Of a DNA stretch of 64,000 nucleotides, positions 1 through 64,000 are shown piece after piece (within the stretch, counting starts at the first letter, position 1; every line of letters starts with the position of its first letter). A program made the position numbers and the translations under genes. The notes beneath the pieces were generated by a model, which was not told the origin of the DNA, made no database searches, and saw nothing but the letters and a program-made list of their open reading frames with translations. Location: assembly GCF_000374025.1 (NCBI RefSeq), contig NZ_KB893173.1, positions 372,001-436,000 on the forward strand, read 5' to 3'. The stretch is from Spirosoma panaciterrae DSM 21099. Its GTDB lineage: Bacteria > Bacteroidota > Bacteroidia > Cytophagales > Spirosomataceae.

Positions 1-217
1 ATTTTCCATAACAACCTCGTTTTTCGTATCGGACAATGTCTTGCTTTTCTAACCCATAGCCACGCATATTGTTTCTGAAAGTAGCTCCGTCCTGATACAA
101 ATTCGCTCCAGTTAAATCGCCGGGGGGTTGCCTTATTCGTAAACTGGTTTTATTTTACCAACCTGGATATTTTGTAGGCGTCTGAAAAAGAGACTATACA
201 GACTTTGTTTTCTAATC
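1..217. other. Left edge, no gene supported
   Basis: No reading frame with a convincing start or stop pattern crosses this edge. On the minus strand an ATG at position 9 could be the start of a gene whose body lies outside the window, but only three codons are visible, so nothing can be claimed. Confidence 0.4.
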
Positions 218-715
218 ATGCATCTATTTCATAAAGCAGACGCTGACGATGTGGCGTTGTTGAGCTTTTTAGCCAAAGAAACGTATACGCAGGCCTTTGC
301 CCACACCTGGTCAGATGAAGAATTATTCGCAAACTATATTGACCAATCCTTTAGTTTGACGGCTATTACCAACCAAATGGCCGACCCGAATACCGAGTTT
401 TATATAGTCCAGTCGGCCAATGAGCTTGTAGGCTATTTTAAGTTTACCATTACCCATAGTGCGTTGTTTTTGAGCAAAATGTACTTTTTACAAAAGGTAG
501 TCGGGCAACGCCTGGGTACACAATGCATGTCTTTCATTGATTCGATCCGGCAAAAACGCAACCTGAACGAAATCATTCTGGAAGTACTGGCCAGCAACGA
601 AAAAGGCATCCGTTTTTATCAGAAACACGGATTTCAGGAAGTGGGCCAGAAGGAAAACCCGACCGAAAAAGCAAGAGGGAATCTATTGATTATGAAGAAG
701 TGCCCCGTTGTTTAG
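218..715 (+). CDS. GNAT family N-acetyltransferase
   Basis: A 165-residue cytosolic protein with the layout of a GCN5-related N-acetyltransferase, which moves an acetyl group from acetyl-CoA to an amine. The central strand VGYFKF (about residues 71-76) is followed by the acetyl-CoA loop around VVGQRLGTQ (94-102) and the motif-B segment NEKGIRFYQKHGF (127-139), typical of the family. The overall pattern recalls PaiA-type polyamine or small-molecule acetyltransferases, but the substrate cannot be read from sequence. The ATG is the first in frame after an AT-rich leader. The gene ends 22 bases before the next start and probably shares its transcript. Confidence 0.85.
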   Translation: MHLFHKADADDVALLSFLAKETYTQAFAHTWSDEELFANYIDQSFSLTAITNQMADPNTEFYIVQSANELVGYFKFTITHSALFLSKMYFLQKVVGQRLGTQCMSFIDSIRQKRNLNEIILEVLASNEKGIRFYQKHGFQEVGQKENPTEKARGNLLIMKKCPVV

Positions 716-736
716 GCTTTACCAATACGTTCTTAC

Positions 737-1150
737 ATGGAAACTCATTTTGACCTCAGCGATAGCGCCTTTGTACAACAGTTGGAAGCCTGTACCTTAC
801 CGCCCACTCTCTTTAGCCACGAAGCTCATTTACGGCTAGCCTGGATATACATCAAAACGTATGGTACCGAAAAGGCCGCAGATACGATCTGCCAGTCGTT
901 GATTCAATACGTGGATGCATTAGGAGCCCGGGACAAATATAACCAGACACTGACAGTAGCCGCCGTACGGGTCGTCAGTCACTTTATGAACCAATCCAGG
1001 GCCGATACATTTTATGAATTTATCGGCGAGTTTCCCCGGCTTAAGAGCAATTTTAAAGCATTACTTGGTGCTCATTACCAGATTGATATTTACAATTCCG
1101 ATCTGGCGAAACGCACCTACCTCGAACCTGATCGGCTCCCTTTTTCCTGA
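737..1150 (+). CDS. Uncharacterised conserved protein with HEAHLRLAW motif
   Basis: A 137-residue soluble protein with no signal peptide or membrane segment. It has a motif HEAHLRLAW near residues 29-37, followed by an alpha-helical body and the stretch RDKYNQTLTVAAVRVV (about 67-82). The combination of a His-x-x-His-Leu-Arg-x-Ala-Trp start and a later Asn/Glu-Thr-Leu/Ile-Thr segment resembles a widespread uncharacterised bacterial family, and I know no assigned function. It lies in tandem with the acetyltransferase upstream and the DGPF protein downstream. Confidence 0.75.
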   Translation: METHFDLSDSAFVQQLEACTLPPTLFSHEAHLRLAWIYIKTYGTEKAADTICQSLIQYVDALGARDKYNQTLTVAAVRVVSHFMNQSRADTFYEFIGEFPRLKSNFKALLGAHYQIDIYNSDLAKRTYLEPDRLPFS

Positions 1151-1239
1151 TTTTCCGTTCATGCCTGTCCAATTTCTGATTTCTCATTTGTCATATGGGT
1201 GTAGTTTAACCCTTTTTATACCCGTAAAACCAAACACAT

Positions 1240-1581
1240 ATGGAAGAATATGTTTTAGTAATGCGCAATGAGGATGGAAAAAAGCTGGCCTCACCCGAGC
1301 AGATGCAGATCTGGATGAAACAAACGATGGACTGGATAGGAGGTATAGCGGCTCAAAACAAATTTGTTTCGGGTACGGGGCTTCCTTTCGACGACGCTCG
1401 CGTGGTTCACTCGAACAACATCGTAACCAATGGTCCCTTTGGCGACATCAAAGAAACCATTGGCGGATTCATTACCGTCAGAGCCGAGTCGGTCGATGAA
1501 GCGGTGGAATTTGCCAAAGGATGCCCCGTTTTGCAGGGCGAGGGTAATAGTGTCGAAGTTCGACGAGTAGCCAGTCGTTAA
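1240..1581 (+). CDS. YCII-related DGPF-type protein
   Basis: A 113-residue member of the YCII superfamily, DGPF branch. The family signature appears as NGPFGDIKETIGGF (about residues 64-77), after a short N-terminal strand EYVLVMRNEDG and before the typical tail GCPVLQGEGNSVEVR. These ferredoxin-like-fold proteins have no firmly known reaction. The gene directly precedes an ECF sigma factor of the ECF42 type. Co-location of DGPF proteins with ECF42 factors is an established pattern, and the DGPF proteins are regarded as targets or partners of the sigma factor. Confidence 0.88.
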   Translation: MEEYVLVMRNEDGKKLASPEQMQIWMKQTMDWIGGIAAQNKFVSGTGLPFDDARVVHSNNIVTNGPFGDIKETIGGFITVRAESVDEAVEFAKGCPVLQGEGNSVEVRRVASR

Positions 1582-1659
1582 GTCCAGTTGCGTAGTGGGT
1601 GGCGTACGTTCGTCAAACTATTTTTAGTTGAGAAAATAAACCACCCACACCCCTATCCG

Positions 1660-2892
1660 ATGCATCAGGAAGTAATTCCCCATCTGTTCCGAACCGAATT
1701 CCGAAAAATAACGACGGTTCTGTGTAAACATTTCGGTATTGGCCATATTGAAACGGCTGAAGACATCGCCAGCGATACGTTCCTGGCCGCCCTCAACACA
1801 TGGACGTATAAAGGTATTCCCGAAAATCCAACCGCCTGGCTGTATACCGTAGCCAAACACAAAGCGGCCAACTACCGTAACCGCACGAAGTCCTTTCAGG
1901 AAAAGGGGGGTTCTTTGTTTCCAGCCGACCCGAGTTACCAACCCGATCTGGATTTATCGGCCGAAAATATACAGGACAGTCAACTACAGATGCTATTCGC
2001 CATCTGCCATCCGTCTATCCCGGTTGAATCCCAGATCGGCCTGGCCCTGCGCATTCTTTGCGGTTTCGGAATTGACGAAATCGCCAATGCGTTCCTATCC
2101 AATAAAGAAACCATCAACAAACGCCTGTTTAGAGCCAAAGAAAAATTACGGCTCGAACAGGTTCGTATCGAACTTCCTTCTGAGACCGATATTGAAAAGC
2201 GACTGCAAACGGTCCTGACAACGCTATATCTGCTTTTCAACGAAGGCTACTATTCTGAAAGTCAGTCGTCGGTACTCCGGGAAGACCTTTGTCATGAAGC
2301 GATGCGGCTGACTCAGCTCTTAACGGAGAATAAGCGTACTGATCTTCCGCCTGTCAATGCCTTACTGGCGTTGATGTGTTTTCATTCATCCAGGTTCCCA
2401 GCCCGGAAGAATGCGCAGGGCGAGATGATCTTATACCAGGATCAGGACGAAACGCAATGGGATTATAGCTTAATTGCCAAAGGTGCCTATTACCTTCAAC
2501 AGGCTTCGCGGGGAGATACCCTTTCCCCTTATCATCTGGAAGCCAGTATTGCGTACTGGCATACCTTAAAAGCCGACACAACGGAAAAATGGGAGTCTAT
2601 TCTACAGCTTTATAACAAACTCCTGCAACTTGCCTACTCGCCTATTGCTGCCCTTAACCGTACCTATGCGCTGTCGAAAGCCAACAGTAAAGAGGAGGCC
2701 ATCCGCGAAGCCGAAAAACTTCAACTGACAGGCAACCCGTATTATTTCTCGCTACTTGGTGAACTCTATAAAGACATCGACCCCCACAAAGCCAGACATA
2801 ATTTTGAGCAGGCCCTGGCTTTGGCCAAAACGCAGACAGATAAGCAACTGATCGCTCAAAATCTTTTGAAACTAAACGCGAATTGTTCGTAG
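1660..2892 (+). CDS. ECF sigma factor, ECF42-like with long C-terminal domain
   Basis: An extracytoplasmic-function RNA polymerase sigma factor of 410 residues, about twice the length of a minimal ECF factor. Region 2 spans about residues 5-77 (ETAEDIASDTFLAALNTW, then WLYTVAKHKAANYRNR). Region 4 lies about 118-165 (GIDEIANAFLSNKETINKRLFRAKEKLR is its helix-turn-helix zone). The C-terminal half begins with LYLLFNEGYYSE and looks TPR-like, as in ECF42 factors, where this extension replaces a classical anti-sigma factor. The frame is open 24 codons further upstream, but the ATG used here sits just before the conserved N-terminus. It follows the DGPF gene and probably forms a transcription unit with it. 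Confidence 0.9.
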   Translation: MHQEVIPHLFRTEFRKITTVLCKHFGIGHIETAEDIASDTFLAALNTWTYKGIPENPTAWLYTVAKHKAANYRNRTKSFQEKGGSLFPADPSYQPDLDLSAENIQDSQLQMLFAICHPSIPVESQIGLALRILCGFGIDEIANAFLSNKETINKRLFRAKEKLRLEQVRIELPSETDIEKRLQTVLTTLYLLFNEGYYSESQSSVLREDLCHEAMRLTQLLTENKRTDLPPVNALLALMCFHSSRFPARKNAQGEMILYQDQDETQWDYSLIAKGAYYLQQASRGDTLSPYHLEASIAYWHTLKADTTEKWESILQLYNKLLQLAYSPIAALNRTYALSKANSKEEAIREAEKLQLTGNPYYFSLLGELYKDIDPHKARHNFEQALALAKTQTDKQLIAQNLLKLNANCS

Positions 2893-2982
2893 TTTCAGGT
2901 AGCTATGCCATTTCTTTCCGGGAAAGCGCCCCCTAACCTACGAACAAAGCCATCTTCAACCTTTGATAAAACGTTTTGAACC

Positions 2983-3393
2983 ATGCACATGTCAGCCAGT
3001 ATACATAGCGCATTCAACCAGCACGATGTGATTGTACAAACCAATGGCGCAACGAAGGAATTGACTATATCGACCAAAGCATCGGGATTTGGTTCCGCCA
3101 TCAACGGGGGCGAACTGCTACTGCTTTCGCTGGCTACCTGCTTTTGCAATGATATTTACCGGGAAGCCAGCAAACGGAACATCGTTGTCGAAGGCGTCGA
3201 CGTTACTGTGTCGGGCGAATTTGGTGCGGATGGTGAACCGGGATTTAATTTTACGTACCAGGCCCGTGTCAAATCCGATGCCCCAGCCGCCGAAATCGAC
3301 GCGCTGATCCAGCATACCGACCAAATCGCGGAAGTCCATAACACCCTCCGAAACGGACTGTCGATCAGGCTAGATCCAGCCCCGCTACGCTAA
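2983..3393 (+). CDS. OsmC/Ohr-like protein
   Basis: A 136-residue protein of the OsmC fold. The central helix with its cysteine pair is visible as LLSLATCFCNDIYREA (about residues 47-62), and the C-terminal part follows the family layout. In catalytic OsmC/Ohr proteins a second conserved cysteine sits in a late 'Cys-Pro' segment. Here the corresponding stretch reads IAEVHNTLRNG, with no cysteine, so the classical two-cysteine peroxidase mechanism is doubtful. It may still be thiol-dependent through the first cysteines. It follows the ECF sigma factor at a distance of about 90 bases. Confidence 0.82.
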   Translation: MHMSASIHSAFNQHDVIVQTNGATKELTISTKASGFGSAINGGELLLLSLATCFCNDIYREASKRNIVVEGVDVTVSGEFGADGEPGFNFTYQARVKSDAPAAEIDALIQHTDQIAEVHNTLRNGLSIRLDPAPLR

Positions 3394-3433
3394 TTTATTT
3401 TAGAGTTGACTACCTTCTTCCTGTCGTTTTCTG

Positions 3434-4375
3434 ATGTCGTTCCGTATCTGTTTATGGGTTGTTGGCTGGTGTAGCCTATTCACCTTAGCTTCCTGTCGTT
3501 CATTCCGGCCTAATGCTCTTTCTGCCTCAACGGTTAGTTACTGCGTACCATCCATACAGTATGCCTATGATTCAGCCTACTTGCCCAAGCCTACTATTCA
3601 AACCATTCTGCAAGCGGATACACTGCTGACTCAACGCTATTCACAGCACGATCTACTTTTAGCCAATGCCATTGGTGTCTTGCCGCTTCTGCAGGAATTA
3701 ATTTTACTGGAGAAACACCCTATTGCCGACAACCAGGTTACCCTACTCCGTATACGCCAAAAAATTCTCAATCGGTTTTTGTTGGCATCAACACAAATTG
3801 CCAGTCTGGCGGCCGAGCTGGATTGTGAAGGCGAACGCGCCGATCAGATCGCTACGTATTTAGATCAACGCGATACCCAGCGCATCCGACGATTAACCAT
3901 TCTGTCAATTGTCATTGGAGCCGCAACTACCGTCGCCACCACCTTGCTTACCTCCGACAATACCAGCAAAGTTATTGGCATTAGCGGGGGGATCGTAGGG
4001 GCTGGTTTTGGCGGATTGGCCGCCTTTTCGTCAAACCGAACCGTTTCATTTCACCACCAGCGAAACCTTTTGACCGACATCTGGCGACAATCCGATTCAT
4101 CATCCATGTATCCGCCCATGATCTGGTATATTTTGAATGAAAAATCATTTAGTAATACCCATCAGTTTTCTCTACACTACACAATTCGTGAACGCTGGAA
4201 AAACTACGTTCTCGGTCCGCTGTCTCCGGAGCAGGAACAGTTATATTTTGGTGAGGGGGGAAATTACCAGGCCGATGACTTGCATAACCGAGCTAATATG
4301 CTGAACCAGTTGCAATCGTCCGTACGATCCATCAACCAGGATTTACAGAGTTTAGCCATTACACTGGCAAATTAA
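3434..4375 (+). CDS. Predicted lipoprotein with two hydrophobic segments, unknown function
   Basis: A 313-residue protein with a short N-terminal signal sequence ending in a good lipobox, LASC, with the acylated cysteine at about residue 21. The middle part is helical and charged. It is followed by two hydrophobic stretches: RLTILSIVIGAATTVATTLL (about 154-173) and a glycine-rich one, VIGISGGIVGAGFGGLAAF. The C-terminal part is polar and includes YFGEGGNYQADDLHNRANML. It is probably a membrane-anchored envelope protein. I do not recognise a family. The gene is convergent with the large T9SS protein downstream. Confidence 0.65.
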   Translation: MSFRICLWVVGWCSLFTLASCRSFRPNALSASTVSYCVPSIQYAYDSAYLPKPTIQTILQADTLLTQRYSQHDLLLANAIGVLPLLQELILLEKHPIADNQVTLLRIRQKILNRFLLASTQIASLAAELDCEGERADQIATYLDQRDTQRIRRLTILSIVIGAATTVATTLLTSDNTSKVIGISGGIVGAGFGGLAAFSSNRTVSFHHQRNLLTDIWRQSDSSSMYPPMIWYILNEKSFSNTHQFSLHYTIRERWKNYVLGPLSPEQEQLYFGEGGNYQADDLHNRANMLNQLQSSVRSINQDLQSLAITLAN

Positions 4376-4401
4376 TTATAGTGTAGTCATTGCGTATCGG
4401 C

Positions 4402-6804
4402 TCAGTGAATTACGGTCAGTTGCCCCCGATAGATATGAGCAAATGGGTCATTCCCGGTTTTAATTTGATAAGTATATACACCTGTTTGCACCAATTGCTG
4501 TTTGTAAGTACCATCCCAGGGCTGTGTATACCCTTTTGAATAGAAAATCAGTTCACCCCATCGATTAAAAATAGACACCTCACATTGCGGGAACGAATTG
4601 ATATTGGAAAGCAGCCATACGTCGTTGTTGCCATCAGCATTTGGCGAAAAAGCGGTGGGAATATAAAGCGGTGTCGATACGTCTACCAGAACCGAAAAAA
4701 TAGCCGTACATCCCGCTGCATTGGTTGCTGTTAGCTGATAGGTCGTTGTTTCGGCAGGGCTAGCCATTGGGCTGGAAGCCGTCGGCTGATCGAGAGAAAC
4801 AGGGGGTTCCCATTGGTAGGTTTCGATCGGCTGGTCGGCCTGAGTTATCATCTGGACAGCACTTCCCCGAGTCAAATAATAGTGCTCCTGCCCCGATATA
4901 GTTGGGCTGCCGACTACCTCTACCTGCTGACGTTTCTGCGTCTGGCAAACCGTATCCGAAACGACCGTGTAGGTAAGCTGATATGAACCTACCCCAACCG
5001 ATTTCGGATCAAAATGAATCCCCGAAACCCCAGGGCCATCGAAGTCTCCCCCCGCAGGCTGTCCTCGTAGGGTAATAAGGCCGCTGGTATTGACGCAGAT
5101 GGGTGGAATCGAATCAAAGAATACCTTCGGCCGATCATATCTGTTCACGCTGACCGGAGCCGAAAGCGCGGTACATCCTGTTGGGGCGGTTACTGTAACC
5201 TGAAAAACCCCTGGTTGCTGAACAGTCAGAACGGCTGTCGTATCAGAAAGTTGTAGCCCATTTTTCTGCCACTTATATCGATATTCCGTCTGCTGGTTTA
5301 CGGTCAGTGCGATTGAATCGTCAGCACAAAACGACCGTTTCGGGGCTTTGATGGTGGCATCAGGCTTGGGGTTGATCGTAATACGAACTGTATCCGTTCC
5401 ATCGCAAACGGCTCCAGTGGGTTTAGCCAATACGGTGTAGGTACCTGACTGATAAACGCGCACTGTGGCCTGCTTAGCCCCGTTTATTTCTTTGCCATCC
5501 TGCTGCCACTGGTATTGATAATTTGATTGACCCGTAGCTTCCAGCCGGATCGTGTCGCCTACACAATAGGGTTGAGGGGAAATGGTTCCTATTTTAACTG
5601 CCGGCGCTGTTACATAGGTTATGTTTACAGCCTGAGAGAGGGTATCGCTGGCACAAGCCTTTGCCAGACTCTTTACCACCGTATAAACGCCCGGCACATG
5701 TATCTGTAGAGTGTCTGACGTTGCCCCCCGAATATTATTCCCATCTTTTTGCCATTGATAGGCCCAGGCCGGATTAGACTCAACAGACAATACCAGTGGC
5801 TGACTTCCACACCAAACCAGATCGGAAGCTACTTTCCCATTGGCCATAACCACGGCGGCTGGTGGTGTATTTTTTGAGCAATCGATTACCGGAAGCTGAA
5901 AATCCCGACGGACGACTCCAATACGTTCTCCATGTCGAAACTCTTCACACTGCACCGTAAACAGGTATAGCCCTTCCTGCGTAGCCCGCAGCGACAATTG
6001 GCCCGTTGATGCGTTGATGGTCAGCGCCGGGTTACCTGGAATAATATTGGACAAACTATAACCAGGTGCCCAGGTTATTGTTGGGTAACTGGCTTTAGGC
6101 GAATCATCAAAGTTATTTGGCGCGGTACTGGTTGTATAGCCATTCAAGGGAGTAACTAATGAGTACCGAAGTTGATCCCCATCGGCATCAGAAGCCCTTG
6201 CGTCAAAGGTAAATGGTTTATTGATACAGATATAATCGCCATTGGGAAATCTAAACTCTGGCGAAGAGTTCGTAAAACTTGCGCCTGACCGGGTCATAGG
6301 CGGAAACTCCAGGTAAAAAGCCATAGCCACCCCGGTCAGCAGGGCTGTATTCACATTAGTCAACGCGTCGTTACGGCAACAACGCTCCCAAACCATGTAA
6401 TAACCGCCGGGATCCGTATACAGGCTAGTGGTAAATTGATGGGTTGTATAATACTGGGCCTGAGAAAAACTAAGTTGACGAAACGTAGCGCAGGCCACAT
6501 TATTAAACGTGAGCGGAAGAATTTCCTGTAAAGGCAGGGTTACCTTTTCAATCAATATAGGGTTTTGTTTCCGATAAATCCGTAAGGTAACCGATTCATC
6601 CTGGTTTCCTGGCACCGATTGGTTAGCATCCCAATATTGAGTTAATTGAAGATGAAATAAACCGGGAGTTCCCGCCACCAGTTTCATACTCACATCTCCA
6701 CCGATTATATGAGATGCGAATACGCTTAATGGGAGCTGACCTAGTACCATCAACCCCAGGTGCAGGACCAAATGCCAGCTCTCCTTTCTTCTTCTATCGC
6801 ACAT
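4402..6804 (-). CDS. Large secreted protein with T9SS type B (gliding-motility-associated) C-terminal domain
   Basis: An 800-residue exported protein. The N-terminus has a charged start and a hydrophobic stretch ending near FASHIIGGD, a cleavage region common in these proteins. The middle holds several Ig-like/PKD-like beta modules of about 80 residues, visible as repeats of the pattern 'YQWQKDG...ATSDTLQI..PGVYTVV' (compare YQYQWQQDGKEINGA and YRYKWQKNGLQLSDT). The last 90 residues (IPTAFSPNADGNNDVW ... FNRWGELIFYSKGY ... DGTYKQQLVQTGVYTYQI) match the CHU_C type B sorting domain used by the type IX secretion system. It is probably a surface adhesin-like protein. No enzyme motif is visible. 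Confidence 0.9.
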   Translation of the reverse strand: MCDRRRKESWHLVLHLGLMVLGQLPLSVFASHIIGGDVSMKLVAGTPGLFHLQLTQYWDANQSVPGNQDESVTLRIYRKQNPILIEKVTLPLQEILPLTFNNVACATFRQLSFSQAQYYTTHQFTTSLYTDPGGYYMVWERCCRNDALTNVNTALLTGVAMAFYLEFPPMTRSGASFTNSSPEFRFPNGDYICINKPFTFDARASDADGDQLRYSLVTPLNGYTTSTAPNNFDDSPKASYPTITWAPGYSLSNIIPGNPALTINASTGQLSLRATQEGLYLFTVQCEEFRHGERIGVVRRDFQLPVIDCSKNTPPAAVVMANGKVASDLVWCGSQPLVLSVESNPAWAYQWQKDGNNIRGATSDTLQIHVPGVYTVVKSLAKACASDTLSQAVNITYVTAPAVKIGTISPQPYCVGDTIRLEATGQSNYQYQWQQDGKEINGAKQATVRVYQSGTYTVLAKPTGAVCDGTDTVRITINPKPDATIKAPKRSFCADDSIALTVNQQTEYRYKWQKNGLQLSDTTAVLTVQQPGVFQVTVTAPTGCTALSAPVSVNRYDRPKVFFDSIPPICVNTSGLITLRGQPAGGDFDGPGVSGIHFDPKSVGVGSYQLTYTVVSDTVCQTQKRQQVEVVGSPTISGQEHYYLTRGSAVQMITQADQPIETYQWEPPVSLDQPTASSPMASPAETTTYQLTATNAAGCTAIFSVLVDVSTPLYIPTAFSPNADGNNDVWLLSNINSFPQCEVSIFNRWGELIFYSKGYTQPWDGTYKQQLVQTGVYTYQIKTGNDPFAHIYRGQLTVIH

Positions 6805-7000
6805 GGCTTCTGTAGCAGATGGCCCGATATCCGTTCCGATTGTCGATTAGAACTTAATGTACGCATACTAACAAAATAGACCAGTAAAAAGGTTGTTTCT
6901 GTTATTATATGGCACACTAACGATACCTAATTGTACAATAAACTACTACAGAGTAAATCTATTTTTTACCTATTAGTTATTTATTTAACTTTTAAATAGG

Positions 7001-7008
7001 CAAAGGTA
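7001..7008 (-). promoter_or_regulatory. Possible -7 element TACCTTTG
   Basis: On the minus strand this octamer fits the Bacteroidota -7 consensus TAnnTTTG, about 200 bases upstream of the T9SS type B gene and just after the stop of the small membrane peptide gene. No clear TTG -33 element is placed correctly, so this is only a candidate. Confidence 0.25.
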
Positions 7009-7033
7009 AATCAATAGAAAAGTGTAATGATAC

Positions 7034-7159
7034 TTATTTGGAGAGAATACCCTTAGCTATCAGATAAGGAATAATGAGCCATAGAAGGCCTTTGATGAGA
7101 AAGAATAGAAAACCCAGCCAGCCAACGCGCTTAAGCCAATATCTGAACCGTTCATGCAT
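7034..7159 (-). CDS. Small membrane peptide, 41 residues
   Basis: Reading the minus strand gives an ATG-initiated frame of 41 codons closed by TAA. The product starts with a basic segment MHERFRYWLKRVG and continues into one long hydrophobic helix, GFLFFLIKGLLWLIIPYL, ending IAKGILSK. The composition (positive-inside start, a single transmembrane span with a central lysine) is what a real small membrane protein looks like and is unlikely in random AT-rich intergenic DNA. It resembles small one-helix proteins I associate with Cytophagales genomes, with no known function. It is transcribed in the same direction as the T9SS gene. Confidence 0.6.
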   Translation of the reverse strand: MHERFRYWLKRVGWLGFLFFLIKGLLWLIIPYLIAKGILSK

Positions 7160-7861
7160 TCCGTAAAGATAGTCATTTCCGAATTCTTCCTATGGTAGAC
7201 TCTGTTCTCACGAGTAAATCGACCCTATACAACTATAGAGGATATCAGAAATGGTCATGGGTTGGTATGCTGCTCAATCACATGCACGTCCAGTATTAGC
7301 CAAGTCACGAACGAAACAACTACCATATTCCTGCCATACTCACCTTGCTATGCTTAACGTTACAAGATTAGTATTGATTTAAAGATAAGTACCCTAGTCG
7401 GACAATTCGCCCGAAAACCCTGGTTAGTACAAGTATGAGCGAGAAAACCGGAGTCAAGACCCAAGCCAAATTTTGCCAACAGGATTTTTTGACAATGTAA
7501 GACGGGGTTTCTATTGACGTGGTTGAATCGTGGATTTAGGCTATGAAAGTAAAAATGGTTGCAATTCGAAAAACCAATAGCTATTTCCACCCAGAGTAGC
7601 CCAGCGAATCATCGAACACATAGGCCAGCCCATTAGCCTAAAGGTGTTGAACCAATAACGTAAATAAATACAAACGGTGGCCTATTAATCCACCGTTTGT
7701 ATTTTGTATAATTGCCAGACGGGTTTTATAACTATCTTTATGCAAAGAGAATAAACTAATATTGATGCTTGTGCCAATCCTGGTGGTAACCAAGTTTCGT
7801 GCAAAATTCATCTACCACTTACTCGCATCCAGATACAGTCATTTCCCCTTAGAATTAGCAC
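7160..7861. other. Gene-poor stretch
   Basis: AT-rich and without a supported gene. The only structure I see is the terminator-like hairpin at 7666-7704. The longest open frame here (minus strand, 7360-7590) starts with GTG and has no recognisable composition, so it is left out. Confidence 0.5.
7666..7704 (-). terminator. Rho-independent terminator
   Basis: A perfect 15-bp stem (AAATACAAACGGTGG paired with CCACCGTTTGTATTT) around a 9-base loop. It is A/T-flanked on both sides, so it could work in either direction. It lies about 160 bases downstream of the small secreted-protein gene on the minus strand. Confidence 0.75.
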
Positions 7862-8257
7862 CTACTTACTACTGTAAGCTATTTTCTTGAACGGCTTAGG
7901 CAGCAACGAACCCGAGCGCAATCGACAATCATCTTTGAGCAGTTTCAATTGCATCTCTGCGTTTTTGATGACTACTTGATAAATCCCAATCGCTTGAGTG
8001 TCGCAGGGACTAGTCCCACTTACTTTTTGCCAAATAAGTGAATCGCCTTTCATCGAATAGGTCATCGTTTCCAGTAACTGCTTATCTGCTACGGTATACA
8101 TTCTCATCGTGTCTGCACCATACTGAAGCACTACCTCTACTACTTTGCTGGTCTCGACAGAGCCTTGCCAAGCGGTATTGGCTAACTGGTTTTTTATTTG
8201 GGCAGTAGCTGTTAGGCTAGCCCCTGTTAGAAGCGTAAGGGCAATAAATCGTTTCAT
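7862..8257 (-). CDS. Small secreted protein of unknown function
   Basis: A 131-residue protein with a clear Sec signal peptide (MKRFIALTLLTGASLTATAQ, cleavage after about residue 20). The mature part starts NQLANTAWQGSVE and reads as a compact beta-rich domain, in the style of lipocalin-like proteins that begin with 'tWqG'. Single cysteines near DTSPCDTQ and DDCRL could form a disulfide in the periplasm. No family can be named with confidence. A strong hairpin terminator follows, and the IS element lies just upstream, about 90 bases from the start codon. Confidence 0.65.
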   Translation of the reverse strand: MKRFIALTLLTGASLTATAQIKNQLANTAWQGSVETSKVVEVVLQYGADTMRMYTVADKQLLETMTYSMKGDSLIWQKVSGTSPCDTQAIGIYQVVIKNAEMQLKLLKDDCRLRSGSLLPKPFKKIAYSSK

Positions 8258-8350
8258 AAGATAAACTAGTGATGAGTCATTTCAGGAAGGCCAAATCTAT
8301 CAAAATAAACCAATTGGCCTTAGCGTATAACTACCCGATTTAAATGAATT

Positions 8351-8369
8351 ACACTGAAATAGCTTGACA
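8351..8369. repeat. IS terminal inverted repeat, distal to orfB
   Basis: The sequence ACACTGAAATAGCTTGACA is the exact reverse complement of the repeat at the other end of the element. No second copy lies closer to the end of orfB, so the element end is set here. Confidence 0.88.
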
Positions 8370-8423
8370 GTTTTTATTCATTTTTAGTCAGATACTTTAA
8401 CTCCCTTTATTTAGATTTCTCCT

Positions 8424-8717
8424 CTAAACAAATTCACCATCAACACAAGCTTTTAAGAGATAAGACAGCCATAGTACGCCAGATATGAATCCTACTATTG
8501 CTAAAACTTTTTTCCCTTTGATAGGAAGATCTACAAAATAAGTATACAAGCTATAGAGAAGCAGCAAAGGGCCTGCGCATAGCAATCCAAAAGCACCTAT
8601 AATTGGCACCAATGATTCAATCCGCAAAAATGGTATAAACTGTATGCCTATCATCCATACAATCGGTAGTAATAAGGCGGCTAAAACAAGTGCTAAATAT
8701 AGGGTTGCACGACTCAT
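8424..8717 (-). CDS. Small membrane protein carried inside the IS element
   Basis: A 97-residue protein with three hydrophobic segments: LYLALVLAALLLPIVWMIG, LVPIIGAFGLLCAGPLLLLY and VLAIVGFISGVLWLSYLL. The ATG preceding SRATLYLAL is chosen over a TTG 17 codons upstream. The gene lies between the end of orfB and the distal inverted repeat, in the same direction as the transposase genes, about 100 bases after orfB. By position it is a passenger gene. No function can be assigned. It could be a chromosomal gene picked up by the element, or one trapped between an internal end and a second element end. Confidence 0.6.
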   Translation of the reverse strand: MSRATLYLALVLAALLLPIVWMIGIQFIPFLRIESLVPIIGAFGLLCAGPLLLLYSLYTYFVDLPIKGKKVLAIVGFISGVLWLSYLLKACVDGEFV

Positions 8718-8817
8718 CAATTTACTAATTAGGCTTGATTTTGTCAAGGTAAGATTTGTTTTAAGCAAAAACTGCTGACTCCTGCCTACGCCTTTTTTCT
8801 TGTTGTTGGCTGACGCG

Positions 8818-9684
8818 CTATTGTTTGCTTAATACTCCCTGCATCCGATGCGCCTGCTCAGGGGTATGGTAATTACAACTACGGTGAGGGAGTAACTGAT
8901 TGTAATTCTCAATGGCTCGTTGGATCGCTTCTCCAGCCGCTTCATAATTGACAAAGCTTCGGTTCAAGAGCATCTCCTGCTTAATGGTGCGATTCACTTG
9001 TTCGGCCAACGCATTTTCATAGGGATCCCCCTGCTCAGTCATGCTGATAACCACTTTATAACGACGTAATAGACCTATGTACTCTCGACAACAGTATTGC
9101 ACACCACGGTCAGAATGATGAATCAAGTGTCGACCTACTTTATTCTCTTTCAAAGCCATTTTTAACGCCATCAGCGGTCCGTCCATTTGCAAAGAACGAT
9201 GCAAAGCCCAGCCTACAATCTTTCGCGAATAAGCATCGGTGATTAAGCTTAAGTAAGCGAATCCATACTGTAGAGGAATATAGGTAATATCGCTGACCCA
9301 CAAGCGATTAGGGGTATCTACTTTCATTCCCTTTGTTAAGTTAGGGTACTTTCGAAACGGATGATCAGACCAGGTAGTTCTTGCCCGACGAGTCTTACAC
9401 CTAACTAGCAGCCCATTGTCTCTCAGTAGTTTAGCAAATTTATCTCGCCCTAATTTAATATCCTGCTGGGCCCGAAAACCCGCCAGTTGATGATGCAATA
9501 TTTCCACCCCGACCGAGGGTAAATCCACCCGTAAGCGACGAACTTCAGCCAGTAACATGGCTTCCTGAAGGGTGGATTTATCGTTTTGTTTCTGCCTTTC
9601 ATACCAAGCCTGACGGCTCTTCCCAAACAGTCCGCAGAGAGTCTGTACGCTCACCAAAGGGTGTTCCAGACTGAGTTTAGTCAC
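8818..9684 (-). CDS. IS3-family transposase OrfB
   Basis: A 288-residue integrase-like catalytic protein. An N-terminal HTH_21-type region (about residues 40-100) precedes the rve core. The DDE triad is readable: first Asp in WVSDITY, second in HHSDRGVQY, Glu in ENALAEQVNRTIKQE. On its own it would start with GTG overlapping the orfA stop by four bases (GTGA). More likely it is made mainly as an OrfAB fusion of about 420 residues through the A6G slip site. All catalytic residues are present and the frame is intact, so the element may be active. Confidence 0.95.
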   Translation of the reverse strand: MTKLSLEHPLVSVQTLCGLFGKSRQAWYERQKQNDKSTLQEAMLLAEVRRLRVDLPSVGVEILHHQLAGFRAQQDIKLGRDKFAKLLRDNGLLVRCKTRRARTTWSDHPFRKYPNLTKGMKVDTPNRLWVSDITYIPLQYGFAYLSLITDAYSRKIVGWALHRSLQMDGPLMALKMALKENKVGRHLIHHSDRGVQYCCREYIGLLRRYKVVISMTEQGDPYENALAEQVNRTIKQEMLLNRSFVNYEAAGEAIQRAIENYNQLLPHRSCNYHTPEQAHRMQGVLSKQ

Positions 9685-10079
9685 TGCTTGGGACCAGACT
9701 TTTTTCGGATCGGAATCTTCAATTCTTGTTCGGCGATCTGAATCACCGTTTCCAAAGCTTCTCGTTTAAGTTTTTCCTGTTGAAGCAGTTTTTGGGTGTC
9801 GGCTAATTGCTGTTTGAGTAGTGCGATTTCGTCGGTTTTCTTTTTCATCAGCAGTTTAGGGAATTTCAGCCTTGAATAGTTTGGTTCGGGGTAATAGCGT
9901 CGTAATCGATAACGCTGGTAGGCTCGATTCCAAACGCGAAGGGAATTTCGCGAGATTTTTAATTCTGCCAAAATCTGGGCTTCACTGATCAGCCCTAGTC
10001 GGTACAGTTCGACCACATGCCACCGAAAGGCATTGGCTTTGTACTTTTTCTTGAGATTGATAAAACTGCTCACTTTCAT
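9681..10079 (-). CDS. IS3-family OrfA
   Basis: A 132-residue basic protein. The helix-turn-helix segment (VELYRLGLISEAQILAEL, then SRNSLRVWNRAY) binds the element ends. A coiled-coil zipper follows (EIALLKQQLADTQKLLQQEK) and is used for multimerisation. The frame ends within the start of orfB. The ATG is the first codon inside the terminal repeat and fits the family's usual layout. Confidence 0.93.
   Translation of the reverse strand: MKVSSFINLKKKYKANAFRWHVVELYRLGLISEAQILAELKISRNSLRVWNRAYQRYRLRRYYPEPNYSRLKFPKLLMKKKTDEIALLKQQLADTQKLLQQEKLKREALETVIQIAEQELKIPIRKKSGPKQ
9699..9705 (-). promoter_or_regulatory. Programmed -1 frameshift heptamer A6G
   Basis: On the minus strand the orfA codons read CGA AAA AAG, giving the slippery heptamer A AAA AAG six codons before the orfA stop. 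A -1 slip continues in an open frame (GTC TGG TCC CAA GCA GTG) straight into OrfB. This is the classical IS3-family arrangement for making the OrfAB transposase. Confidence 0.85.
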
Positions 10080-10095
10080 AACTCTACACGGTTAG

Positions 10096-10114
10096 TGTCA
10101 AGCTATTTCAGTGT
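10096..10114. repeat. IS terminal inverted repeat, orfA side
   Basis: TGTCAAGCTATTTCAGTGT, perfect inverse complement of the distal repeat. It lies 16 bases upstream of the orfA start codon. Confidence 0.88.
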
Positions 10115-10362
10115 AATACACTAATAAAGTTACCAAAAAGTCCTACCCGAAAAATGAGATAGTTGCTAAATAGTGGTACTCGTTTCCCTTTACAGATCGC
10201 CCGGTATTGGCCTTGTTACTCCTCTTTCAGAATATCTAAATACGAACAATTTTAAGTAAAAAATACATTTTTGAATTGTCTGGGCATTGTGAACAGACAA
10301 CTTTTTTCTTACTACACGAGTAAGGCATAACTAGTAAGTTAGAATGATACAGTATCCACCTA

Positions 10363-10857
10363 TTATTTTCTTCGTTTCTTCCGAACAACCAATTCACGAT
10401 AGCCGAAGGTAGGATCGACCTCCCGTCCATACGTTAGATCAGTCATTACACCAATAACAATTTCGGCGGTGGTATAAATTGTGCAGCCTTCCAGTAAATG
10501 GCCTCCAATAGTTCGGCCTGTTGAGTCCGACACGGACAGATGTATATGACTCCCTCCTGTTGAAAGTGTACCCACCATTGAAACAATTTCAAAATGCCCC
10601 TGCCATACTGTAGGCTCTACCTGATTGGCCAATCGGAGTGTCGCTCGGGTAAGACTTCCCACACAGGTAATCACAGCTCCGGCTTCAATTCGTTGGTGTT
10701 GAACAATGGCCTCCACTTCTTTTTTGAGATCCTGACCTGGTCTCAGCCTAAATGAATAGGTCTGCATTGTGGCTGATGCGACAGCTTCTGGTGGATTTGG
10801 TTGTGCATTTAGCATGGTTACGCAATGAATCAATAAGATGGCTAAAAGATAACGCAT
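10363..10857 (-). CDS. Exported PPC/DUF296-domain protein
   Basis: A 164-residue protein with a Sec signal peptide (MRYLLAILLIHCVTMLNAQ) followed by a complete PPC (DUF296) domain. The family core is visible as RLRPGQDLKKEVEA, GAVITCVGSLTRATLR, and GSHIHLSVSDSTGRTIGGHLLEG with its conserved histidines, then TTAEIVI. PPC domains are known from plant AT-hook DNA-binding proteins and from small cytosolic bacterial homologues, some with bound metal. Here the leader predicts a periplasmic location, where DNA binding is unlikely and ligand or metal binding is more plausible. The basic tail VRKKRRK is unusual. The gene follows the large surface protein but is separated from it by a terminator. Confidence 0.82.
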   Translation of the reverse strand: MRYLLAILLIHCVTMLNAQPNPPEAVASATMQTYSFRLRPGQDLKKEVEAIVQHQRIEAGAVITCVGSLTRATLRLANQVEPTVWQGHFEIVSMVGTLSTGGSHIHLSVSDSTGRTIGGHLLEGCTIYTTAEIVIGVMTDLTYGREVDPTFGYRELVVRKKRRK

Positions 10858-10877
10858 GGCGATTTCGATTTATAATC

Positions 10878-10914
10878 AAAAAAAAACCGGGAGCGTTGGC
10901 CCCCGGTTTTTTTT
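10878..10914 (-). terminator. Terminator after the large surface protein gene
   Basis: An A-tract and CCGGG pair with CCCGG and a T-tract (stem AAAAAACCGGG/CCCGGTTTTTT). It lies 15 bases past the stop of the minus-strand gene, and the symmetrical A/T flanks make it usable from both sides. Confidence 0.85.
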
Positions 10915-10928
10915 ATTGCATTAGCGAA

Positions 10929-12938
10929 TTATTCAACTCCGAACATTACATCTGACCGGCGTCCACTGTTACCACCCCGACGACGCACCTGCTTCTTCGG
11001 TGCTGGAGGAGCCAGTAACTTGGTTTTTTGCTCATTGGTCAGCGGCTTCAGATCAGTGATTGTGTAGCTGTTATCGCTGATCGTGGTGCTGAAGCTACCC
11101 ACCGTTTGCTCAGGCTGGCCATTGCAAGGCTTCTTCGTAACAGTGAATACAGCGCGGAAGTACTGAACTTGCGGACGTACCCGACGGCCTTTGAAGCGAA
11201 TCGCGTTGCCGCTTTCGATTTTCGCTTTTTCAGCCTGCAGTTGCTGAGCCAGACCACCTGGCAGTTCGTTCAGGTTCAGAATTACAGTGTTCGTATCGAA
11301 ATCAACTGCACCTGTTGCCAGCAGACGGTTCAGACCACGATAGCGAAGACGGGTAACGGTGTCTCCAACCGAAGTAACGGTACCATTACAGTAACAGACA
11401 TTAGCCACTTCGCGGGTGTATGGGGTCCGGTAGAATACTTCCAGACGCTCAAGGCGGTGGTTGTATTCACACTCTGGTGTAACAACGGCTGGTTTTATAC
11501 TCGCAAAACTGGTGGTGGCTACTTCACTCATACAAGTACCACACTTAGCAGTTTGCTTGTTGTGAACGGTTACGTAGTAGAAGCCAGGGGTCATCTGTCC
11601 ACCCGAGAAATAAGCACTGGGGAATGTCAGCGTCGTGTCGGTCGTGTTTTCTAACTGAGCAATAACCTGATCGGTGTTGCCGGCTACGACTGAATCCGGG
11701 CGATAGTAAAGACGAGCCGTGAAGGTTTCGTTCTTCGGATTGGGGGTAGTGCTACGCCAGCTAATAACCGGAGCCGTAGCAGCTGTGTTAACCGGAGCCG
11801 ACTGAGCAGCATTGGTGTTGTCCACATAAGCAAGTGAAGCTCCTTTGAGCGAAGCGCCATTGAATCGTACATTTAGCTCAGGTACCTGTTCGCAGGTTGG
11901 GCACGATACAGGAGCTTTGGGAATAAGCTTCTTCTGCACAAATCCTTTCCGAACGGCCAAACCAACGCTAAACCCACCGTGCTTCCGCTTGAACTCATAC
12001 AATTGATCATCAATACCGTTGATAATCAAATAGTTCAACTGAGTGATAAAGCCTTGACCCTGAACCCCGATATTCCAGTTATTACGTCCAATCGGAAAGA
12101 AGACGGCAGCCGAACCAAGGGCTCCAAGGTGATACAAATGGGAGCTTGGATTTACCGACCGAATCAGGCCACCTCCATCTACGAAGGATGGAACTGCTGG
12201 TAATGTCAAAGTAGATGGGGTATAGGCAGCAATGGTAGCGGCTTCTGTACGGAACAGACCTCCACGGGCAGCCAACTCAATGAAAGAGGTGGCATCTGGA
12301 TTCTTGCGGCTCCGTCCCAGAGTAAAGGTAAGAACCGGCCCTACGGTCAGGAACATATCCTCCGAAGCCCGTTGGTTGATCGTTACCTGATTGTTCGTAA
12401 AACCACGACTTGCGGCCAGGCTGTACAAATAATCCCGGTAAATACTACGTGTGATGTAGTTCTGGTACCCAAAGGCAGCTCCGACCGCAAAGCGAAGACG
12501 CCGGGTAGCTGGGGTGAGGAAATAATCAGCATTGGCTGTAATATTAAATCCAGCACCATTATAAAGCGTATTGTCACGTTTGGTAGGTCCGAACGTATTT
12601 TCCCAGGTACCACAATACGCAAAGTTAGGTCCAGCATATAAACCTACACGCCAGGGCGATAAACGCCTAACCAGGATAAACGTTTGAAACGTCGTATCGC
12701 AGTCATCCAGTTCAGCCACATCACTGGCCTGTGCTTTGAAATCATTTCTACGCAAGGTGTCAGTGTAAATTCCTTTTCCTAGTCGATAGATATTCTCACG
12801 CACGTAACTTCCACTGGAAGTAGTCGATGATGGACTTGTCGTAGCCTGTTGAGCAAGGCTAACAGTTGGTATTGCAAAACTTAGCAACACGAGTCCAGCC
12901 AGCATCCGCAGAGGGTGTTGTTGGATAAATGTTCGCAT
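10929..12938 (-). CDS. Large surface protein with N-terminal barrel-like region and beta-rich C-terminus
   Basis: A 669-residue exported protein. The chosen ATG gives a normal leader (MRTFIQQHPLRMLAGLVLLSFAIPTVSLAQ); a TTG eight codons earlier is less likely. The first 300 residues after the leader show alternating aromatic beta strands typical of outer-membrane barrels (WRVGLYAGPNFAYCG, FAVGAAFGYQNY, FSVGLAVRKGF). After a CPTCEQVPEL segment come fibronectin-like strands with paired cysteines (TAKCGTCMSEV, NVCYCNGTV). The C-terminus (APKKQVRRRGGNSGRRSDVMFGVE) is strongly basic, and no T9SS sorting signature is visible. Function unknown. Confidence 0.7.
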   Translation of the reverse strand: MRTFIQQHPLRMLAGLVLLSFAIPTVSLAQQATTSPSSTTSSGSYVRENIYRLGKGIYTDTLRRNDFKAQASDVAELDDCDTTFQTFILVRRLSPWRVGLYAGPNFAYCGTWENTFGPTKRDNTLYNGAGFNITANADYFLTPATRRLRFAVGAAFGYQNYITRSIYRDYLYSLAASRGFTNNQVTINQRASEDMFLTVGPVLTFTLGRSRKNPDATSFIELAARGGLFRTEAATIAAYTPSTLTLPAVPSFVDGGGLIRSVNPSSHLYHLGALGSAAVFFPIGRNNWNIGVQGQGFITQLNYLIINGIDDQLYEFKRKHGGFSVGLAVRKGFVQKKLIPKAPVSCPTCEQVPELNVRFNGASLKGASLAYVDNTNAAQSAPVNTAATAPVISWRSTTPNPKNETFTARLYYRPDSVVAGNTDQVIAQLENTTDTTLTFPSAYFSGGQMTPGFYYVTVHNKQTAKCGTCMSEVATTSFASIKPAVVTPECEYNHRLERLEVFYRTPYTREVANVCYCNGTVTSVGDTVTRLRYRGLNRLLATGAVDFDTNTVILNLNELPGGLAQQLQAEKAKIESGNAIRFKGRRVRPQVQYFRAVFTVTKKPCNGQPEQTVGSFSTTISDNSYTITDLKPLTNEQKTKLLAPPAPKKQVRRRGGNSGRRSDVMFGVE

Positions 12939-13756
12939 ATTTATTGAGTTAATTTGACGCAATGTTTCTTATTAAACTTTTAATCTTCCAAATACGACTA
13001 TAGAAATTTAGGGAACGGTAACACCCACGTGGTGGTGGATTTCATCGTTTTTTTACCTTTCTATAAGAAAGCTAACGTCTATAGCCTCACCGTACCTCCA
13101 TATGACTAATTTCTTGACGAAATGTTTCTCAATGCTTCAAATAATATATAAAATATTGCTAGCACTGATCCAAATCTTGTCTATAAGCTCATTCGAACGC
13201 TCAAATTTGCTCCTCAAGTCATTTGACGATATAGCCTAAAAATGGCCCTATCTCTATTTTTTCTGCAATGTTAAGACTGAATTGCAAAAGTCAATTCATC
13301 CATTACATATTTTTTCAGTTGGTCGGCACTATCAATCTAAATTTTGAACAGCTCGTTCCGCTATCTGTTATGCAACCAAACTCGAATAAAGTCCAGACTT
13401 ATAATACTACTAATTAGCCCCAATTGTGTTTAAATGTTTTTCTTTTTTATCGGTGACCAATAATAGTGATAAACGGGTGATTATAAAACAAATACTTCCC
13501 ACCTGCCGATAGAAACTACATTTTCCCTTATTTGTCTTATTTATTCCTCAATTTCTCCCAAAATATGAACGGTAATTTAGTGAAAACTTCATGGCTGACG
13601 TATGGAGTACTTTTGTTAACGTAATAGCGGTTACCGATATACGGTCTGTTACTTTTAATCAGCATTGAGTAATTCTTCCCTTTGACAGGCAAATAGGGCA
13701 ATCGTAACCATATAGTAACGCAAATTTTCAACAAATGGACTAGTGGCTGTCCTTCA
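12939..13756. other. AT-rich intergenic stretch
   Basis: About 820 bases with no supported gene between two minus-strand genes. The only open frame of length (minus strand, near 13537-13734) starts with TTG and has no coding character. I see no tRNA-like fold, CRISPR pattern or strong hairpin. Confidence 0.5.
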
Positions 13757-14203
13757 CTATGGCAATTTGACCGACGTTTGAATCAGGTTGGTCGCGCATT
13801 TTGCAACAATCTTCCCGTCGGTTGCCACTATACGCCCCTCACAATGAACGATATTTTTTCCGGCACGAACCACTTCAGCCGTTGCAGTTACTACCTCTCC
13901 AAGTCTGACAGCGTGCAGAAAATCAACAGTCAGATTGACGGATGTGTACGCATATTCACGTCCTAGAGCATACACCATCACCCCAACCAAGTCATCCAGA
14001 ATAGCGGCAGCCGCTCCCCCATGCAGCACTTTAGCTGGATTGATCATTTCAGAACGAATCTCAAAATCAGCTACCAGACGCCCGTAAGCTACTTCCCGAA
14101 GGGTTCCATTCAACCACTGCCCGAAAGGAGATGGGCTATTACTCATTGAACACCCGATCTGGGAGTGGAGGAAATCCAGTCGGGGATTTGATAAATTGTC
14201 CAT
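13757..14203 (-). CDS. PaaI-type hotdog thioesterase
   Basis: A 148-residue hotdog-fold acyl-CoA thioesterase. The HGG motif with its flanking helix is visible (VLHGGAAAAILDDLVGVM, about residues 49-66), followed by strands YTSVNLTVDFLHAVRLGE and a late HCEGRIVATDGKIVAKC. Members hydrolyse phenylacetyl-CoA or related aryl and acyl thioesters in the cytoplasm. The ATG before DNLSNPRLDF is chosen over a GTG six codons upstream. The gene is divergent from the phosphosulfolactate synthase gene. Confidence 0.88.
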   Translation of the reverse strand: MDNLSNPRLDFLHSQIGCSMSNSPSPFGQWLNGTLREVAYGRLVADFEIRSEMINPAKVLHGGAAAAILDDLVGVMVYALGREYAYTSVNLTVDFLHAVRLGEVVTATAEVVRAGKNIVHCEGRIVATDGKIVAKCATNLIQTSVKLP

Positions 14204-14267
14204 ATCCGGCAAAAATAGCACTTAACTAAGCCATATGCCCATTTGATTCGATTATTTATGGACTTTC

Positions 14268-14299
14268 TTGGGAGGTTTCCAAGACTTGTACTACTTTTG
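14268..14299 (+). promoter_or_regulatory. Bacteroidota-type promoter of comA
   Basis: TTG at 14268-14270, 21 bases, then TACTTTTG at 14292-14299, a full match to the TTG-N19-21-TAnnTTTG consensus. Transcription would begin near 14306, about 28 bases before the ATG at 14334. This excludes the alternative TTG start at 14268. Confidence 0.65.
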
Positions 14300-14333
14300 G
14301 GCGATTTTCAATTCGCCTACTCGATTACCCTGT

Positions 14334-15098
14334 ATGAATTATACGCTTACGCAGATCCCTGAACGTACGATCAAACCCCGCCAGAGTGGGTTAACTATGG
14401 TCATGGATAAAGGGCTGAGCCTGCGAGAAGTAGAGGATTTTTTATCGACCTCTGCCGGTTATGCCGATATTGTGAAGTTAGGTTGGGCAACCTCGTTCGT
14501 TACGCCAAATCTGAAAGAAAAATTAAGTATTTACAAGGAGGCCAACATACCCGTTTATTTTGGAGGTACCTTATTCGAAGCCTTTGTCATTCGAAATCAA
14601 TTCGAAGAATACCGTAAGCTTCTCGACAAATACGGTATGGAATACGCGGAGGTATCGGATGGCTCCATCGAAATGACCCAGGACGAAAAATGTGAGTACA
14701 TACGTCAGTTGGCCTCTCAAGTCACCGTTCTGTCGGAAGTAGGCTCTAAGGATGAAGCTAAAATTATCCCTCCCTACAAATGGATTCAGTTGATGAAGGC
14801 TGAGCTACAGGCAGGTGCCTGGAAGGTAATCGGCGAAGCCCGTGAAGGCGGTACAGTCGGTTTGTTCCGCTCAAGTGGAGAGGTTCGCCAGGGACTGGTT
14901 GAAGAAATTCTGACGCAGATTCCGTTCGAAAGTATTTTGTGGGAAGCTCCGCAGAAAGAACAGCAGGTCTGGTTCGTCAAATTATTGGGCGCCAATGTCA
15001 ATCTGGGCAATATTGCCCCCCATGAGGTAATTCCTCTCGAAACCATTCGGTTAGGTCTTCGGGGTGACACGTTTATGCATTTTTTAACTAAGAACTAA
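14334..15098 (+). CDS. comA: Phosphosulfolactate synthase
   Basis: A 254-residue TIM-barrel enzyme of the ComA family, which adds sulfite to phosphoenolpyruvate to give (R)-2-phospho-3-sulfolactate. Family hallmarks are readable: KPRQSGLTMVMDKGLSL near the N-terminus, the sulfonate/PEP-binding stretch DIVKLGWATSF, VYFGGTLFE, then EVSDGSIEM, LSEVGSKD and VIGEAREGGTVGLF. In methanogens ComA starts coenzyme M synthesis. In Bacteroidota a role in supplying sulfolactate or cysteate for sulfonolipids is plausible but inferred. No other sulfonate gene is adjacent: DedA follows and a thioesterase is divergent. Confidence 0.9.
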   Translation: MNYTLTQIPERTIKPRQSGLTMVMDKGLSLREVEDFLSTSAGYADIVKLGWATSFVTPNLKEKLSIYKEANIPVYFGGTLFEAFVIRNQFEEYRKLLDKYGMEYAEVSDGSIEMTQDEKCEYIRQLASQVTVLSEVGSKDEAKIIPPYKWIQLMKAELQAGAWKVIGEAREGGTVGLFRSSGEVRQGLVEEILTQIPFESILWEAPQKEQQVWFVKLLGANVNLGNIAPHEVIPLETIRLGLRGDTFMHFLTKN

Positions 15099-15110
15099 GC
15101 AGTCCGGTCC

Positions 15111-15180
15111 GAGGAGCGAGAAGAGTTGGTAAAGAAAATATCGCTTTACCAACTCTTCTCGCTCCTCGCTCCTCGCTCCT
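15111..15180. repeat. Iterated-word fold-back structure between comA and dedA
   Basis: A perfect 24-bp inverted repeat (15111-15134 with 15144-15167) around a 9-base loop. The arms are built from 7-base words of the type AGGAGCG, and the pyrimidine arm carries two further word copies to 15180. It fills nearly the whole spacer and ends 5 bases before the dedA ATG. The purine arm comes first in the transcript. It may end comA transcription or control dedA translation. Confidence 0.85.
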
Positions 15181-15185
15181 ATTTT

Positions 15186-15833
15186 ATGGAATTGATCAAG
15201 TCGTTACTGGATTTCCTGCTTCACCTGGATCGTTACCTCGACCTGTGGGCCAACGAATATGGCGTATTGTTATATGCGATATTGTTCCTGATTGTTTTTA
15301 CGGAAACTGGCCTGATCGTTATGCCGTTACTCCCTGGCGATTCGCTCTTGTTTGCGGCTGGTGCATTAGCAGCCCGGCCTACCAACGAACTGAGTGTATG
15401 GGTGATTATCCCTTTGCTCATTGGAGCTGCCTTGCTAGGCGATAACGTCAATTATTTTGTAGGAAAGTTTCTGGGCAGTCAGATTAAATCGAGGGAACGG
15501 ATTTTGTTCTTTAAGCGAGAATACATTGCCGAAACCGAAAAGTTTTATGCCAAGTACGGTGGCCGTACAGTAATCATTGCTCGGTTTATCCCCATTGTAC
15601 GCACCATTGCCCCCTTTGTAGCCGGAGCAGGTAGCATGAACTACAGTACCTACATTCGATTTTGTATAGCCGGAGCAATTTTATGGGTAACGAGTATTGC
15701 ATTGCTGGGTTACTTTTTTGGTAACTTCCCGATCGTTCAGAAAAATTTTGAACTGGTAGTATTCGGTATTGTCGGCCTGTCGATTTTACCTATTATCATC
15801 GAATTTTTCAAAAAGCGTGTATCGCGGGCTTAA
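15186..15833 (+). CDS. DedA family membrane protein
   Basis: A 215-residue inner-membrane protein of the DedA/VTT family, now regarded as lipid scramblases/flippases for undecaprenyl phosphate or phospholipids. Seen are ETGLIVMPLLPGDSLLFAAGALA (the G-D-S reentrant loop), LGDNVNYFVGKFLG, and the second reentrant motif RFIPIVRTIAPFVAGAGSM with the conserved Arg-Phe-x-Pro-x-x-Arg. The ATG at MELIKSLL is chosen because the frame upstream runs through the fold-back repeat. Confidence 0.93.
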   Translation: MELIKSLLDFLLHLDRYLDLWANEYGVLLYAILFLIVFTETGLIVMPLLPGDSLLFAAGALAARPTNELSVWVIIPLLIGAALLGDNVNYFVGKFLGSQIKSRERILFFKREYIAETEKFYAKYGGRTVIIARFIPIVRTIAPFVAGAGSMNYSTYIRFCIAGAILWVTSIALLGYFFGNFPIVQKNFELVVFGIVGLSILPIIIEFFKKRVSRA

Positions 15834-15854
15834 ATAGATTGCTTCTTCCGATTC

Positions 15855-15908
15855 TGAGGATGCTTTACTTTCTGTTGTGACTGATCAATAGCAATCCTGG
15901 CATCCTCA
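15855..15908. repeat. Spacer inverted repeat upstream of aroE
   Basis: TGAGGATGC (15855-15863) is inverted as GCATCCTCA (15900-15908), with a 36-base loop. The pyrimidine arm ends 12 bases before the aroE ATG. It has the same polarity as the fold-back structures upstream of dedA, tex, garR and nadK but no iterated words, so it may be coincidental. Confidence 0.35.
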
Positions 15909-15920
15909 TTTCCCCAGACT

Positions 15921-16664
15921 ATGAACCGTTACGGCCTTATTGGCTTTCCCCTGACGCACTCATTTTCGCAACGCTATTTTTCGGAGAAATTTAGTCGTGA
16001 AGGCATTGCAAACAGTCAGTACGATTTGTTCGAAATGCCAGACGTAACGGCTTTACCCAAACTGTTTACGTTGCCCAATCTTCGAGGGCTGAATGTAACA
16101 ATTCCCCACAAACAGGCTGTATTACCTTACCTGGACCGACTGGATGCAGCAGCCGAAAAAATTGGAGCCGTCAATGTCATTAAATTGGAAGCCGATGGTA
16201 CAAAAACAGGTTATAATTCGGATTACTACGGTTTTCGGCAATCATTAACCGATTGGCTAACGACTCTTGGCCGTTCACCGGATGATTTGAAAGCCCTGGT
16301 TCTGGGAACAGGGGGAGCTTCCAAAGCGGTGACCGTTGCCCTGCAAGATTTAGGTATTCCTTACCAATTTGTGTCTCGTACCAAAACAGACGGCTACTTA
16401 ACCTACGATGAAGTAGAATCTGTTTTACCAGCTTATCATCTTCTGATCAACGGGTCACCAATCGGTACGTATCCTAAAACTGATCAGGCCCCTGCTTTAC
16501 CCTATTCGCAAATTTCCCATCAGCATCTGCTGTATGATCTAGTCTACAATCCGGCCGAGACTTTATTTATGAAACGTGGCCTCGAACAGGGTGCTGCTGT
16601 ACATAATGGGTTACGAATGCTGGAGCTACAGGCCGAGAAAGCCTGGGAAATCTGGCAATCTTAA
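15921..16664 (+). CDS. aroE: Shikimate dehydrogenase
   Basis: A 247-residue NADP-dependent enzyme reducing 3-dehydroshikimate to shikimate in aromatic amino acid synthesis. The shikimate-binding motif GFPLTHSFSQ (residues 8-17), the catalytic lysine in NVTIPHKQAV, NSDYYGF, and the nucleotide-binding loop LGTGGASKAV are all present. The C-terminal GLRMLELQAEKAWEIW is typical. It is somewhat shorter than the E. coli enzyme (272 residues), as usual in this phylum. It follows dedA in the same direction and converges on a lysozyme gene. Confidence 0.95.
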   Translation: MNRYGLIGFPLTHSFSQRYFSEKFSREGIANSQYDLFEMPDVTALPKLFTLPNLRGLNVTIPHKQAVLPYLDRLDAAAEKIGAVNVIKLEADGTKTGYNSDYYGFRQSLTDWLTTLGRSPDDLKALVLGTGGASKAVTVALQDLGIPYQFVSRTKTDGYLTYDEVESVLPAYHLLINGSPIGTYPKTDQAPALPYSQISHQHLLYDLVYNPAETLFMKRGLEQGAAVHNGLRMLELQAEKAWEIWQS

Positions 16665-16685
16665 CAAGCACCTATCCTCTTCTCG

Positions 16686-17459
16686 TCATAGACAAATTTC
16701 CCGCATCCGGTCTTCGTCCATGACAAACACGTTGAAATCGACCTGGCCCCGAATGCCTTTTACCCATCCATTCTGGTTGTGTTGCCAGAGGTACAGTTTA
16801 TCGGCATCATAACTCCGCAGGTGTTGCGTCGAGTAATCGGCTATCCAGAGCGGATATTCATCCAGATTCCCTTTAATGTACCGCCGATACAGATTACCAT
16901 TGGTATAAATTATCGGACGAACCTGATAATGCTCTTCAACGGTCTGGAGCCATGTTCTTAGTCCATTCACAATGGTTTCGTCAGTCTGACCATTGATCAC
17001 TTCAAAATCAACAACAGGGGCAAAATCACCCTGCTCAAGCTCGACGTGGCGAATAAAATTATTGGCCTGTTTGATCGGATCACGCGTAGGATGGTAGAAA
17101 TGATACGCTCCCCGGTGCAAGGCAATCTTCTTCGCTTCCCGCCAATTTTTGTTAAAATGTTTATCAGACAAGGTAGCTCCTTCAGTTGCTTTAATAAATA
17201 CAAACTGAATGCGAACGCCTTCCGCTTCCATCTTCTGTACGCTAGCCCAATTAATACGGTCATTATGCCGCGACACATCAATGCCATGAACGGTAAAACG
17301 CATGGGTAGTCGTATTCCAAACGCCTGCACAAATTGCCAGTTCATTTCGTTGGGCCGCCTTGCCCGAACTACCCAAATACCTGCCACAACCATACAGAAA
17401 GCAATGATCCAAAACCCATACCGTTTTGAAATCAGCTTATATAAAACACGAACTCTCAT
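16686..17459 (-). CDS. Glycoside hydrolase family 25 lysozyme, membrane anchored
   Basis: A muramidase of about 257 residues. After a basic start and one transmembrane or signal segment (FWIIAFCMVVAGIWVV), the GH25 barrel begins with VHGIDVSRHNDRINW. It continues with VFIKATEGATLSDKHF and GAYHFYHP, and the catalytic acidic pair occurs in VVDFEV. These enzymes cut the beta-1,4 bond between MurNAc and GlcNAc. The ATG is preferred over a GTG 12 codons upstream. In a Gram-negative cell it probably serves peptidoglycan remodelling rather than lysis. Confidence 0.9.
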   Translation of the reverse strand: MRVRVLYKLISKRYGFWIIAFCMVVAGIWVVRARRPNEMNWQFVQAFGIRLPMRFTVHGIDVSRHNDRINWASVQKMEAEGVRIQFVFIKATEGATLSDKHFNKNWREAKKIALHRGAYHFYHPTRDPIKQANNFIRHVELEQGDFAPVVDFEVINGQTDETIVNGLRTWLQTVEEHYQVRPIIYTNGNLYRRYIKGNLDEYPLWIADYSTQHLRSYDADKLYLWQHNQNGWVKGIRGQVDFNVFVMDEDRMREICL

Positions 17460-17597
17460 TCGAATAACGATCCGATTGTTTAATTCAATGGACACTTTAC
17501 TCCATACGTATTGTAAAAGCCCAACGTACTGACAGTCCCCACTAGCTTTACTTTAAACATCGAAATTACACCTTTCTGCCTGAACCTAACGAAAAAC

Positions 17598-17631
17598 AGA
17601 AAAGCTCGTTGCTGTAGCAACGAGCTTTTCT
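17598..17631 (-). terminator. Terminator after the 81-residue protein gene
   Basis: A 16-bp stem, AGAAAAGCTCGTTGCT paired with AGCAACGAGCTTTTCT around a 2-base loop, 20 bases beyond the stop of the minus-strand gene. Confidence 0.88.
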
Positions 17632-17650
17632 AACAAAAAATGGCAAAGAC

Positions 17651-17896
17651 TTAATCATGTCCTTCCAGTTTTACCAGCTTATTGTATAAACCTAGCAGCA
17701 AAAAAGGGGCCGCCCACTGCCCAACAAACAAACTCTTATGACGCTCACCCGTTGCCTGTAAGGCCAGCGACACAGCCATCGAACCCAGCGAGGCCCATAA
17801 GAAAATATCAGAAGGCAGTTTAGCGGTTTGCTCCTCAATAGCCGTTGCTACAGGGCCTTCAGTGTGCTCAGGGTTTTCATTCTTGTGCTTAGCCAT
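17651..17896 (-). CDS. Small conserved membrane protein
   Basis: An 81-residue protein with a charged N-terminus (MAKHKNENPEHTEG) and two hydrophobic segments, LPSDIFLWASLGSMAVSLALQ and FVGQWAAPFLLLGLYNKLVKL. It is bounded downstream by a strong terminator and upstream lies close to the peroxiredoxin stop (81 bases). This looks like a small inner-membrane protein common in the Cytophagales. Function is unknown. Confidence 0.7.
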   Translation of the reverse strand: MAKHKNENPEHTEGPVATAIEEQTAKLPSDIFLWASLGSMAVSLALQATGERHKSLFVGQWAAPFLLLGLYNKLVKLEGHD

Positions 17897-17977
17897 AACG
17901 TTTCAGTTGTTTGATTCTTTACCAATCAGCAACTGACCGTTTTGGTATAAGGTTTTTAAAGTGTTCGAATGGTCCGC

Positions 17978-18613
17978 TTACACGTTTGGCTGTGGGGTGG
18001 TCCGAAGGTAAGGCTTCACAAACGTTACCCCTTTCGGAAATTTGGCTTCCAGCTGGTCGTTTGGCACGGCTGGAGTCACAATCACATCCTCACCGTTTTT
18101 CCAGTCAGCAGGGGTAGCTACCTGATAGTCGGCAGTCAGTTGCAGTGAGTCGATGACCCGAAGCAGTTCATTAAAATTCCGTCCAGTAGAGGCTGGATAG
18201 GTCAGTGTCAGCTTGATTTTCTTGTCAGGCCCAATGACAAACACCGACCGTACTGTTGCTTTCTCGCTGGCATTGGGGTGAATCATGTCGTAGAGCGTGG
18301 CTACGTTCCGATCAGGGTCGGCAATGATTGGGAAATTAACCTCCGTTCCCGTCACGTCTTTGATATCGGGCGTCCAACGGTTATGCGAATCCAGGTCGTC
18401 GACCGATACAGCAATCACCTTTACGTTACGCTTACCAAATTCATCTTTCAGCAATGCTGTTTTGCCCAGTTCGGTGGTACAAACAGGCGTAAAATCGGCG
18501 GGGTGCGAAAACAGCATACCCCATGCATTGCCAAGCCATTCATGAAAGTGGATGTGGCCCTGAGTGGTATCGGCCTCAAAGTCGGGAGCAATATCGCCTA
18601 AACGCAGTGACAT
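17978..18613 (-). CDS. 1-Cys peroxiredoxin (Prx6 group)
   Basis: A 211-residue thiol peroxidase reducing hydrogen peroxide and organic hydroperoxides. The peroxidatic cysteine sits in HPADFTPVCTTELG (Cys about residue 45). It is the only cysteine in the protein, and the long C-terminal domain (YPASTGRNFNELLRVIDSLQL ... WKNGEDVIV) is that of the Prx6/1-Cys class. The reductant is therefore not a resolving cysteine of the same chain. The start ATG precedes SLRLGDIAPDFEAD directly. A terminator of the upstream regulator gene separates the two units. Confidence 0.94.
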   Translation of the reverse strand: MSLRLGDIAPDFEADTTQGHIHFHEWLGNAWGMLFSHPADFTPVCTTELGKTALLKDEFGKRNVKVIAVSVDDLDSHNRWTPDIKDVTGTEVNFPIIADPDRNVATLYDMIHPNASEKATVRSVFVIGPDKKIKLTLTYPASTGRNFNELLRVIDSLQLTADYQVATPADWKNGEDVIVTPAVPNDQLEAKFPKGVTFVKPYLRTTPQPNV

Positions 18614-18671
18614 AATAAAGGGTGGTTTTAGTTGACAAATTCTACCTGATTAATATAGTAGTTATTGAATC

Positions 18672-18696
18672 TAAAACCGGCATTGAGCCGGTTTTG
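18672..18696 (-). terminator. Terminator after the response regulator gene
   Basis: Stem AAAACCGGC(at)/GCCGGTTTT with loop ATTGA, 55 bases beyond the response regulator stop and before the peroxiredoxin start, so the two are separate units. Confidence 0.8.
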
Positions 18697-18750
18697 ATGG
18701 GCAAACCTAAAAAATAAGCGGTGAGTTCACAATGCTACCGCTTTAATAAA

Positions 18751-19425
18751 TTAGATCAGTTTATCTTCAACGGCCATTCGGACCAGTTCAGCAGCATTTC
18801 GCACCTGCAATCGACGCATCATATTCGCTCGGTGATTATCGACCGTCCGAACACTAAGTTGCAGTTTTTCAGCAATTTCACGGCTGCTCATACCAGCCAC
18901 CAGAAACTGTAGAATCTCTTTTTCCTTATTGGAAAGCTTCGACTGGCGTTCGGCCCGATTTTGCTTGCTGCCTTTTTTGAGCTGCTGCATGTAGCCACTT
19001 AGTATAATCGAAGCGACTGGTGAGCTGTAGTATTTTTCGCCACTGGCAATGGTACGGATTGCCTTGATCATTTCGTCCGACGACGAATCTTTCAGAATAT
19101 AACCATACGCTCCTGCTTCTACCGACCGCAGAATATAGTCTTCATTGTTATGCATAGACAGCATCAGTACCCGTACATTTTTGTATAACCGACTGATAAC
19201 CTGTGCTGTTTGAATACCCGACATACCCGGTAACGAAATGTCCATCAAAATCAGGTCGGGTAGTTTTTCGGGAGTTTGCTGGTTTGCTTTCAGCTTATCG
19301 AGCGTTTCTTCACCATCGTTCGCTTCGTCGATAATTTCTAAACCTTCGGCTTGTTCCAACAACAGTCGGATACCATCACGAACGATTGAGTGGTCGTCCA
19401 CCAGCATTAATTTAGTAGGTGTCAT
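18751..19425 (-). CDS. NarL/FixJ-type response regulator
   Basis: A 224-residue two-component regulator. The receiver domain shows the acidic pair in MLVDDHSIVRDG, the phospho-accepting Asp in LILMDISLPGMSG (about residue 62), and the conserved Lys in YILKDSSSDEM (about 112). The LuxR-type helix-turn-helix occupies about residues 160-215 (LSNKEKEILQFLVAGMSS, then VRTVDNHRANMMRRL). The ATG is chosen over a TTG three codons earlier. It overlaps the end of the upstream kinase gene by 14 bases, indicating translational coupling, and it is surely the partner of that kinase. Confidence 0.95.
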   Translation of the reverse strand: MTPTKLMLVDDHSIVRDGIRLLLEQAEGLEIIDEANDGEETLDKLKANQQTPEKLPDLILMDISLPGMSGIQTAQVISRLYKNVRVLMLSMHNNEDYILRSVEAGAYGYILKDSSSDEMIKAIRTIASGEKYYSSPVASIILSGYMQQLKKGSKQNRAERQSKLSNKEKEILQFLVAGMSSREIAEKLQLSVRTVDNHRANMMRRLQVRNAAELVRMAVEDKLI

Positions 19426-20983
19426 GTTGAGCAAAATGCGTTTGGTAGGGAATGCTAATCTGTAGTTTAGTACCTTTTCCGGGTGTTGAATTAATTTTAA
19501 GTTTACCGTTGACGAGTTTAGTGCGTTCCAGTATATTGTGTAGCCCCTGCGACGGTGGACGAGATTTCGGCATTCGGGTGTTTTCCCCCTCGTGCACAGT
19601 TTTCATCAACCCACTCGGCTGGTTCACAGAAGGTACCTCAAATCCCTTTCCATCGTCACTCACTACTAATTGTAAAGAGTTTCCACGGTCCTTTAGTTCG
19701 ATATGTACGTGAGATGGTTTGCCATGACGTACTGCATTACTGACGGCCTCCTGTGTAACCCGATACAGCATGATCTCAACATTCTTATCCAGACGAGGCA
19801 TATCTGTCGTCAGATTGGTCTTAAATGTAACGTCAATTGTTTCACTTCTATCCTGTTCGGCCAACATTTTAATGGCAGGCACAATTCCAAAGTCACTTAA
19901 CACACTGGGCATCAAATTGTTGGAAATGGTACGAGTTTCCTGAATCGTTTGAGTCACCAGGCTTTTTAACGTTTTCAGATTTTTAGCGTATGGACTTACC
20001 CCATTCTGTTCACCTACCATCATTCTGGCCAGTGCCGCTTCCAGTCCTTCGATCTGCAATTTAATAGCCGTAAGCATTTGCCCTAGTCCGTCATGCAATT
20101 CGCGGGAAAGTCGTTTTCGTTCCTCCTCCTGACCGGCGATCAGGTACGATGTCCTCAGTTTCTGATCGTCGATTTGTTGCTGATATTGCAATTTGGTAGC
20201 CTCAAACAATTTCTGACGGGTTTCCTTTAGCGATTTATTAGCATTTACTAATTTTTTATTAGCTGCCGTAGTTCGACTTTCGGCTTCTACCAACTGGTCA
20301 AACGTTTGTTTTAGCTTTCGGGTGGCCGGTCTGAAAATTAGTAAGCCAATGGCCACTAAGGTAACCAGGGTAAAAATATAAGAGTAAAACTCAATGGTGC
20401 GTAGTAAGGTCAGCTTGGCCCGCAGTTGCGAGTTACACACCACAACGATCCGGTCTATTTTCTCCAGAAATGGCTTTTCGTTTGCCAGCATCAGCCGAAG
20501 ATTAGCCTGCACATCGGGCTGGCGCACCTCTTCAAAATGTTGTAACTTCATCATCCGATGCGCACTTTGCTGAAACGCTTCAAACTGAGGCTTTATATCG
20601 GCATAAAGTTGATTGATGGCATCAGAATACACCATTTTTACTTCACGGCCACCCGCACGGCCCTCACGGGTTTCCAGATGGTATCGTTCAAAAACGGGAA
20701 ATAACTGCCGTAGTTCGTCAACATTCTCCTCAAAACTGGCTTGTTCGCTGGCGTCGGTTATCTGGAGTACCTGCTTCACGATCTGCTGGCTCTGGTGCCG
20801 CTGAAGTGCCGTTTGCCGAACCACCACCATTTCATCCTCAATAACGCCAAAACGCCATTGCGAAAGCCCTTGCCCCACAGTCAGCAAAACGGCCAGGATT
20901 AAAAACATCGTTATGTACAAACGAGTGAAACGAACGGGAATTACCGAACCGTCTTTTGCGTTATCTTGAAGTAAATCGGCCAC
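19412..20983 (-). CDS. NarX/DegS-type sensor histidine kinase
   Basis: A 523-residue membrane kinase. TM1 lies at about residues 21-40, a periplasmic sensor of about 160 residues follows, and TM2 is FYSYIFTLVTLVAIGLLIF. A coiled-coil linker (ESRTTAANKKLVNANKSL) leads to the HisKA_3 domain with the phospho-acceptor in RLSRELHDGLGQM. The HATPase domain shows the N-box region TQEAVSNAVRHG and the G-box VVSDDGKGFEV. The sensor domain is not recognisable by name; its stimulus is unknown. It overlaps the response regulator gene and is divergent from a secreted-protein gene. Confidence 0.94.
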   Translation of the reverse strand: MADLLQDNAKDGSVIPVRFTRLYITMFLILAVLLTVGQGLSQWRFGVIEDEMVVVRQTALQRHQSQQIVKQVLQITDASEQASFEENVDELRQLFPVFERYHLETREGRAGGREVKMVYSDAINQLYADIKPQFEAFQQSAHRMMKLQHFEEVRQPDVQANLRLMLANEKPFLEKIDRIVVVCNSQLRAKLTLLRTIEFYSYIFTLVTLVAIGLLIFRPATRKLKQTFDQLVEAESRTTAANKKLVNANKSLKETRQKLFEATKLQYQQQIDDQKLRTSYLIAGQEEERKRLSRELHDGLGQMLTAIKLQIEGLEAALARMMVGEQNGVSPYAKNLKTLKSLVTQTIQETRTISNNLMPSVLSDFGIVPAIKMLAEQDRSETIDVTFKTNLTTDMPRLDKNVEIMLYRVTQEAVSNAVRHGKPSHVHIELKDRGNSLQLVVSDDGKGFEVPSVNQPSGLMKTVHEGENTRMPKSRPPSQGLHNILERTKLVNGKLKINSTPGKGTKLQISIPYQTHFAQHDTY

Positions 20984-21073
20984 TGGACAGCGTAATCAAG
21001 TCAAAATGATTTATAAAAGTAATCTTTTTTGTAGTTTTACCATTAGTTACTATCGTTAAAGTCTTTCAACGCC

Positions 21074-21571
21074 ATGAACCGTATCGTTATCGCTTTCCTA
21101 TGCGTATCGCTCGTAGCCTCGGCTTTCCGGCCCGCTAAGTTGCCCGTCGAGCCAACTTCCTCCAAAGCCGTTGCTTCCGTTGCTGCTGAGCCGGTTAAGC
21201 TATCGTGGGAAGTCTTGCGCGATGTTACCTTCAAAAAGAAATGGTATGCCGAAGAGTCGGTATATATGCTCTATCCAACGTTTGGCCAGAGCATCCAGAA
21301 GCTAAATGGCAAAACGGTCGAACTGACGGGTTATGTGCTGCCGGTTGATCTGGAAACGAACGTGTATGTGCTTTCGGCTTTCCCTTATAGCGCCTGCTTT
21401 TTCTGCGGTGGTGCTGGGCCCGAGTCGGTGGTATCATTGAAATTCAAGAAATCGGACAAGAAGTTTAAAACGGATGAGCGCCGTACCTTCCGAGGCACCC
21501 TCAAACTGAACGCCGACAATATTTATGAACTGAACTACATCCTGGCCGATGCCGAAATGATTGGTCAATAA
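21074..21571 (+). CDS. Secreted protein with CFFCGGAGPE motif (DUF3299-like)
   Basis: A 165-residue exported protein with a leader MNRIVIAFLCVSLVASAF. The conserved part starts KLNGKTVELTGYVLPVD and continues to FPYSACFFCGGAGPES, then the strands TFRGTLKLNADN and LNYILADAEMIGQ. The OB-like 'VELTGYVLP' start plus a cysteine-rich 'CFFCGG' segment matches the look of DUF3299-type periplasmic proteins often found near metal-transport genes. A metal or haem ligand role for the cysteines is plausible but not shown. A terminator follows directly. Confidence 0.72.
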   Translation: MNRIVIAFLCVSLVASAFRPAKLPVEPTSSKAVASVAAEPVKLSWEVLRDVTFKKKWYAEESVYMLYPTFGQSIQKLNGKTVELTGYVLPVDLETNVYVLSAFPYSACFFCGGAGPESVVSLKFKKSDKKFKTDERRTFRGTLKLNADNIYELNYILADAEMIGQ

Positions 21572-21591
21572 ATAGTTTCTGTTTCTTCTGG

Positions 21592-21625
21592 AAATCCCTG
21601 CTATTCGTGCGAGTAGCAGGGATTT
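21592..21625 (+). terminator. Terminator after the CFFCGG protein gene
   Basis: AAATCCCTGCTA pairs with TAGCAGGGATTT, followed by a T run, about 20 bases past the stop. Confidence 0.88.
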
Positions 21626-21631
21626 TTGTGT

Positions 21632-21661
21632 TTGTGCGGTTTAAACGATGAAGTAGCTTTA
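21632..21661 (+). promoter_or_regulatory. Candidate promoter of the small lipoprotein gene
   Basis: TTG at 21632-21634, 19 bases, then TAGCTTTA at 21654-21661, a 7 of 8 match to TAnnTTTG. It starts after the preceding terminator and lies about 60 bases upstream of the ATG at 21723. Confidence 0.45.
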
Positions 21662-21722
21662 TTGCCATTCCAACCTTTTAGCGGTGAGCTTGCTCTTTAG
21701 GCAAACCCTAATCAACGTTGTT

Positions 21723-22154
21723 ATGAAAACGTCCTTATTGCTTACTCTGGGTCTTCTCACATTTTTCGGACTTACTGAAAGCTGTACCAACCAGACCACC
21801 TCTCCCTGTGGCCAGCCTCAGCAGGTAACTGCCGACCCGGAATGCTATACCGGCAACGGCCTGCGACTGACAGCCGGTAATTATGGCGATACCCCGCTGA
21901 GTTTTACCTGGGATATTTACGCGCTAAAAGACACCAGCCGAATCATGGGGTGGACGTCTAAAGACGAGAAAATAAAAATGATTGCTGCCAACACCTTTGT
22001 TGTGCCCGACAGTCTCGTAAGCCAGTACCAACGATTGATTGTAAATGTAGCGGCCAACTGCGGAGGGCAACTCAAATACTCCACTTATTACGGCTTTACT
22101 AAAAAAACCTCCTCAGGGGGCAACTGCACCACCTGGGTCAATCAAAATCAGTAA
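21723..22154 (+). CDS. Small exported, probably lipid-anchored protein
   Basis: A 143-residue protein with a leader MKTSLLLTLGLLTFFGLTESC. The cysteine sits in a weak lipobox (Thr-Glu-Ser-Cys), so lipoprotein status is uncertain. The mature part has five further cysteines (TSPCGQ, DPECYTG, ANCGGQ, GNCTTW), which suggests disulfides. The body reads as a single Ig-like beta sandwich (GDTPLSFTWDIYALKD ... YQRLIVNVAANC). The ATG is preferred to an upstream in-frame start because it begins the leader. No family recognised. Confidence 0.6.
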   Translation: MKTSLLLTLGLLTFFGLTESCTNQTTSPCGQPQQVTADPECYTGNGLRLTAGNYGDTPLSFTWDIYALKDTSRIMGWTSKDEKIKMIAANTFVVPDSLVSQYQRLIVNVAANCGGQLKYSTYYGFTKKTSSGGNCTTWVNQNQ

Positions 22155-22197
22155 GCGATTTATAACGGCTTGGCTGGCTTAGGTACCTGTAAACCTG

Positions 22198-22575
22198 CTA
22201 CCCTATATCCTCCCAAAGCTCAATGATATTGCCCTCGGGATCGAGGATATGGACGAATTTGCCGTAGTCGTAAACGGCTATTTCATCCACTATGGTTACC
22301 CCTTCGCTTTTAAGCTGCTCTACCAGTCCATCGAGATTTTCGACGCGGTAATTGATCATGAATTCCTTTTTGGAGGGTTCAAAGTAGGTGGTGTTTTTAT
22401 CAAAAGCGCCCCAAACGGTTGTTCCTTCTTTAGCAGGGTCTTCCGCATCGCGCCATTTGAACATAGTGCCATATTGGTCCATAGGTAAACCCAGATTCTG
22501 AGCATACCAGTCTTTCATTTTCTGCGGATCATCGCATTTAAAGAAGATGCCGCCGATTCCGGTTACTTTTTTCAT
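22198..22575 (-). CDS. VOC-family glyoxalase-like protein
   Basis: A 125-residue protein with the paired beta-alpha-beta-beta-beta modules of the vicinal oxygen chelate fold. The first half begins VTGIGGIFFKCDDPQKMKDWYAQNLG, the second carries MINYRVENLDGLVEQLKSEGV and ends HILDPEGNIIELWE, the normal metal-site ending with a Glu. Substrate is unknown; such proteins serve as lyases, dioxygenases or resistance proteins. Confidence 0.85.
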   Translation of the reverse strand: MKKVTGIGGIFFKCDDPQKMKDWYAQNLGLPMDQYGTMFKWRDAEDPAKEGTTVWGAFDKNTTYFEPSKKEFMINYRVENLDGLVEQLKSEGVTIVDEIAVYDYGKFVHILDPEGNIIELWEDIG

Positions 22576-22684
22576 ACCTCCAAGTTAACCAATATACCCT
22601 TAGCTACAACTTCCAATTCCTTAGAACAGCGTCTTTCCATTTTTTGGCGAAAAATTTCAAGTAAGCTATGGAATAGTTAAACAC

Positions 22685-22718
22685 AAAACGCCCACTACAG
22701 CAATGTAGTGGGCGTTTA
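22685..22718 (-). terminator. Terminator of the tRNA-Ala gene
   Basis: AAACGCCCACTACA pairs with TGTAGTGGGCGTTT around GCAA, with flanking A and T residues, 22 bases past the tRNA 3' end on the minus strand. Confidence 0.88.
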
Positions 22719-22739
22719 TCTTAGATTTATACAACCTTG

Positions 22740-22813
22740 TGGAGAATATCGGATTCGAACCGATGGCCTCTACAATGCCATTGTAGCGCTCTAGCCAACT
22801 GAGCTAATCCCCC
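22740..22813 (-). tRNA. tRNA-Ala (GGC)
   Basis: The minus strand folds into a complete cloverleaf. The acceptor stem GGGGGAT pairs with ATTCTCC (with G-U pairs), the D arm is TTAGCTCAGTTGGCTAGAGC, and the anticodon stem CTACA/TGTAG encloses ATGGCAT, giving anticodon GGC. The T arm contains GGTTCGAATCC. Discriminator base is A; CCA is not encoded. It reads the alanine codon GCC. Confidence 0.96.
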
Positions 22814-22825
22814 GTTTTGTGGGTG

Positions 22826-22855
22826 CAAAGATGATGAAAAAATCTACTCCTCCAA
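22826..22855 (-). promoter_or_regulatory. Promoter of tRNA-Ala
   Basis: On the minus strand TTG (22853-22855), 19 bases, then CATCTTTG (22826-22833), one mismatch to TAnnTTTG, positioned to start transcription just before the tRNA 5' end. Confidence 0.55.
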
Positions 22856-22963
22856 CACCCACATCCATTTTTTTTACTCCATTCAATATACTTTCCCGTC
22901 TACACGGTTAATGTTTGTTTTCTGTTATCAAATGTGTAGCTTTGACAATAGTCTAGTAACCGT

Positions 22964-23218
22964 ATGCATACCGTTTATATCATATACAGCCCTACCACCG
23001 ACCAGTACTTCATTGGTCAGACCAAGGACCTCCGTATCACACTGTGGCAGCATAATGCCAAAACCAATCCGGCCACAGCCGATGGAAAACCCTGGGAAGT
23101 GAAGTTTACGCAACAGTTCCCCACTCGAAACGAAGCCCTTAGCCTGGAGATGAAGTTGAAAAAGAAAGATCGCGCTCACTGGGAAGAACTCATCAATAGC
23201 ACCCAGCCAACCGTCTGA
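22964..23218 (+). CDS. GIY-YIG nuclease family protein
   Basis: An 84-residue single-domain protein. The GIY-YIG core is visible as VYIIYSPTTDQYFIGQTKDL, with the following arginine in LRITLWQHN and the late glutamate helix EALSLEMKLKKKDR, as in the UvrC-N-terminal-like stand-alone proteins frequent in Bacteroidota. First motif 'IIY' stands for GIY and 'FIG' for YIG. Nuclease activity in this small subfamily is unproven. A strong terminator follows. Confidence 0.88.
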   Translation: MHTVYIIYSPTTDQYFIGQTKDLRITLWQHNAKTNPATADGKPWEVKFTQQFPTRNEALSLEMKLKKKDRAHWEELINSTQPTV

Positions 23219-23237
23219 CATCACTCCCATTTTATAG

Positions 23238-23262
23238 AAAAACCGCTCACTGGAGCGGTTTT
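23238..23262 (+). terminator. Terminator after the GIY-YIG gene
   Basis: AAAACCGCTC pairs with GAGCGGTTTT around a 4-base loop and is followed by a T-rich tail. Confidence 0.9.
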
Positions 23263-23420
23263 CGTTTTTTAGAGCTATACCAGATACTGCCGTTAACTTC
23301 GTTTGAATCATCAACAGAATACCCCCATTGAGGTCAAATACCTATACCCAGAGAAGTTTCTACAAGCTTTTGCTCTCGACAGGGGCTACTTGTTATAAAA
23401 ATTTAAGGCTGCTTGCTGGC

Positions 23421-24065
23421 TCAAAACGGACGTAGGGCTTTCACAAAACGGCCTTTGAAGTAATCACTGAAAAGGTTGTCTTCGCGCACCCCCCGTGAGG
23501 ACGACGCGTGGATAAATCGGATTTCCTGCGCGCCATTTACCTCCGTCACAATGCCCGTATGCGATACATATCCTGCCTGCCCCTTATCGGGAACGAAGAA
23601 GATCAGATCGCCAGGCAGAATTTCGGCCACTTCAACTTCATGCCCTACCTCCGACTGTTGCCACGATATCCGGGGCATTCGCAAGCCAACGGTGTTGAAT
23701 ACGGCAAAGACCAGCCCCGAGCAATCGATGCCGTCGGTCGTGTTGCCTCCCGATCGATACGGTGTACCCGTATAAGTCCGGGCAATCTTGACCACCTCGG
23801 GCACGTACCGATTTTCATACGTTCGCGCATCGACAACTCTACCTGTAGGTTTAGCCGGAACAGCGGGTGGGCGTGCGGGCGTTTTACCTGTTGGCGCACG
23901 GCGGGCAACAGGTTTCGAGGATGACGGCCGACGACTGACCGATGGGCCCGACGAACGAAGGGCTTCGCAGGATGAAAGCAAGGAAAGCAGGCAGGCGCTC
24001 AGCAGAACGGGACCGATTATAGCCCGGAACCAGCGTTGTTGCATACGGGTTGGATTTTGGATCAT
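23421..24065 (-). CDS. NlpC/P60 (C40) peptidase, lipoprotein
   Basis: A cell-wall endopeptidase of about 214 residues. The leader ends with the lipobox LLSSC (in ACLLSLLSSCEAL). A Pro/Arg-rich spacer follows, and then the catalytic domain: cysteine in GIDCSGLVFAVF, His in GYVSHTGIVTE, third residue His in RFIHASSSRGV. It cleaves peptide crosslinks of peptidoglycan from the outer membrane. Two ATG codons can start the leader; the upstream one is used. It follows tex after 46 bases, so co-transcription is likely. Confidence 0.92.
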   Translation of the reverse strand: MIQNPTRMQQRWFRAIIGPVLLSACLLSLLSSCEALRSSGPSVSRRPSSSKPVARRAPTGKTPARPPAVPAKPTGRVVDARTYENRYVPEVVKIARTYTGTPYRSGGNTTDGIDCSGLVFAVFNTVGLRMPRISWQQSEVGHEVEVAEILPGDLIFFVPDKGQAGYVSHTGIVTEVNGAQEIRFIHASSSRGVREDNLFSDYFKGRFVKALRPF

Positions 24066-24111
24066 AAGTGCCTTTAAGTAACGCAAAAGCACATAGGAAC
24101 AATGCAACCTA

Positions 24112-26271
24112 TCACAATTTCATCGATAATCCAATACGTTTACGGGCTTTATCGACTTCCATTACCTTTACTTTTACTTTCTGGTGCACCTTCACCACCG
24201 TTTTCGGGTCCGAAACAAAATGATTCGCCATCTGCGAAACGTGTACCAGACCATCCTGCTTCACACCAATATCGACAAAAGCGCCAAAGGCGGTAATGTT
24301 CGTAACGACACCAGGCAGCACCATTCCTTCGTGCAAATCATCGACCGACCGAACGCGGGCGTCATATTCAAATACTGACAACTGTTCACGGGGGTCGCGG
24401 CCGGGTTTGGCCAACTCCGCCAGAATATCGCGAAGCGTTGGCAACCCGGCTGTATCGGTCACATACCGCTCGGGTTTGATCTGCTGGCGAAGCTCGGGCC
24501 GACGGATCAAATCCGTAACCGTACTTCCCGCATCTGTTGCCATGCGTTCAACAATGGCATAACGCTCGGGGTGAACGGCGCTGTTGTCTAACGGGTTTTT
24601 AGCCCCTTCAATCCGCAAAAATCCGGCACACTGCTCAAACACTTTCGGTCCAAGCCGGGCAACTTTTTTCAACTGATCGCGTGAACTGAAGGCCCCATGT
24701 TCGGCCCGGTAGGCAACTATATTATTCGCTAGTTGCGGCCCTAGTCCCGACACATACCGAAGCAGATAAGCACTGGCCGTATTGAGCGATACTCCCACCT
24801 GGTTCACGCAGCTTTCGACCACCGTATCCAGACTGGTTTTTAAATCCGTTTGATCCACATCGTGCTGATACTGCCCTACCCCAATAGATTTCGGGTCGAT
24901 CTTGACGAGTTCAGCCAGCGGGTCCATCAGACGACGACCGATACTGACAGCACCACGAACCGTGACATCCTGGTCTGGAAATTCGCTCCGGGCCACTTCC
25001 GAAGCCGAATAGATGGAGGCCCCTTGTTCGCTCACCATGAAAATGGGAATGCGTTCGCCTGCTTGTTTGATCAGGTTCAGGCTCTGGATAAATTCTTCCG
25101 TTTCACGGCCGGCTGTCCCATTTCCAATAGCAACCGCATCGATCTTGTATTGAGCTACTAACTTCTGAACGGTCTGCGCAGCCTGCTGGCGCTGGGCTTC
25201 GGATTGAGCCAGGTATAATACTGTATCGGTCAGCAGATTCCCCTGAGCATCCAGACAAACCGTTTTGCAGCCTGTTCGATAGCCTGGATCAATGGCCAAT
25301 ACCCGCTGCTGACCGAGTGGAGGACTTAGCAATAGCTGGCGCAGGTTTTCGGCAAAAATCCGGATGGCCTCCGCATCAGCCTTTTCTTTCGAACTATTGG
25401 CAAATTCGGTCTCAAGCGATGGTTTGAGCAACCGTTTGTAGCCGTCACGTATGGCCAGCGAAAGTTGCTCTTTACAGGCTGGTGTTCCCGACCGTTCGGC
25501 GACAAACTGCCGTTCGAGCCGTTCGATAGCCGCTTCTTCGTCGGGACCTATACTCACACTCAAAAACCCTTCAGCCTCTCCCCTACGCAGGGCCAGTAGC
25601 CTATGGGAAGGTACACGCCGGAGCGGTTCGGCAAAATCGAAGTAATCTTTAAATTTTACCCCTTCCACATCCTTACCCTTTTTCACCACCGACCGAATGA
25701 TGGCTTCGCGGTCGAATAGGTTCCGTATGCGTTGCCGGGCATCAGCATCTTCGCTAATTCGTTCGGCCAGAATGTCGCGTGCGCCCTGTAGCGCATCATC
25801 GATAGTTGGTACCGCGTCCGATAAATAGCGCTGGGCAATCCGGTCCAGATTCGATTCACGTTGCGCCATCAGCACGTTCGCCAGTGGCTCCAGGCCACGT
25901 TCGATAGCCAGTACGGCCCGAGTTTTCCGCTTTTGTTTGTAAGGCAAATACAGATCTTCCAGGTCAACGAGTGAATCGGTAGCCTCAATTTTCTTACGCA
26001 GTTCGGGGGTGAGTTTACCCTGCTCATCAATAGCTTTCAGAATAGCCTCCCGACGTTTGTCGAGTTCGAGCAATTTCTGATACGTTTCCCGAATTTGTCC
26101 AATCTGCACTTCATCAAGAGGGCCGCGATCGGGCGAGGCAGTGGCTTCTTTGCGGTATCGGGCAATAAAGGGGACGGTAGCTCCGCCGTTGAGTAATTCG
26201 ATGGTAGCAGCCACCGACCGGGTATTCAGGCCGAGCCGGGCCGCTACCCGTTGGTCAATAGTTGGGGTCAT
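24112..26271 (-). CDS. tex: Tex-type RNA-binding transcription accessory protein
   Basis: A 719-residue cytosolic protein with the full Tex layout. The N-terminal helical domain (VAARLGLNTRSVAATIELL, ATVPFIARYRKEATAS) is followed by the YqgF/RNase H-like domain (VLAIDPGYRTGCKTVCLD). Then come the helix-hairpin-helix segments (YVSGLGPQLANNIVAYR, ARLGPKVFEQCAGFLRI) and a C-terminal S1 domain (GMVLPGVVTNITAFGAFVDIGV). Tex binds nucleic acid and RNA polymerase and affects transcription and toxin expression in other bacteria. The long fold-back repeat begins 5 bases upstream of its ATG. Confidence 0.96.
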   Translation of the reverse strand: MTPTIDQRVAARLGLNTRSVAATIELLNGGATVPFIARYRKEATASPDRGPLDEVQIGQIRETYQKLLELDKRREAILKAIDEQGKLTPELRKKIEATDSLVDLEDLYLPYKQKRKTRAVLAIERGLEPLANVLMAQRESNLDRIAQRYLSDAVPTIDDALQGARDILAERISEDADARQRIRNLFDREAIIRSVVKKGKDVEGVKFKDYFDFAEPLRRVPSHRLLALRRGEAEGFLSVSIGPDEEAAIERLERQFVAERSGTPACKEQLSLAIRDGYKRLLKPSLETEFANSSKEKADAEAIRIFAENLRQLLLSPPLGQQRVLAIDPGYRTGCKTVCLDAQGNLLTDTVLYLAQSEAQRQQAAQTVQKLVAQYKIDAVAIGNGTAGRETEEFIQSLNLIKQAGERIPIFMVSEQGASIYSASEVARSEFPDQDVTVRGAVSIGRRLMDPLAELVKIDPKSIGVGQYQHDVDQTDLKTSLDTVVESCVNQVGVSLNTASAYLLRYVSGLGPQLANNIVAYRAEHGAFSSRDQLKKVARLGPKVFEQCAGFLRIEGAKNPLDNSAVHPERYAIVERMATDAGSTVTDLIRRPELRQQIKPERYVTDTAGLPTLRDILAELAKPGRDPREQLSVFEYDARVRSVDDLHEGMVLPGVVTNITAFGAFVDIGVKQDGLVHVSQMANHFVSDPKTVVKVHQKVKVKVMEVDKARKRIGLSMKL

Positions 26272-26276
26272 ACTAA

Positions 26277-26420
26277 GTTGTCAAGCGTGGTTGAAGCTTG
26301 TCAGGAGATGGTCAAGTGTAGTCAAAAATGGTCAAGTTTAGTCAGGTGTAATCGTAATAACCACTCTTGACCATAACCTGACACTTCTTGACTATGCCTG
26401 ACTACACTTGGCCATAACCA
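26277..26420. repeat. Phased GTCARG fold-back array upstream of tex
   Basis: Seven GTCARG-like units on the plus strand (starts 26280, 26290, 26300, 26311, 26321, 26331, 26341) face five inverted units (CYTGRC starts 26366, 26377, 26387, 26397, 26407). The repeat distance is 10-11 bases, one helical turn. In the tex transcript the purine-rich array comes first and the pyrimidine-rich array ends 5 bases before the ATG. Confidence 0.85.
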
Positions 26421-26463
26421 GAAAATTTCAACCCGTAAAAATGGCGCTGGAAACTGATAGGGC

Positions 26464-26496
26464 AAAAAAAAACATGCCTTGAGGCATGTTTTTTTC
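26464..26496 (-). terminator. Terminator of the cold-shock gene
   Basis: AAAAAAACATGCCT pairs with AGGCATGTTTTTTT around TG, 26 bases past the stop. Confidence 0.92.
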
Positions 26497-26521
26497 AACG
26501 GCTTGTCTTTATATCTTACAA

Positions 26522-26713
26522 TTAAGCTATTTCGACATTAACGGCGTTTAAGCCTTTCCGTCCACGCTCGACATTAAATTTCACTTTGTCGTTTTCGCGG
26601 ATTTGGTCGATGAGGCCAGTAGCATGTACAAAAATATCTTCGCCACCTTCATCGGGTTTAATGAAGCCAAACCCTTTGGTTTCATTAAAGAATTTTACAG
26701 TTCCTGTTTGCAT
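26522..26713 (-). CDS. Cold-shock domain protein
   Basis: A 63-residue OB-fold RNA chaperone of the CspA family, which melts RNA structure. Both RNA-binding motifs are present: KGFGFIKP (RNP1) and DIFVHATG (RNP2), within VKFFNETKGFGFIKPDEGG. It is monocistronic, with its own terminator and a leader of at least 100 bases, which in this family often carries cold-responsive control; no specific fold could be assigned here. Confidence 0.96.
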   Translation of the reverse strand: MQTGTVKFFNETKGFGFIKPDEGGEDIFVHATGLIDQIRENDKVKFNVERGRKGLNAVNVEIA

Positions 26714-26910
26714 TGTTTGTTATAAATTTGGGCGAATAACGTGACAATAAAATTTATTTCCAAATGATTTTCAGATTTTCCGCTGTTAAAACGTTATTTT
26801 CAGAAAGCCTTTCGTTTCCCTGCCATTTCATGCGTCAATGCCGCTTCTTTGCGTAATTTTGACGAATTAATCGAACCATTAGCGTAGTGAAGATTGACCT
26901 AACTCTGTAC

Positions 26911-27702
26911 ATGCGGGTATTGGGTATTGTGGGAGCGTTATTGATTGGGGGTCTGAATGCGGCCTCGTCGCAAACGGTAATCAGTGATTCCGACGAACCA
27001 TCCCTGTATACGTATTGTCAGCGGTTCCAAACCTTATATACGCAAATCCGCGAACAGAGCATAACGCCCGACTCAGCCCGTATGCAGTTCAGCCGGATCA
27101 TGCATGGATTGCAGGAGCGGTTTCATAGTCAGGAAAGTTTTCAGCAGGATTCCATACAACGAGACAGTCTGCGTCGGTCCGGCCTATACTTCAACTTTCC
27201 GATACGGGGCTATTCTCCCAGCGCCATCGGCGGTAAACATGGGGAGGGCTATCGGGGTACAGGCTTCGATCTGTTCGATTATACCGTTCGGGGTAGCCAT
27301 CCGGCCCAGGATATTTTCATCGTTGATCGGAATCAGGACGTTATCGACGACCGTACGGGTGCTCCGGTCGACATACTGGCTGTGACATCCGGCCTTGTTA
27401 TCGGCATCGAAACGCAATGGAAACCTGGCTCCGAATACCGGGGAGGCAATTGGATCTGGGTGTATGACCCCATCCTGCATGGCCTGTTTTATTATGCCCA
27501 CAACAGTCAGGTCGATGTTCGTCCGGGCGATTGGGTACAAGGCGGCCAAAAACTAGCTGAAATGGGTCGCACAGGTTTTAATGCCTATAAATCACGCTCG
27601 CCAACCCACTTACACCTTATGTACCTCCAAATTCAGCCGGATGGTCTGCCGCAACCCATCAACCCTTACCCATGGCTGGTATCAGCCCAGCTATCAAAAT
27701 GA
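26911..27702 (+). CDS. M23-family peptidase (LytM-like), secreted
   Basis: A 263-residue exported protein with a leader MRVLGIVGALLIGGLNAASS. A helical linker precedes the zinc peptidase domain. The first His/Asp pair is in GSHPAQDIF (HxxxD). The paired His motif HLHL lies late, in SPTHLHLMYLQ, and FYYAHNSQV supplies the third motif. These enzymes cut peptidoglycan crossbridges or act as regulators of cell division. A GTG eight codons upstream is an alternative start. A -7-like TAATTTTG lies at 26854-26861. Confidence 0.88.
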   Translation: MRVLGIVGALLIGGLNAASSQTVISDSDEPSLYTYCQRFQTLYTQIREQSITPDSARMQFSRIMHGLQERFHSQESFQQDSIQRDSLRRSGLYFNFPIRGYSPSAIGGKHGEGYRGTGFDLFDYTVRGSHPAQDIFIVDRNQDVIDDRTGAPVDILAVTSGLVIGIETQWKPGSEYRGGNWIWVYDPILHGLFYYAHNSQVDVRPGDWVQGGQKLAEMGRTGFNAYKSRSPTHLHLMYLQIQPDGLPQPINPYPWLVSAQLSK

Positions 27703-27776
27703 TGTCTGTGCCCTCTCTGAAAACGTTTTATGGCCGATAGAGAGCGAATTATAGCGAGGTGACAACAGCATGGTAT

Positions 27777-28958
27777 TTATACAATCTGAGCCACTGCTGC
27801 GCTTCGTCGAAACAGACTGACGATACCCCAACTCAGCCCTAAGGCGCCTGAAAAGACGATCAGGAATTTGACCGGAACCGGGAGTGGGCTTCCTAACAAA
27901 ATAAATTGTAGCCCTGTTACGAATGGGTAATGCAGGATATAGATTCCATAGGCATTACCAGATAGATTCGTCCAGACAACGCTGGATTTCAGGACAGCTT
28001 GCCGGAAAACACTCAGACAAGCCGCCATACTTGCCAAACAACTGGAAACAAAGGCCAGATCATACAGGAAGTAGCCCTCCGTAGCCGTAATCTGTCCCTG
28101 CTTTACCCAGCTCTCCTCAGTCGTCGATACGGCTATGACCAGCCAGTATGCACCTAAACTTAACACCACCCACACAGCCCAATGGACACTGAACAATCGG
28201 CCTTGCTTAAACAAATGGGGTTGCCAGTCGGTACTGCCCAAGGCGACCCCTATCCAAAAAAATAGCAGGTAAAATACCAGTCGATTGAGCTGAAAATCAA
28301 ATGGGCCCCACTGGCCAACCCAGGTAAATTGCCCGACCCATAAACTCAGTGGGATCAAGGCAATGGCAGTACTTATGTAGATTGTTAACCCGAATCGAAA
28401 AGGAGTCTGACTATAGCGGATCAAGGTGGTTCCGATAGCCGAAAGAAAAGACGGGAAAAGCCAGAAAACCAGCGCTGTTATTGAATCAAATGCCAATAGC
28501 TGCCAAATGAACCAGGGTGGCCCCACAGGCCATTGCTGCCAAAAAACGTAATCCTCTATAAACACCCTTAAGTCAGTCGATTGCGTAGAAAGATAATAAG
28601 ACGGTAGATACGCCAGTGGAATAATCAGCAACTCTGCCACAAGAAACGGAATACCCAGCCGAACGAATCGGTCCTTCAGATACCACTTAACCCCCTTCCG
28701 GCGAAGGCCTCGATATACGAACAGTCCACTGATAAAAAACATCAGAGGCATAAAGAATACATCGTTGAACCCAATCAATCGATCCATAATCACCCAGCGC
28801 TCGTTGTCAACAACGGGAGCGGTGGAATAGATGTAATGAGTAGGATCAAAAAAGGCAAACGTTGGGTATGCCAAAGCCGCATGGTGTCCAACAACCAGAA
28901 GCGTAATAAATGACCGAAGATAATCAACCCAAACGGCACGCGAGCTTTCGATTGTCAT
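27777..28958 (-). CDS. Acyltransferase 3 family membrane protein
   Basis: A 393-residue integral membrane protein with about ten hydrophobic segments. The N-terminal WVDYLRSFITLLVVGHHAAL carries the family's Arg and His (usual pattern R..a...V...H), and the loop MFFISGLFVYRGLRRKG is typical. These enzymes use acyl-CoA on the cytoplasmic side to acetylate or succinylate sugars of surface glycans, glucans or lipids. No glycan gene is adjacent to name its substrate. Confidence 0.9.
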   Translation of the reverse strand: MTIESSRAVWVDYLRSFITLLVVGHHAALAYPTFAFFDPTHYIYSTAPVVDNERWVIMDRLIGFNDVFFMPLMFFISGLFVYRGLRRKGVKWYLKDRFVRLGIPFLVAELLIIPLAYLPSYYLSTQSTDLRVFIEDYVFWQQWPVGPPWFIWQLLAFDSITALVFWLFPSFLSAIGTTLIRYSQTPFRFGLTIYISTAIALIPLSLWVGQFTWVGQWGPFDFQLNRLVFYLLFFWIGVALGSTDWQPHLFKQGRLFSVHWAVWVVLSLGAYWLVIAVSTTEESWVKQGQITATEGYFLYDLAFVSSCLASMAACLSVFRQAVLKSSVVWTNLSGNAYGIYILHYPFVTGLQFILLGSPLPVPVKFLIVFSGALGLSWGIVSLFRRSAAVAQIV

Positions 28959-29092
28959 ACAAAGCCTAACTTGAGCGGTAATGCATGAAAGACAGAAAAA
29001 GACTCAATACGTTGCGTGGGCAGACGACAATACGGTTTGGGATTTGGTACATCCTCGGCTAGCCACGACTATCCCGACTAACCCGTGACCTG

Positions 29093-29302
29093 TTACGACT
29101 CCCGGACGAGATTTACGCCAGTGACCAGAAAAATCATGCCGACAATGAAGGGGGCAGCCGATTCGGCTTTCGACACATGCAGCCCCAAAACAGCTTTCCC
29201 TTCTGACAGAAAAGCGACCAGCGCAAATAAAACGACGACAACTCCCAGAATGGTGAGCGCTGCGCCAAAAAAGCGCCGAAAATTGGTATTGTTGTTATCC
29301 AT
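29093..29302 (-). CDS. Small two-helix membrane protein
   Basis: A 69-residue protein with two transmembrane helices (FFGAALTILGVVVVLFALVAFL and APFIVGMIFLVTGVNLV) joined by a short loop with SEGKAVLGLHVSK. The minus-strand frame has consistent membrane composition, and the opposite frame does not. It lies between the acyltransferase and the CCA/polyA polymerase. Function unknown. Confidence 0.68.
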   Translation of the reverse strand: MDNNNTNFRRFFGAALTILGVVVVLFALVAFLSEGKAVLGLHVSKAESAAPFIVGMIFLVTGVNLVRES

Positions 29303-29368
29303 AAGGTAAATTAAGCAAAGGCTATAAAGTAAACGTGGAGAACGTGCGTAACGGGTTGTTCTTCACAT

Positions 29369-30838
29369 TCACTCTGCATGCTTCACTATTTTAGGTGTTA
29401 AACCGTGTTTACGGCCTTCTTCCAGTAAAAATGGGTAAGCGGCTTCGATAGTATTGGGAATCAATCCATCCAGTATAGCCTCCCGCAGAACGGTTTTGAT
29501 GTCGCCCACGATTTTCGAGGGCGAGAGACCAAATGTTTCCATAATGAACTCGCCCGTAATAACCGGCTGAAAATTACGGAGTTTATCCCGTTCTTCAAGG
29601 TCGTGCAGTTTCTGTTCTACCTTATCAAAATTCCGCAGGTGCTTCTGCACTTTCTCGTAGTTCTTCGAGGTAATATCGGCCCGGCACAACGCCATTAGCC
29701 CTTCCAGATCGGCACCGGCATCGAACAGGAGCCGACGCAGGGCCGAGTCAGTTATCTGCTCTTTGGTAAGAGCAATAGGACGAAGGTGTAGCCGCACGAG
29801 CTTCTGAACAAACCGCATGTGCTCGTTGAGGGGCAGTTTCATGGTGCGGAAAATGCCGGGCACCCAGCGGGCCCCCAGGTCTTCGTGTCCGTGAAACGTC
29901 CAGCCCGCTTTGGGGTCGAACCGTTTGGTTGCCGGTTTGGCAATATCGTGAAGCAAAGCCGCCCAGCGAAGCCAAAGCTCATTCTCCCGGTCGGCTGGAG
30001 TCGGCCTGGGTTGGGAACGATGCGCGATGTTGTCCAGTACTTGCAGGGTATGGTAAAAATTATCCTTATGCCCTTTGCCTTCAATCGTTTCAACCCCTTT
30101 CAGGGCTACCAGCTCGGGAAAAATACGTTCCAGAATCCCGGCGTGATAGAGCAGTTTGAAGCCATACGATGGCGTAGGCGACAGTATAATTTTGTTCAGC
30201 TCATCGGTGACGCGTTCGCGGGAAAGAATACTCACTCGCTCATTCATTCGCACAATGGCATCGAACGTATCCGGTTCAATATCAAAGCTCAATTGGGAAG
30301 CAAACCGGATGGCCCGCATCATCCGCAGAGGATCGTCGGAAAACGTCACATCAGGATTGAGTGGAGTACGGATAGTTTTTCGTTTGATGTCTTTCAGGCC
30401 ACCGAACGGATCGAGCAGTTCACCAAAATCAGCCGTATTGAGACTGATTCCCATGGCGTTGATTGTAAAGTCCCGGCGGTTCTGATCGTCTTCCAGCGTA
30501 CCATCTTCCACGATGGGTTTGCGGGAATCGCTCCGGTACGACTCTTTCCGGGCCCCGACAAACTCAACCTCCCATTCCTGCTCCCCTTTCAAGTCGCGCA
30601 ACATGGCCGTCCCAAAGTTCGGGAATACCGAAACATTCGTTCCCAGGGCTTTTCCTACGGCATCGGCCAGGGCAATACCACTTCCAATACACACCACATC
30701 GATGTCTTTCGAAGGTCGATTCATCACCAGATCACGCACAAATCCGCCAATTACGTAGGCCCGTAGCCCAAGCGCATTAGCCTGCTGCGCAATGGTATCA
30801 AAAATCGGATGTTTGTGAAGTGTTTCGCTGAAATTCAT
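29369..30838 (-). CDS. tRNA nucleotidyltransferase / poly(A) polymerase family with HD domain
   Basis: A 489-residue cytosolic enzyme. The class II nucleotidyltransferase head is clear: YVIGGFVRDLVMNRPSKDIDVVC (residues 29-51 approx.), the DDQNRRDFTINAM segment and DPLRMMRAIRFASQL. Further on, the HD domain reads LHDIAKPATKRF with HGHEDLGARW. The family adds CCA to tRNA 3' ends or poly(A) tails; in this phylum the HD form is usually the CCA enzyme. The tRNA gene in this window lacks an encoded CCA, which makes such an enzyme necessary. Confidence 0.93.
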   Translation of the reverse strand: MNFSETLHKHPIFDTIAQQANALGLRAYVIGGFVRDLVMNRPSKDIDVVCIGSGIALADAVGKALGTNVSVFPNFGTAMLRDLKGEQEWEVEFVGARKESYRSDSRKPIVEDGTLEDDQNRRDFTINAMGISLNTADFGELLDPFGGLKDIKRKTIRTPLNPDVTFSDDPLRMMRAIRFASQLSFDIEPDTFDAIVRMNERVSILSRERVTDELNKIILSPTPSYGFKLLYHAGILERIFPELVALKGVETIEGKGHKDNFYHTLQVLDNIAHRSQPRPTPADRENELWLRWAALLHDIAKPATKRFDPKAGWTFHGHEDLGARWVPGIFRTMKLPLNEHMRFVQKLVRLHLRPIALTKEQITDSALRRLLFDAGADLEGLMALCRADITSKNYEKVQKHLRNFDKVEQKLHDLEERDKLRNFQPVITGEFIMETFGLSPSKIVGDIKTVLREAILDGLIPNTIEAAYPFLLEEGRKHGLTPKIVKHAE

Positions 30839-30916
30839 TCGTTAGTTACTAGTCGTCAGCCAGCTCGGTACCCGTTCACTTTCCGTTTACTATCACCGAT
30901 TCCTGGCGGCAATCAA

Positions 30917-31480
30917 TTATTTTCTGATAAAACTTACCTCTCCATTGGCTTTTAGCCGCATTATACGCGGACGTTTAGGCATGCCGGGTAGCGTTCCAAA
31001 GCGTTCGGTAATCAACGACTCGGCCTGGGGCGGTAATGCCAGTGATTCAAAGGGTAACGTCAGTAATCCCCGCCCAAAACTACCGATCAGTCGTTGTATG
31101 TCTGTATTCAAGGCCCGCCGAACCGCCACTTCGCCAGCCCCTGTAGTAGCTGTATCGCTCATTGGCTCCTGCTGCCAGACCAGCAATGATATGTTTTTTC
31201 CCTGATCGTACACGACCGTAAGTGGGTTTTCGGCAAACTCAACCAGATCGAAGGCAACGTCGGGCAGTTTGAGAACATACAACCCGACCTGCTCGGCATT
31301 CTGAACCAGTACGGTCGGCTTTAAACCAGCAGGCATCAAGCCCACCAGCGATAGTAGTTGGGCCACTGCCGCGTCGTTGACCGGGTCAACAGCTACCGAC
31401 CAGCCCGTTTCGTCGGCCAGGGCAATCAGCTTTCCCTGCCGAAGCTGATAGGCAACATCTCGAATTGTTGGTGTCATCAT
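30917..31480 (-). CDS. Degenerate YrdC/Sua5-domain protein
   Basis: A 187-residue protein aligned to the YrdC fold. The opening ALADETGWSVAVDPVNDAAV stands where TsaC/YwlC proteins have 'PTDTVYGLGCDA..N..AV', and the following LSLVGLMPAGLKPTVLV replaces the usual 'K.R...KPL..L'. The conserved lysine and arginine are missing, and the SxN motif is not seen before the C-terminal ALPPQAESLITERFG. The fold may persist while the threonylcarbamoyl-AMP chemistry is lost. A second, normal copy probably exists elsewhere. It lies between the CCA enzyme and the AI-2E transporter, divergent from the latter. Confidence 0.7.
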   Translation of the reverse strand: MMTPTIRDVAYQLRQGKLIALADETGWSVAVDPVNDAAVAQLLSLVGLMPAGLKPTVLVQNAEQVGLYVLKLPDVAFDLVEFAENPLTVVYDQGKNISLLVWQQEPMSDTATTGAGEVAVRRALNTDIQRLIGSFGRGLLTLPFESLALPPQAESLITERFGTLPGMPKRPRIMRLKANGEVSFIRK

Positions 31481-31653
31481 GAATCCACAAAAGTACGGTA
31501 AGTTTTCGTTCAGACGGACGAACGACCTTAAAACAACCTGTTTCAGACTGTATATTGCATTCTACGATCCTGATTGGTTTGTTGCGTTCGTTGTCGACAT
31601 GTATTGAACAAAATTTGCGCTTTCAGGTTGAACGCCTAAACCCTCATTCCCGT

Positions 31654-32769
31654 ATGACCAACGACTCTACACGACCCCATTATCACCAGTTCTCGCATTC
31701 CCTGCTGGCGCTGGCCATTCTGACAGCCGGTATTTACCTGGGTCAGGACATTGTGGTTCCGCTCGCGCTGGCGGGGCTTATTGCTGTTTTGCTTCGCCCC
31801 ATCGAAAACCGACTTACCCGGCTTGGCATGCACAAAGTTATTGCGATCAGTCTGGCTTTACTCCTTGCCATCATTATCATTACGGGCGTAACCGCCCTGA
31901 TCTCCGTACAGTTATCCGACTTCACCGACGACATTCCCAAAATCCGTGACCATCTGAACGATTTTATACAGGATGCCAAAAGATGGGTGCGCCGTGAATA
32001 CAATGTGAGCTATCGGCAGCAGGAAAAATACCTCCAGAAAGCCCAGGCGCAAACCCTCAACACCCTGCAAAGTCCCGATACGCTCGGGGTCATAACGGGG
32101 CCACTGGGTACCATTCTCCTGATGCCGATCTACGTGTTTCTGTTGCTGTACTATCGCTCTATGCTACTGCATTTTATCATCGTATTATTCCCGGAAAAAC
32201 ATACCGAACGAATCCGTATCGTAATGGGCGAAGTAAAAGCAGTCATCCAGAGTTATATGGTTGGGCTACTGATCGAAACGGCCTGTGTAGCAGCGCTGAA
32301 CTCGATAGGACTGATGATTCTGGGGGTACAATACGCTATTCTGCTGGGTGTGATGGCAGCCATTCTAAACCTGATCCCATACATTGGCGGCTTAGTCGCA
32401 ACAGGGCTTACGGTTCTCGTTACGTTCAGTACCAATCCAGAACTATCGATCATACTGGGCGTAATCGGCATTTTTCTATTCGTTCAGTTCATCGACAACA
32501 ACGTACTGGTCCCGCTGATCGTAGCCTCCAAAGTCCGAATCAATGCCCTGGTTTCTATTGTGGGCGTACTGGTTGGGGGTGCCTTAGCGGGCGTATCGGG
32601 GATGTTTCTGTCAATTCCAGCCATTGCTATCATGAAAGTCATTTTCGATCGGGTCGATAGTCTCAGGGCCTGGGGCGTGTTGCTGGGCGATCAAACCCCC
32701 GAAGAAGCGGGCAGCAACCTATTCCGACTGCAACGACGCCGTAAAAAAGTTCAGGAAGTGGCCAGCTAA
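31654..32769 (+). CDS. AI-2E family exporter/transporter
   Basis: A 371-residue polytopic membrane protein of the AI-2E exporter family (the YdiK/TqsA group). The N-terminal pair of helices ends with ALAGLIAVLLRPIENRL, the middle has PKIRDHLNDFIQDAKRWV (a soluble helical region), and the C-terminus holds AILNLIPYIGG (family hallmark), LFVQFIDNNVLVPLIVASKVRI and ALAGVSGMFLSIPAIAIMKV. Substrates range from autoinducer-2 to sodium or drugs; not determinable here. The ATG is used instead of a TTG 33 codons upstream. The stop overlaps that of the convergent nitrilase-like gene by four bases. Confidence 0.92.
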   Translation: MTNDSTRPHYHQFSHSLLALAILTAGIYLGQDIVVPLALAGLIAVLLRPIENRLTRLGMHKVIAISLALLLAIIIITGVTALISVQLSDFTDDIPKIRDHLNDFIQDAKRWVRREYNVSYRQQEKYLQKAQAQTLNTLQSPDTLGVITGPLGTILLMPIYVFLLLYYRSMLLHFIIVLFPEKHTERIRIVMGEVKAVIQSYMVGLLIETACVAALNSIGLMILGVQYAILLGVMAAILNLIPYIGGLVATGLTVLVTFSTNPELSIILGVIGIFLFVQFIDNNVLVPLIVASKVRINALVSIVGVLVGGALAGVSGMFLSIPAIAIMKVIFDRVDSLRAWGVLLGDQTPEEAGSNLFRLQRRRKKVQEVAS

Positions 32770-33773
32770 CTGTATAACTTCTTGATCACTTCCTGCTGCA
32801 TACGCATAAAATGCTGTCGTTCGGCGGGTTGACTCAGCAGGGTGCCGGGTGGATAAGCTGTATGTTTGGTATAACTCCCAGCGTACAGCTCTGTCCGTTG
32901 TCGCGCCAGCAAATTACTGGCCGAAGGCCGCTGACGAAATTCCCGTAGGGCCGCCAGGTCAATATCGGCATTGGCCACCAGGCTTTCGCCTGAACCGGCT
33001 TTTGCCAAAATCAATCCTTTGGGATCAATAATTGACGAACCGCCATCGGTTGTGTTGGCAGGGATCGAACTCCCGACAATACCTGCCGAATTGGCCGAAA
33101 CCACATAGGCCATATTTTCGATGGCGCGTGCCTGTTTGGCAATTCCTTTAGCGGTAGGCAATGGGCTATTTAGCTCTGATGAGGAATGAAGCAGCACCTC
33201 AGCCCCCTGCATGGTCAGACAACGCGCCACTTCGGGGTAAAGAATATCGTCTGACGCGATGCAGGCCAGATTCCCAATGTTGGTTTTGGCAACGGGGAAC
33301 AGGGAGTCGTACCCATAAGCCTCCAGGTATAACTCCCACACGTCGTGTGGGGTGGGAGTAAATAACGTATTCAGCCGTCGGTAGCGAAGCAGTACGTCGC
33401 CATTAGGCCCCATAATGAAGCTGGTTTGAAAATACAGCTCCGGAAAAAAAGGGTCCTGCTCGTAAACATTGCCCGAAAAATAGACCTGTTGCCGTTGCAC
33501 CATAGCACTTATCGCTTCGTACAAACGCCCATCAATTTCCAGAGCTGCCTTATCGACCCATTGCTCCACAGTTTCATCTGCTGGCGGTCCGGTCAGAAAA
33601 TATTCGGGAACGACAACCAGTAAGGTCTCACGCCCGATTGTTGAAAGGGATGCGGAAATTTGCCGTTCAATGCGCTGGATTGTTTCCAGCATTCTCGTTT
33701 CAGCTTCTTCACGCGTTTGGCAGGCATTAATGGTTTGGCAGGTTAGTTGAAGGGCAAGCGCTTTGTACGACAT
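32766..33773 (-). CDS. Nitrilase-superfamily protein with substituted catalytic residues
   Basis: A 335-residue protein with the carbon-nitrogen hydrolase fold. The glutamate is in place (VVVPEYF, Glu about residue 57). The lysine site reads YRRLNTL (Arg instead of the usual RYRK motif), and the cysteine site reads CIASDDILYPEVAR, where amidases have 'ICDDGNYPE'. Ser-174 aligns with the catalytic Cys. The only nearby Cys is at 171. Known members hydrolyse nitriles, amides or carbamoyl compounds; this one is probably not a classical hydrolase. It is monocistronic, convergent with the exporter and followed by bshB1 in the opposite direction. Confidence 0.8.
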   Translation of the reverse strand: MSYKALALQLTCQTINACQTREEAETRMLETIQRIERQISASLSTIGRETLLVVVPEYFLTGPPADETVEQWVDKAALEIDGRLYEAISAMVQRQQVYFSGNVYEQDPFFPELYFQTSFIMGPNGDVLLRYRRLNTLFTPTPHDVWELYLEAYGYDSLFPVAKTNIGNLACIASDDILYPEVARCLTMQGAEVLLHSSSELNSPLPTAKGIAKQARAIENMAYVVSANSAGIVGSSIPANTTDGGSSIIDPKGLILAKAGSGESLVANADIDLAALREFRQRPSASNLLARQRTELYAGSYTKHTAYPPGTLLSQPAERQHFMRMQQEVIKKLYS

Positions 33774-33938
33774 AAGTTAAGGCAATGAAATAGTCAATGG
33801 TTAGGACACCAATAATACTATGTTTAGCCGAAATAATCGTTACCAGGCTTTTTAAAACCGTATTGGAACAAATCGACAGGCAGGTTGATTGTATAGAGAC
33901 AACCCTATAGAGTAACCACCAATCACAAAACCATTTTC

Positions 33939-34658
33939 ATGACAGTAGATGTACTCGCCATTGCGGCCCACCCCGACGACGTTGAAATGACCTGTGCAGG
34001 CACGGTTCTTTCGTTGGTTGCACAAGGCAAAACAGTAGCCGTTGTAGACCTGACGCGCGGTGAACTAGGTACCCGGGGCACGCCCGAAATCCGGGCTCAG
34101 GAAGCCGCAGAGGGAGCCCGGATCATGCAGTTGAGTGCCCGGGAGAATTTGGGGTTTCGGGATGGTTTTTTCCGCAACGATGAAGAACATCAGCTCGCAC
34201 TCATTCCCTTAATCCGCCAGTTTCGCCCGCATATTGTTCTGACCAATACCCCCGACGACCGCCATCCCGACCACGGACGAGCCTCTGAACTGGTAGCGGA
34301 TGCGTGTTTTTATTCGGGCCTTCGGCAAATCAAAACGGTGGGCAAAGACGGGCAGCCACAGGAGGCCCATCGGCCCGTTCTGGTGTACAACTTCATTCAG
34401 GATCGTTCGCTAAAGCCCGATTTTATCGTTGATATTACCCCCTACTGGGACCAGAAACTGGCCGCTATTCAGGCGTATAAAAGCCAGTTTTTCAATCCAG
34501 ATAGCCACGAACCGCAAAGCTACATTTCGGGCGAACCATTCATGAAATTTCTGGAAGCCCGCACCCGTGAGCATGGGCACATGATTGGTGCCGAATTTGG
34601 CGAAGGCTTCATCAGCCGTCGAATGCTGGGGATCAATGATCTGTTTGCCCTTCGCTAG
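33939..34658 (+). CDS. bshB1: Bacillithiol biosynthesis deacetylase BshB1
   Basis: A 239-residue zinc-dependent N-acetylglucosaminyl-malate deacetylase, a step in bacillithiol synthesis. The metal-binding signature AAHPDDVEM (residues 8-16) and a late metal/catalytic site TPDDRHPDHGRASE are both clear, and the C-terminal SGEPFMKFLEARTREHGHMIG is typical of BshB1 as opposed to general PIG-L proteins. Bacillithiol is a low-molecular-weight thiol used in Firmicutes and some Bacteroidota. BshA and BshC are not in this window. Confidence 0.92.
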   Translation: MTVDVLAIAAHPDDVEMTCAGTVLSLVAQGKTVAVVDLTRGELGTRGTPEIRAQEAAEGARIMQLSARENLGFRDGFFRNDEEHQLALIPLIRQFRPHIVLTNTPDDRHPDHGRASELVADACFYSGLRQIKTVGKDGQPQEAHRPVLVYNFIQDRSLKPDFIVDITPYWDQKLAAIQAYKSQFFNPDSHEPQSYISGEPFMKFLEARTREHGHMIGAEFGEGFISRRMLGINDLFALR

Positions 34659-34758
34659 CAACCCGACGAAACGGTCGAAGACCTCCCCCAAGACAAGTCG
34701 TTTTCGGGTACAAACGTTGGCATTAGGTTGCCCACCCGACTCCGTAGCGACCTTGGCC

Positions 34759-37700
34759 CTACTCGGCCAGCTGGATGTTATATGGCAACTGAATGATCAC
34801 TCGGGTACCCGTAGGTTGTTGGCTGTCGTCGTATTTATCGATGATCTGAACCCCAGCCGCCTGCCCGCTTCGCTGGCCGATCAGTTGAAGCCGGTCTTCG
34901 GTTACGCGTAATCCGACACTCTTGTGGCCTGAAGCCTGCTTTTTGAGTACCTGCGCCCGCTGTCGGCCAACCCCATCATCTTCGACCGTACATTCCAGAT
35001 GGGTTGACTTCGGCTCGATCGTCACCCGGATACAGCCTTTTGTTTTTTTATGGGCCATGCCGTGTAAAATCGCATTTTCGATGTATGGCTGAATAATCAT
35101 GGGCGGAATAGCCGTTTTTTCCAATGCTAACGATGGGTCGGCAGCCACCGAAAAGTCGAACAGGTCGTCGAACCGGAGCTGTTCCAGTTCCAGATACAAG
35201 GTAAGCTGTTCCAGTTCGCTGTCGAGCGTCACCCATTCCAGCCGGGAGTTGTCCAGAATCAGCCGCATCAATCGGGCAAACTTAACCAGGTACTTATCCG
35301 CATTATCGCTATCATTCTGAAGAATAAATAACCGAATGGCATTCAACGAGTTATAGAGAAAGTGCGGGTTCATTTGCGAGCGCAACGCCTTCATCTCCGA
35401 AGCAGCTATCCGCTCGCGGAGTTCACTTTTTTCGCGTTGCTGAGCAGCCAGTTGTTTCTCTCGCCAACGAGCGACAAACCCTGTAAGTAATAGTAACGTA
35501 ACCAGTGTGGTGACCCGAAACCACCAGGTCTGCCAGAAAGGCGCCTGAATCCTGATTGGTAGCCGATACCCCGCCCGATTCCAGATGCCATCGTTGTTTG
35601 AAGCCATCACATGCAGGACATAATCGCCGGGGGGTACGTTGGTGTAACTGGCAAAAGCCCGGTTGCCCTCCCGGTTCCAGTCCGTATCGAAATTCTCCAG
35701 CCGGTAGGCGTACTGATTATCGCCGGGATTGTCGAAACTCAGGGCCGCCATATCGAACGTAAACATATTCTGGGTGTATCGCAGCTCCAGTTTGCCCAGA
35801 CTATCGGATGGATCATGCAATAACTCCTGTGCATTTACCCGAAACGATGTCAGGCGTATCGGTGGCACAAACTGGTTTCTCCGCATACGTTTCGGATCGG
35901 TATACACCAGCCCATGCATTGCCCCAAAGTAGAGTCGTCCGGATGCATCACGGACAATGGAACCCGATTCAAATTCGGAGGCCGAAAATACGTCAGCCTC
36001 CGTAAACACCGTAAACTTGGGATGCCGGACATCGGCCAGAGCCAACCCCCGACTGGTGCTGATCCAAACGGTATCTCCCTCAATAAAAACCGCCGATCCA
36101 TCGAAATGAGGCAGTCCGTGCTGCGTTGTAAACACCTGAAACGTACCTGTTTTCTGGTCCAGGCAACCGATTCCATCATCCGTACTCACCCACATACGCC
36201 CGAATCGATCTTCAGCAAACCCGGTTGCTCCATCGTCGGGGAGGCTATGCGGGTCATCACTGTGTACATATTGAGCCAGAAGTTTGAAATCGGGGCTTAT
36301 TTTGTAAATGGGACCCAGACCGCCCACCCACAGATTGTTTTCCCGGTCGAAATACAGGGTATTGTAATTTTTACCGGGTAGATTGGCAATACGAGGGTCG
36401 TTATAGTGGTTCGAAAAGCGATTGGTTCGGGGGTCATAAATAGTCAGCTTTTCATTCGTGCCGATAAATATTCGTCCGTCGGGAGCTTTAAGTAACCCAA
36501 ACACCTGGTCGCCTGCAATCGCCTGATGAGCCCCCGTCACGGGCTTTTCATCCGAACTGGCTACACTCGGTATGTGGGTTATGTGATGGGTAACCGGGTC
36601 CAGCCAATCCAGTCCACTATTGGTACCAATCCAAATCCGGCGGGCATGATCGGCCAGAATGGAGTAGTTGAAATTGTTCCGGATACTGTTGCTATTGGCC
36701 GGATTATGATGAAAAAGTTGATACGTTTTCTGGTATGGATTGATATGGGCTACACCATCTCGCGTAGCTACCCATACCGAGTTGTCGGTAGGATCGATGG
36801 ACAAACCTGCTGCGTCAAACCCCAGGGTGTTGTCGGGTTTGTAATTCACTTCGTCAAATAAGGAGTGAAATTTTTCGACCGTTGGATTGAACCAGCAAAC
36901 GCCCGAATCGTCGGTCAGTACCCAAACAACGCCAGCCTGGTCTTCAAACAGCGCGCAAATGGAGTTGGAGATGAGACTGCGCGGGTTGTTTTCATTGTTT
37001 TTGTAAGCGAGGAACCGCTTACTGGCCGCATCGAAATGGTAAAGCCCATTCCGATTGACCCCCACCCACAAATCGCCCGATCGGGTAAACAATATGGCTG
37101 CAATAGGCTCCTCAACGTTTAGCTCCTTAACGGGCAGAAGCGTGCCCGTAGTCGGACTGAGCCGGGCCAAAAGTCCCTGATTTGTACCAACAAAAATTTC
37201 ATCCGTTTGGGGATGCCGGACCAGGGCTGAAATGTACACATTAGGCAACCATGAGCGCACCTCTTTCGTGCTTAGATTATACGCAAACAACCCACCCTGT
37301 GTTCCAATCCAGAGGGTATTTCCATCGACCAGAATCCGGCGAATCGATTTTACATCCGCAGGTGAAGCCGTACCGGCAGGCAGGTTTATTAAGGTCGATT
37401 TCCGTGTTTTAGGATCAAAGCCAACCACCCCTCCTTTGGTAGCGAGCCACAATTGCCCTCCCTGACCTTCGGTGATATAGCGAACAAAATCACAGCCTGC
37501 TCCTAGAGTGGCAAATGAATACCGCCTGAACGACTGCGTAGCGGGTTCAAATTGATTTAAGCCTTCCTGCGCTCCTACCCAAAGGGTGCCATTGCGGGAA
37601 GTAAACACGCAGCGCAGAATACGATGCGATAAGGACCTGGGATCACCTGGCCGACGCGTAAACCGAAGGCAGCGCAACCCATCGAACCGACACAGGCCAT

Positions 37701-37866
37701 TCACGGTAGCGATCCAGATGAATCCGGCCTTATCCTGAGTTATGGCCGAGGTAAAATTCGCAGGTAGCCCCTGTTGCAGGTTCAGCCGCTGAAACGATAT
37801 AGCCGGAAGCTGACCCAGACACGGCCCAACAACGAGCATCAGTAAAACCAACGGACACCAGTTCAT
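34759..37866 (-). CDS. Two-component propeller sensor kinase (Reg_prop + Y_Y_Y + His_kinase)
   Basis: A 1035-residue sensor with signal peptide MNWCPLVLLMLVVGPCLG. About 14 propeller repeats follow (pattern 'DGLCRFDG', 'IWIGTQGGLFAYN', 'LWVGVNRNGLYHFD', 'LWVGGLGPIYK'). Then come the Y_Y_Y strand domain (NQYAYRLENFDTDWN ... YTNVPPGDYVLHVMASN), one TM helix, and a LytS-type kinase core: LRSQMNPHFLYNSLNAI, and the ATPase region PPMIIQPYIENAILHG with DDGVGRQR. The His in NPHFLYN is the expected phospho-acceptor. It lacks its own receiver or HTH, so it needs a partner such as the LytTR regulator nearby. Four ATG codons precede this one; the chosen start begins the leader. Confidence 0.93.
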   Translation of the reverse strand: MNWCPLVLLMLVVGPCLGQLPAISFQRLNLQQGLPANFTSAITQDKAGFIWIATVNGLCRFDGLRCLRFTRRPGDPRSLSHRILRCVFTSRNGTLWVGAQEGLNQFEPATQSFRRYSFATLGAGCDFVRYITEGQGGQLWLATKGGVVGFDPKTRKSTLINLPAGTASPADVKSIRRILVDGNTLWIGTQGGLFAYNLSTKEVRSWLPNVYISALVRHPQTDEIFVGTNQGLLARLSPTTGTLLPVKELNVEEPIAAILFTRSGDLWVGVNRNGLYHFDAASKRFLAYKNNENNPRSLISNSICALFEDQAGVVWVLTDDSGVCWFNPTVEKFHSLFDEVNYKPDNTLGFDAAGLSIDPTDNSVWVATRDGVAHINPYQKTYQLFHHNPANSNSIRNNFNYSILADHARRIWIGTNSGLDWLDPVTHHITHIPSVASSDEKPVTGAHQAIAGDQVFGLLKAPDGRIFIGTNEKLTIYDPRTNRFSNHYNDPRIANLPGKNYNTLYFDRENNLWVGGLGPIYKISPDFKLLAQYVHSDDPHSLPDDGATGFAEDRFGRMWVSTDDGIGCLDQKTGTFQVFTTQHGLPHFDGSAVFIEGDTVWISTSRGLALADVRHPKFTVFTEADVFSASEFESGSIVRDASGRLYFGAMHGLVYTDPKRMRRNQFVPPIRLTSFRVNAQELLHDPSDSLGKLELRYTQNMFTFDMAALSFDNPGDNQYAYRLENFDTDWNREGNRAFASYTNVPPGDYVLHVMASNNDGIWNRAGYRLPIRIQAPFWQTWWFRVTTLVTLLLLTGFVARWREKQLAAQQREKSELRERIAASEMKALRSQMNPHFLYNSLNAIRLFILQNDSDNADKYLVKFARLMRLILDNSRLEWVTLDSELEQLTLYLELEQLRFDDLFDFSVAADPSLALEKTAIPPMIIQPYIENAILHGMAHKKTKGCIRVTIEPKSTHLECTVEDDGVGRQRAQVLKKQASGHKSVGLRVTEDRLQLIGQRSGQAAGVQIIDKYDDSQQPTGTRVIIQLPYNIQLAE

Positions 37867-38276
37867 ACGTCTGGCCCAATCGCTTACAGTATCCCTTTTT
37901 GTGACAGCGCGACTCATCCGAAGCAGGGGCATACATTCACAGGCACCTGTTCGTTCTGCCGGCACCTTAATCGAACGAATATACTATACGATGGCATACG
38001 AAATACGAACCAAACCAAGAGGGTTTTGAACGAACAATGGGGAGCGTTAAACGTATCTCCATGTTCAATTTGAAAACAAATTTCGAGTTGTTACCTATAA
38101 CTCCCAGTCTCAGTCAACAACGGGTAGCATCTGAGCAATAACTGGTAGCATTAGCGCCATAACAGGCTTGCCTGCCCGTAATGCTTCTCGATGGTTACCA
38201 AATATTGGCACAGTGCCCCAGTTATCGGGCCAAATCCGCCTGTTATTGGTTCGGGCTAGGTGGTTTCACAGACACC
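37867..38276. other. Divergent regulatory region between the two LytS-type kinases
   Basis: About 410 bases without a gene. It contains the 21-bp-phased direct repeat at 38099-38172 described separately; the rest shows no hairpin or frame I can support. Confidence 0.55.
38099..38172 (+). promoter_or_regulatory. Direct repeat array, probable LytTR-regulator binding site
   Basis: Two near-identical 12-mers, AACGGGTAGCAT (38119-38130) and AACTGGTAGCAT (38140-38151), are 21 bases apart. The next period gives AACAGG (38161), and AACTCC stands 20 bases earlier (38099). LytTR factors such as AgrA and AlgR bind pairs of about 9 bp separated by 12-13 bp. The array is 126 bases upstream of the GAF-kinase ATG. 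Confidence 0.6.
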
Positions 38277-39560
38277 ATGCTCTTTTGTTCATCGATTAAC
38301 TCATACAACAAACGGATTGTGGCAAATGATAAAAAAACCGTTTCGAGGCCGAAACCCCAGCCTTCTCTGAAAGAAGAACTGGAAATAGAACGGGTCATTA
38401 ATTTCTTCGCAATGTCGCTGCTGGAGCAGAGCACTGTTGATGAGGTACTATGGGACGTGGTCAGGAACTGCATTGCTCGACTGAAGTTTGTTGATTGTGT
38501 AATTTATGAACTTGATAAAAGCCGCAACATCCTGATTCAAAAAGCAGCTCATGGACCTAAAGACTCAACTGCCGGGACCATTTATCAGCCCATCGAACTG
38601 GCTGTAGGCGAGGGCATTGTTGGATCAGTTGCCCAAACCGGCAAGCCCGAACGGGTCGACAATACGGCTCTTGACAAACGCTATATTGCCGACGACGCCG
38701 TTCGTCTTTCCGAAATTGCCGTACCAATCTGGCATAACGGTAGCGTTTGGGGGGTAATCGATGCCGAGCATCCCAGACGGGGATTTTTTCGTCCTCATCA
38801 CCTCACCATTCTGACTAAAATTGCGGCCTTGTGTGCCCAGAAGATTCGACGGGTCGAAACTGAACAGGCCTATCAGCAGGTGCAGCAACAGCTCGCTCTC
38901 AACAACCGACGGATTGCCGAAACCAAATTGCTGGCGTTACGGCTGCAAATGAATCCCCATTTCATTTTCAACAGCCTGAATGCCATCAATAAATTTGTTC
39001 TGGAAAATGAGTCGGAACAGGCGTCGCTCTACTTGACCAAATTTTCGAAGCTGATGCGCCAGATTATGGCCAACACCGCCAACGAATGGGTTAGCCTGAA
39101 CAACGAGCTGGCCGCCTTGAACTTGTACGTCGAACTAGAGTCGTTACGGTGCGATCATCAGTTTAATTTCCAGCTAACTGTTAGTGAACCGCTCAATCCT
39201 GATCTGGTGCGCCTACCTCCTATGGTCACCTATCCCTATATTGAAAACGCCATTCGACATGGGCTTCTGCAACCAAACGTTTGTAAGCCAACCTTATGCG
39301 TCAATTGCCGGGAGCAGGATGGCTATTTAGTCATCGAAATTACCGATAATGGCATTGGCCGGGAAGCATCTGCCAAAGCCCAGCTTCGGGGCCTGACGGC
39401 CCACAAAACCTACGGGCATGCCCTTACCGAAGAACGTCTTCAGATTGTGAATGAAGTGTATGACGTCAATGCAGGTATCTACTTCACCGACTTAACCAGA
39501 CCGACTGGCGAACCGGCCGGAACCAGCGTTATATTTACCATGAAACTCAAACAACCATGA
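38277..39560 (+). CDS. GAF-domain LytS-type histidine kinase
   Basis: A 427-residue cytosolic kinase. The N-terminus has a basic linker, then a GAF domain (about residues 45-180, with FVDCVIYELDKSRNIL, VGEGIVGSVAQTGKPERVDN and GVIDAEHPRRGFF). A coiled coil leads to the His_kinase domain: LRLQMNPHFIFNSLNAIN (His is the acceptor) and the ATPase part LPPMVTYPYIENAIRHGLL, EITDNGIGREAS. It forms an ATGA-overlap operon with the LytTR response regulator. Without transmembrane segments, it is likely to sense an internal small molecule. Confidence 0.93.
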   Translation: MLFCSSINSYNKRIVANDKKTVSRPKPQPSLKEELEIERVINFFAMSLLEQSTVDEVLWDVVRNCIARLKFVDCVIYELDKSRNILIQKAAHGPKDSTAGTIYQPIELAVGEGIVGSVAQTGKPERVDNTALDKRYIADDAVRLSEIAVPIWHNGSVWGVIDAEHPRRGFFRPHHLTILTKIAALCAQKIRRVETEQAYQQVQQQLALNNRRIAETKLLALRLQMNPHFIFNSLNAINKFVLENESEQASLYLTKFSKLMRQIMANTANEWVSLNNELAALNLYVELESLRCDHQFNFQLTVSEPLNPDLVRLPPMVTYPYIENAIRHGLLQPNVCKPTLCVNCREQDGYLVIEITDNGIGREASAKAQLRGLTAHKTYGHALTEERLQIVNEVYDVNAGIYFTDLTRPTGEPAGTSVIFTMKLKQP

Positions 39561-40297
39561 CTGCTCTACTTATTGACGATGAAAAACATTGCCGCGACGT
39601 ACTGATGCTGCTGCTGAAACGGTACTGTCCATCGGTTCAGATTCTGGCCGGTTGCGCCAACGGACAGGAAGGGCTGGCGGCCATTGAGTCGATGCACCCG
39701 GATCTGATTTTTCTGGACATTGAAATGCCCGGTATGAGTGGCTTTGAGATGCTGGAAGCCTGTAAGTACAATGGTTTTCGGGTCATCTTCACGACGGCCT
39801 TCAACGAATACGCGATCAAGGCCATCCGCCATAATGCCCTGGATTATATTCTGAAGCCGGTTGATAAAGATGAACTGATTCGGGCCGTAGCCAAGGCCGA
39901 GCAGGAACAATCGACCCAGGCCCCTACAAATATTGAGCAGTTTTTAGGTTACCTGCAAAGCCAGCGAGTGGGCGATCGGATTGCGCTACCCACCATGGAA
40001 GGCCTGCAGATCATTCATAGCGAAGAAATTTACTATTGCGAATCGGATGGTGGGTACACGCGTTTTGCGCTGAAAAACGGCCAGATCATCCTTATTTCGA
40101 AGACCCTGAAAGAAGTGGAAGATGTACTCGAAACAAAAGGGTTCTGCCGGGTGCATCACAGCTACCTCATTAACCTGCGCTATGTGCAACGCTACATCCG
40201 GGGTGATGGTGGCGAAGTGGTCATGGCCAATAACAAAGCCCTCCCCGTTTCCCGCAATAAGAAGCAGGAGTTTTTAAGCCTGCTGGAAAAAATATGA
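39557..40297 (+). CDS. LytTR-type response regulator
   Basis: A 246-residue regulator. The receiver domain has ALLIDDEKHCRDV, Asp in LIFLDIEMPGMSGFEML, and Lys in YILKPVDKDEL. The C-terminal LytTR domain runs from about residue 140 (RIALPTMEGLQIIHSEEIYYCESDGGYT) to the end, with KTLKEVEDVLETKGFCRVHHSYLINL. It overlaps the kinase gene by four bases (ATGA). It is expected to bind the phased direct repeat upstream of the kinase gene. It may also serve the divergent propeller kinase, which has no regulator of its own. Confidence 0.95.
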   Translation: MTALLIDDEKHCRDVLMLLLKRYCPSVQILAGCANGQEGLAAIESMHPDLIFLDIEMPGMSGFEMLEACKYNGFRVIFTTAFNEYAIKAIRHNALDYILKPVDKDELIRAVAKAEQEQSTQAPTNIEQFLGYLQSQRVGDRIALPTMEGLQIIHSEEIYYCESDGGYTRFALKNGQIILISKTLKEVEDVLETKGFCRVHHSYLINLRYVQRYIRGDGGEVVMANNKALPVSRNKKQEFLSLLEKI

Positions 40298-40313
40298 TGC
40301 TCCTTAAAATGCA

Positions 40314-40360
40314 TTAATCCGACGGAAGAGAGTTCTGTAAACGCTCCTCCGTCGGATTAA
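40314..40360. terminator. Bidirectional terminator-like stem
   Basis: TTAATCCGACGGA pairs with TCCGTCGGATTAA, a 13-bp stem with a 21-base loop, between two convergent genes. Confidence 0.65.
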
Positions 40361-40377
40361 TACCGACTGACAATCAA

Positions 40378-42870
40378 TTACTTCTCCGACTTACCCCCAC
40401 CCATTTTACCGGCTTTGCCAGGTTGAGCGGCCGTCGTTGGGTTTTTCACATATTTATCGAGCCAGCCATTCATTTCCCACAGCATATGCAACAGCGATTC
40501 TTTGGAATCGTAATGATGGCTTTCGTAGGGTAGAAACACCAGCCGGGTCGTTGCCCCAAATCCTTTCAACGCATTGTAGTACCGCTCCGACTGAATCGGG
40601 AACGTACCCGTATTATTATCCGCTTCGCCATGAATCAGCAGAAGCGGGGTTTTCATCTTGTCGGCATTCATAAACGGCGACATTTTACTGTACACCTCAG
40701 GCGCCTGCCAGTAGGAACGCTGTTCGTTCTGGAACCCAAAGGGCGTTAATGTCCGGTTATAAGCTCCACTCCGCGCTATGCCCGCCTTAAACAGCCGGCT
40801 GTGGGTAAGCAGGTTAGCCGTCATAAAGGCCCCGTACGAGTGACCGCCTACACCTACCTTGGTTGAATCAACTACGCCTAACCGAACCCCTTCGTCAATA
40901 GCGGCTTTCGCGCTGGCCACCAGTTGCTCTACATAGGTATCGTTTGGCTCTTTGTCGCCTTCACCCACAATCGGAATGCTGGCATTGTCCAGAATAGCAT
41001 ACCCCATTGTTACGAATGCAGCCGCGCCCCAGTAGCTAATCCGGTTGAACTGGTAAGGCGAACCCGACACCTGTCCAGCCGCATCTTTGCTTTTGAACTC
41101 GGCTGGATATGCCCACAGAAACGTAGGTAGCGGCCCTTGCTCTTTTTTATAACCAACGGGTAGATACAACGTAGCGGTCAGGTCGACACCGTCCGGGCGC
41201 TTGTAGCGCAGTTGCTGCTTCTGGATTCCTTTTAGTTGTGGGTAAGGGTGCGGGAAAAACGTAACCTGAATGGGAGCAATACGGGCTTTCAGGTTCCGAA
41301 CGAAGTAGTTCGGGTTTTCTTCGGGCGACTCACGAGTGGTCAGAATCACCTGTTTGGCAGCATCCAGAACAGCCACCGGCCGCTCGAAATAGGGAGCCGC
41401 CGAGCGCCAGAGCTCCTTCGTTTGCTTCGTCTTCAAATTCAATACACTCACAAAGGGGCGGTCGCCTTCAGGCGAAGACCCTTGTCCGTTCAGCATCAGA
41501 ATTTCACCCGTTGGCAGAATGTTAAGCACATCCCGGCCATACTGGTTTTGTTTCATATCAGGCTGCCCTGGATTGGTGTACCGATCTTCGTATGAACGGT
41601 CGAACAAAACCGACGTTTGCCAGGAGGTTGGATTAACCACTTTGGTCATGGTTTTTCGACTCTGCCACCAGCGTTCGCTTGCCAGCGCTATGGTCGCATT
41701 GCCCCAATCGAAACCACCAAATCGAAACTGCGATGCGTAGATTTCTTTCGGGTCGGTAGTAAAGGGAGCATCCAGCAAAAATACTTTATCCCGAATGTCA
41801 GCCTTTACTTTCGGATCGCCGTTGTCCTGTGCTACCGTATAATACACCGAAGCGGGTACATCGGTTCGCCAGGTATAATCGCGCGGCCCGGTCGGAACCC
41901 CATCCCGACTGTAGGCAACATTTTCCTGCAAAGGGCCATCATTAAGCGTTTTTACCAAGGCCCCCGTTGTTGCATAAATCTCCGTCTTGAGCGGGAACCG
42001 ATATACAGGTACCAGATAGGAAAAGGGTGTATGTACCGTTTCGATCATGACGTACTGGCCATCGGGCGATGGATCGGCCGACAGAATAATACCGGGCTGA
42101 CCAATAGTCGTTGTCGTACCGTCCAGTCCTGCTTTTACCACCTGGGCTGTGGTATAATACGCAAACTGCTTTTCGTCGGATGGATTTTTGAGCAGGTCCT
42201 GATAGGTGGGCGCCTGTCCGCGTGCACCTTTTACGTTTTCCTGCGTAGTGGGGCCAACGGGTACTCGACTCACTTCTGGAGCTGGGCCACGACCAGCCAG
42301 TACAGCCTTCACAATCAGATTTTTATTGTCCGATAGCCAGCGATAGGGTGCGCCCAACGTCGCATTCAGAGCCAGTGAACCAACCTGCTTCGCGGTTGCC
42401 GTTGCCACATCGATCACATACAGATCGATCCGGTTATCGGTTGAGTTGGCAAAGGCAATTTTCGAATCATCGGGCGACCAGCTTACGTAGCTGATCATGG
42501 GTGAAGCAGGCAGTCCGGCAATGGGCGTTTCGTCTTTGTCGGTCAGTTTTCGAAGTTTCAACCCCGTAATATACCGTGCCCGACTGGGCCCTGTATTGGC
42601 CGGATTCAGCCGAAGGCCAGCCAGTTTAAGCTCAGGTTGCGACAGTTCGGCAATCGTCGGCACTTCGGCCTGCTCAAGCATAATCATCCGGTCACCTTTC
42701 CCCGACATGCTTACATTAGGCGTCGAGGGCACCGTAACCAGATCGGCCAGTGGTTTAGGCGGGGTTTGGTACGACACCGCATCCTGTGCATATCCGACAA
42801 TTGAAACAGAAAGCCCCGCCAGCAACAAGAGCCAGCGGCTTGAGCGTTTACTAGTTAGGTTAGAAATCAT
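40378..42870 (-). CDS. S9-family prolyl-oligopeptidase-type peptidase, secreted
   Basis: An 830-residue exported serine peptidase with a leader ending SIVGYAQDAVS. A propeller-like middle (about residues 60-570) precedes the alpha/beta-hydrolase domain, which holds the nucleophile in VGVGGHSYGAFMTANLL, the Asp in LLIHGEADNNTG and the His in YESHHYDSKESLLHMLWEM. It probably removes dipeptides or cleaves peptides in the periplasm. A basic, glycine-rich tail (GKAGKMGGGKSEK) follows the domain and looks like a disordered extension. It is monocistronic and ends at the bidirectional terminator. Confidence 0.94.
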   Translation of the reverse strand: MISNLTSKRSSRWLLLLAGLSVSIVGYAQDAVSYQTPPKPLADLVTVPSTPNVSMSGKGDRMIMLEQAEVPTIAELSQPELKLAGLRLNPANTGPSRARYITGLKLRKLTDKDETPIAGLPASPMISYVSWSPDDSKIAFANSTDNRIDLYVIDVATATAKQVGSLALNATLGAPYRWLSDNKNLIVKAVLAGRGPAPEVSRVPVGPTTQENVKGARGQAPTYQDLLKNPSDEKQFAYYTTAQVVKAGLDGTTTTIGQPGIILSADPSPDGQYVMIETVHTPFSYLVPVYRFPLKTEIYATTGALVKTLNDGPLQENVAYSRDGVPTGPRDYTWRTDVPASVYYTVAQDNGDPKVKADIRDKVFLLDAPFTTDPKEIYASQFRFGGFDWGNATIALASERWWQSRKTMTKVVNPTSWQTSVLFDRSYEDRYTNPGQPDMKQNQYGRDVLNILPTGEILMLNGQGSSPEGDRPFVSVLNLKTKQTKELWRSAAPYFERPVAVLDAAKQVILTTRESPEENPNYFVRNLKARIAPIQVTFFPHPYPQLKGIQKQQLRYKRPDGVDLTATLYLPVGYKKEQGPLPTFLWAYPAEFKSKDAAGQVSGSPYQFNRISYWGAAAFVTMGYAILDNASIPIVGEGDKEPNDTYVEQLVASAKAAIDEGVRLGVVDSTKVGVGGHSYGAFMTANLLTHSRLFKAGIARSGAYNRTLTPFGFQNEQRSYWQAPEVYSKMSPFMNADKMKTPLLLIHGEADNNTGTFPIQSERYYNALKGFGATTRLVFLPYESHHYDSKESLLHMLWEMNGWLDKYVKNPTTAAQPGKAGKMGGGKSEK

Positions 42871-42999
42871 AGATTGGGCAATGTTTTAGGTTGTATGAGG
42901 TGTAATTGAACGCAATTAGTTATAACACAAAATTAGGCACAGTTATGAATTCACAGTCTATTATTTCATCATTTATTCAGCTTTATCAATAAAATTCCA

Positions 43000-43716
43000 C
43001 TATTTCTCACGGCTCCAAATTTCATTTACAGCCCCTCCAGTTGAACTTTGGCCGGTATGACGCCATTCGTCGGCATCGATAGCGGCTCTAAATGTGAGCG
43101 AACGACCTACGCGGCTATTATCCCGGGAGAAAAAATCAATGGTTTCGGTGTAAATCCCCGATTTCAGCACGTACGTACCGCCCCCTGTCCCAAAAAACTG
43201 TTTCGTCTGCGGATTGATGGCTACCCACTGAAATCGGCTCCCTGTCAACAATTTTATGGTTTTACGGGGTCCTCGCTGCATCGTCGTAATCTGTCCGGCA
43301 TCGTTGGCCCGGCCTGTTATCCGCCATAGTCCGGTGAGGGGTGTCGCTAATTCAGTTAGCTGTTTAAACACCCGATTGCCTGCGGGGCTACTAAGGCTAA
43401 GTTGTCCTTTCGTCGTTGCCAACTGATACGATTCGGTCTGTCCTACCCGACTGCTATCCTGTGTATCGAACTCAACCATCAGCTTCAATTGATCGCCTTC
43501 CTGCCTCAATACCCCGCCCCGCGTACTGATAAAGCGAGCGGGCTCGTAGGTGGTCTGAATCAGGTAGTTGTCGGCTATGGCCAGCATAACAATATTTCCT
43601 GAAGGCTCAGTAAGCTGCCAGGCTCCTTCCAGCTTCGTTTTCTGGGCAGGTCGGAATGATACCACTAAGCCGACAATAAAGATCAGTAGCATAAGGTGTT
43701 GTTTTTGCAGAGCCAT
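43000..43716 (-). CDS. Exported protein with internal duplication
   Basis: A 238-residue protein with a leader (MALQKQHLMLLIFIVGLVVSF). The mature part contains two related halves of about 85-90 residues, each starting 'G-x-W-x-L/I-T' (GAWQLTEPSG and GLWRITGRAN) and each holding 'D-x-S-R-V-G' (TQDSSRVGQ and SRDNSRVGR). It is probably a lipocalin- or beta-barrel-like domain pair. No enzyme motif, function unknown. The ATG with the leader is preferred to a start 18 codons upstream. Confidence 0.65.
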   Translation of the reverse strand: MALQKQHLMLLIFIVGLVVSFRPAQKTKLEGAWQLTEPSGNIVMLAIADNYLIQTTYEPARFISTRGGVLRQEGDQLKLMVEFDTQDSSRVGQTESYQLATTKGQLSLSSPAGNRVFKQLTELATPLTGLWRITGRANDAGQITTMQRGPRKTIKLLTGSRFQWVAINPQTKQFFGTGGGTYVLKSGIYTETIDFFSRDNSRVGRSLTFRAAIDADEWRHTGQSSTGGAVNEIWSREK

Positions 43717-43917
43717 AGTTTGCTGGTTTTCGTGTCGATGGTATGATAAAGCGCCATGACACCTATACACTACTTATATTGACTGGCCCGGTTTGCCTGC
43801 AGACGATTCTTGTATACCCCGACCGATTAAGGTACCAAACCGGCATGTTATTATCCTAAAGCTACTGGCTGTCGATTACCGCTAGATTTCGGCTCCCATA
43901 GCAGGCATCTTTGTCCC

Positions 43918-44478
43918 ATGAAAACACGAATCAGGTTCAAATGGGCTGTCGCCGTCGTACTTCTGCCCTGTATACTGCTATCGGCAGCCATCACAGCCCA
44001 TACTCCACCCACTGAAACGACCGCCGTCCGGCAAACAGTAGTTGATTTTTTAAACTGGTACAAAGCCAATATGCTATCGATCAGTAAAATTAACCTGGTC
44101 GATCAGAAGCCCGGCAAACCGTACGCGGTCAATTTCAAAAGCACCGAACAATACCTATCTGCTCTGAAACATAGCCAGTTACTCACCGATAGGTATCTGG
44201 GTGAATGGCGAACGTATTTTAAGCAACGGCAGGAAGGCTTCCGACTTTCACCCCAAAACGAAGGTCCACCAACAGGTTTCGAATACGATCTGGTGATGCT
44301 TAGCCAGGATGTAGAAACGCAAATGGATTCTCTCAAAACACTAAAAATCCATTCCGTAAACGTACATGGCAACCTGGCAACGGTAAAGTTTCTTCTGCTT
44401 GACGAGTACGAATTTCGGCTGGTCAAACGTGATAATCGCTGGCAGATCAACGAGATCCTCAACCTGAGTGCCGAATAA
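43918..44478 (+). CDS. Exported DUF3828-like protein
   Basis: A 186-residue protein with a leader (VAVVLLPCILLSAAITAH). The mature part begins VRQTVVDFLNWYKANM and ends YEFRLVKRDNRWQINEI, a pattern of a cystatin/NTF2-like small domain often annotated DUF3828. It is divergent from the exported duplicated protein and followed by the VWA gene. Function unknown. Confidence 0.65.
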   Translation: MKTRIRFKWAVAVVLLPCILLSAAITAHTPPTETTAVRQTVVDFLNWYKANMLSISKINLVDQKPGKPYAVNFKSTEQYLSALKHSQLLTDRYLGEWRTYFKQRQEGFRLSPQNEGPPTGFEYDLVMLSQDVETQMDSLKTLKIHSVNVHGNLATVKFLLLDEYEFRLVKRDNRWQINEILNLSAE

Positions 44479-44683
44479 ACGGGGTGATGCTGGGCCTATA
44501 GGGCAGGTGATTATATACCGAAAACTATAGAACGGTTTCTACCGATTCTGACTACAAACCTTTGCAGGTCAGGCCCCGACTTCATTTTTCATCCCATATA
44601 CTCAACGTTTTACGAATTACATATCCAATTCTGCGTACTTCGTACGTTGTCGCCAGACCAGCGTATCGGTCGTCGTTTCGGTT

Positions 44684-47425
44684 ATGCAGACCTATCTTTG
44701 TTTGTTTCTGCTCTTTTCGGCTGCGTTTGCGAGTGGGCAGGCTTTGCGCGAGACTCCCCAACAAGCCCTCAATCAGTATGTAGCATTTCTGAATCAGTCG
44801 GTCGATGAAGTAGCTGATCGTTTTCAGCGCATTCAGGGGTATTATGCCAGCATAAGTTCCAACCACTCGCACGGCTTCCCGAGAATGTCGCCCTCGGGAA
44901 CGCTGGAGGACTATTATTACAAAAAAGCCATTGCCAGCGAAGCCCTTACCGATGCCGAAAAGCAACGGTTAAAAGCCAGCACATTGACGCTGTGGAAACT
45001 ATTGAATAAAATCGACCAGACAGCCAAAACGCTGGAAACCTACGACCGTTTAAAGGATTATCAGCAGGATAATTTCAAAAAAGCTCATAGTCTGATTGCC
45101 GATTTTCAGAACCTGACTACCCAATTCAGCCAGAGCAAAGACTCGCTCTACAAGCAAATCCAACGGGTTTATCGACGCTACCAGCCGTATCGGGCTACCG
45201 ATGCATATCTCTATACGGAAAAGGAAATGGAGCAGGTTTTGCTTCGTCAGCAAGAGTTACTCGACACCTTGTCGTACATTCTGAACGAGAAAAGCCCCTC
45301 ACACTGGCCCGTCGAATTGGTACAGCAGAGCATTGTGGCCGATGAGAAGTTGCTAGTCGGGTTTGGGGAAGCGAAGCCCCATATTGTTTATCCAGCTTCG
45401 GATATGATCGGTTCGTTTCAGGCTGGTCTTCGCTCCATTCAGTCGCTTAAAAAGCAGGCTGTCGACGATTATAATTTTGCCGCCCGGCAATCGGTTCGGT
45501 ACGACAATGCGTTTTACAAATCGTACCTGAATTATTATAACAACGACCTGGTAAGCTGGTATCAGCAGTTCGTCAATTACAGTAAATCAGCCATTCACCT
45601 GCTCGATTATCCAAAATATTCCCCGGTCTTTGTGATCGATGCCCCAATCGCTTCCCAGAAACAGTCAGGTGCAACGACTTTCCGGGATACACAGCCCATT
45701 GCTTTTACGGTCAAACCGGCTTCGGCACCAGCTACTGCGGCTACGTTTGGTGCCCTGAATGCGTATATCGACTTCATTAACGAAGGTTTGCGCCAAATGA
45801 ATCATATGCAGGTGCTGGTTCGGAATTATCAATCCTCGGCCGAATATTACCGCGACCCGGCCCGCAGCAGCCGTCGAAGTCCGTTGACGTATGCACACAA
45901 CGATTTTAAAGTACCAGTATCTGAACACCAACTACTCCAGATCAATACCTCACAGATTCCGGCTAACTACCGGACTTCGATCAATGGGCAGGCCGATGTG
46001 CTCCTGGTGATATTGAACGAAATGGATGCGCTTAGTATCGAGTTGATCAATTACACCAGCCAACGCCAGTACGAGCAGGACCACCTCAAACGATCCGACG
46101 AAATTCTGGACCGATACGCCTATCTGTTCGATGTGTTCGACAGGAAAAAAGAGCGACTCTATCAGGACGTTCGGCGCATCCATGAAAGCTATCCATTAAA
46201 AAAACCAAATGACCCCTGGAATGTATCGGGGAAGGCCATGCTCCACCTGATGGATCTGAATAAAGAGGTGCTGCTGGGCGTAAAAGCTTACTTACAGAGC
46301 GAAACGTCACAGGTACCGGCAACCGACGCTGTTCAGGCTGAAGCGCGTAACCTGATTATGAACGAATTCAAGAACCTGAAAGGCTTACAGCGATTGGGAC
46401 GTAACAATGGTCTGTGTCCTTATACACCTTATGAGGATCTGGCTGAACACTCACTTAAACTGGCCGAAATGGCGCAGCGGCCCTCAACCAAATCAGCCTC
46501 CAATACCTACGAATCGTTCTATTATTTCTACAACAACCAGTTGGTGTATGCCTATAATCAATTCAGCGACCTGGCAAAAGTCGACGTATTGAAGACCATC
46601 AACCAACCAAACCTACTGGCTTTCAGCCGCGCAAACCTATCGATCAAACCCACTCCCCGTATTGAATCCGCACCTAAAGATAATCCAGACGTCGTTCTTC
46701 AAACACCTGAAAAGGGCATTAACCCCAATACGACCGTAACGACACCCCCATTGAGTAACCCGACCGAAACCCTGGGCAAAACAGTGAGTCGCCACGACAC
46801 GGTGTATATCCGTACGACTAAGGTTGACACGGTTTTCGTCGACAGGCCGGGTCAGCCAAACGTAGTCAATTCACTGGAAGGGTTCGCCACCAACAACATG
46901 GTATTGCTGGTCGATGTATCGGGGTCAATGGATTCGCCGTATAAGCTACCGCTCCTGAAAACGTCTATCAAATCGCTCCTGAAAATTATCCGGCCCGAAG
47001 ATCAGATTTCGATTGTGGTGTATTCGGGCAAAGCACGGGTAGCCTTGAAACCAACATCGGGAACTCATGCCGACGAAATTGCCCGAACGATTGATGAACT
47101 CCGTTCGGATGGCGATACGGATGGAAACAAAGGCATTCAGCTAGCGTATAAACTTGCCGACAAACATTACGTTCGGGCAGGTAACAACCGCATCATTTTG
47201 GCTACAGACGGTGAATTTCCGGTTAGTGAAGAGGTATACCAACTTGTTCGGGACGCCAGCAGTCAGGACGTTTTTCTAACGATTTTTACGTTTGGCAAGA
47301 ATGAACTCAACGGGCAAAATCTCAAAAAATTAGCTCAGGCAGGCAGGGGTAGCTACACACACATCACCCGCGAGAATGCGAACCTTCAGCTAATTGTAGA
47401 GGCCCAGGCAAAAAAAGCCCGCTAA
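44684..47425 (+). CDS. Secreted VWA protein with large tandem duplication
   Basis: A 913-residue exported protein. The leader (MQTYLCLFLLFSAAFASG) is followed by two related blocks of about 300 residues (roughly 28-315 and 353-660). Both start with a helix of type LNxYxxFxN (LNQYVAFLNQSVDE, LNAYIDFINEGLRQ), and both end with a Tyr-rich stretch (YLNYYNNDLVSWYQQF, FYYFYNNQLVYAYNQF). A proline-rich linker leads to a von Willebrand A domain with an intact MIDAS (LLVDVSGSMDSP, about residue 741, and ILATDGEFPV). This is a metal-dependent ligand-binding surface module. No enzyme domain. It is likely a periplasmic or surface assembly protein. Confidence 0.85.
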   Translation: MQTYLCLFLLFSAAFASGQALRETPQQALNQYVAFLNQSVDEVADRFQRIQGYYASISSNHSHGFPRMSPSGTLEDYYYKKAIASEALTDAEKQRLKASTLTLWKLLNKIDQTAKTLETYDRLKDYQQDNFKKAHSLIADFQNLTTQFSQSKDSLYKQIQRVYRRYQPYRATDAYLYTEKEMEQVLLRQQELLDTLSYILNEKSPSHWPVELVQQSIVADEKLLVGFGEAKPHIVYPASDMIGSFQAGLRSIQSLKKQAVDDYNFAARQSVRYDNAFYKSYLNYYNNDLVSWYQQFVNYSKSAIHLLDYPKYSPVFVIDAPIASQKQSGATTFRDTQPIAFTVKPASAPATAATFGALNAYIDFINEGLRQMNHMQVLVRNYQSSAEYYRDPARSSRRSPLTYAHNDFKVPVSEHQLLQINTSQIPANYRTSINGQADVLLVILNEMDALSIELINYTSQRQYEQDHLKRSDEILDRYAYLFDVFDRKKERLYQDVRRIHESYPLKKPNDPWNVSGKAMLHLMDLNKEVLLGVKAYLQSETSQVPATDAVQAEARNLIMNEFKNLKGLQRLGRNNGLCPYTPYEDLAEHSLKLAEMAQRPSTKSASNTYESFYYFYNNQLVYAYNQFSDLAKVDVLKTINQPNLLAFSRANLSIKPTPRIESAPKDNPDVVLQTPEKGINPNTTVTTPPLSNPTETLGKTVSRHDTVYIRTTKVDTVFVDRPGQPNVVNSLEGFATNNMVLLVDVSGSMDSPYKLPLLKTSIKSLLKIIRPEDQISIVVYSGKARVALKPTSGTHADEIARTIDELRSDGDTDGNKGIQLAYKLADKHYVRAGNNRIILATDGEFPVSEEVYQLVRDASSQDVFLTIFTFGKNELNGQNLKKLAQAGRGSYTHITRENANLQLIVEAQAKKAR

Positions 47426-47429
47426 TGGA

Positions 47430-47463
47430 AAGCCTGAAAGGCCCTGGCGACCTTTCGGGCTTG
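47430..47463. terminator. Terminator-like stem between convergent genes
   Basis: AGCCTGAAAGG pairs with CCTTTCGGGCT (11 bp with one wobble pair) around a 9-base loop. There is no long T tract, so termination may be weak. Confidence 0.55.
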
Positions 47464-47471
47464 ATACGTCA

Positions 47472-48776
47472 TCACCACCGTACGGATTGGAATGTCCAGC
47501 CGGGTTGAACTTTCTGCATCTCAGTCTGATCGTCTCGTTTGGTCAGACCACAGTTCAGGTAGTTCTGGTGGAGTTGGGCCAGCGCCTGACGGTCGAGTTC
47601 AACCCCGAGTCCTGGCCCTTCCGGCACCGTTACGGCACCTTCCTCAAACCAGATACGCCCGCCCACAATAACCTCGTCCGACTGCCAGGGATAGTGGGTA
47701 TCGAGCGCATAGGGTACTTTAGGCAAGGCCGCTCCCAGATGTACCATGGCCGCCAGTGAAATTCCCAGATGGCTGTTGGAATGCATCGACAAGCCCCGAC
47801 CAAACGTTTCGCAAATAGCGGAGAGCATCATAGACGAACGGAGGCCTCCCCAGAAATGGTGGTCGCTCAGGATGATATCTTCGGAGCCAATGGCAATGCT
47901 GTTCGGGATATCCTCAAACGAGGTCGTACACATATTCGTTGCCAGCGGGGTTTTCAGCGCTTTTCGCACTTCAGCCATGTTAGCCTGCCCACGGGTGGGG
48001 TCTTCAAGGTATTCCAGAATAGGCTCCATCATCCTGCCGTACTTGATAGAGGTTTTAACGGTCCAGATGGCATTCGGATCGACGCGCAACGGTACATCAG
48101 GCCCGAAAGCTTCGTACAGGGCAAACATCGCATCGACCTCCTGCTGTGGCTCAAATACCCCTCCTTTCAATTTGATCGACTGAAACCCAAACTCCGTGCA
48201 CATAGCTTTGGCCTGTGCGACGATACCTGCCGGATCAAGGGCGGCTGCCTGCCGGGCAGCCGCCCACCCCTGCGCCGATGGGTCGAGGCCAAAACCGAAC
48301 TCACCTCCTGCGCCTTCATACTTGTAAAACAGATACGCCGAAAACGGAACCCGATCCCGCAGTTTGCCCCCCAGCAGGTCAACCACAGGCCGCTCGGTCA
48401 CTTTCCCGATTATGTCGAGGCAGGCTACTTCAATGGCGCTGAAAATATGCACGAGTTTTCGCTGGTCCCAGGGGGTTTCGCCCCGCTGGGCGGTTGTTTC
48501 GGTACCAAAACGACTGACCAGCGCCTGACGGATTTCGGCCAGTTGAAACACATCTTTGCCAATCAGCAAATCGCGGGATTCGCCCAGGGCCGTATCAATA
48601 TCTTTATTACCCGGAATTTCGCTGATGCCCGAAATACCATCCTCTGTAACCAACTCAACAATGGTTCGAAGCGCATACGGCGCATGAAGTCCGGCAGCAT
48701 TCAGCAACGGTGGATCGACAATGGCAATGGGGGTTATCTGAATTTCCTTGATTCGAGGGCCAGTTTTCGTGGGCAT
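47472..48776 (-). CDS. gudD: Glucarate dehydratase family enolase
   Basis: A 434-residue enolase-superfamily enzyme removing water from D-glucarate (or idarate) to give 5-keto-4-deoxy-glucarate. Signature parts: the N-terminal lid ITPIAIVDPPLLNAAGLH, the base-bearing KLKGG loop (IKLKGGVFEPQ), metal ligands in RVDPNAIW and YLEDPT, and the histidine region SMHSNSHLGISL. It is last in a five-gene minus-strand cluster with the aldolase, permease, reductase and mannonate-dehydratase-like gene, which matches the glucarate pathway. Altered substrate choice within the superfamily (for example galactarate) cannot be excluded. Confidence 0.85.
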   Translation of the reverse strand: MPTKTGPRIKEIQITPIAIVDPPLLNAAGLHAPYALRTIVELVTEDGISGISEIPGNKDIDTALGESRDLLIGKDVFQLAEIRQALVSRFGTETTAQRGETPWDQRKLVHIFSAIEVACLDIIGKVTERPVVDLLGGKLRDRVPFSAYLFYKYEGAGGEFGFGLDPSAQGWAAARQAAALDPAGIVAQAKAMCTEFGFQSIKLKGGVFEPQQEVDAMFALYEAFGPDVPLRVDPNAIWTVKTSIKYGRMMEPILEYLEDPTRGQANMAEVRKALKTPLATNMCTTSFEDIPNSIAIGSEDIILSDHHFWGGLRSSMMLSAICETFGRGLSMHSNSHLGISLAAMVHLGAALPKVPYALDTHYPWQSDEVIVGGRIWFEEGAVTVPEGPGLGVELDRQALAQLHQNYLNCGLTKRDDQTEMQKVQPGWTFQSVRW

Positions 48777-48793
48777 AGGAAGAAAAATAAAAT

Positions 48794-49906
48794 TTATACA
48801 TCATCGGCTACAGTCTGGATCAGTCCCTTGATGTAGCCATAACAGAAGGCAAAGGCCTGCAAACTACTGGCCGGGTCGGCATGGGTGGGCACGTGGTCGG
48901 GCATGACCATACCCGAATACCCAACATCGCGCAAGGCTCTGATAACGTGCAGGAAATTCATATCGCCATTATCGGGATACACTTCCTGAAAATTATTCCA
49001 GCCCCCCTTGATATTCCGCAAATGCACATTGAAGATCTGATTCCGTTCGCCCACCCATTTAATGATCGGCATAATCTCCGTTTTCGGATCATTCAGTCCT
49101 TCGGCAATGGAGCCAATACAGAAGTTAAAGCCATGGTATTCGCTATCGTACAGCTTGGCAAACCGTTGAATACCTTCAAATACGTTGGGGCTATTCCAGC
49201 GGGTAATGCCCCGGTACCCGGCAGGCGTAGGCGGGTCGGCAATGTGGTTGGCCAGTTTTACCTTGTACTCTTTCGCAACGGGCAGGAGCCGATCCAGCAA
49301 ATAGGTGATGCGCTCGAACATTTGATCAATCGACACATCCCCAGCTATCGTTTTGGGGTTATTCTGTTTTAGGGCTGCGTCATAGTTCCAGGTGCTGTAT
49401 TCTGCATTACCCCGCTTCGGATCAAGAGTTCTCCCAGTCCGCAATACGGGCAGAATCGTCGTGTTGTAATTCAGCACCTTGATGCCCGTTTTACCCGCCA
49501 CTTCAATCATCTGCTGGAGAATCGCGATCTCCCGATCGCGTTCCGGGCTTTTGCCGAGCATGATATTTGGGTATTGAGCCCGGTCGATACCTGACGATTC
49601 GAGTGGAAAGTGGTAGGCATCGAGACTAATGCCGTATTTCTCGCAGGCTTCTTTCTTCGCCAGTGAGTCCGCCAGATCCCAGCCTTTACCCGGAATCGTT
49701 TTGGGCGCTCCACCATCCAGATTATAAACACCATGCCGGGCCTTAAATTCCAGATTCTCCTTCGAGGTGCCTCCCGACTGACACCCCACTTTCATCAGCA
49801 CTTTCTTCGGTTTGCGTAGCGGATCTGCCTGGGCCGATTTAGGTCCCAATGCCGCTGGGCTTACCGCACCTACGGTCATGACCCGAATAAAATCCTGACG
49901 ATTCAT
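48794..49906 (-). CDS. UxuA/mannonate-dehydratase-like TIM-barrel protein with export-like N-terminus
   Basis: A 370-residue protein whose barrel has the UxuA pattern: ISLDAYHFPL early, KVKLANHIADPPTPAGYRG, and GDMNFLHVIRALRDVGYSGMVMPDHVP at the end. UxuA removes water from mannonate. The N-terminus MNRQDFIRVMTVGAVSPAAL resembles a twin-arginine leader, but the pair is Arg-Gln rather than Arg-Arg, so export is uncertain. Its position 16 bases upstream of the glucarate dehydratase and 24 bases after the reductase puts it in this sugar-acid operon. It may process a mannonate- or uronate-related acid into the same pathway. Confidence 0.8.
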   Translation of the reverse strand: MNRQDFIRVMTVGAVSPAALGPKSAQADPLRKPKKVLMKVGCQSGGTSKENLEFKARHGVYNLDGGAPKTIPGKGWDLADSLAKKEACEKYGISLDAYHFPLESSGIDRAQYPNIMLGKSPERDREIAILQQMIEVAGKTGIKVLNYNTTILPVLRTGRTLDPKRGNAEYSTWNYDAALKQNNPKTIAGDVSIDQMFERITYLLDRLLPVAKEYKVKLANHIADPPTPAGYRGITRWNSPNVFEGIQRFAKLYDSEYHGFNFCIGSIAEGLNDPKTEIMPIIKWVGERNQIFNVHLRNIKGGWNNFQEVYPDNGDMNFLHVIRALRDVGYSGMVMPDHVPTHADPASSLQAFAFCYGYIKGLIQTVADDV

Positions 49907-49931
49907 GGTTAGTGAGGGTTTGAAAATAGTT

Positions 49932-50792
49932 CTACTCTTCCAGCAACAACAGCAACGAGCTATGGTCTAACTCCCCATTTCCCTTATTGACGGCGGCTTC
50001 CATCTGCTCGGCTACCAGTGCTGTGCCTTTCAATGGAACCGAAAATTCTTCGCCCGTTTGCAGGGCGATACCCATATCTTTTTTGTGCAGCTTGATTTTG
50101 AAACCGGGCTTAAAATTCCGGTCGATCATGCGCTTGCCGTGAAGGTCGAGAATTCGGCTTTGGGCAAATCCACCCAACAGCACCTCCCGCATCTTTTCGA
50201 GATTAACTCCCGCTTTCGACGCCAGCGCAAACGCTTCCACAACTGCCTGGATGGTAATACCCACAATCATCTGATTACACGCCTTTGTGGTTTGCCCCGC
50301 ACCGGGTTCGCCAATATGAACAATGTTTTTGCCCATCGCCTGAAACAAAGGCAACGCCCGATTAAAAGCCGATTCGCTTCCACCAACCATAATGGACAAT
50401 GAAGCCGATTCCGCCCCTACCTGCCCGCCCGATACGGGTGCATCCAGAGCCTCTACGCCTTTAGCCTGCATGGATTGATAAATGCCCCGAGCAGTAGCCG
50501 GCGCAATCGTCGACATATCAATAAACAAAGCTCCCGACTGAATACCGGCCAAAACCCCTTCCGGTCCATTCACTACCTGATCGACATCGGGCGAATCGGG
50601 CAACATGGTGATGATTACGTCTGAATGCCCGGCAAGTGCTTTGCTCGTCGGGTGCGTCTGCGCCCCAGCCTCTACCAGTTCGGGAGCAGCTTTGCTTCCC
50701 TCCAGAACAGCTACCGGATAACCGGCTTTCAGCAAATTCAGGGCCATCGGTTTGCCCATAATCCCCAATCCAATAAATCCTATTTTATCCAT
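49932..50792 (-). CDS. garR: 2-hydroxy-3-oxopropionate (tartronate semialdehyde) reductase-type dehydrogenase
   Basis: A 286-residue beta-hydroxyacid dehydrogenase. The nucleotide fold opens with GFIGLGIMGKPMALNLLKAG. The substrate motif DAPVSGGQVGAESASLSIMVGG and the catalytic lysine in AGQTTKACNQMIVG are present. In this cluster it would reduce tartronate semialdehyde, made by the HpcH aldolase, to D-glycerate. It could also act on 3-hydroxyisobutyrate, and only context points to GarR. Its start lies 3 bases after a fold-back repeat that fills the spacer to gntP. Confidence 0.82.
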   Translation of the reverse strand: MDKIGFIGLGIMGKPMALNLLKAGYPVAVLEGSKAAPELVEAGAQTHPTSKALAGHSDVIITMLPDSPDVDQVVNGPEGVLAGIQSGALFIDMSTIAPATARGIYQSMQAKGVEALDAPVSGGQVGAESASLSIMVGGSESAFNRALPLFQAMGKNIVHIGEPGAGQTTKACNQMIVGITIQAVVEAFALASKAGVNLEKMREVLLGGFAQSRILDLHGKRMIDRNFKPGFKIKLHKKDMGIALQTGEEFSVPLKGTALVAEQMEAAVNKGNGELDHSSLLLLLEE

Positions 50793-50795
50793 ATT

Positions 50796-50888
50796 AAAGA
50801 GTGAAAGAGTGAATGAGCGAAAGAGTGATTGAGTGAACGAGTTAAGGTTTTAGTGATAGCAATTCGCTCTTTCACTCTTTCGCTCTTT
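50796..50888. repeat. Iterated 8-bp fold-back structure between gntP and garR
   Basis: The plus strand reads six consecutive 8-base words of type AAAGAGTG (50796-50843), followed by a spacer and the inverse words TTCGCTCTTTCACTCTTTCG (from 50863). Arms of 26 bases (50796-50821, 50863-50888) pair with two or three mismatches. It covers the whole spacer, including part of the gntP stop. In the transcript the purine arm comes first and the pyrimidine arm ends 3 bases before the garR ATG. Confidence 0.85.
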
Positions 50889-52332
50889 ATATTAGCGGAA
50901 ACAATTGTGCGGCAATCATGATGACGACAAGACCTGTCAGCCCCATGACTACCAGCAGGGGTGAAATTGTTTTTAATGCCTCCTGCTCGGTAAGATTACT
51001 GAGTTTGCAAACGATCCAGAATCCCGCGTCGTTCATCCACGGAACCAGTTTTGAACCACATCCAATAGCCAGCCCCAGATAGAGTGGATGAAACCCCAGG
51101 CTGGCATTACTGGCCATCCCCGACAGAATGCCCGAAGCGGTGATTAAGGCTACCGTTGCTGAGCCCTGCGCCGTCCGCACAACGGCGGCAATAAAGAATG
51201 CCATCGGAATCAGGGCCATCTGATAGTCTTTGGTCATATCGGCAATGCGGGCACTGATACCCGTTTGTTGCAACATGCCCCCAAAAGCGCCACCGGCCGC
51301 CGTAATCAGAATAATACCTCCCCCGCTCATAAGGGCTGCCTGCACAAAGGGAGTCAACCCTTCTTTACCGCTTTTCTTTTGTCGGGCCAGTATCAGTAAG
51401 GCAACAATGCCCCCCGAAACCACAGCGATATTTTTGTCCCCAACGAATTTGATCAGGCGGATTAACGTCAACAAAAAGGGCGATTCGGTTAAGGGAACAC
51501 CGGGCGTAGCCATAGCCGTAATGGCCGTGTCGGCACAGATAAAAACAAGCGGAATAAGAACGGGCAACAACGATACACCCAGACCCGGCAGTTGTTTATC
51601 GTCTTTAGCGGCAATGGCTTTAATATCGTCCAGCCGGGCATCCATGGCATCGCGTAGGGGCGTAGGCCATTTCCTGTTTGCCCAGAGCGCAAATAAATAA
51701 CCACTCGTGATGGTCATGAGCCCTACAATTGTCCCACCAATCATCATCATGCCAATCGGGATATGCATTTCGCCTACCAGAAACAAGGGCCCCGGTGCTG
51801 GCGGAACCAATGAGTTTGCCATGGCCGCACCAGCCATAATACACAGTACCAGCAGCAGGTAGTTTTTTCCAATTCGTAAGGTCATGGCTTTCGCCAGCGG
51901 CATCATCAGAAAAATAACCGTGTCAAAAAAAACTGGGATCCCGATGAAAAAACTACTTACCAGAAAGGCTATGGGTGCCCGATCAACGCCCGTGACGCGG
52001 AGCATCGACCGGATGATCCGTTCGGCGGCTCCGCTTTCGAGCATGCATTTGCCGATAATAGCGGCCATGGCAATGAGGATACCGATTTTTCCGCAGGTAG
52101 CGCCGAACTCGGTGGCTATACGTTCCCCAATGTTCTTTTTTGCCAGAGCGGCAGCGGCTGCCGGGGCCGTTCCTTTGGCGATAGCAAACTGTTCAATGGC
52201 CGATGCGGGGGTCATCAACGCAACGACAAAAGCGCCCAGCAAAAGCGCCAGAAAAGGATGTAGTTTCAGGCCAATGATCCCACCGACCACGATTACGACA
52301 CCAACAGCTAAGATCAATAAAGGGTCTGTCAT
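50887..52332 (-). CDS. GntP-family gluconate/organic acid:H+ symporter
   Basis: A 481-residue polytopic permease with about 13 hydrophobic segments. The family features are visible: LKLHPFLALLLGAFVVALM at the start, FFIGIPVFFDTVIFLMMPLAKAM, ANSLVPPAPGPLFLV and MLQQTGISARIADM. GntP proteins import gluconate or related sugar acids with protons; here the likely cargo is glucarate or galactarate because of the neighbours. It lies between the aldolase and the reductase genes, with spacers of 116 and 94 bases that both contain stems. Confidence 0.92.
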   Translation of the reverse strand: MTDPLLILAVGVVIVVGGIIGLKLHPFLALLLGAFVVALMTPASAIEQFAIAKGTAPAAAAALAKKNIGERIATEFGATCGKIGILIAMAAIIGKCMLESGAAERIIRSMLRVTGVDRAPIAFLVSSFFIGIPVFFDTVIFLMMPLAKAMTLRIGKNYLLLVLCIMAGAAMANSLVPPAPGPLFLVGEMHIPIGMMMIGGTIVGLMTITSGYLFALWANRKWPTPLRDAMDARLDDIKAIAAKDDKQLPGLGVSLLPVLIPLVFICADTAITAMATPGVPLTESPFLLTLIRLIKFVGDKNIAVVSGGIVALLILARQKKSGKEGLTPFVQAALMSGGGIILITAAGGAFGGMLQQTGISARIADMTKDYQMALIPMAFFIAAVVRTAQGSATVALITASGILSGMASNASLGFHPLYLGLAIGCGSKLVPWMNDAGFWIVCKLSNLTEQEALKTISPLLVVMGLTGLVVIMIAAQLFPLI

Positions 52333-52334
52333 TC

Positions 52335-52408
52335 AGGAAGCGTTTAGGAATGGGAGCAATGTACTTTCTGGCTTAGGCTATACCCTTGTTCGTTGACTTA
52401 CGCTTCCT
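52335..52408. repeat. Spacer inverted repeat upstream of gntP
   Basis: AGGAAGCGT (52335-52343) is inverted as ACGCTTCCT (52400-52408). In the minus-strand transcript the purine arm is first and the pyrimidine arm ends 2 bases before the gntP ATG. An internal hairpin (TTGACTTACGC with GCATGAGTCAA) lies near 52393-52424. It has no iterated words, so it is only a weaker relative of the other fold-backs. Confidence 0.4.
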
Positions 52409-52448
52409 CACGTTCGCATGAGTCAATTGAAATCTATACCCTAAAAAC

Positions 52449-53222
52449 CTATTTATGAATTGAGCGAAACGAGTCCAGTTTTTTGGCCAGGTTTCGGGCG
52501 CCATCGGCCACAAACGTAGCATCGGCTCCACAGGCAATCAGCCGGATTCCTAAATCGTGATAGTGCTGGTAATCATCGGGGTTAAAAAAGAGAATCCCCG
52601 TGGCTTTGCCCGCTTTTTGGGCTGCGTCGACGGTAGCTTTTACAGCGTCCTTAAAACGAGGATGATTGAACTGACCAAAAATCCCTAACTCCATCGACAG
52701 GTCGGCCGGGCCAATGAACAACACGTCAACCCCTTCGATACTGGCTACTTCGTCGAGGTGATTCAGCACGTCAACGGTTTCGATCTGAACGACGCCCAGA
52801 ATCGTTTCCTGCGCCTGCTGGTAATACTGGTCAAATTGTTGGGCAAATCCCGTTGCCCGCACCATTTTGGCGACTCCCCGATTCCCGAAAGGCGGGTAAT
52901 GCAGACCGCTCACAACCTTTCGGGCATCGTCTGGAATACCTATTTTGGGGCACATGATACCTTCCGCTCCCATATCCAGCACCCGGTGAATTCGCTGACT
53001 TTCGGCACTTTCGACCCGTACAATAGCGCCAGCCGATGTGTGTTCAAGCGCCTGCAACTGATACAGTACATCTTTTTCCGAGCCAGCGCCATGTTCCAGA
53101 TCAATCAGTACCCAGTCGAAACCGGCCTGCCCGACAATCTCTGCCGTGAGAGAACTTCCCAGATTTAACCAACATCCGTTCAGGGTTTCTCCCTGGCGAA
53201 GTCGTTTCTTCAAATCTTTCAT
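52449..53222 (-). CDS. HpcH/HpaI-type aldolase (2-dehydro-3-deoxyglucarate aldolase type)
   Basis: A 257-residue class II aldolase of the HpaI/GarL family: it splits 5-keto-4-deoxyglucarate into pyruvate and tartronate semialdehyde. Family parts seen: KKRLRQGETLNGCWLNLGS at the N-terminus, WVLIDLEHG, EGIMCPKIG, the metal ligands in VVQIETVDVLN and FIGPADLSMELG. It is the first gene of the glucarate cluster on the minus strand. Two further ATG codons upstream are possible starts; this one matches the usual family N-terminus. Confidence 0.86.
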   Translation of the reverse strand: MKDLKKRLRQGETLNGCWLNLGSSLTAEIVGQAGFDWVLIDLEHGAGSEKDVLYQLQALEHTSAGAIVRVESAESQRIHRVLDMGAEGIMCPKIGIPDDARKVVSGLHYPPFGNRGVAKMVRATGFAQQFDQYYQQAQETILGVVQIETVDVLNHLDEVASIEGVDVLFIGPADLSMELGIFGQFNHPRFKDAVKATVDAAQKAGKATGILFFNPDDYQHYHDLGIRLIACGADATFVADGARNLAKKLDSFRSIHK

Positions 53223-53366
53223 AACACGTAAAGACATTGGAAATGAAGCTTTACTTCCCATTTCCGCAGATTCGTGCCAGAAGCCAATCAGGGGGTGAAT
53301 TTACAGACGATTTTATGAAGAAATAGACTGCTACTGGTAAACGCCAGCGCCAATGCAACTGCCTTT

Positions 53367-54038
53367 TTATGGGCAAACAATTTTATAAAATGTGTAGCTA
53401 ACGGTTATCGCTGTATAGGTATAGCTATCGGTCAATGAGGGATTTCCCTGCGTTGTTTTGGTGAGTGCCTTCCCAAATGTTAAATCACCCAGGCCATCCA
53501 GATAGTCATTCCGGGTAAATCGGGTTCCAAATTCCAGGCCAATACTCCACGGGCGCTTTATCTCATACTTAACCCCGACTCCCAAAGGGTAGGTCATTAC
53601 TCCCCCGATCCGAATAACGTCGTTATTAAATTTACATACCCCGATTCCGCCAAACACATACGGCGTCCAGTTTTTGGCCTTTGGCGCGGGCTTGTAATTC
53701 AGGAAGTTATATTCTACATCCAGAAATAATTCGTTGATATTGGTATTGAACGAAAAATTACGAGCCTGCTGGAATGCATTTTTGCTATACTGGTCTTCTC
53801 CACGAAGTTTCCCAATCGACCCGCCAAACCGCATCGAAAACGACCGGCTCACATTATACCGTAAAAAACCGCCTATAGCCGGGCTGATAAAGCGCGGATT
53901 TAACGCAGGCGTTACATCACTTTTACAGAGCATTCCGCCCAGGCTCCCGCCAATCTCAAATTTCTGAGCCTGTACACTAAGGCTGATAAAAAGCCCGACT
54001 AGTACCAGTCGGGCCGTATTTATAGCATATCGGAGCAT
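53367..54038 (-). CDS. Outer-membrane beta-barrel protein
   Basis: A 223-residue exported protein with a leader MLRYAINTARLVLVGLFISLSVQA. The mature part is made of alternating beta strands with aromatic ends (KFEIGGSLGG, SFSMRFGGSIGKL, PYVFGGIGVCKFN, YTAITVSYTFYKI, the last fitting an outer-membrane C-terminal strand). It is probably an eight-stranded barrel. It starts 4 bases past the stop of the DUF6089-like gene, so the two are co-translated and likely related, as their internal layouts match (YNFLNYKPAPKAKNW versus LIPEGRNSDVRPK). Confidence 0.8.
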   Translation of the reverse strand: MLRYAINTARLVLVGLFISLSVQAQKFEIGGSLGGMLCKSDVTPALNPRFISPAIGGFLRYNVSRSFSMRFGGSIGKLRGEDQYSKNAFQQARNFSFNTNINELFLDVEYNFLNYKPAPKAKNWTPYVFGGIGVCKFNNDVIRIGGVMTYPLGVGVKYEIKRPWSIGLEFGTRFTRNDYLDGLGDLTFGKALTKTTQGNPSLTDSYTYTAITVSYTFYKIVCP

Positions 54039-54042
54039 AAAC

Positions 54043-55029
54043 CTATTTGACGGGTGGGCACTTGATTTTACCCGGAATGACATATTGTATTGAGAAATGC
54101 GTCAGCACGTACCCATCTCTGGGAATTTTGTCAGCTCCTCCCCCTCGGGCCGATGTAGAAAAAAACTCAGGCTTCGTCTGAAGGAGTTGTTGAAGAGCAG
54201 GATCGCGTGCTTGATTTACCCGGGCGGCATCCGGTTCATTCCGTCGATCAGCCATAATAGAGGCCAGGCCCTGCAAAGCATCAGGATTGGCGTAGGAATC
54301 CCCCACATCGTCCAGATAATTACTGAATGTCATTCGATAGCTGATCTCAGCACCAATATTAAAACTTTCATTGAGTTTAAAGCGAGCGCCCAATCCGACC
54401 GGAACGGCTCCAGTTACCAGTGAATACGGCTTCCGATATCCGGGCTGCCCTTGCCCTTCTGTATGTAAGGGCTGGAGTTTCACCCACGTACCGGGCGTAT
54501 ACTGCTGACTCGAACTGTAACTCGCTGTTGGCGTTATGGCTTCAGGGCTATGGGCTACCAATGCCAGACCGGCAAACAGATACGGAACAATTTTGGGTCG
54601 TACATCGGAATTGCGCCCTTCCGGGATAAGGTTATAAATACCCGTAACCGAAAACTCCTTTACATCATTCCGAAAATGCAGGTTCCGTACGTATTGAAGC
54701 GCATATTTTTCCGGATTGCTTTTGCTAAACGTGTAGTCATCGCCCACAAGACGAACCCATGTAAACATGGCACGGGCGGCAAAACGAGGTGTAAAATAGC
54801 GTGTGTACCCTATGCCCGCGTTCCAGCGAGGTAAGGTGAATAACGACTTCCACGGAACACTATATGGGTTCAACTCCCCAAAGTAGGTCGATGTCCCGGC
54901 ACCAAGTGATACAGCCGAATACGGAGCGAAATGTGGATTAGGCCGTCGCTGAGCCGAAAGTTCTGTCGTAAAGCCTACCAGCAAACACACTGCCGTAACG
55001 CCTGTTACCAACTGCCTGTAGTTAATCAT
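54043..55029 (-). CDS. DUF6089-type outer-membrane protein
   Basis: A 328-residue exported barrel protein. After the leader (VTAVCLLVGFTTELSAQ) the conserved start FAPYSAVSLGAGTSTYFGELNPY is what DUF6089 proteins of Bacteroidota show. Next come strands with a Trp/Tyr rhythm (WNAGIGYTRYFTPRFAARAMFTWVRL), EISYRMTFSNYLDDVGDSY, and a final VLTHFSIQYVIPGKIKCP. These proteins are commonly encoded beside nadK and CBS genes, as here. Function unknown, probably envelope structure. Confidence 0.85.
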   Translation of the reverse strand: MINYRQLVTGVTAVCLLVGFTTELSAQRRPNPHFAPYSAVSLGAGTSTYFGELNPYSVPWKSLFTLPRWNAGIGYTRYFTPRFAARAMFTWVRLVGDDYTFSKSNPEKYALQYVRNLHFRNDVKEFSVTGIYNLIPEGRNSDVRPKIVPYLFAGLALVAHSPEAITPTASYSSSQQYTPGTWVKLQPLHTEGQGQPGYRKPYSLVTGAVPVGLGARFKLNESFNIGAEISYRMTFSNYLDDVGDSYANPDALQGLASIMADRRNEPDAARVNQARDPALQQLLQTKPEFFSTSARGGGADKIPRDGYVLTHFSIQYVIPGKIKCPPVK

Positions 55030-55204
55030 AAGTTTCTAAATACATGAATCAACCGTGGCTGATCCCCAAAAGCCAGCCATTTCCGAAACGGCCAGCCAGA
55101 CACTTTTATTGGCATTCTACCGTAAAAATTATGCCACAAATGGCAATTCGGATGGCTAAAAAAAATAAAACTTGTTGTGTATCACCAATCGCTGGTCTGG
55201 TGCG

Positions 55205-56083
55205 TTAGTTACGAATATCCCAGCCCCAGTTGAGTTTACTCCGAAGCGTATTCAGGAAATTATCGTCTTTCAGTTTAACCAGACGTGCCTTAAAGGCTTC
55301 CTTCTGAAGGCTGATCCGAACCGAAGTTTCTACCGTATACGAACGCGAGTCCAGAGCCGCCAGGAAGTTTCCGCTCCGGCTTTCTACCTCGAAGGCTAGC
55401 TGACAGGTATCCATCACAATCATGGGTCGGACATTCAGATTGTGCGGGCTAATGGGCGTGATGATAAGGCTATCTGTGTGAGGGAGCAATACAGGCCCTC
55501 CGCAGCTTAACGAATACCCTGTTGAGCCCGACGGCGTCGATACAATCAACCCATCGGCCCAGTATGAATTCAGGAATTCGCCATCCAGGTAGGTATGCAC
55601 CGTTATCATCGACGATGTCTGGGTGCGGGTTATTGTAAAATCGTTCAGACCAAACGGCAGATTCCCGAATATATCCTGACTGGACCGCACACTCACCAGC
55701 GTTCGTTCGTCAATACTATACTGTTCATTAAAAAGGGCATCGATCATCAACCGGACCGACGCCGGGGCAACCGTAGCCAGAAAACCTAACCGACCGATGT
55801 TGATACCTACAATGGGAATTTGCCGGGCTCCTACATGGGTAACGGCATCCAGCAGTGTCCCGTCGCCCCCCAGACTAAAGATAAAATCGGCATCGAGTAC
55901 ACCGCCCTCTTCAACGGTATAGGTATCCTGGCTGTAGTGCGCCACACCGGCATTATCCAGAAACTCACGATAGCCTCGCGATATGATTACTTCAGCCTGA
56001 CGTCGGGCCAGTTCCTCAAACATGGACTGGATATACGGGCGAGCTGATTCGGGAAAGTTGCGCCCGTGGATGGCGATTTTCAT
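55205..56083 (-). CDS. nadK: NAD kinase
   Basis: A 292-residue enzyme phosphorylating NAD to NADP with ATP or polyphosphate. The family signatures FSLGGDGTLLDAV (GGDGT motif), GINIGRLGFLA, and VSTPSGSTGYSLSCGGPVL are all present, with the NAD-binding Asp in DFTITRTQTSS. The start ATG before KIAIHGRNF is used because the frame upstream has no leader sense and runs through the fold-back repeat. The gene follows the CBS-domain gene by 73 bases that are filled by an iterated hairpin. Confidence 0.95.
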   Translation of the reverse strand: MKIAIHGRNFPESARPYIQSMFEELARRQAEVIISRGYREFLDNAGVAHYSQDTYTVEEGGVLDADFIFSLGGDGTLLDAVTHVGARQIPIVGINIGRLGFLATVAPASVRLMIDALFNEQYSIDERTLVSVRSSQDIFGNLPFGLNDFTITRTQTSSMITVHTYLDGEFLNSYWADGLIVSTPSGSTGYSLSCGGPVLLPHTDSLIITPISPHNLNVRPMIVMDTCQLAFEVESRSGNFLAALDSRSYTVETSVRISLQKEAFKARLVKLKDDNFLNTLRSKLNWGWDIRN

Positions 56084-56090
56084 AAAAAAG

Positions 56091-56152
56091 GTGAAGGGCA
56101 AAGGGCAGGGGTCGAAGAGCATAGCTTATGCCCCCTACCCTTCGCCCTTTGC
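56091..56152. repeat. Iterated 7-bp fold-back structure between the CBS gene and nadK
   Basis: The plus strand reads GTGAAGGGCAAAGGGCAGGG and inversely CCCTACCCTTCGCCCTTTGC further right. The units are 7 bases long (GAAGGGC, AAAGGGC). Arms of about 23 bases pair with five mismatches, four of them transitions. In the minus-strand transcript the purine arm is first and the pyrimidine arm ends 7 bases before the nadK ATG. It fills the spacer. Confidence 0.75.
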
Positions 56153-56156
56153 TAAT

Positions 56157-56825
56157 TTACGTATTTAAATACCGAAGCAACGAATCAAGACGTTCCTGGT
56201 CAATGCTTTCGACCGGAGCGTTGGCAAAGGCGGCTTCGATATGATAACCAAAGCGTTCGAGCGTGGAGATGACGGGAGTGATATCACGCCGATTCAGTTT
56301 CATAGTCAACCGGGATCGGTCGGGCATCCCATAGGCTGCGCTTGAAAAATAACTGCTAATAATTTTGACGTTATTGGATTCGATCAGGCGGCTAATCTCC
56401 GACATGGAATAATCCCGTTCGTTGAGATTCAGAATCAGGATAGCGCCAACATCCTGCACGCCCAATTCCTGAGCAAACTGTTTGAGCAACTCATTGACCG
56501 AGATGGTGCCAATAAACTCCCGCCCTTCGTTCAGAACCGCGATTATTTCCATCTGATGCTGAAGCACCAGACCCAGGATTTCGTACAAATGTTGATCTTC
56601 CAGTACATACATCTGCTCAAACAGCCGCATGACTCCCCCCACAGGTTGCTCGTCGTCACCAGCATCCAGTAGTAATTCTTCACTTACAATCCCTCGGTAT
56701 TCGCCCTCACTGGTCAGAACAAGTTGCCCGACGCGGTGTTCCTGCATCCAGTCGAGCGCCCGGGCAACCGAATCGGTCGGTTTCAGGGCTGGAAGCATTG
56801 GATCTATTAGTTCGGCAGCCAGCAT
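56157..56825 (-). CDS. CBS-domain protein
   Basis: A 222-residue cytosolic protein with two CBS motifs (about residues 1-60: ALKPTDSVARALDWMQEHRVGQLVLTSEGEY; about 70-120: EIIAVLNEGREFIGTISVNEL). A ferredoxin-like or ACT-like tail follows (GAILILNLNERDYSMSEISRLIE). CBS pairs bind adenine nucleotides such as AMP, ATP or SAM. The first CBS is followed by a conserved EELLLDAGDDEQP. The gene precedes nadK and may share its regulation. An upstream extension of 23 codons starts with TTG and is less likely. Confidence 0.82.
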   Translation of the reverse strand: MLAAELIDPMLPALKPTDSVARALDWMQEHRVGQLVLTSEGEYRGIVSEELLLDAGDDEQPVGGVMRLFEQMYVLEDQHLYEILGLVLQHQMEIIAVLNEGREFIGTISVNELLKQFAQELGVQDVGAILILNLNERDYSMSEISRLIESNNVKIISSYFSSAAYGMPDRSRLTMKLNRRDITPVISTLERFGYHIEAAFANAPVESIDQERLDSLLRYLNT

Positions 56826-56956
56826 ATACGTTGCGTGTAGTGTTTTAACAGAAAACTGTTGCCAGAAAACTACAGAAAAACTTCCATAGTTCAAATTTTG
56901 ATCGATTGGTGAAGCCGTTAATTAGGCAATCGCCACTTTACGAATCGGCCGGATCA

Positions 56957-57733
56957 TTATTCCACCAGTTCACCAACGAAGTGTCGGGCAAGCCAGCTAT
57001 CCAGCAATTCGTTGAATCGATCGGGGCACTCCATCATGGGTGCATGGCAGCACTTATCGATAAAGTACAATTCTGAATGCTCAATCAGCCGATTAAACTC
57101 ATGGCCAACCTCCGCCGGAGTAATGGTATCGTTCAGGCCCCATACCAATAACGTTGGCACCTGAATTTTGTGCAGATCTTTGGCTACATTGTTCCGTTGT
57201 GCCGACTTGGCAATCGCCACAATGCTCATACACTTAGGAATACTGCTCGTAATTTCGAATACCTCATCAATCAACTCTTTGGAGGCTACTTTGGGGTCGT
57301 AGAATGTATACGCTACTCGTTCGGCAATGTAATCATAACTTCCCCGTTTCGGGAAGGAGCCTCCCATTCCATTCTCGAACAAACCCGAACTACCCGTCAG
57401 CACAAGGCCGCGGACCTGATCAGGATTTTTGAATGTATATAAAATAGCCAAATGGCCTCCTAACGAATTGCCCAGCAAGGTCAGATTGTGCAGGTCTTTC
57501 TGAGCCACGAATTTCTCGATAAAGGCAACCAGCCCCTCTAAACTAGCCTGACGAAGTGGCATCTCATAAATCGGCAACAAAGGAATCACGATCCGATAAC
57601 GCCCCGAAAAGGTAGTAATTACACTATCCCAATTGCTAAGCGCCCCAAACAGGCCGTGCAACAGCAGCAATACGTCTCCTTCTCCTTCATCAACAAATCG
57701 AAACCCGGCTTCTTCTTTAATAGTATAGCTCAT
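56957..57733 (-). CDS. Alpha/beta hydrolase
   Basis: A 258-residue alpha/beta-fold hydrolase. The oxyanion strand is LLLLHGLFGALSNWD, the nucleophile sits in LLGNSLGGHLA, and the acid/base pair is in LVWGLNDTITP and CCHAPMMECPDRF. Such proteins split esters, C-C bonds (MhpC/MenH type) or act as lactonases. The start overlaps the end of pabA by 17 bases, so it is translated together with it, which may point to a role in a folate/aromatic or quinone pathway, but no specific substrate follows from sequence. Confidence 0.85.
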   Translation of the reverse strand: MSYTIKEEAGFRFVDEGEGDVLLLLHGLFGALSNWDSVITTFSGRYRIVIPLLPIYEMPLRQASLEGLVAFIEKFVAQKDLHNLTLLGNSLGGHLAILYTFKNPDQVRGLVLTGSSGLFENGMGGSFPKRGSYDYIAERVAYTFYDPKVASKELIDEVFEITSSIPKCMSIVAIAKSAQRNNVAKDLHKIQVPTLLVWGLNDTITPAEVGHEFNRLIEHSELYFIDKCCHAPMMECPDRFNELLDSWLARHFVGELVE

Positions 57734-58346
57734 TGTACTGGCTGGTTAAGGCTGTGATAAAATCTGTTTTTCTATAATTAACTGTTAAAAAGTCGGTCCA
57801 GTTTTTGATAAGCTGTAATCCATATTGGGTCAAAGCGGCTTCGGGGTGAAACTGGATTCCCCAGATAGGCAACGCATGATGTCGCATAGCCATGATCTCA
57901 TTCTGTTCCGTAAGAGCCGTTGTCACCAGCGCATCCGGCATGTTGGTTAAGACGAGCGAGTGATACCGAGTCACATCAAATGTTTCGGGCATCTTCTGCC
58001 AGAGCACATCGTTCGTGAGCGTTCGAATGGTCGATACTTTACCATGCATCGGGCGTTGGGCAGGCTTTAGCTCAGCACCAAAATATTGACCAATGGCCTG
58101 ATGCCCCAAACAAACCCCCAGCATAGGAACCCGCTGATGAAAATACTGAATAAGGCCCATCAACGAGCCTGACTCACTGGGGACACCTGGGCCGGGCGAT
58201 AAGACAACGGCATCAACCGGGCCCTCTGTCAATCGTTCCCACGATTCGTTGTTCCGAACCACACGACAGGTGGCTCCAGCCTGTTGCAAATAATCAACCA
58301 GCATGTAGGTAAACGAATCGAAATTATCAACAACCAATAGATTCAT
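57717..58346 (-). CDS. pabA: Aminodeoxychorismate/anthranilate synthase glutamine amidotransferase subunit
   Basis: A 209-residue class I glutamine amidotransferase delivering ammonia from glutamine to chorismate. The start LLVVDNFDSFTYMLVDYLQ, the catalytic cysteine in LGVCLGHQAIG, and the His-Glu pair in GIQFHPEAAL are typical of PabA/TrpG. The partner component I (pabB or trpE) is not in this window, so the split between folate and tryptophan use is unresolved. It overlaps the hydrolase gene downstream. Confidence 0.92.
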   Translation of the reverse strand: MNLLVVDNFDSFTYMLVDYLQQAGATCRVVRNNESWERLTEGPVDAVVLSPGPGVPSESGSLMGLIQYFHQRVPMLGVCLGHQAIGQYFGAELKPAQRPMHGKVSTIRTLTNDVLWQKMPETFDVTRYHSLVLTNMPDALVTTALTEQNEIMAMRHHALPIWGIQFHPEAALTQYGLQLIKNWTDFLTVNYRKTDFITALTSQYNELYY

Positions 58347-58500
58347 GTGTATATAACCCAGGAAGCTGCCGCAAAATTAACGTTTTCTAAAAAAAAGCAA
58401 GAACCATTAAATAATATCATTTGATTATCAGCTTGTTATATTTTTATTAAATTTGAAATATCCAATTTTTATTAAAAAAGTACCACAACAAAAGGTCGTA

Positions 58501-58533
58501 TTGACCATTCAGTATGTTCAGCCATTAACTTTG
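58501..58533 (+). promoter_or_regulatory. Promoter of the flavin amine oxidase-type gene
   Basis: TTG (58501-58503), 22 bases, then TAACTTTG (58526-58533), a full match to TAnnTTTG. Transcription would begin about 26 bases before the ATG at 58566. Confidence 0.5.
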
Positions 58534-58565
58534 ACCGTTATTTTAGCGCTAAATACGATTTCACC

Positions 58566-59873
58566 ATGTCAATTGATTCATCAGATACTGAATCGCCTGT
58601 TATTATTGTCGGTGCCGGAATCGCAGGGCTGACCTGTGCGGTGTATTTGAAACAAGCCGGTATCCATGCGCTCGTGCTGGAGGCCAGCGATGGCGTTGGC
58701 GGACGCATACGCACCGATCAGGTCGATGGGTTTCAACTAGACAGAGGATTTCAAATCCTGCTAACCGCTTATCCTGAAGCACAGCGGTTGCTCAATTATT
58801 CGGCACTCAATCTGCAATCTTTCCGATCAGGAGCGCTCATTCACGACCAGAATCAGTGGCTTACGCTGGTCAATCCACTTCAAGAGCCAACGGCTGTATT
58901 TCAAACGCTGGCTTCATCTGTAGGCACAATCGGCGATAAACTACGTATTGCCGAACTGATGCGTCGAACACAGGGGTCATCGACCGATGAATTATTCCAG
59001 CAGAAGCCCAGCACAACCCGGTCGTTTCTGCGGGAGTTTGGGTTTTCGGATCAGATCATCGAGCGCTTTTTCCGACCATTTTTTGGCGGGGTTTTTCTGG
59101 AAGATGCCCTATCGACCTCAAGCAACTTTTTTGAGTTCTGTTTTCATATGTTTTTCAAAGGCGAAGCTGCCGTTCCGGCCAACGGGATGGGGGCAATCCC
59201 GGCACAGCTCGCCGAACGGCTGCTACCCGGCCAAATCTGGCTGAATCGCCCGGTCGAACAAGTTAATGGGAATACCGTGCGGCTAGTCGATGGAAAAACG
59301 CTGACGGCTAAAGCAATCGTACTGGCTGTTGATGGTGCTCAGGCGGCTGCGCTTTATAGCGGGTCAGACCGGGAGAACGGCAAGCCTTTCCAGCCGGCTT
59401 TCAATCAGACAACCTGTACCTATTTTTCGGCGCCTAAATCTCCGAGCCCAGTGAATGCCAAAAAACTTCTGATGCTGAATACGCAGGCCCATTCGGTCGT
59501 ACATCATCTTGCCGTTATGAGTGATGTAGCGCCTACCTACGCCCCGGAAGGTCATAGCCTGATTTCGGTAAGTACGCAAAATCTACCCAACCTAGCCCCT
59601 ATAGACCACACTACGCTGGCCAGCCAGATTCAGCAGGAATTAAGCGGCTGGTTTGGCGATGAGGTACAACACTGGAAGCATGTACGAACGTATACCATTC
59701 CTGACGCTTTACCAGCTTACAATCCCGAACAGGCAGGTGAGAACGTACTTCGGCAACCGCTTCAACTGATCGAGCATCTGTATCAGTGTGGCGATCATAC
59801 CGCTTATCCATCCATCAATGCGGCCATGCAAACAGGTCGGGAAGTTGCCGAGATGATTACCCATCGCTTGTAG
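58566..59873 (+). CDS. FAD-dependent amine oxidase/phytoene desaturase-type oxidoreductase
   Basis: A 435-residue flavoprotein. The ADP-binding fold is at the start (VIIVGAGIAGLTCAVYLKQAG, residues 13-33) followed by the GG motif (LEASDGVGGRIRTD). The C-terminal FAD segment reads YQCGDHTAYPSINAAMQTG. Members oxidise amines or desaturate carotenoid/lipid chains; this branch (with GFQLDRGFQILLTAYPEA) is widespread in Bacteroidota and uncharacterised. It ends at a strong bidirectional terminator. Confidence 0.88.
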   Translation: MSIDSSDTESPVIIVGAGIAGLTCAVYLKQAGIHALVLEASDGVGGRIRTDQVDGFQLDRGFQILLTAYPEAQRLLNYSALNLQSFRSGALIHDQNQWLTLVNPLQEPTAVFQTLASSVGTIGDKLRIAELMRRTQGSSTDELFQQKPSTTRSFLREFGFSDQIIERFFRPFFGGVFLEDALSTSSNFFEFCFHMFFKGEAAVPANGMGAIPAQLAERLLPGQIWLNRPVEQVNGNTVRLVDGKTLTAKAIVLAVDGAQAAALYSGSDRENGKPFQPAFNQTTCTYFSAPKSPSPVNAKKLLMLNTQAHSVVHHLAVMSDVAPTYAPEGHSLISVSTQNLPNLAPIDHTTLASQIQQELSGWFGDEVQHWKHVRTYTIPDALPAYNPEQAGENVLRQPLQLIEHLYQCGDHTAYPSINAAMQTGREVAEMITHRL

Positions 59874-59883
59874 TCATTCTACA

Positions 59884-59932
59884 GAAAACAAAGCGTCCCG
59901 AAAACCTGGAGCTTTCGGGACGCTTTGTTTTC
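59884..59932. terminator. Bidirectional terminator
   Basis: A perfect 20-bp stem from the arm GAAAACAAAGCGTCCCGAAA and its exact inverse, around a 9-base loop, between two convergent genes. A and T runs on both sides make it function in both directions. Confidence 0.93.
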
Positions 59933-59945
59933 AACGACTTTCGTT

Positions 59946-61577
59946 CTATTGCTTCGTGCTTAGCTGATCCAGCAACACATAACGGGCCCGATTCTGCTCC
60001 GTTTCGCCGTGGGTATTTACATCAATACGCATCACCGGAACAGCCTTATCGCTGGTAACAGGTGCCCATTTGGGTAAGCCTGGTCCATTGGGATTCCCGG
60101 TTTTGATAAAGTTGGCAAAGTAGTTCTGCATCACTTCCGACACCTTATAATCGTCGGGGGTCCAGGCATACACTTTATTGCTGGCCAGATTTCCCATAGC
60201 ATACTCAATTTCGGCTGAGTGAACTGCTCCACGAGCCGGTGGCATTTTCATAGCTGCGGCATCGCCCCCTTTTACAACACCACCAGCCAGTCCAGGAGCC
60301 GCATCGCCCATAGCTGCCGTCATGGCCGGGCGCGGACGAGCATACATGTAGCGATACACGGCTTTACCACCCCCTGTTTTGGCCTGGAGGTCGGACCACC
60401 GCCAGGTGCTGTAGCCAATAAACCGATCACTGGCCAGGTCGGTAGCCACTTGCATTACCTGTTCGTCAGAGCTGGCCGGGTATACTTTCAGCACCTCGTC
60501 GGCCTGCTCTTTGTAAAGCTTCTTGACGGCATTGGTATAATTTTCAACCGTTGGCTTTTCCTGTCCCATTACGGCGCGGTAGTTCATTTCTTCCGAATTC
60601 CAGCCAACCAGCAAAGGCACATGTGCCTGTTCACCAGCCGCGTACAGCTCCGCCGGAGCTTTCGGAAAGAAGTACCCATCGATAGCCGACGTGAACCAGG
60701 GGACACCGGGTTTAGCCGTTGCTTCCAGCAGTTTTTCGGCCGACATCGCCCGTAATTCGGCCAATGAGTTAGCTCCTGCACCCGTCGCAAACTTAACCCC
60801 CATTTCTTCAGCCGCCGATAAGGTCGACGGTGGCAAAGTACCAAGCAACGAGCCACTTTCACCAATCGCCCCTGCAATCAGGTTTTTCGACAAAGGCGAC
60901 ACCATCTGGGCACTTACCGATACTGAACCTGCCGACTCCCCTGCAATGGTTACTTTCTTTGGATCGCCCCCAAATGCGGCAATATTTTGCTGTACCCAGC
61001 GAAGGGCTGCTGTCTGGTCCAGGTACCCGTAATTGCTGGATGCATGATGGGGAGACTCTTTGGTCAGTTCGGGGTGTGCCATGAACCCGAAAACGCCCAG
61101 GCGGTAATTTACGGTAAGAGCAACGATGCCCTTTTTAGCCATGCTCTCGCCATCATACCGGGCCTCTGAACCGTCGCCAGCAACAAAACCGCCCCCGTAG
61201 AAATAGACCAGTACAGGTAGTTTTTCGTTCGACGACTTGGCGGGTGTCCATACATTAAGGTATAAACAGTCTTCGCTCATACCATCCGACCGGAATCCCA
61301 TATCGCCAAAAATAGCGCGTTGCATGGCACGTGGCCCAAAATGATCGGTTTTACGCACACCCTGCCAGTTCTTAACAGGCTGGGGCTCTTTCCAGCGCAA
61401 ATCACCGACCGGGGGTTGTGCAAACGGAATGCCTTTAAATGCACGAATACCGCTGGCTTCCGTAACGCCCTCTACCATCCCATTCGCGGTCCTGATCTGC
61501 GGACCTGCTGTCGACTGTGCCACAGCCTGGTAGGCCAGTTGGGTTGTCAGAAGCGAAAGCACTAAAAAGGTTTTCAT
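59946..61577 (-). CDS. Type B carboxylesterase
   Basis: A 543-residue exported esterase with a leader MKTFLVLSLLTTQLAYQAVAQ. The fold is clear: IRAFKGIPFAQPPVGDLRWKEP, EDCLYLNVWTP, the oxyanion hole YFYGGGFVAGDGSE, the nucleophile in IAGESAGSVSVS, and the His in GAVHSAEIEYAMGN. It hydrolyses carboxylic esters or lactones in the periplasm. A double TTGTnACAA site and a divergent Nudix-type regulator suggest control by a sugar-acid-like ligand. Monocistronic; terminator shared with the flavoprotein. Confidence 0.93.
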   Translation of the reverse strand: MKTFLVLSLLTTQLAYQAVAQSTAGPQIRTANGMVEGVTEASGIRAFKGIPFAQPPVGDLRWKEPQPVKNWQGVRKTDHFGPRAMQRAIFGDMGFRSDGMSEDCLYLNVWTPAKSSNEKLPVLVYFYGGGFVAGDGSEARYDGESMAKKGIVALTVNYRLGVFGFMAHPELTKESPHHASSNYGYLDQTAALRWVQQNIAAFGGDPKKVTIAGESAGSVSVSAQMVSPLSKNLIAGAIGESGSLLGTLPPSTLSAAEEMGVKFATGAGANSLAELRAMSAEKLLEATAKPGVPWFTSAIDGYFFPKAPAELYAAGEQAHVPLLVGWNSEEMNYRAVMGQEKPTVENYTNAVKKLYKEQADEVLKVYPASSDEQVMQVATDLASDRFIGYSTWRWSDLQAKTGGGKAVYRYMYARPRPAMTAAMGDAAPGLAGGVVKGGDAAAMKMPPARGAVHSAEIEYAMGNLASNKVYAWTPDDYKVSEVMQNYFANFIKTGNPNGPGLPKWAPVTSDKAVPVMRIDVNTHGETEQNRARYVLLDQLSTKQ

Positions 61578-61601
61578 TTGAAGTCAATTAAGGATTTTAT
61601 G

Positions 61602-61630
61602 TATTATTGTCACAATTTGTTACAATAATA
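61602..61630. promoter_or_regulatory. Candidate operator, two TTGTnACAA sites in a larger palindrome
   Basis: TTGTCACAA (61607-61615) and TTGTTACAA (61617-61625) are 10 bases apart and are framed by the 9-bp inverted repeat TATTATTGT/ACAATAATA. The site is 25 bases upstream of the carboxylesterase start and about 95 bases upstream of the regulator start, a natural place for repression of both. Confidence 0.65.
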
Positions 61631-61724
61631 AAAACTGGCTCCGATACTACCAAAGTTTTTGTTACTTGCCGTCAACGAAGTGCTGTCAAAGCGATGTTTT
61701 GACCGAAGAAAAATTACGAACCGT

Positions 61725-62465
61725 ATGCGTGAGCGATTACATCCCGAAGAAATACAGGCCGATGGTGCAGGTTTTTTGCCCAGTCTGGCTATCGACACCG
61801 TTATTTTTGGGTTTCATGAAGGCCAGCTAAAGATTCTGCTTCTGGAATACAAGAACACCAACTGGTTAGCCTTGCCGGGTGGTTTCGTCCGGGAAACGGA
61901 GAATTTGAATGATGCAGCCCGGCGCGTACTTGCCGAACGAACCAGCCTACAGGGTATTTATCTGGAGCAGTTTTATACGTTTGGCGACCTCGACCGCTAC
62001 GATCCCACTCCCCTAAGGGCCATTATGTCGGCGCATGGCCTCAACTACTCCGATCATCACTGGCTGCTCCGTCGCTTCGTTTCGGTCGGGTACTATGCTT
62101 TGGTCGACTTCACGAAAGCCGTACCCGTACCCGATCTGCTGGCCGACCGCTGCGACTGGTACGACCTGGCCAACCTGCCGCCTTTGATGCAAGACCACCA
62201 GAAAATTGTTCAGAAAGCGCTGGACACTTTACGGATTGAACTGGACCGGAAACTGATCGGCTTCAACCTACTCTCCGAAACCTTTACTATGGCTGATTTA
62301 CAGCGACTTTACGAAACCATTTTAGGGCAGAAACTACATCGATCGGGATTCCAGCGAAAGATGCTCAGTCTGGAGATTCTGGAACGGCTCGACAAACAAT
62401 ACAGTGGAGGAGCCCACAAAGCACCTTATCTTTACCGATTCGCTTTCGATAAAAAGCCGGAATAA
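61725..62465 (+). CDS. Nudix-type transcriptional regulator (NrtR/AraR-like)
   Basis: A 246-residue regulator: an N-terminal Nudix fold (about residues 20-165) and a C-terminal winged helix (NLLSETFTMADLQRLYETILG, then HRSGFQRKMLSLEILERL). In the Nudix box the metal-binding Glu residues are altered: the canonical R-E-x-x-E-E-x-G reads RVLAERTS. So hydrolysis is probably lost and the domain senses a ligand, as in NrtR and AraR. The ATG is preferred to one 22 codons upstream. It is divergent from the carboxylesterase gene. Confidence 0.88.
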   Translation: MRERLHPEEIQADGAGFLPSLAIDTVIFGFHEGQLKILLLEYKNTNWLALPGGFVRETENLNDAARRVLAERTSLQGIYLEQFYTFGDLDRYDPTPLRAIMSAHGLNYSDHHWLLRRFVSVGYYALVDFTKAVPVPDLLADRCDWYDLANLPPLMQDHQKIVQKALDTLRIELDRKLIGFNLLSETFTMADLQRLYETILGQKLHRSGFQRKMLSLEILERLDKQYSGGAHKAPYLYRFAFDKKPE

Positions 62466-62536
62466 TCATGCACTGATGGCTGCGCAGCTTCCGACGAAGA
62501 ACCTGTTCAGATCACCCCGGCCAACTGTAAACTTCC

Positions 62537-63346
62537 ATGCCAGCAAACGTCTTTGTTCGTTATGGTCTGCTCGTACTAATTGCACTGCCAATTGGTTTTT
62601 TGCTGCTTAACCCTCAGATTCTCCGCTCTGTATGGATTGAAAAATCCGGCAACTTCCAGGCAGCCCAAGGTATGCCCAACGTATATATCGGTCGGTCGGC
62701 TACACCACAGCAACGCTCCGCGTTTCGTACGTATGTTGGTCAGGCCCGGAATCGCATCCGGCGTTTTTGGGGAAGTCAGCAAGTGCGGGCCATTCTGATT
62801 TACTGCCCTACTCAGCCCGACTATGAGCAGTATTGCGCCGGGGGCGAAGGAGCAGGTTGTAGCCTGGGCACGCCATGGGGTAGTGCGTATTTGATCCTCG
62901 GACCCGATGGGAATGATGTCGATGTCATTGCGCATGAACTGTGTCACGACGAATTGTTTGTCCGGCTGGGTTGGTGGCGGGTAAAGCGCCAGATACCGCA
63001 ATGGTTCAACGAAGGGCTGGCGCTTATGGTCGATTATCGATATAGTCACCCTGCAATCTGGGAACGCCCCGATCAGCCAGAAACGACTTTTTCGAGACCA
63101 GATCATGAGCCTACCAGACCCTACACCCATCATCCGATGCTAAAACTTTCGGAACTGGAAACGACCCGTGACTTCTTTGGAAGCGATTACAACCATACCA
63201 TGTTGGCCTATCAGATAGCGGCTGATGAAGTAGCCCGCTGGCTGTCGCGCGTAGGCCGGCGAAACGTACCCGCACTGACCACTGCCGTGGCATCAGGAGA
63301 ATCGTTCAGAAAAGCCTACCAGCGCATCGAAAAACAGAGCCATTAA
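62537..63346 (+). CDS. Membrane-anchored HExxH metallopeptidase-like protein
   Basis: A 269-residue protein with an N-terminal signal anchor (YGLLVLIALPIGFLLLNP). A gluzincin-type zinc motif follows: HELCHDELF (HExxH at about residues 134-138) and, 20-30 residues later, PQWFNEGLALMVD, where the glutamate can be the third ligand. This pattern is found in peptidase MA-like proteins. Substrate is unknown. It lies 71 bases after the Nudix regulator in the same direction but may have its own promoter. Confidence 0.78.
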   Translation: MPANVFVRYGLLVLIALPIGFLLLNPQILRSVWIEKSGNFQAAQGMPNVYIGRSATPQQRSAFRTYVGQARNRIRRFWGSQQVRAILIYCPTQPDYEQYCAGGEGAGCSLGTPWGSAYLILGPDGNDVDVIAHELCHDELFVRLGWWRVKRQIPQWFNEGLALMVDYRYSHPAIWERPDQPETTFSRPDHEPTRPYTHHPMLKLSELETTRDFFGSDYNHTMLAYQIAADEVARWLSRVGRRNVPALTTAVASGESFRKAYQRIEKQSH

Positions 63347-63352
63347 ATCAGG

Positions 63353-64000
63353 CTACCATTTTAGAATGCGCCGGGTAGTTTTTCGATCGCCAATCTGGAT
63401 GTGCAGCAGGTAGGTTCCTGGCGGATACGCATCGAGTTGAATCGTAGACGCTGCCTGCCGGGTTTCACGCACCTGTACGGGGCGCCCGTTTACCTCCGTC
63501 AACGTTAACAAGGCTATCTGGCCTGGAGCTAAGCCATTGATCTGAACGGTTACCGCATGGGTTGCCGGAACGGGATATACATCTACATCAGCCATTGGCG
63601 AAGGATCGTCGACGCCAAGCAGTGGGGCAACAACCACGAAAACGCTCCTGGTAACCACCCCACCTTTTCCACACACATTATTCACGTCTACCAATTGATA
63701 AGCTGTTGATTTAAGAGGCTTTACCTGAACCAAATAGGGATTGACCGTGGCAATCAGGGAAACCACAGCCCCTGGTCCATTGGCGGTACTATCCCGATAG
63801 CTGAAATTCCAGGGAGCTGCCCCGGTAAACGTAACCGATAGGCTGGCCGGTTGGCCTTCGTAAACCGTTTGGTTACCCGTAAGCGAAGCCGTTGGTAGAA
63901 GGGCTGGTAATGCCGTAACGGCAACAGTATTCGAAACGCCCCCCGTCAATTCGGCCGTATACGTACCCGACTCCCGGACAACGATCGCCTGGTCCGTACG
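63353..64000 (-). CDS. T9SS type A cargo protein, C-terminal part (5' end outside the window)
   Basis: The stop codon is in the window and the open frame continues without interruption to the right edge, so only the last 215 codons or so are seen. They include an Ig-like module (GNQTVYEGQPASLSVTF ... PWNFSYRD), then a Por secretion tail: VDVYPVPATHAVTVQIN, followed by GRPVQVRETRQA and LDAYPPGTYLLHIQIGDRKTTRRILKW. This is the type A sorting domain of the type IX secretion system. The functional N-terminal part cannot be judged. Confidence 0.9.
   Translation of the reverse strand, partial: RTDQAIVVRESGTYTAELTGGVSNTVAVTALPALLPTASLTGNQTVYEGQPASLSVTFTGAAPWNFSYRDSTANGPGAVVSLIATVNPYLVQVKPLKSTAYQLVDVNNVCGKGGVVTRSVFVVVAPLLGVDDPSPMADVDVYPVPATHAVTVQINGLAPGQIALLTLTEVNGRPVQVRETRQAASTIQLDAYPPGTYLLHIQIGDRKTTRRILKW

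Follow-up and report, generated by a model that had tools for sequence, protein, structure and literature searches.

Word repeats in bacterial spacers

The closest described relatives of the elements reported here are the heptamer repeats of Xanthomonas and Nostoc. In these genomes, spacers carry arrays of GGGAATC or GGGGA(C/T)T, with one G-run word type per genome, and two Xanthomonas genomes hold 70 and 75 inverted heptamer pairs (PMC4692102). The G-rich heptamer lies mostly on the coding strand 0-50 bp after stops and on the non-coding strand 0-50 bp before starts, is rare between divergent genes, and varies in length and sequence between close species; it has no known function and was studied as a G-quadruplex former. 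A second heptamer, TAACTGA, forms arrays between genes in Beggiatoaceae, Cyanobacteria and five Bacteroidetes; some of these overlap the upstream stop and close all three frames, and a translational role has been suggested (PMC4679880).

We describe a related class of elements in Spirosoma, starting from a window of 64,000 nt in the 8.13 Mb draft genome of Spirosoma panaciterrae DSM 21099 (G000, window at C2:372001-436000) and using two Spirosoma relatives, G001 and G021, for comparison. Like the Xanthomonas and Nostoc heptamers (PMC4692102), these elements are arrays of short words arranged in inverted pairs in spacers, with the G-rich arm by the stop and its complement by the start, few copies between divergent genes and fast turnover. 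They differ in that a single Spirosoma genome carries many word families, and different families can occupy the same orthologous site. They also lack a GGGNATC-like, quadruplex-capable word: of 71 word-periodic elements, 55 are free of GGG in both arms, and an arm with four GGG runs occurs in none. Quadruplex formation therefore cannot be the common cause. Thus the earlier note on this DNA, which knew of no described element of this form, went too far, given that inverted heptamer arrays of the same polarity are on record (PMC4692102). What the Spirosoma class adds to them, to judge from sequence comparison, is the many word families and the apparent family swaps at orthologous sites.

The TAACTGA repeats share position and perhaps frame closure with the Spirosoma hairpins, but they consist of one word and are direct repeats (169 sets versus one indirect in the main genome; PMC4679880). 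REP and BIME elements are likewise extragenic, palindromic, multi-copy, near gene ends and found inside operons. REP elements, however, have a short consensus of about 14-40 nt (PMC12306157). The Spirosoma class has no such consensus, as words differ per locus and at some orthologous sites, and its arms consist of repeated words (stem length averages 29 nt over 29 periodic elements). Intrastrand triplex motifs are also fold-back motifs repeated in bacterial spacers, which their authors link to local instability, but they require a third strand segment and stems of 6-15 nt (PMC4666352). A literature search covering mostly journals outside subscription gave, among the papers listed, none on such elements in Cytophagales, and no occurrence of any of six word strings.

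A word hairpin between gntP and garR

The element that drew attention to the class fills the spacer between two genes on the minus strand:

50795..50889, no strand: AAAGAGTG-word hairpin filling the gntP-garR spacer; arms 50795-50821 and 50863-50889, 93% complementary
50887..52332, minus strand: GntP-family permease gene (PF02447), upstream of the hairpin; its TAA stop, 50887-50889, lies in the hairpin foot
49932..50792, minus strand: garR-like reductase gene (3-hydroxyisobutyrate dehydrogenase type; PF03446, PF14833), downstream of the hairpin; ATG at 50790-50792

One foot of the hairpin thus includes the permease stop, and the other end lies 2-3 nt from the reductase ATG. The words recur with period 8, in seven in-register copies at 50796-50888, and the periodicity of the paired arms is significant (p 0.005). 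Read on the plus strand, the left side, with six to seven 8-bp words, is richer in words than the right, and because of this surplus the arms pair in several registers, a pattern such as slippage would leave. The closest named relative of the garR protein is that of Spirosoma sp. 48-14 (95%).

Three further loci of the window carry inverted repeats, listed here together with a terminator-like hairpin:

15110..15180, no strand: GAGGAGC/GAGAAG hairpin; perfect 25-bp arms 15110-15134 and 15144-15168
26280..26425, no strand: hairpin of GTCA-type 10-bp words in the leader of a Tex-like gene, from inverted repeat and folding
26466..26495, minus strand: terminator-like hairpin of the cold-shock gene, present also in G001 and G021 and separate from the word hairpin
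56086..56150, no strand: AGGGCAA-word hairpin between a CBS-domain gene and an NAD-kinase gene, from inverted repeat and folding

The earlier note had proposed that four hairpins share one design, and inverted repeats are indeed present at all four. On the transcribed strand they fold at -37.2 kcal/mol (z -7.7; 15110), -53.0 kcal/mol (z -8.7; 26280), -49.1 kcal/mol (z -4.7, with some bases cut from one end; 50795) and -43.2 kcal/mol (z -6.9; 56086), and at each locus 0 of 200 shuffles were as stable. As claimed, three of them fill spacers between co-directional genes (15099-15185, 50793-50886 and 56084-56156). The one at 26277-26420 lies behind the cold-shock gene (26522-26713) and its terminator and does not fill its spacer. 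Of the four, the gntP-garR element alone shows word repetition at a fixed period with statistical clarity. The paired arms at 15110-15168 show no periodicity by test (p 0.28), and about two extra CGCTCCT words lie on the 3' side of this hairpin, partly in an unpaired 3' tail. At the other two loci, words recur by reading, with 94% copies spaced 20 at 26280-26425; neither received an automatic score, since the best repeat taken at 26272 was the terminator at 26466-26495, and the 56086 element fell outside its called spacer through a wrong gene start. An Rfam scan of the whole window at the gathering threshold returned only a tRNA (22740-22813), with no match at the hairpin loci. Elsewhere in the window, a terminator-like hairpin between convergent genes (59884-59932) differs in its stem letters among G000, G001 and G021 while its pairing stays.

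A genome-wide class with many word families

To place these hairpins we scanned 1.02 Mb of G000, made up of 39 of 40 grid stretches (one was dropped for overlap), 180 kb of neighbouring sequence and the window. Genes were called with our own ORF scorer and not taken from annotation, so some spacers are wrong; the NAD-kinase start (56083) was corrected by hand for reading the window, and the automatic spacer tables keep the wrong start. Among the 618 spacers measuring 25 nt or more, 152 hold a strong inverted repeat (score of 18 or higher), versus 4.4 per dinucleotide-shuffle set; this gapped score includes both arms of a hairpin with a short loop, so that the threshold stands for a shorter arm in such hairpins, whose "arms" include half the loop, and shuffles were scored in the same way. 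Of these repeats, 32 are word-periodic (p<=0.01) versus about 3 expected, by a test that uses the better of the two arms and that about 2% of repeats pass by chance. Their periods are 8 (18 elements), 7 (8), 9 (3) and 10 (3). The enrichment over shuffled spacers that the earlier note anticipated is therefore borne out.

Over 2.44 Mb from twelve Spirosoma genomes, 1485 spacers hold 424 inverted repeats, 71 of them periodic, with about 8 expected by chance. These 71 include the window and syntenic blocks; 12 come from the G001 and G021 blocks, and some sites are counted in more than one species. G000 contributes 30 here versus 32 in the earlier run, as the random shuffles differ.

The elements fall into word families, which we assigned by crude regular expressions, taking the first match. 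Family A (AAAGAGTG) has 23 of the 71 elements, C (TAGGATG/TATGATG) 9, J (AATAATG) 8, H (GTCA) 5, K (CGGTTTA) 4 and B (AATGATTG) 3; D, E, F and N have 2 each, and 11 elements stay outside any family. In family A, the 8-mer word is the part held in common. A three-word pattern of this family, GAGYGAAWGAGYGAAWGAGYG, matches 119 + 107 = 226 times in G000, with no match for the reversed control, and a DNA search of the genome itself, in which 40 of 166 candidates were scored, gave at least 87 match rows. The statement that the four hairpins are not copies of one mobile repeat thus holds insofar as words differ by locus, and fails insofar as the gntP-garR element belongs to this large family. Extrapolated from the 12 A-family elements in the 1.02 Mb sample, one word family would occupy roughly a hundred loci in G000. 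Of 150 genomes sampled from the taxonomic family (18 Spirosoma among those searched), 68 contain the pattern; of 395 sampled from the phylum, 7 do, so that the distribution of the word is patchy. Within the genus, counts cover 18 of 36 Spirosoma genomes; the pattern is nearly absent (0 to 2 matches) in G009, G014, G019 and G034 and frequent in most other Spirosoma searched.

Loops have no such common part. Among 71 loops, no 6- or 7-mer is shared beyond what shuffled loops give. A loop core CTGACGC/GCGTCAG, suggested by Larkinella garR spacers and some Spirosoma loops, was rejected on the same comparison (top 7-mer in 6 of 71, null maximum 6). In sum, one architecture built from words that differ by locus unites these elements into a class, and they are far more numerous than chance would give.

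G000 also carries long palindromes without periodicity, MITE- or REP-like, of one type (TTTTTGTCATCCCGACGCAGGAGGGATCTTCGG with variants) that recurs at six places:

L009:13349-13436, L012:18218-18304, L025:10406-10496: TTTTTGTCATCCCGACGCAGGAGGGATCTTCGG-type palindromes
L041:1037-1123, L044:1935-2029, L044:16711-16797: TTTTTGTCATCCCGACGCAGGAGGGATCTTCGG-type palindromes

Palindromes of a GTAGAGACGC...GCGTCTCTAC type lie at L027:13299-13410 and L024:1373-1458, and a similar palindrome is found in G021 at C1:425636, where G000 has word repeats.

Position and polarity

The earlier note proposed an intercistronic role, to be given up if convergent spacers were similarly occupied. They are: across the twelve genomes, periodic elements occur in 10 of 242 convergent spacers and in 56 of 944 co-directional ones (29/493 on the plus and 27/451 on the minus strand), which is no difference (p 0.35). 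Only divergent spacers are depleted (5/299, p 0.0035). Of the shared architecture, what survives is a genome-wide class above chance whose words change at some orthologous sites; a specific intercistronic role is not supported.

Where in the spacer do the hairpins sit? In co-directional spacers, the 5' foot lies a median of 4 nt after the stop (at most 10 nt in 44/56), and the 3' foot a median of 15 nt before the start (at most 10 nt in 20/56). The rule that the pyrimidine-rich arm ends 3-7 nt before a start codon is thus not general, as it applies to 8 of 56; the tight side is the stop. Of 10 elements between convergent genes, 9 have each foot no more than 15 nt from a gene end. Where more than 100 nt are to spare (n=10), 8 elements are nearer the stop and 6 lie within 15 nt of it, with 1 within 15 nt of the start. 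These distances, together with the placement in long spacers, make this an element of gene 3' ends that also fills short intercistronic spacers, and not one centred on start codons.

The purine-first polarity reported earlier is real, and it is mute on the direction of transcription. Among periodic elements, a purine-rich 5' arm (>0.55) is found in 44 of 56 between co-directional genes, in 9 of 10 between convergent genes and in 4 of 5 between divergent ones, and the mean G-over-C skew of this arm is 0.60-0.68 in all three gene orientations; in non-periodic inverted repeats the skew is -0.09 to 0.08. Since an inverted repeat reads identically on either strand, gene direction has no bearing on the polarity. 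No feature of the class is more regular than this G-before-C polarity, and none is explained less well.

All three reading frames are closed by the 5' arm in 28 of 56 cases versus 10.6 from shuffles, and by the 3' arm in 5 versus 2.2; many of these cases are probably supplied by a few word families.

Turnover between species

G001 and G021 are syntenic with the window, G021 over only part of it. At the 50793 site, all three species have AAAGAGTG hairpins in which word order differs and the arms are largely complementary. At 26272, the three hairpins are built from different GTCA-type words between well conserved flanks. The 56084 site holds AGGGCAA words in G000, a GGGCGAGGGG-like hairpin in G021 and a GTTTACAG-word hairpin in G001. 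The 15099 hairpin of G000 faces a G001 spacer without a significant inverted repeat (G021 lacks coverage there), and at 48777 G021 alone has a hairpin.

We extended the comparison to 182 orthologous spacers between G000 and G001 and 149 between G000 and G021. By reading, G021 has AATAATG words at C2:471699 and C1:343247, where two species have TATGATG-type words; at C1:425636, GGGCATA words (below the scan threshold) stand against a GTAGAGACGC palindrome. These apparent swaps were recognised by eye at a handful of sites, with no blinded rule. The gntP-garR spacer was followed across genera in 41 rows (29 of 80 found loci plus others, at least four genomes appearing twice). It carries AAAGAGTG hairpins in the window, L049/L130 and L131; CGGTTTA hairpins in Larkinella (L052, L054, L065); CACAAAGG words in L063; AAGCTGTAGGCTTTAAGCC-like words in Persicitalea (L106); and a single arm like CTCTGTGGCTCTGCGT in Runella (L051, L056, L059). 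In some relatives the spacer is only about 8-50 nt long (e.g. L058, L061, L081, L134, L137). Taken together, these readings support the view that at some orthologous sites the hairpin architecture stays while the words change.

Orthologous co-directional spacers of G000 and G001 tend to be occupied together (11 in both, 7 and 5 in one, 66 in none; p 2.5e-6), and shared descent suffices for most of this. Same-site occupancy by unrelated sequence exceeds background gain marginally in co-directional spacers (p 0.055 for G000/G001, p 0.021 for G000/G021), and G001/G021 has none among 9 co-directional and 8 convergent double occupancies, by an automatic count that dropped long spacers and missed swaps read by hand.

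Read at three sites, a hairpin can be gained or lost as a unit in a short spacer behind a stop codon. Without its hairpin, the filled spacer at C2:334797 measures 25 nt versus 21 nt in the orthologous empty one; at C2:420777, 34 nt versus 17 and 28 nt; at C2:461448, 6 and 2 nt in two species versus 17 nt. Four of eight filled/empty rows do not support simple addition. Two of these are long spacers; at C2:506810 the filled spacer (76) is shorter than the empty one (105), and at C2:471699 a weak hairpin can be read in the relatives that were scored as empty. No insertion duplications are evident by eye at C2:461448 and C2:420777, where flanks are highly diverged. Deletion in one species, in place of insertion in another, would also fit these comparisons.

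RNA-level or DNA-level upkeep of the arms

In the 23 A-family elements, each arm matches its own partner far better than the arms of other copies (score 16.6 versus 7.0, permutation p 0.0005). Across periodic elements, arm identity within a copy is 0.96 versus 0.82-0.84 between orthologous arms (14 species-pair comparisons); part of this gap is an effect of detection, which picks up only complementary arms. Non-periodic repeats are no different in this respect (0.98 versus 0.81-0.82, 22 comparisons), so within-copy matching is no special mark of word hairpins. Nor do the arms diverge faster on average than plain spacer, since repeat-free spacers have an orthologous identity of 0.77-0.78, and 0.87 for the closer pair.

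What then keeps the arms alike? One possibility is a functional RNA hairpin: selection would keep a stable stem after the stop, for insulation, 3' protection or the setting of translation, and leave the letters free. The large folding energies, the depletion of divergent spacers, the co-occupancy of orthologous sites and an architecture that outlives its sequence at some of them all speak for this reading. Yet convergent spacers are as often occupied, several relatives have the same operon with an empty short spacer, and shared descent alone yields co-occupancy. In addition, if the RNA stem were kept, G-U should outnumber A-C among mismatches on the transcribed strand. Internal stem mismatches of periodic co-directional elements show no such preference (48 G-U versus 53 A-C, a comparison of moderate power), nor do all co-directional inverted repeats from more genomes under stricter internal mismatches (143 versus 124, p 0.27; 122 versus 95, p 0.077, in a smaller first dataset). 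Only non-periodic co-directional repeats lean to G-U (95 versus 71, p 0.07). RNA-level selection on the periodic elements is thus not supported, and we consider the functional-RNA reading unlikely, though with a substantial chance of being right; any regulatory role of the word hairpins is unproven. We lean instead towards arms that are repaired at the DNA level, because arms match within a copy and G-U is not in excess over A-C.

Could the hairpins be ordinary mobile palindromes of REP or MITE type, moved by a transposase such as RAYT? REP elements are linked to RAYT, the Spirosoma elements form a dispersed extragenic family whose presence differs between close species, and Y1-transposase genes (PF01797, RAYT or IS200 type) occur in 29 of 36 genomes of the genus. 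However, G006, G023 and G031 have no PF01797 match and still hold 63, 89 and 24 GAGYGAAWGAGYGAAWGAGYG matches, which led us to reject RAYT mobilisation as a requirement; a dependence on RAYT is not seen in the word hairpins. Moreover, copies share words and not loops, and the single strong Y1 gene of G000 (L280) has, at a distance of about 1 kb, a palindrome that belongs to another family. We found no mobilising or copying enzyme for the word hairpins, and regard a REP/MITE origin as improbable. The L280 palindrome itself (L280:2885-2970) contains ACACGGGTGGGAACCC, resembles a GTAACGCGGGTGGAAACCCGC palindrome at C1:327034 in G001, and perhaps makes with its Y1 gene a REP/RAYT pair separate from the word hairpins. 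Intrinsic, bidirectional terminators would also lie near stop codons, between convergent genes included, but a TTTT at the 3' foot follows 1 of 54 periodic elements versus 34 of 169 non-periodic ones. The arms are word arrays, and the more terminator-like non-periodic repeats are distributed differently (119/242 convergent versus 170/944 co-directional spacers). We rejected this reading on the missing U-run and leave it a very small chance. As for chance or simple low-complexity sequence, the arms are compositionally skewed, but the dinucleotide shuffles already refute such an origin, to which we give practically no weight.

A model for the word hairpins and its meaning

The explanation that we tentatively prefer, at somewhat less than an even chance, is a fast-turnover class of intergenic word palindromes, anchored at gene 3' ends, whose arms would be kept complementary largely at the DNA level. 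Each element is an inverted repeat, typically with short arrays of a 7-10 bp word as arms, and a genome carries several word families. Within a copy, the arms are complementary while words drift, change number or apparently give way to another family. The anatomy of the hairpins, their anchoring at stops, the family structure and the match between arms of one copy are established by the comparisons above. Beyond these, we envision that word slippage, combined with copying between the arms by fold-back or template switching, mainly keeps the arms alike, and that a copying process spreads words between loci. In the mRNA, the element would form a very stable stem with one foot at the stop codon upstream and, if the spacer is tight, the other at the start codon that follows. 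Looping out the spacer in this manner may hold stop and start close and make insertion tolerable inside operons, and protection of the 3' end of the upstream message is a possible by-product.

A bolder variant, to which we grant only a slight chance, is strand-specific DNA writing with a telomere-like logic, in which C-poor words of 7-10 nt would be laid behind stop codons and copied back by fold-back synthesis. Were it true, it would account for G before C whatever the gene orientation, for iterated words, for arms that match and for the swaps of whole word families at a fixed site, and the heptamers of Xanthomonas would represent a branch of this process.

If our preferred reading of word palindromes kept alike at the DNA level is right, about one in twenty sampled spacers (71/1485) would hold an element with a lasting shape and replaceable letters. 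Methods based on sequence conservation would therefore miss such elements, as their letters are replaced while the shape stays. The unexplained heptamer repeats of Xanthomonas, Nostoc and Beggiatoaceae would be joined to one architecture, and the G-quadruplex reading of the Xanthomonas and Nostoc heptamers would be weakened, because the sampled Spirosoma words cannot form a quadruplex within an arm. A question also becomes testable: whether a conserved hairpin reflects RNA function or is the trace of DNA copying.
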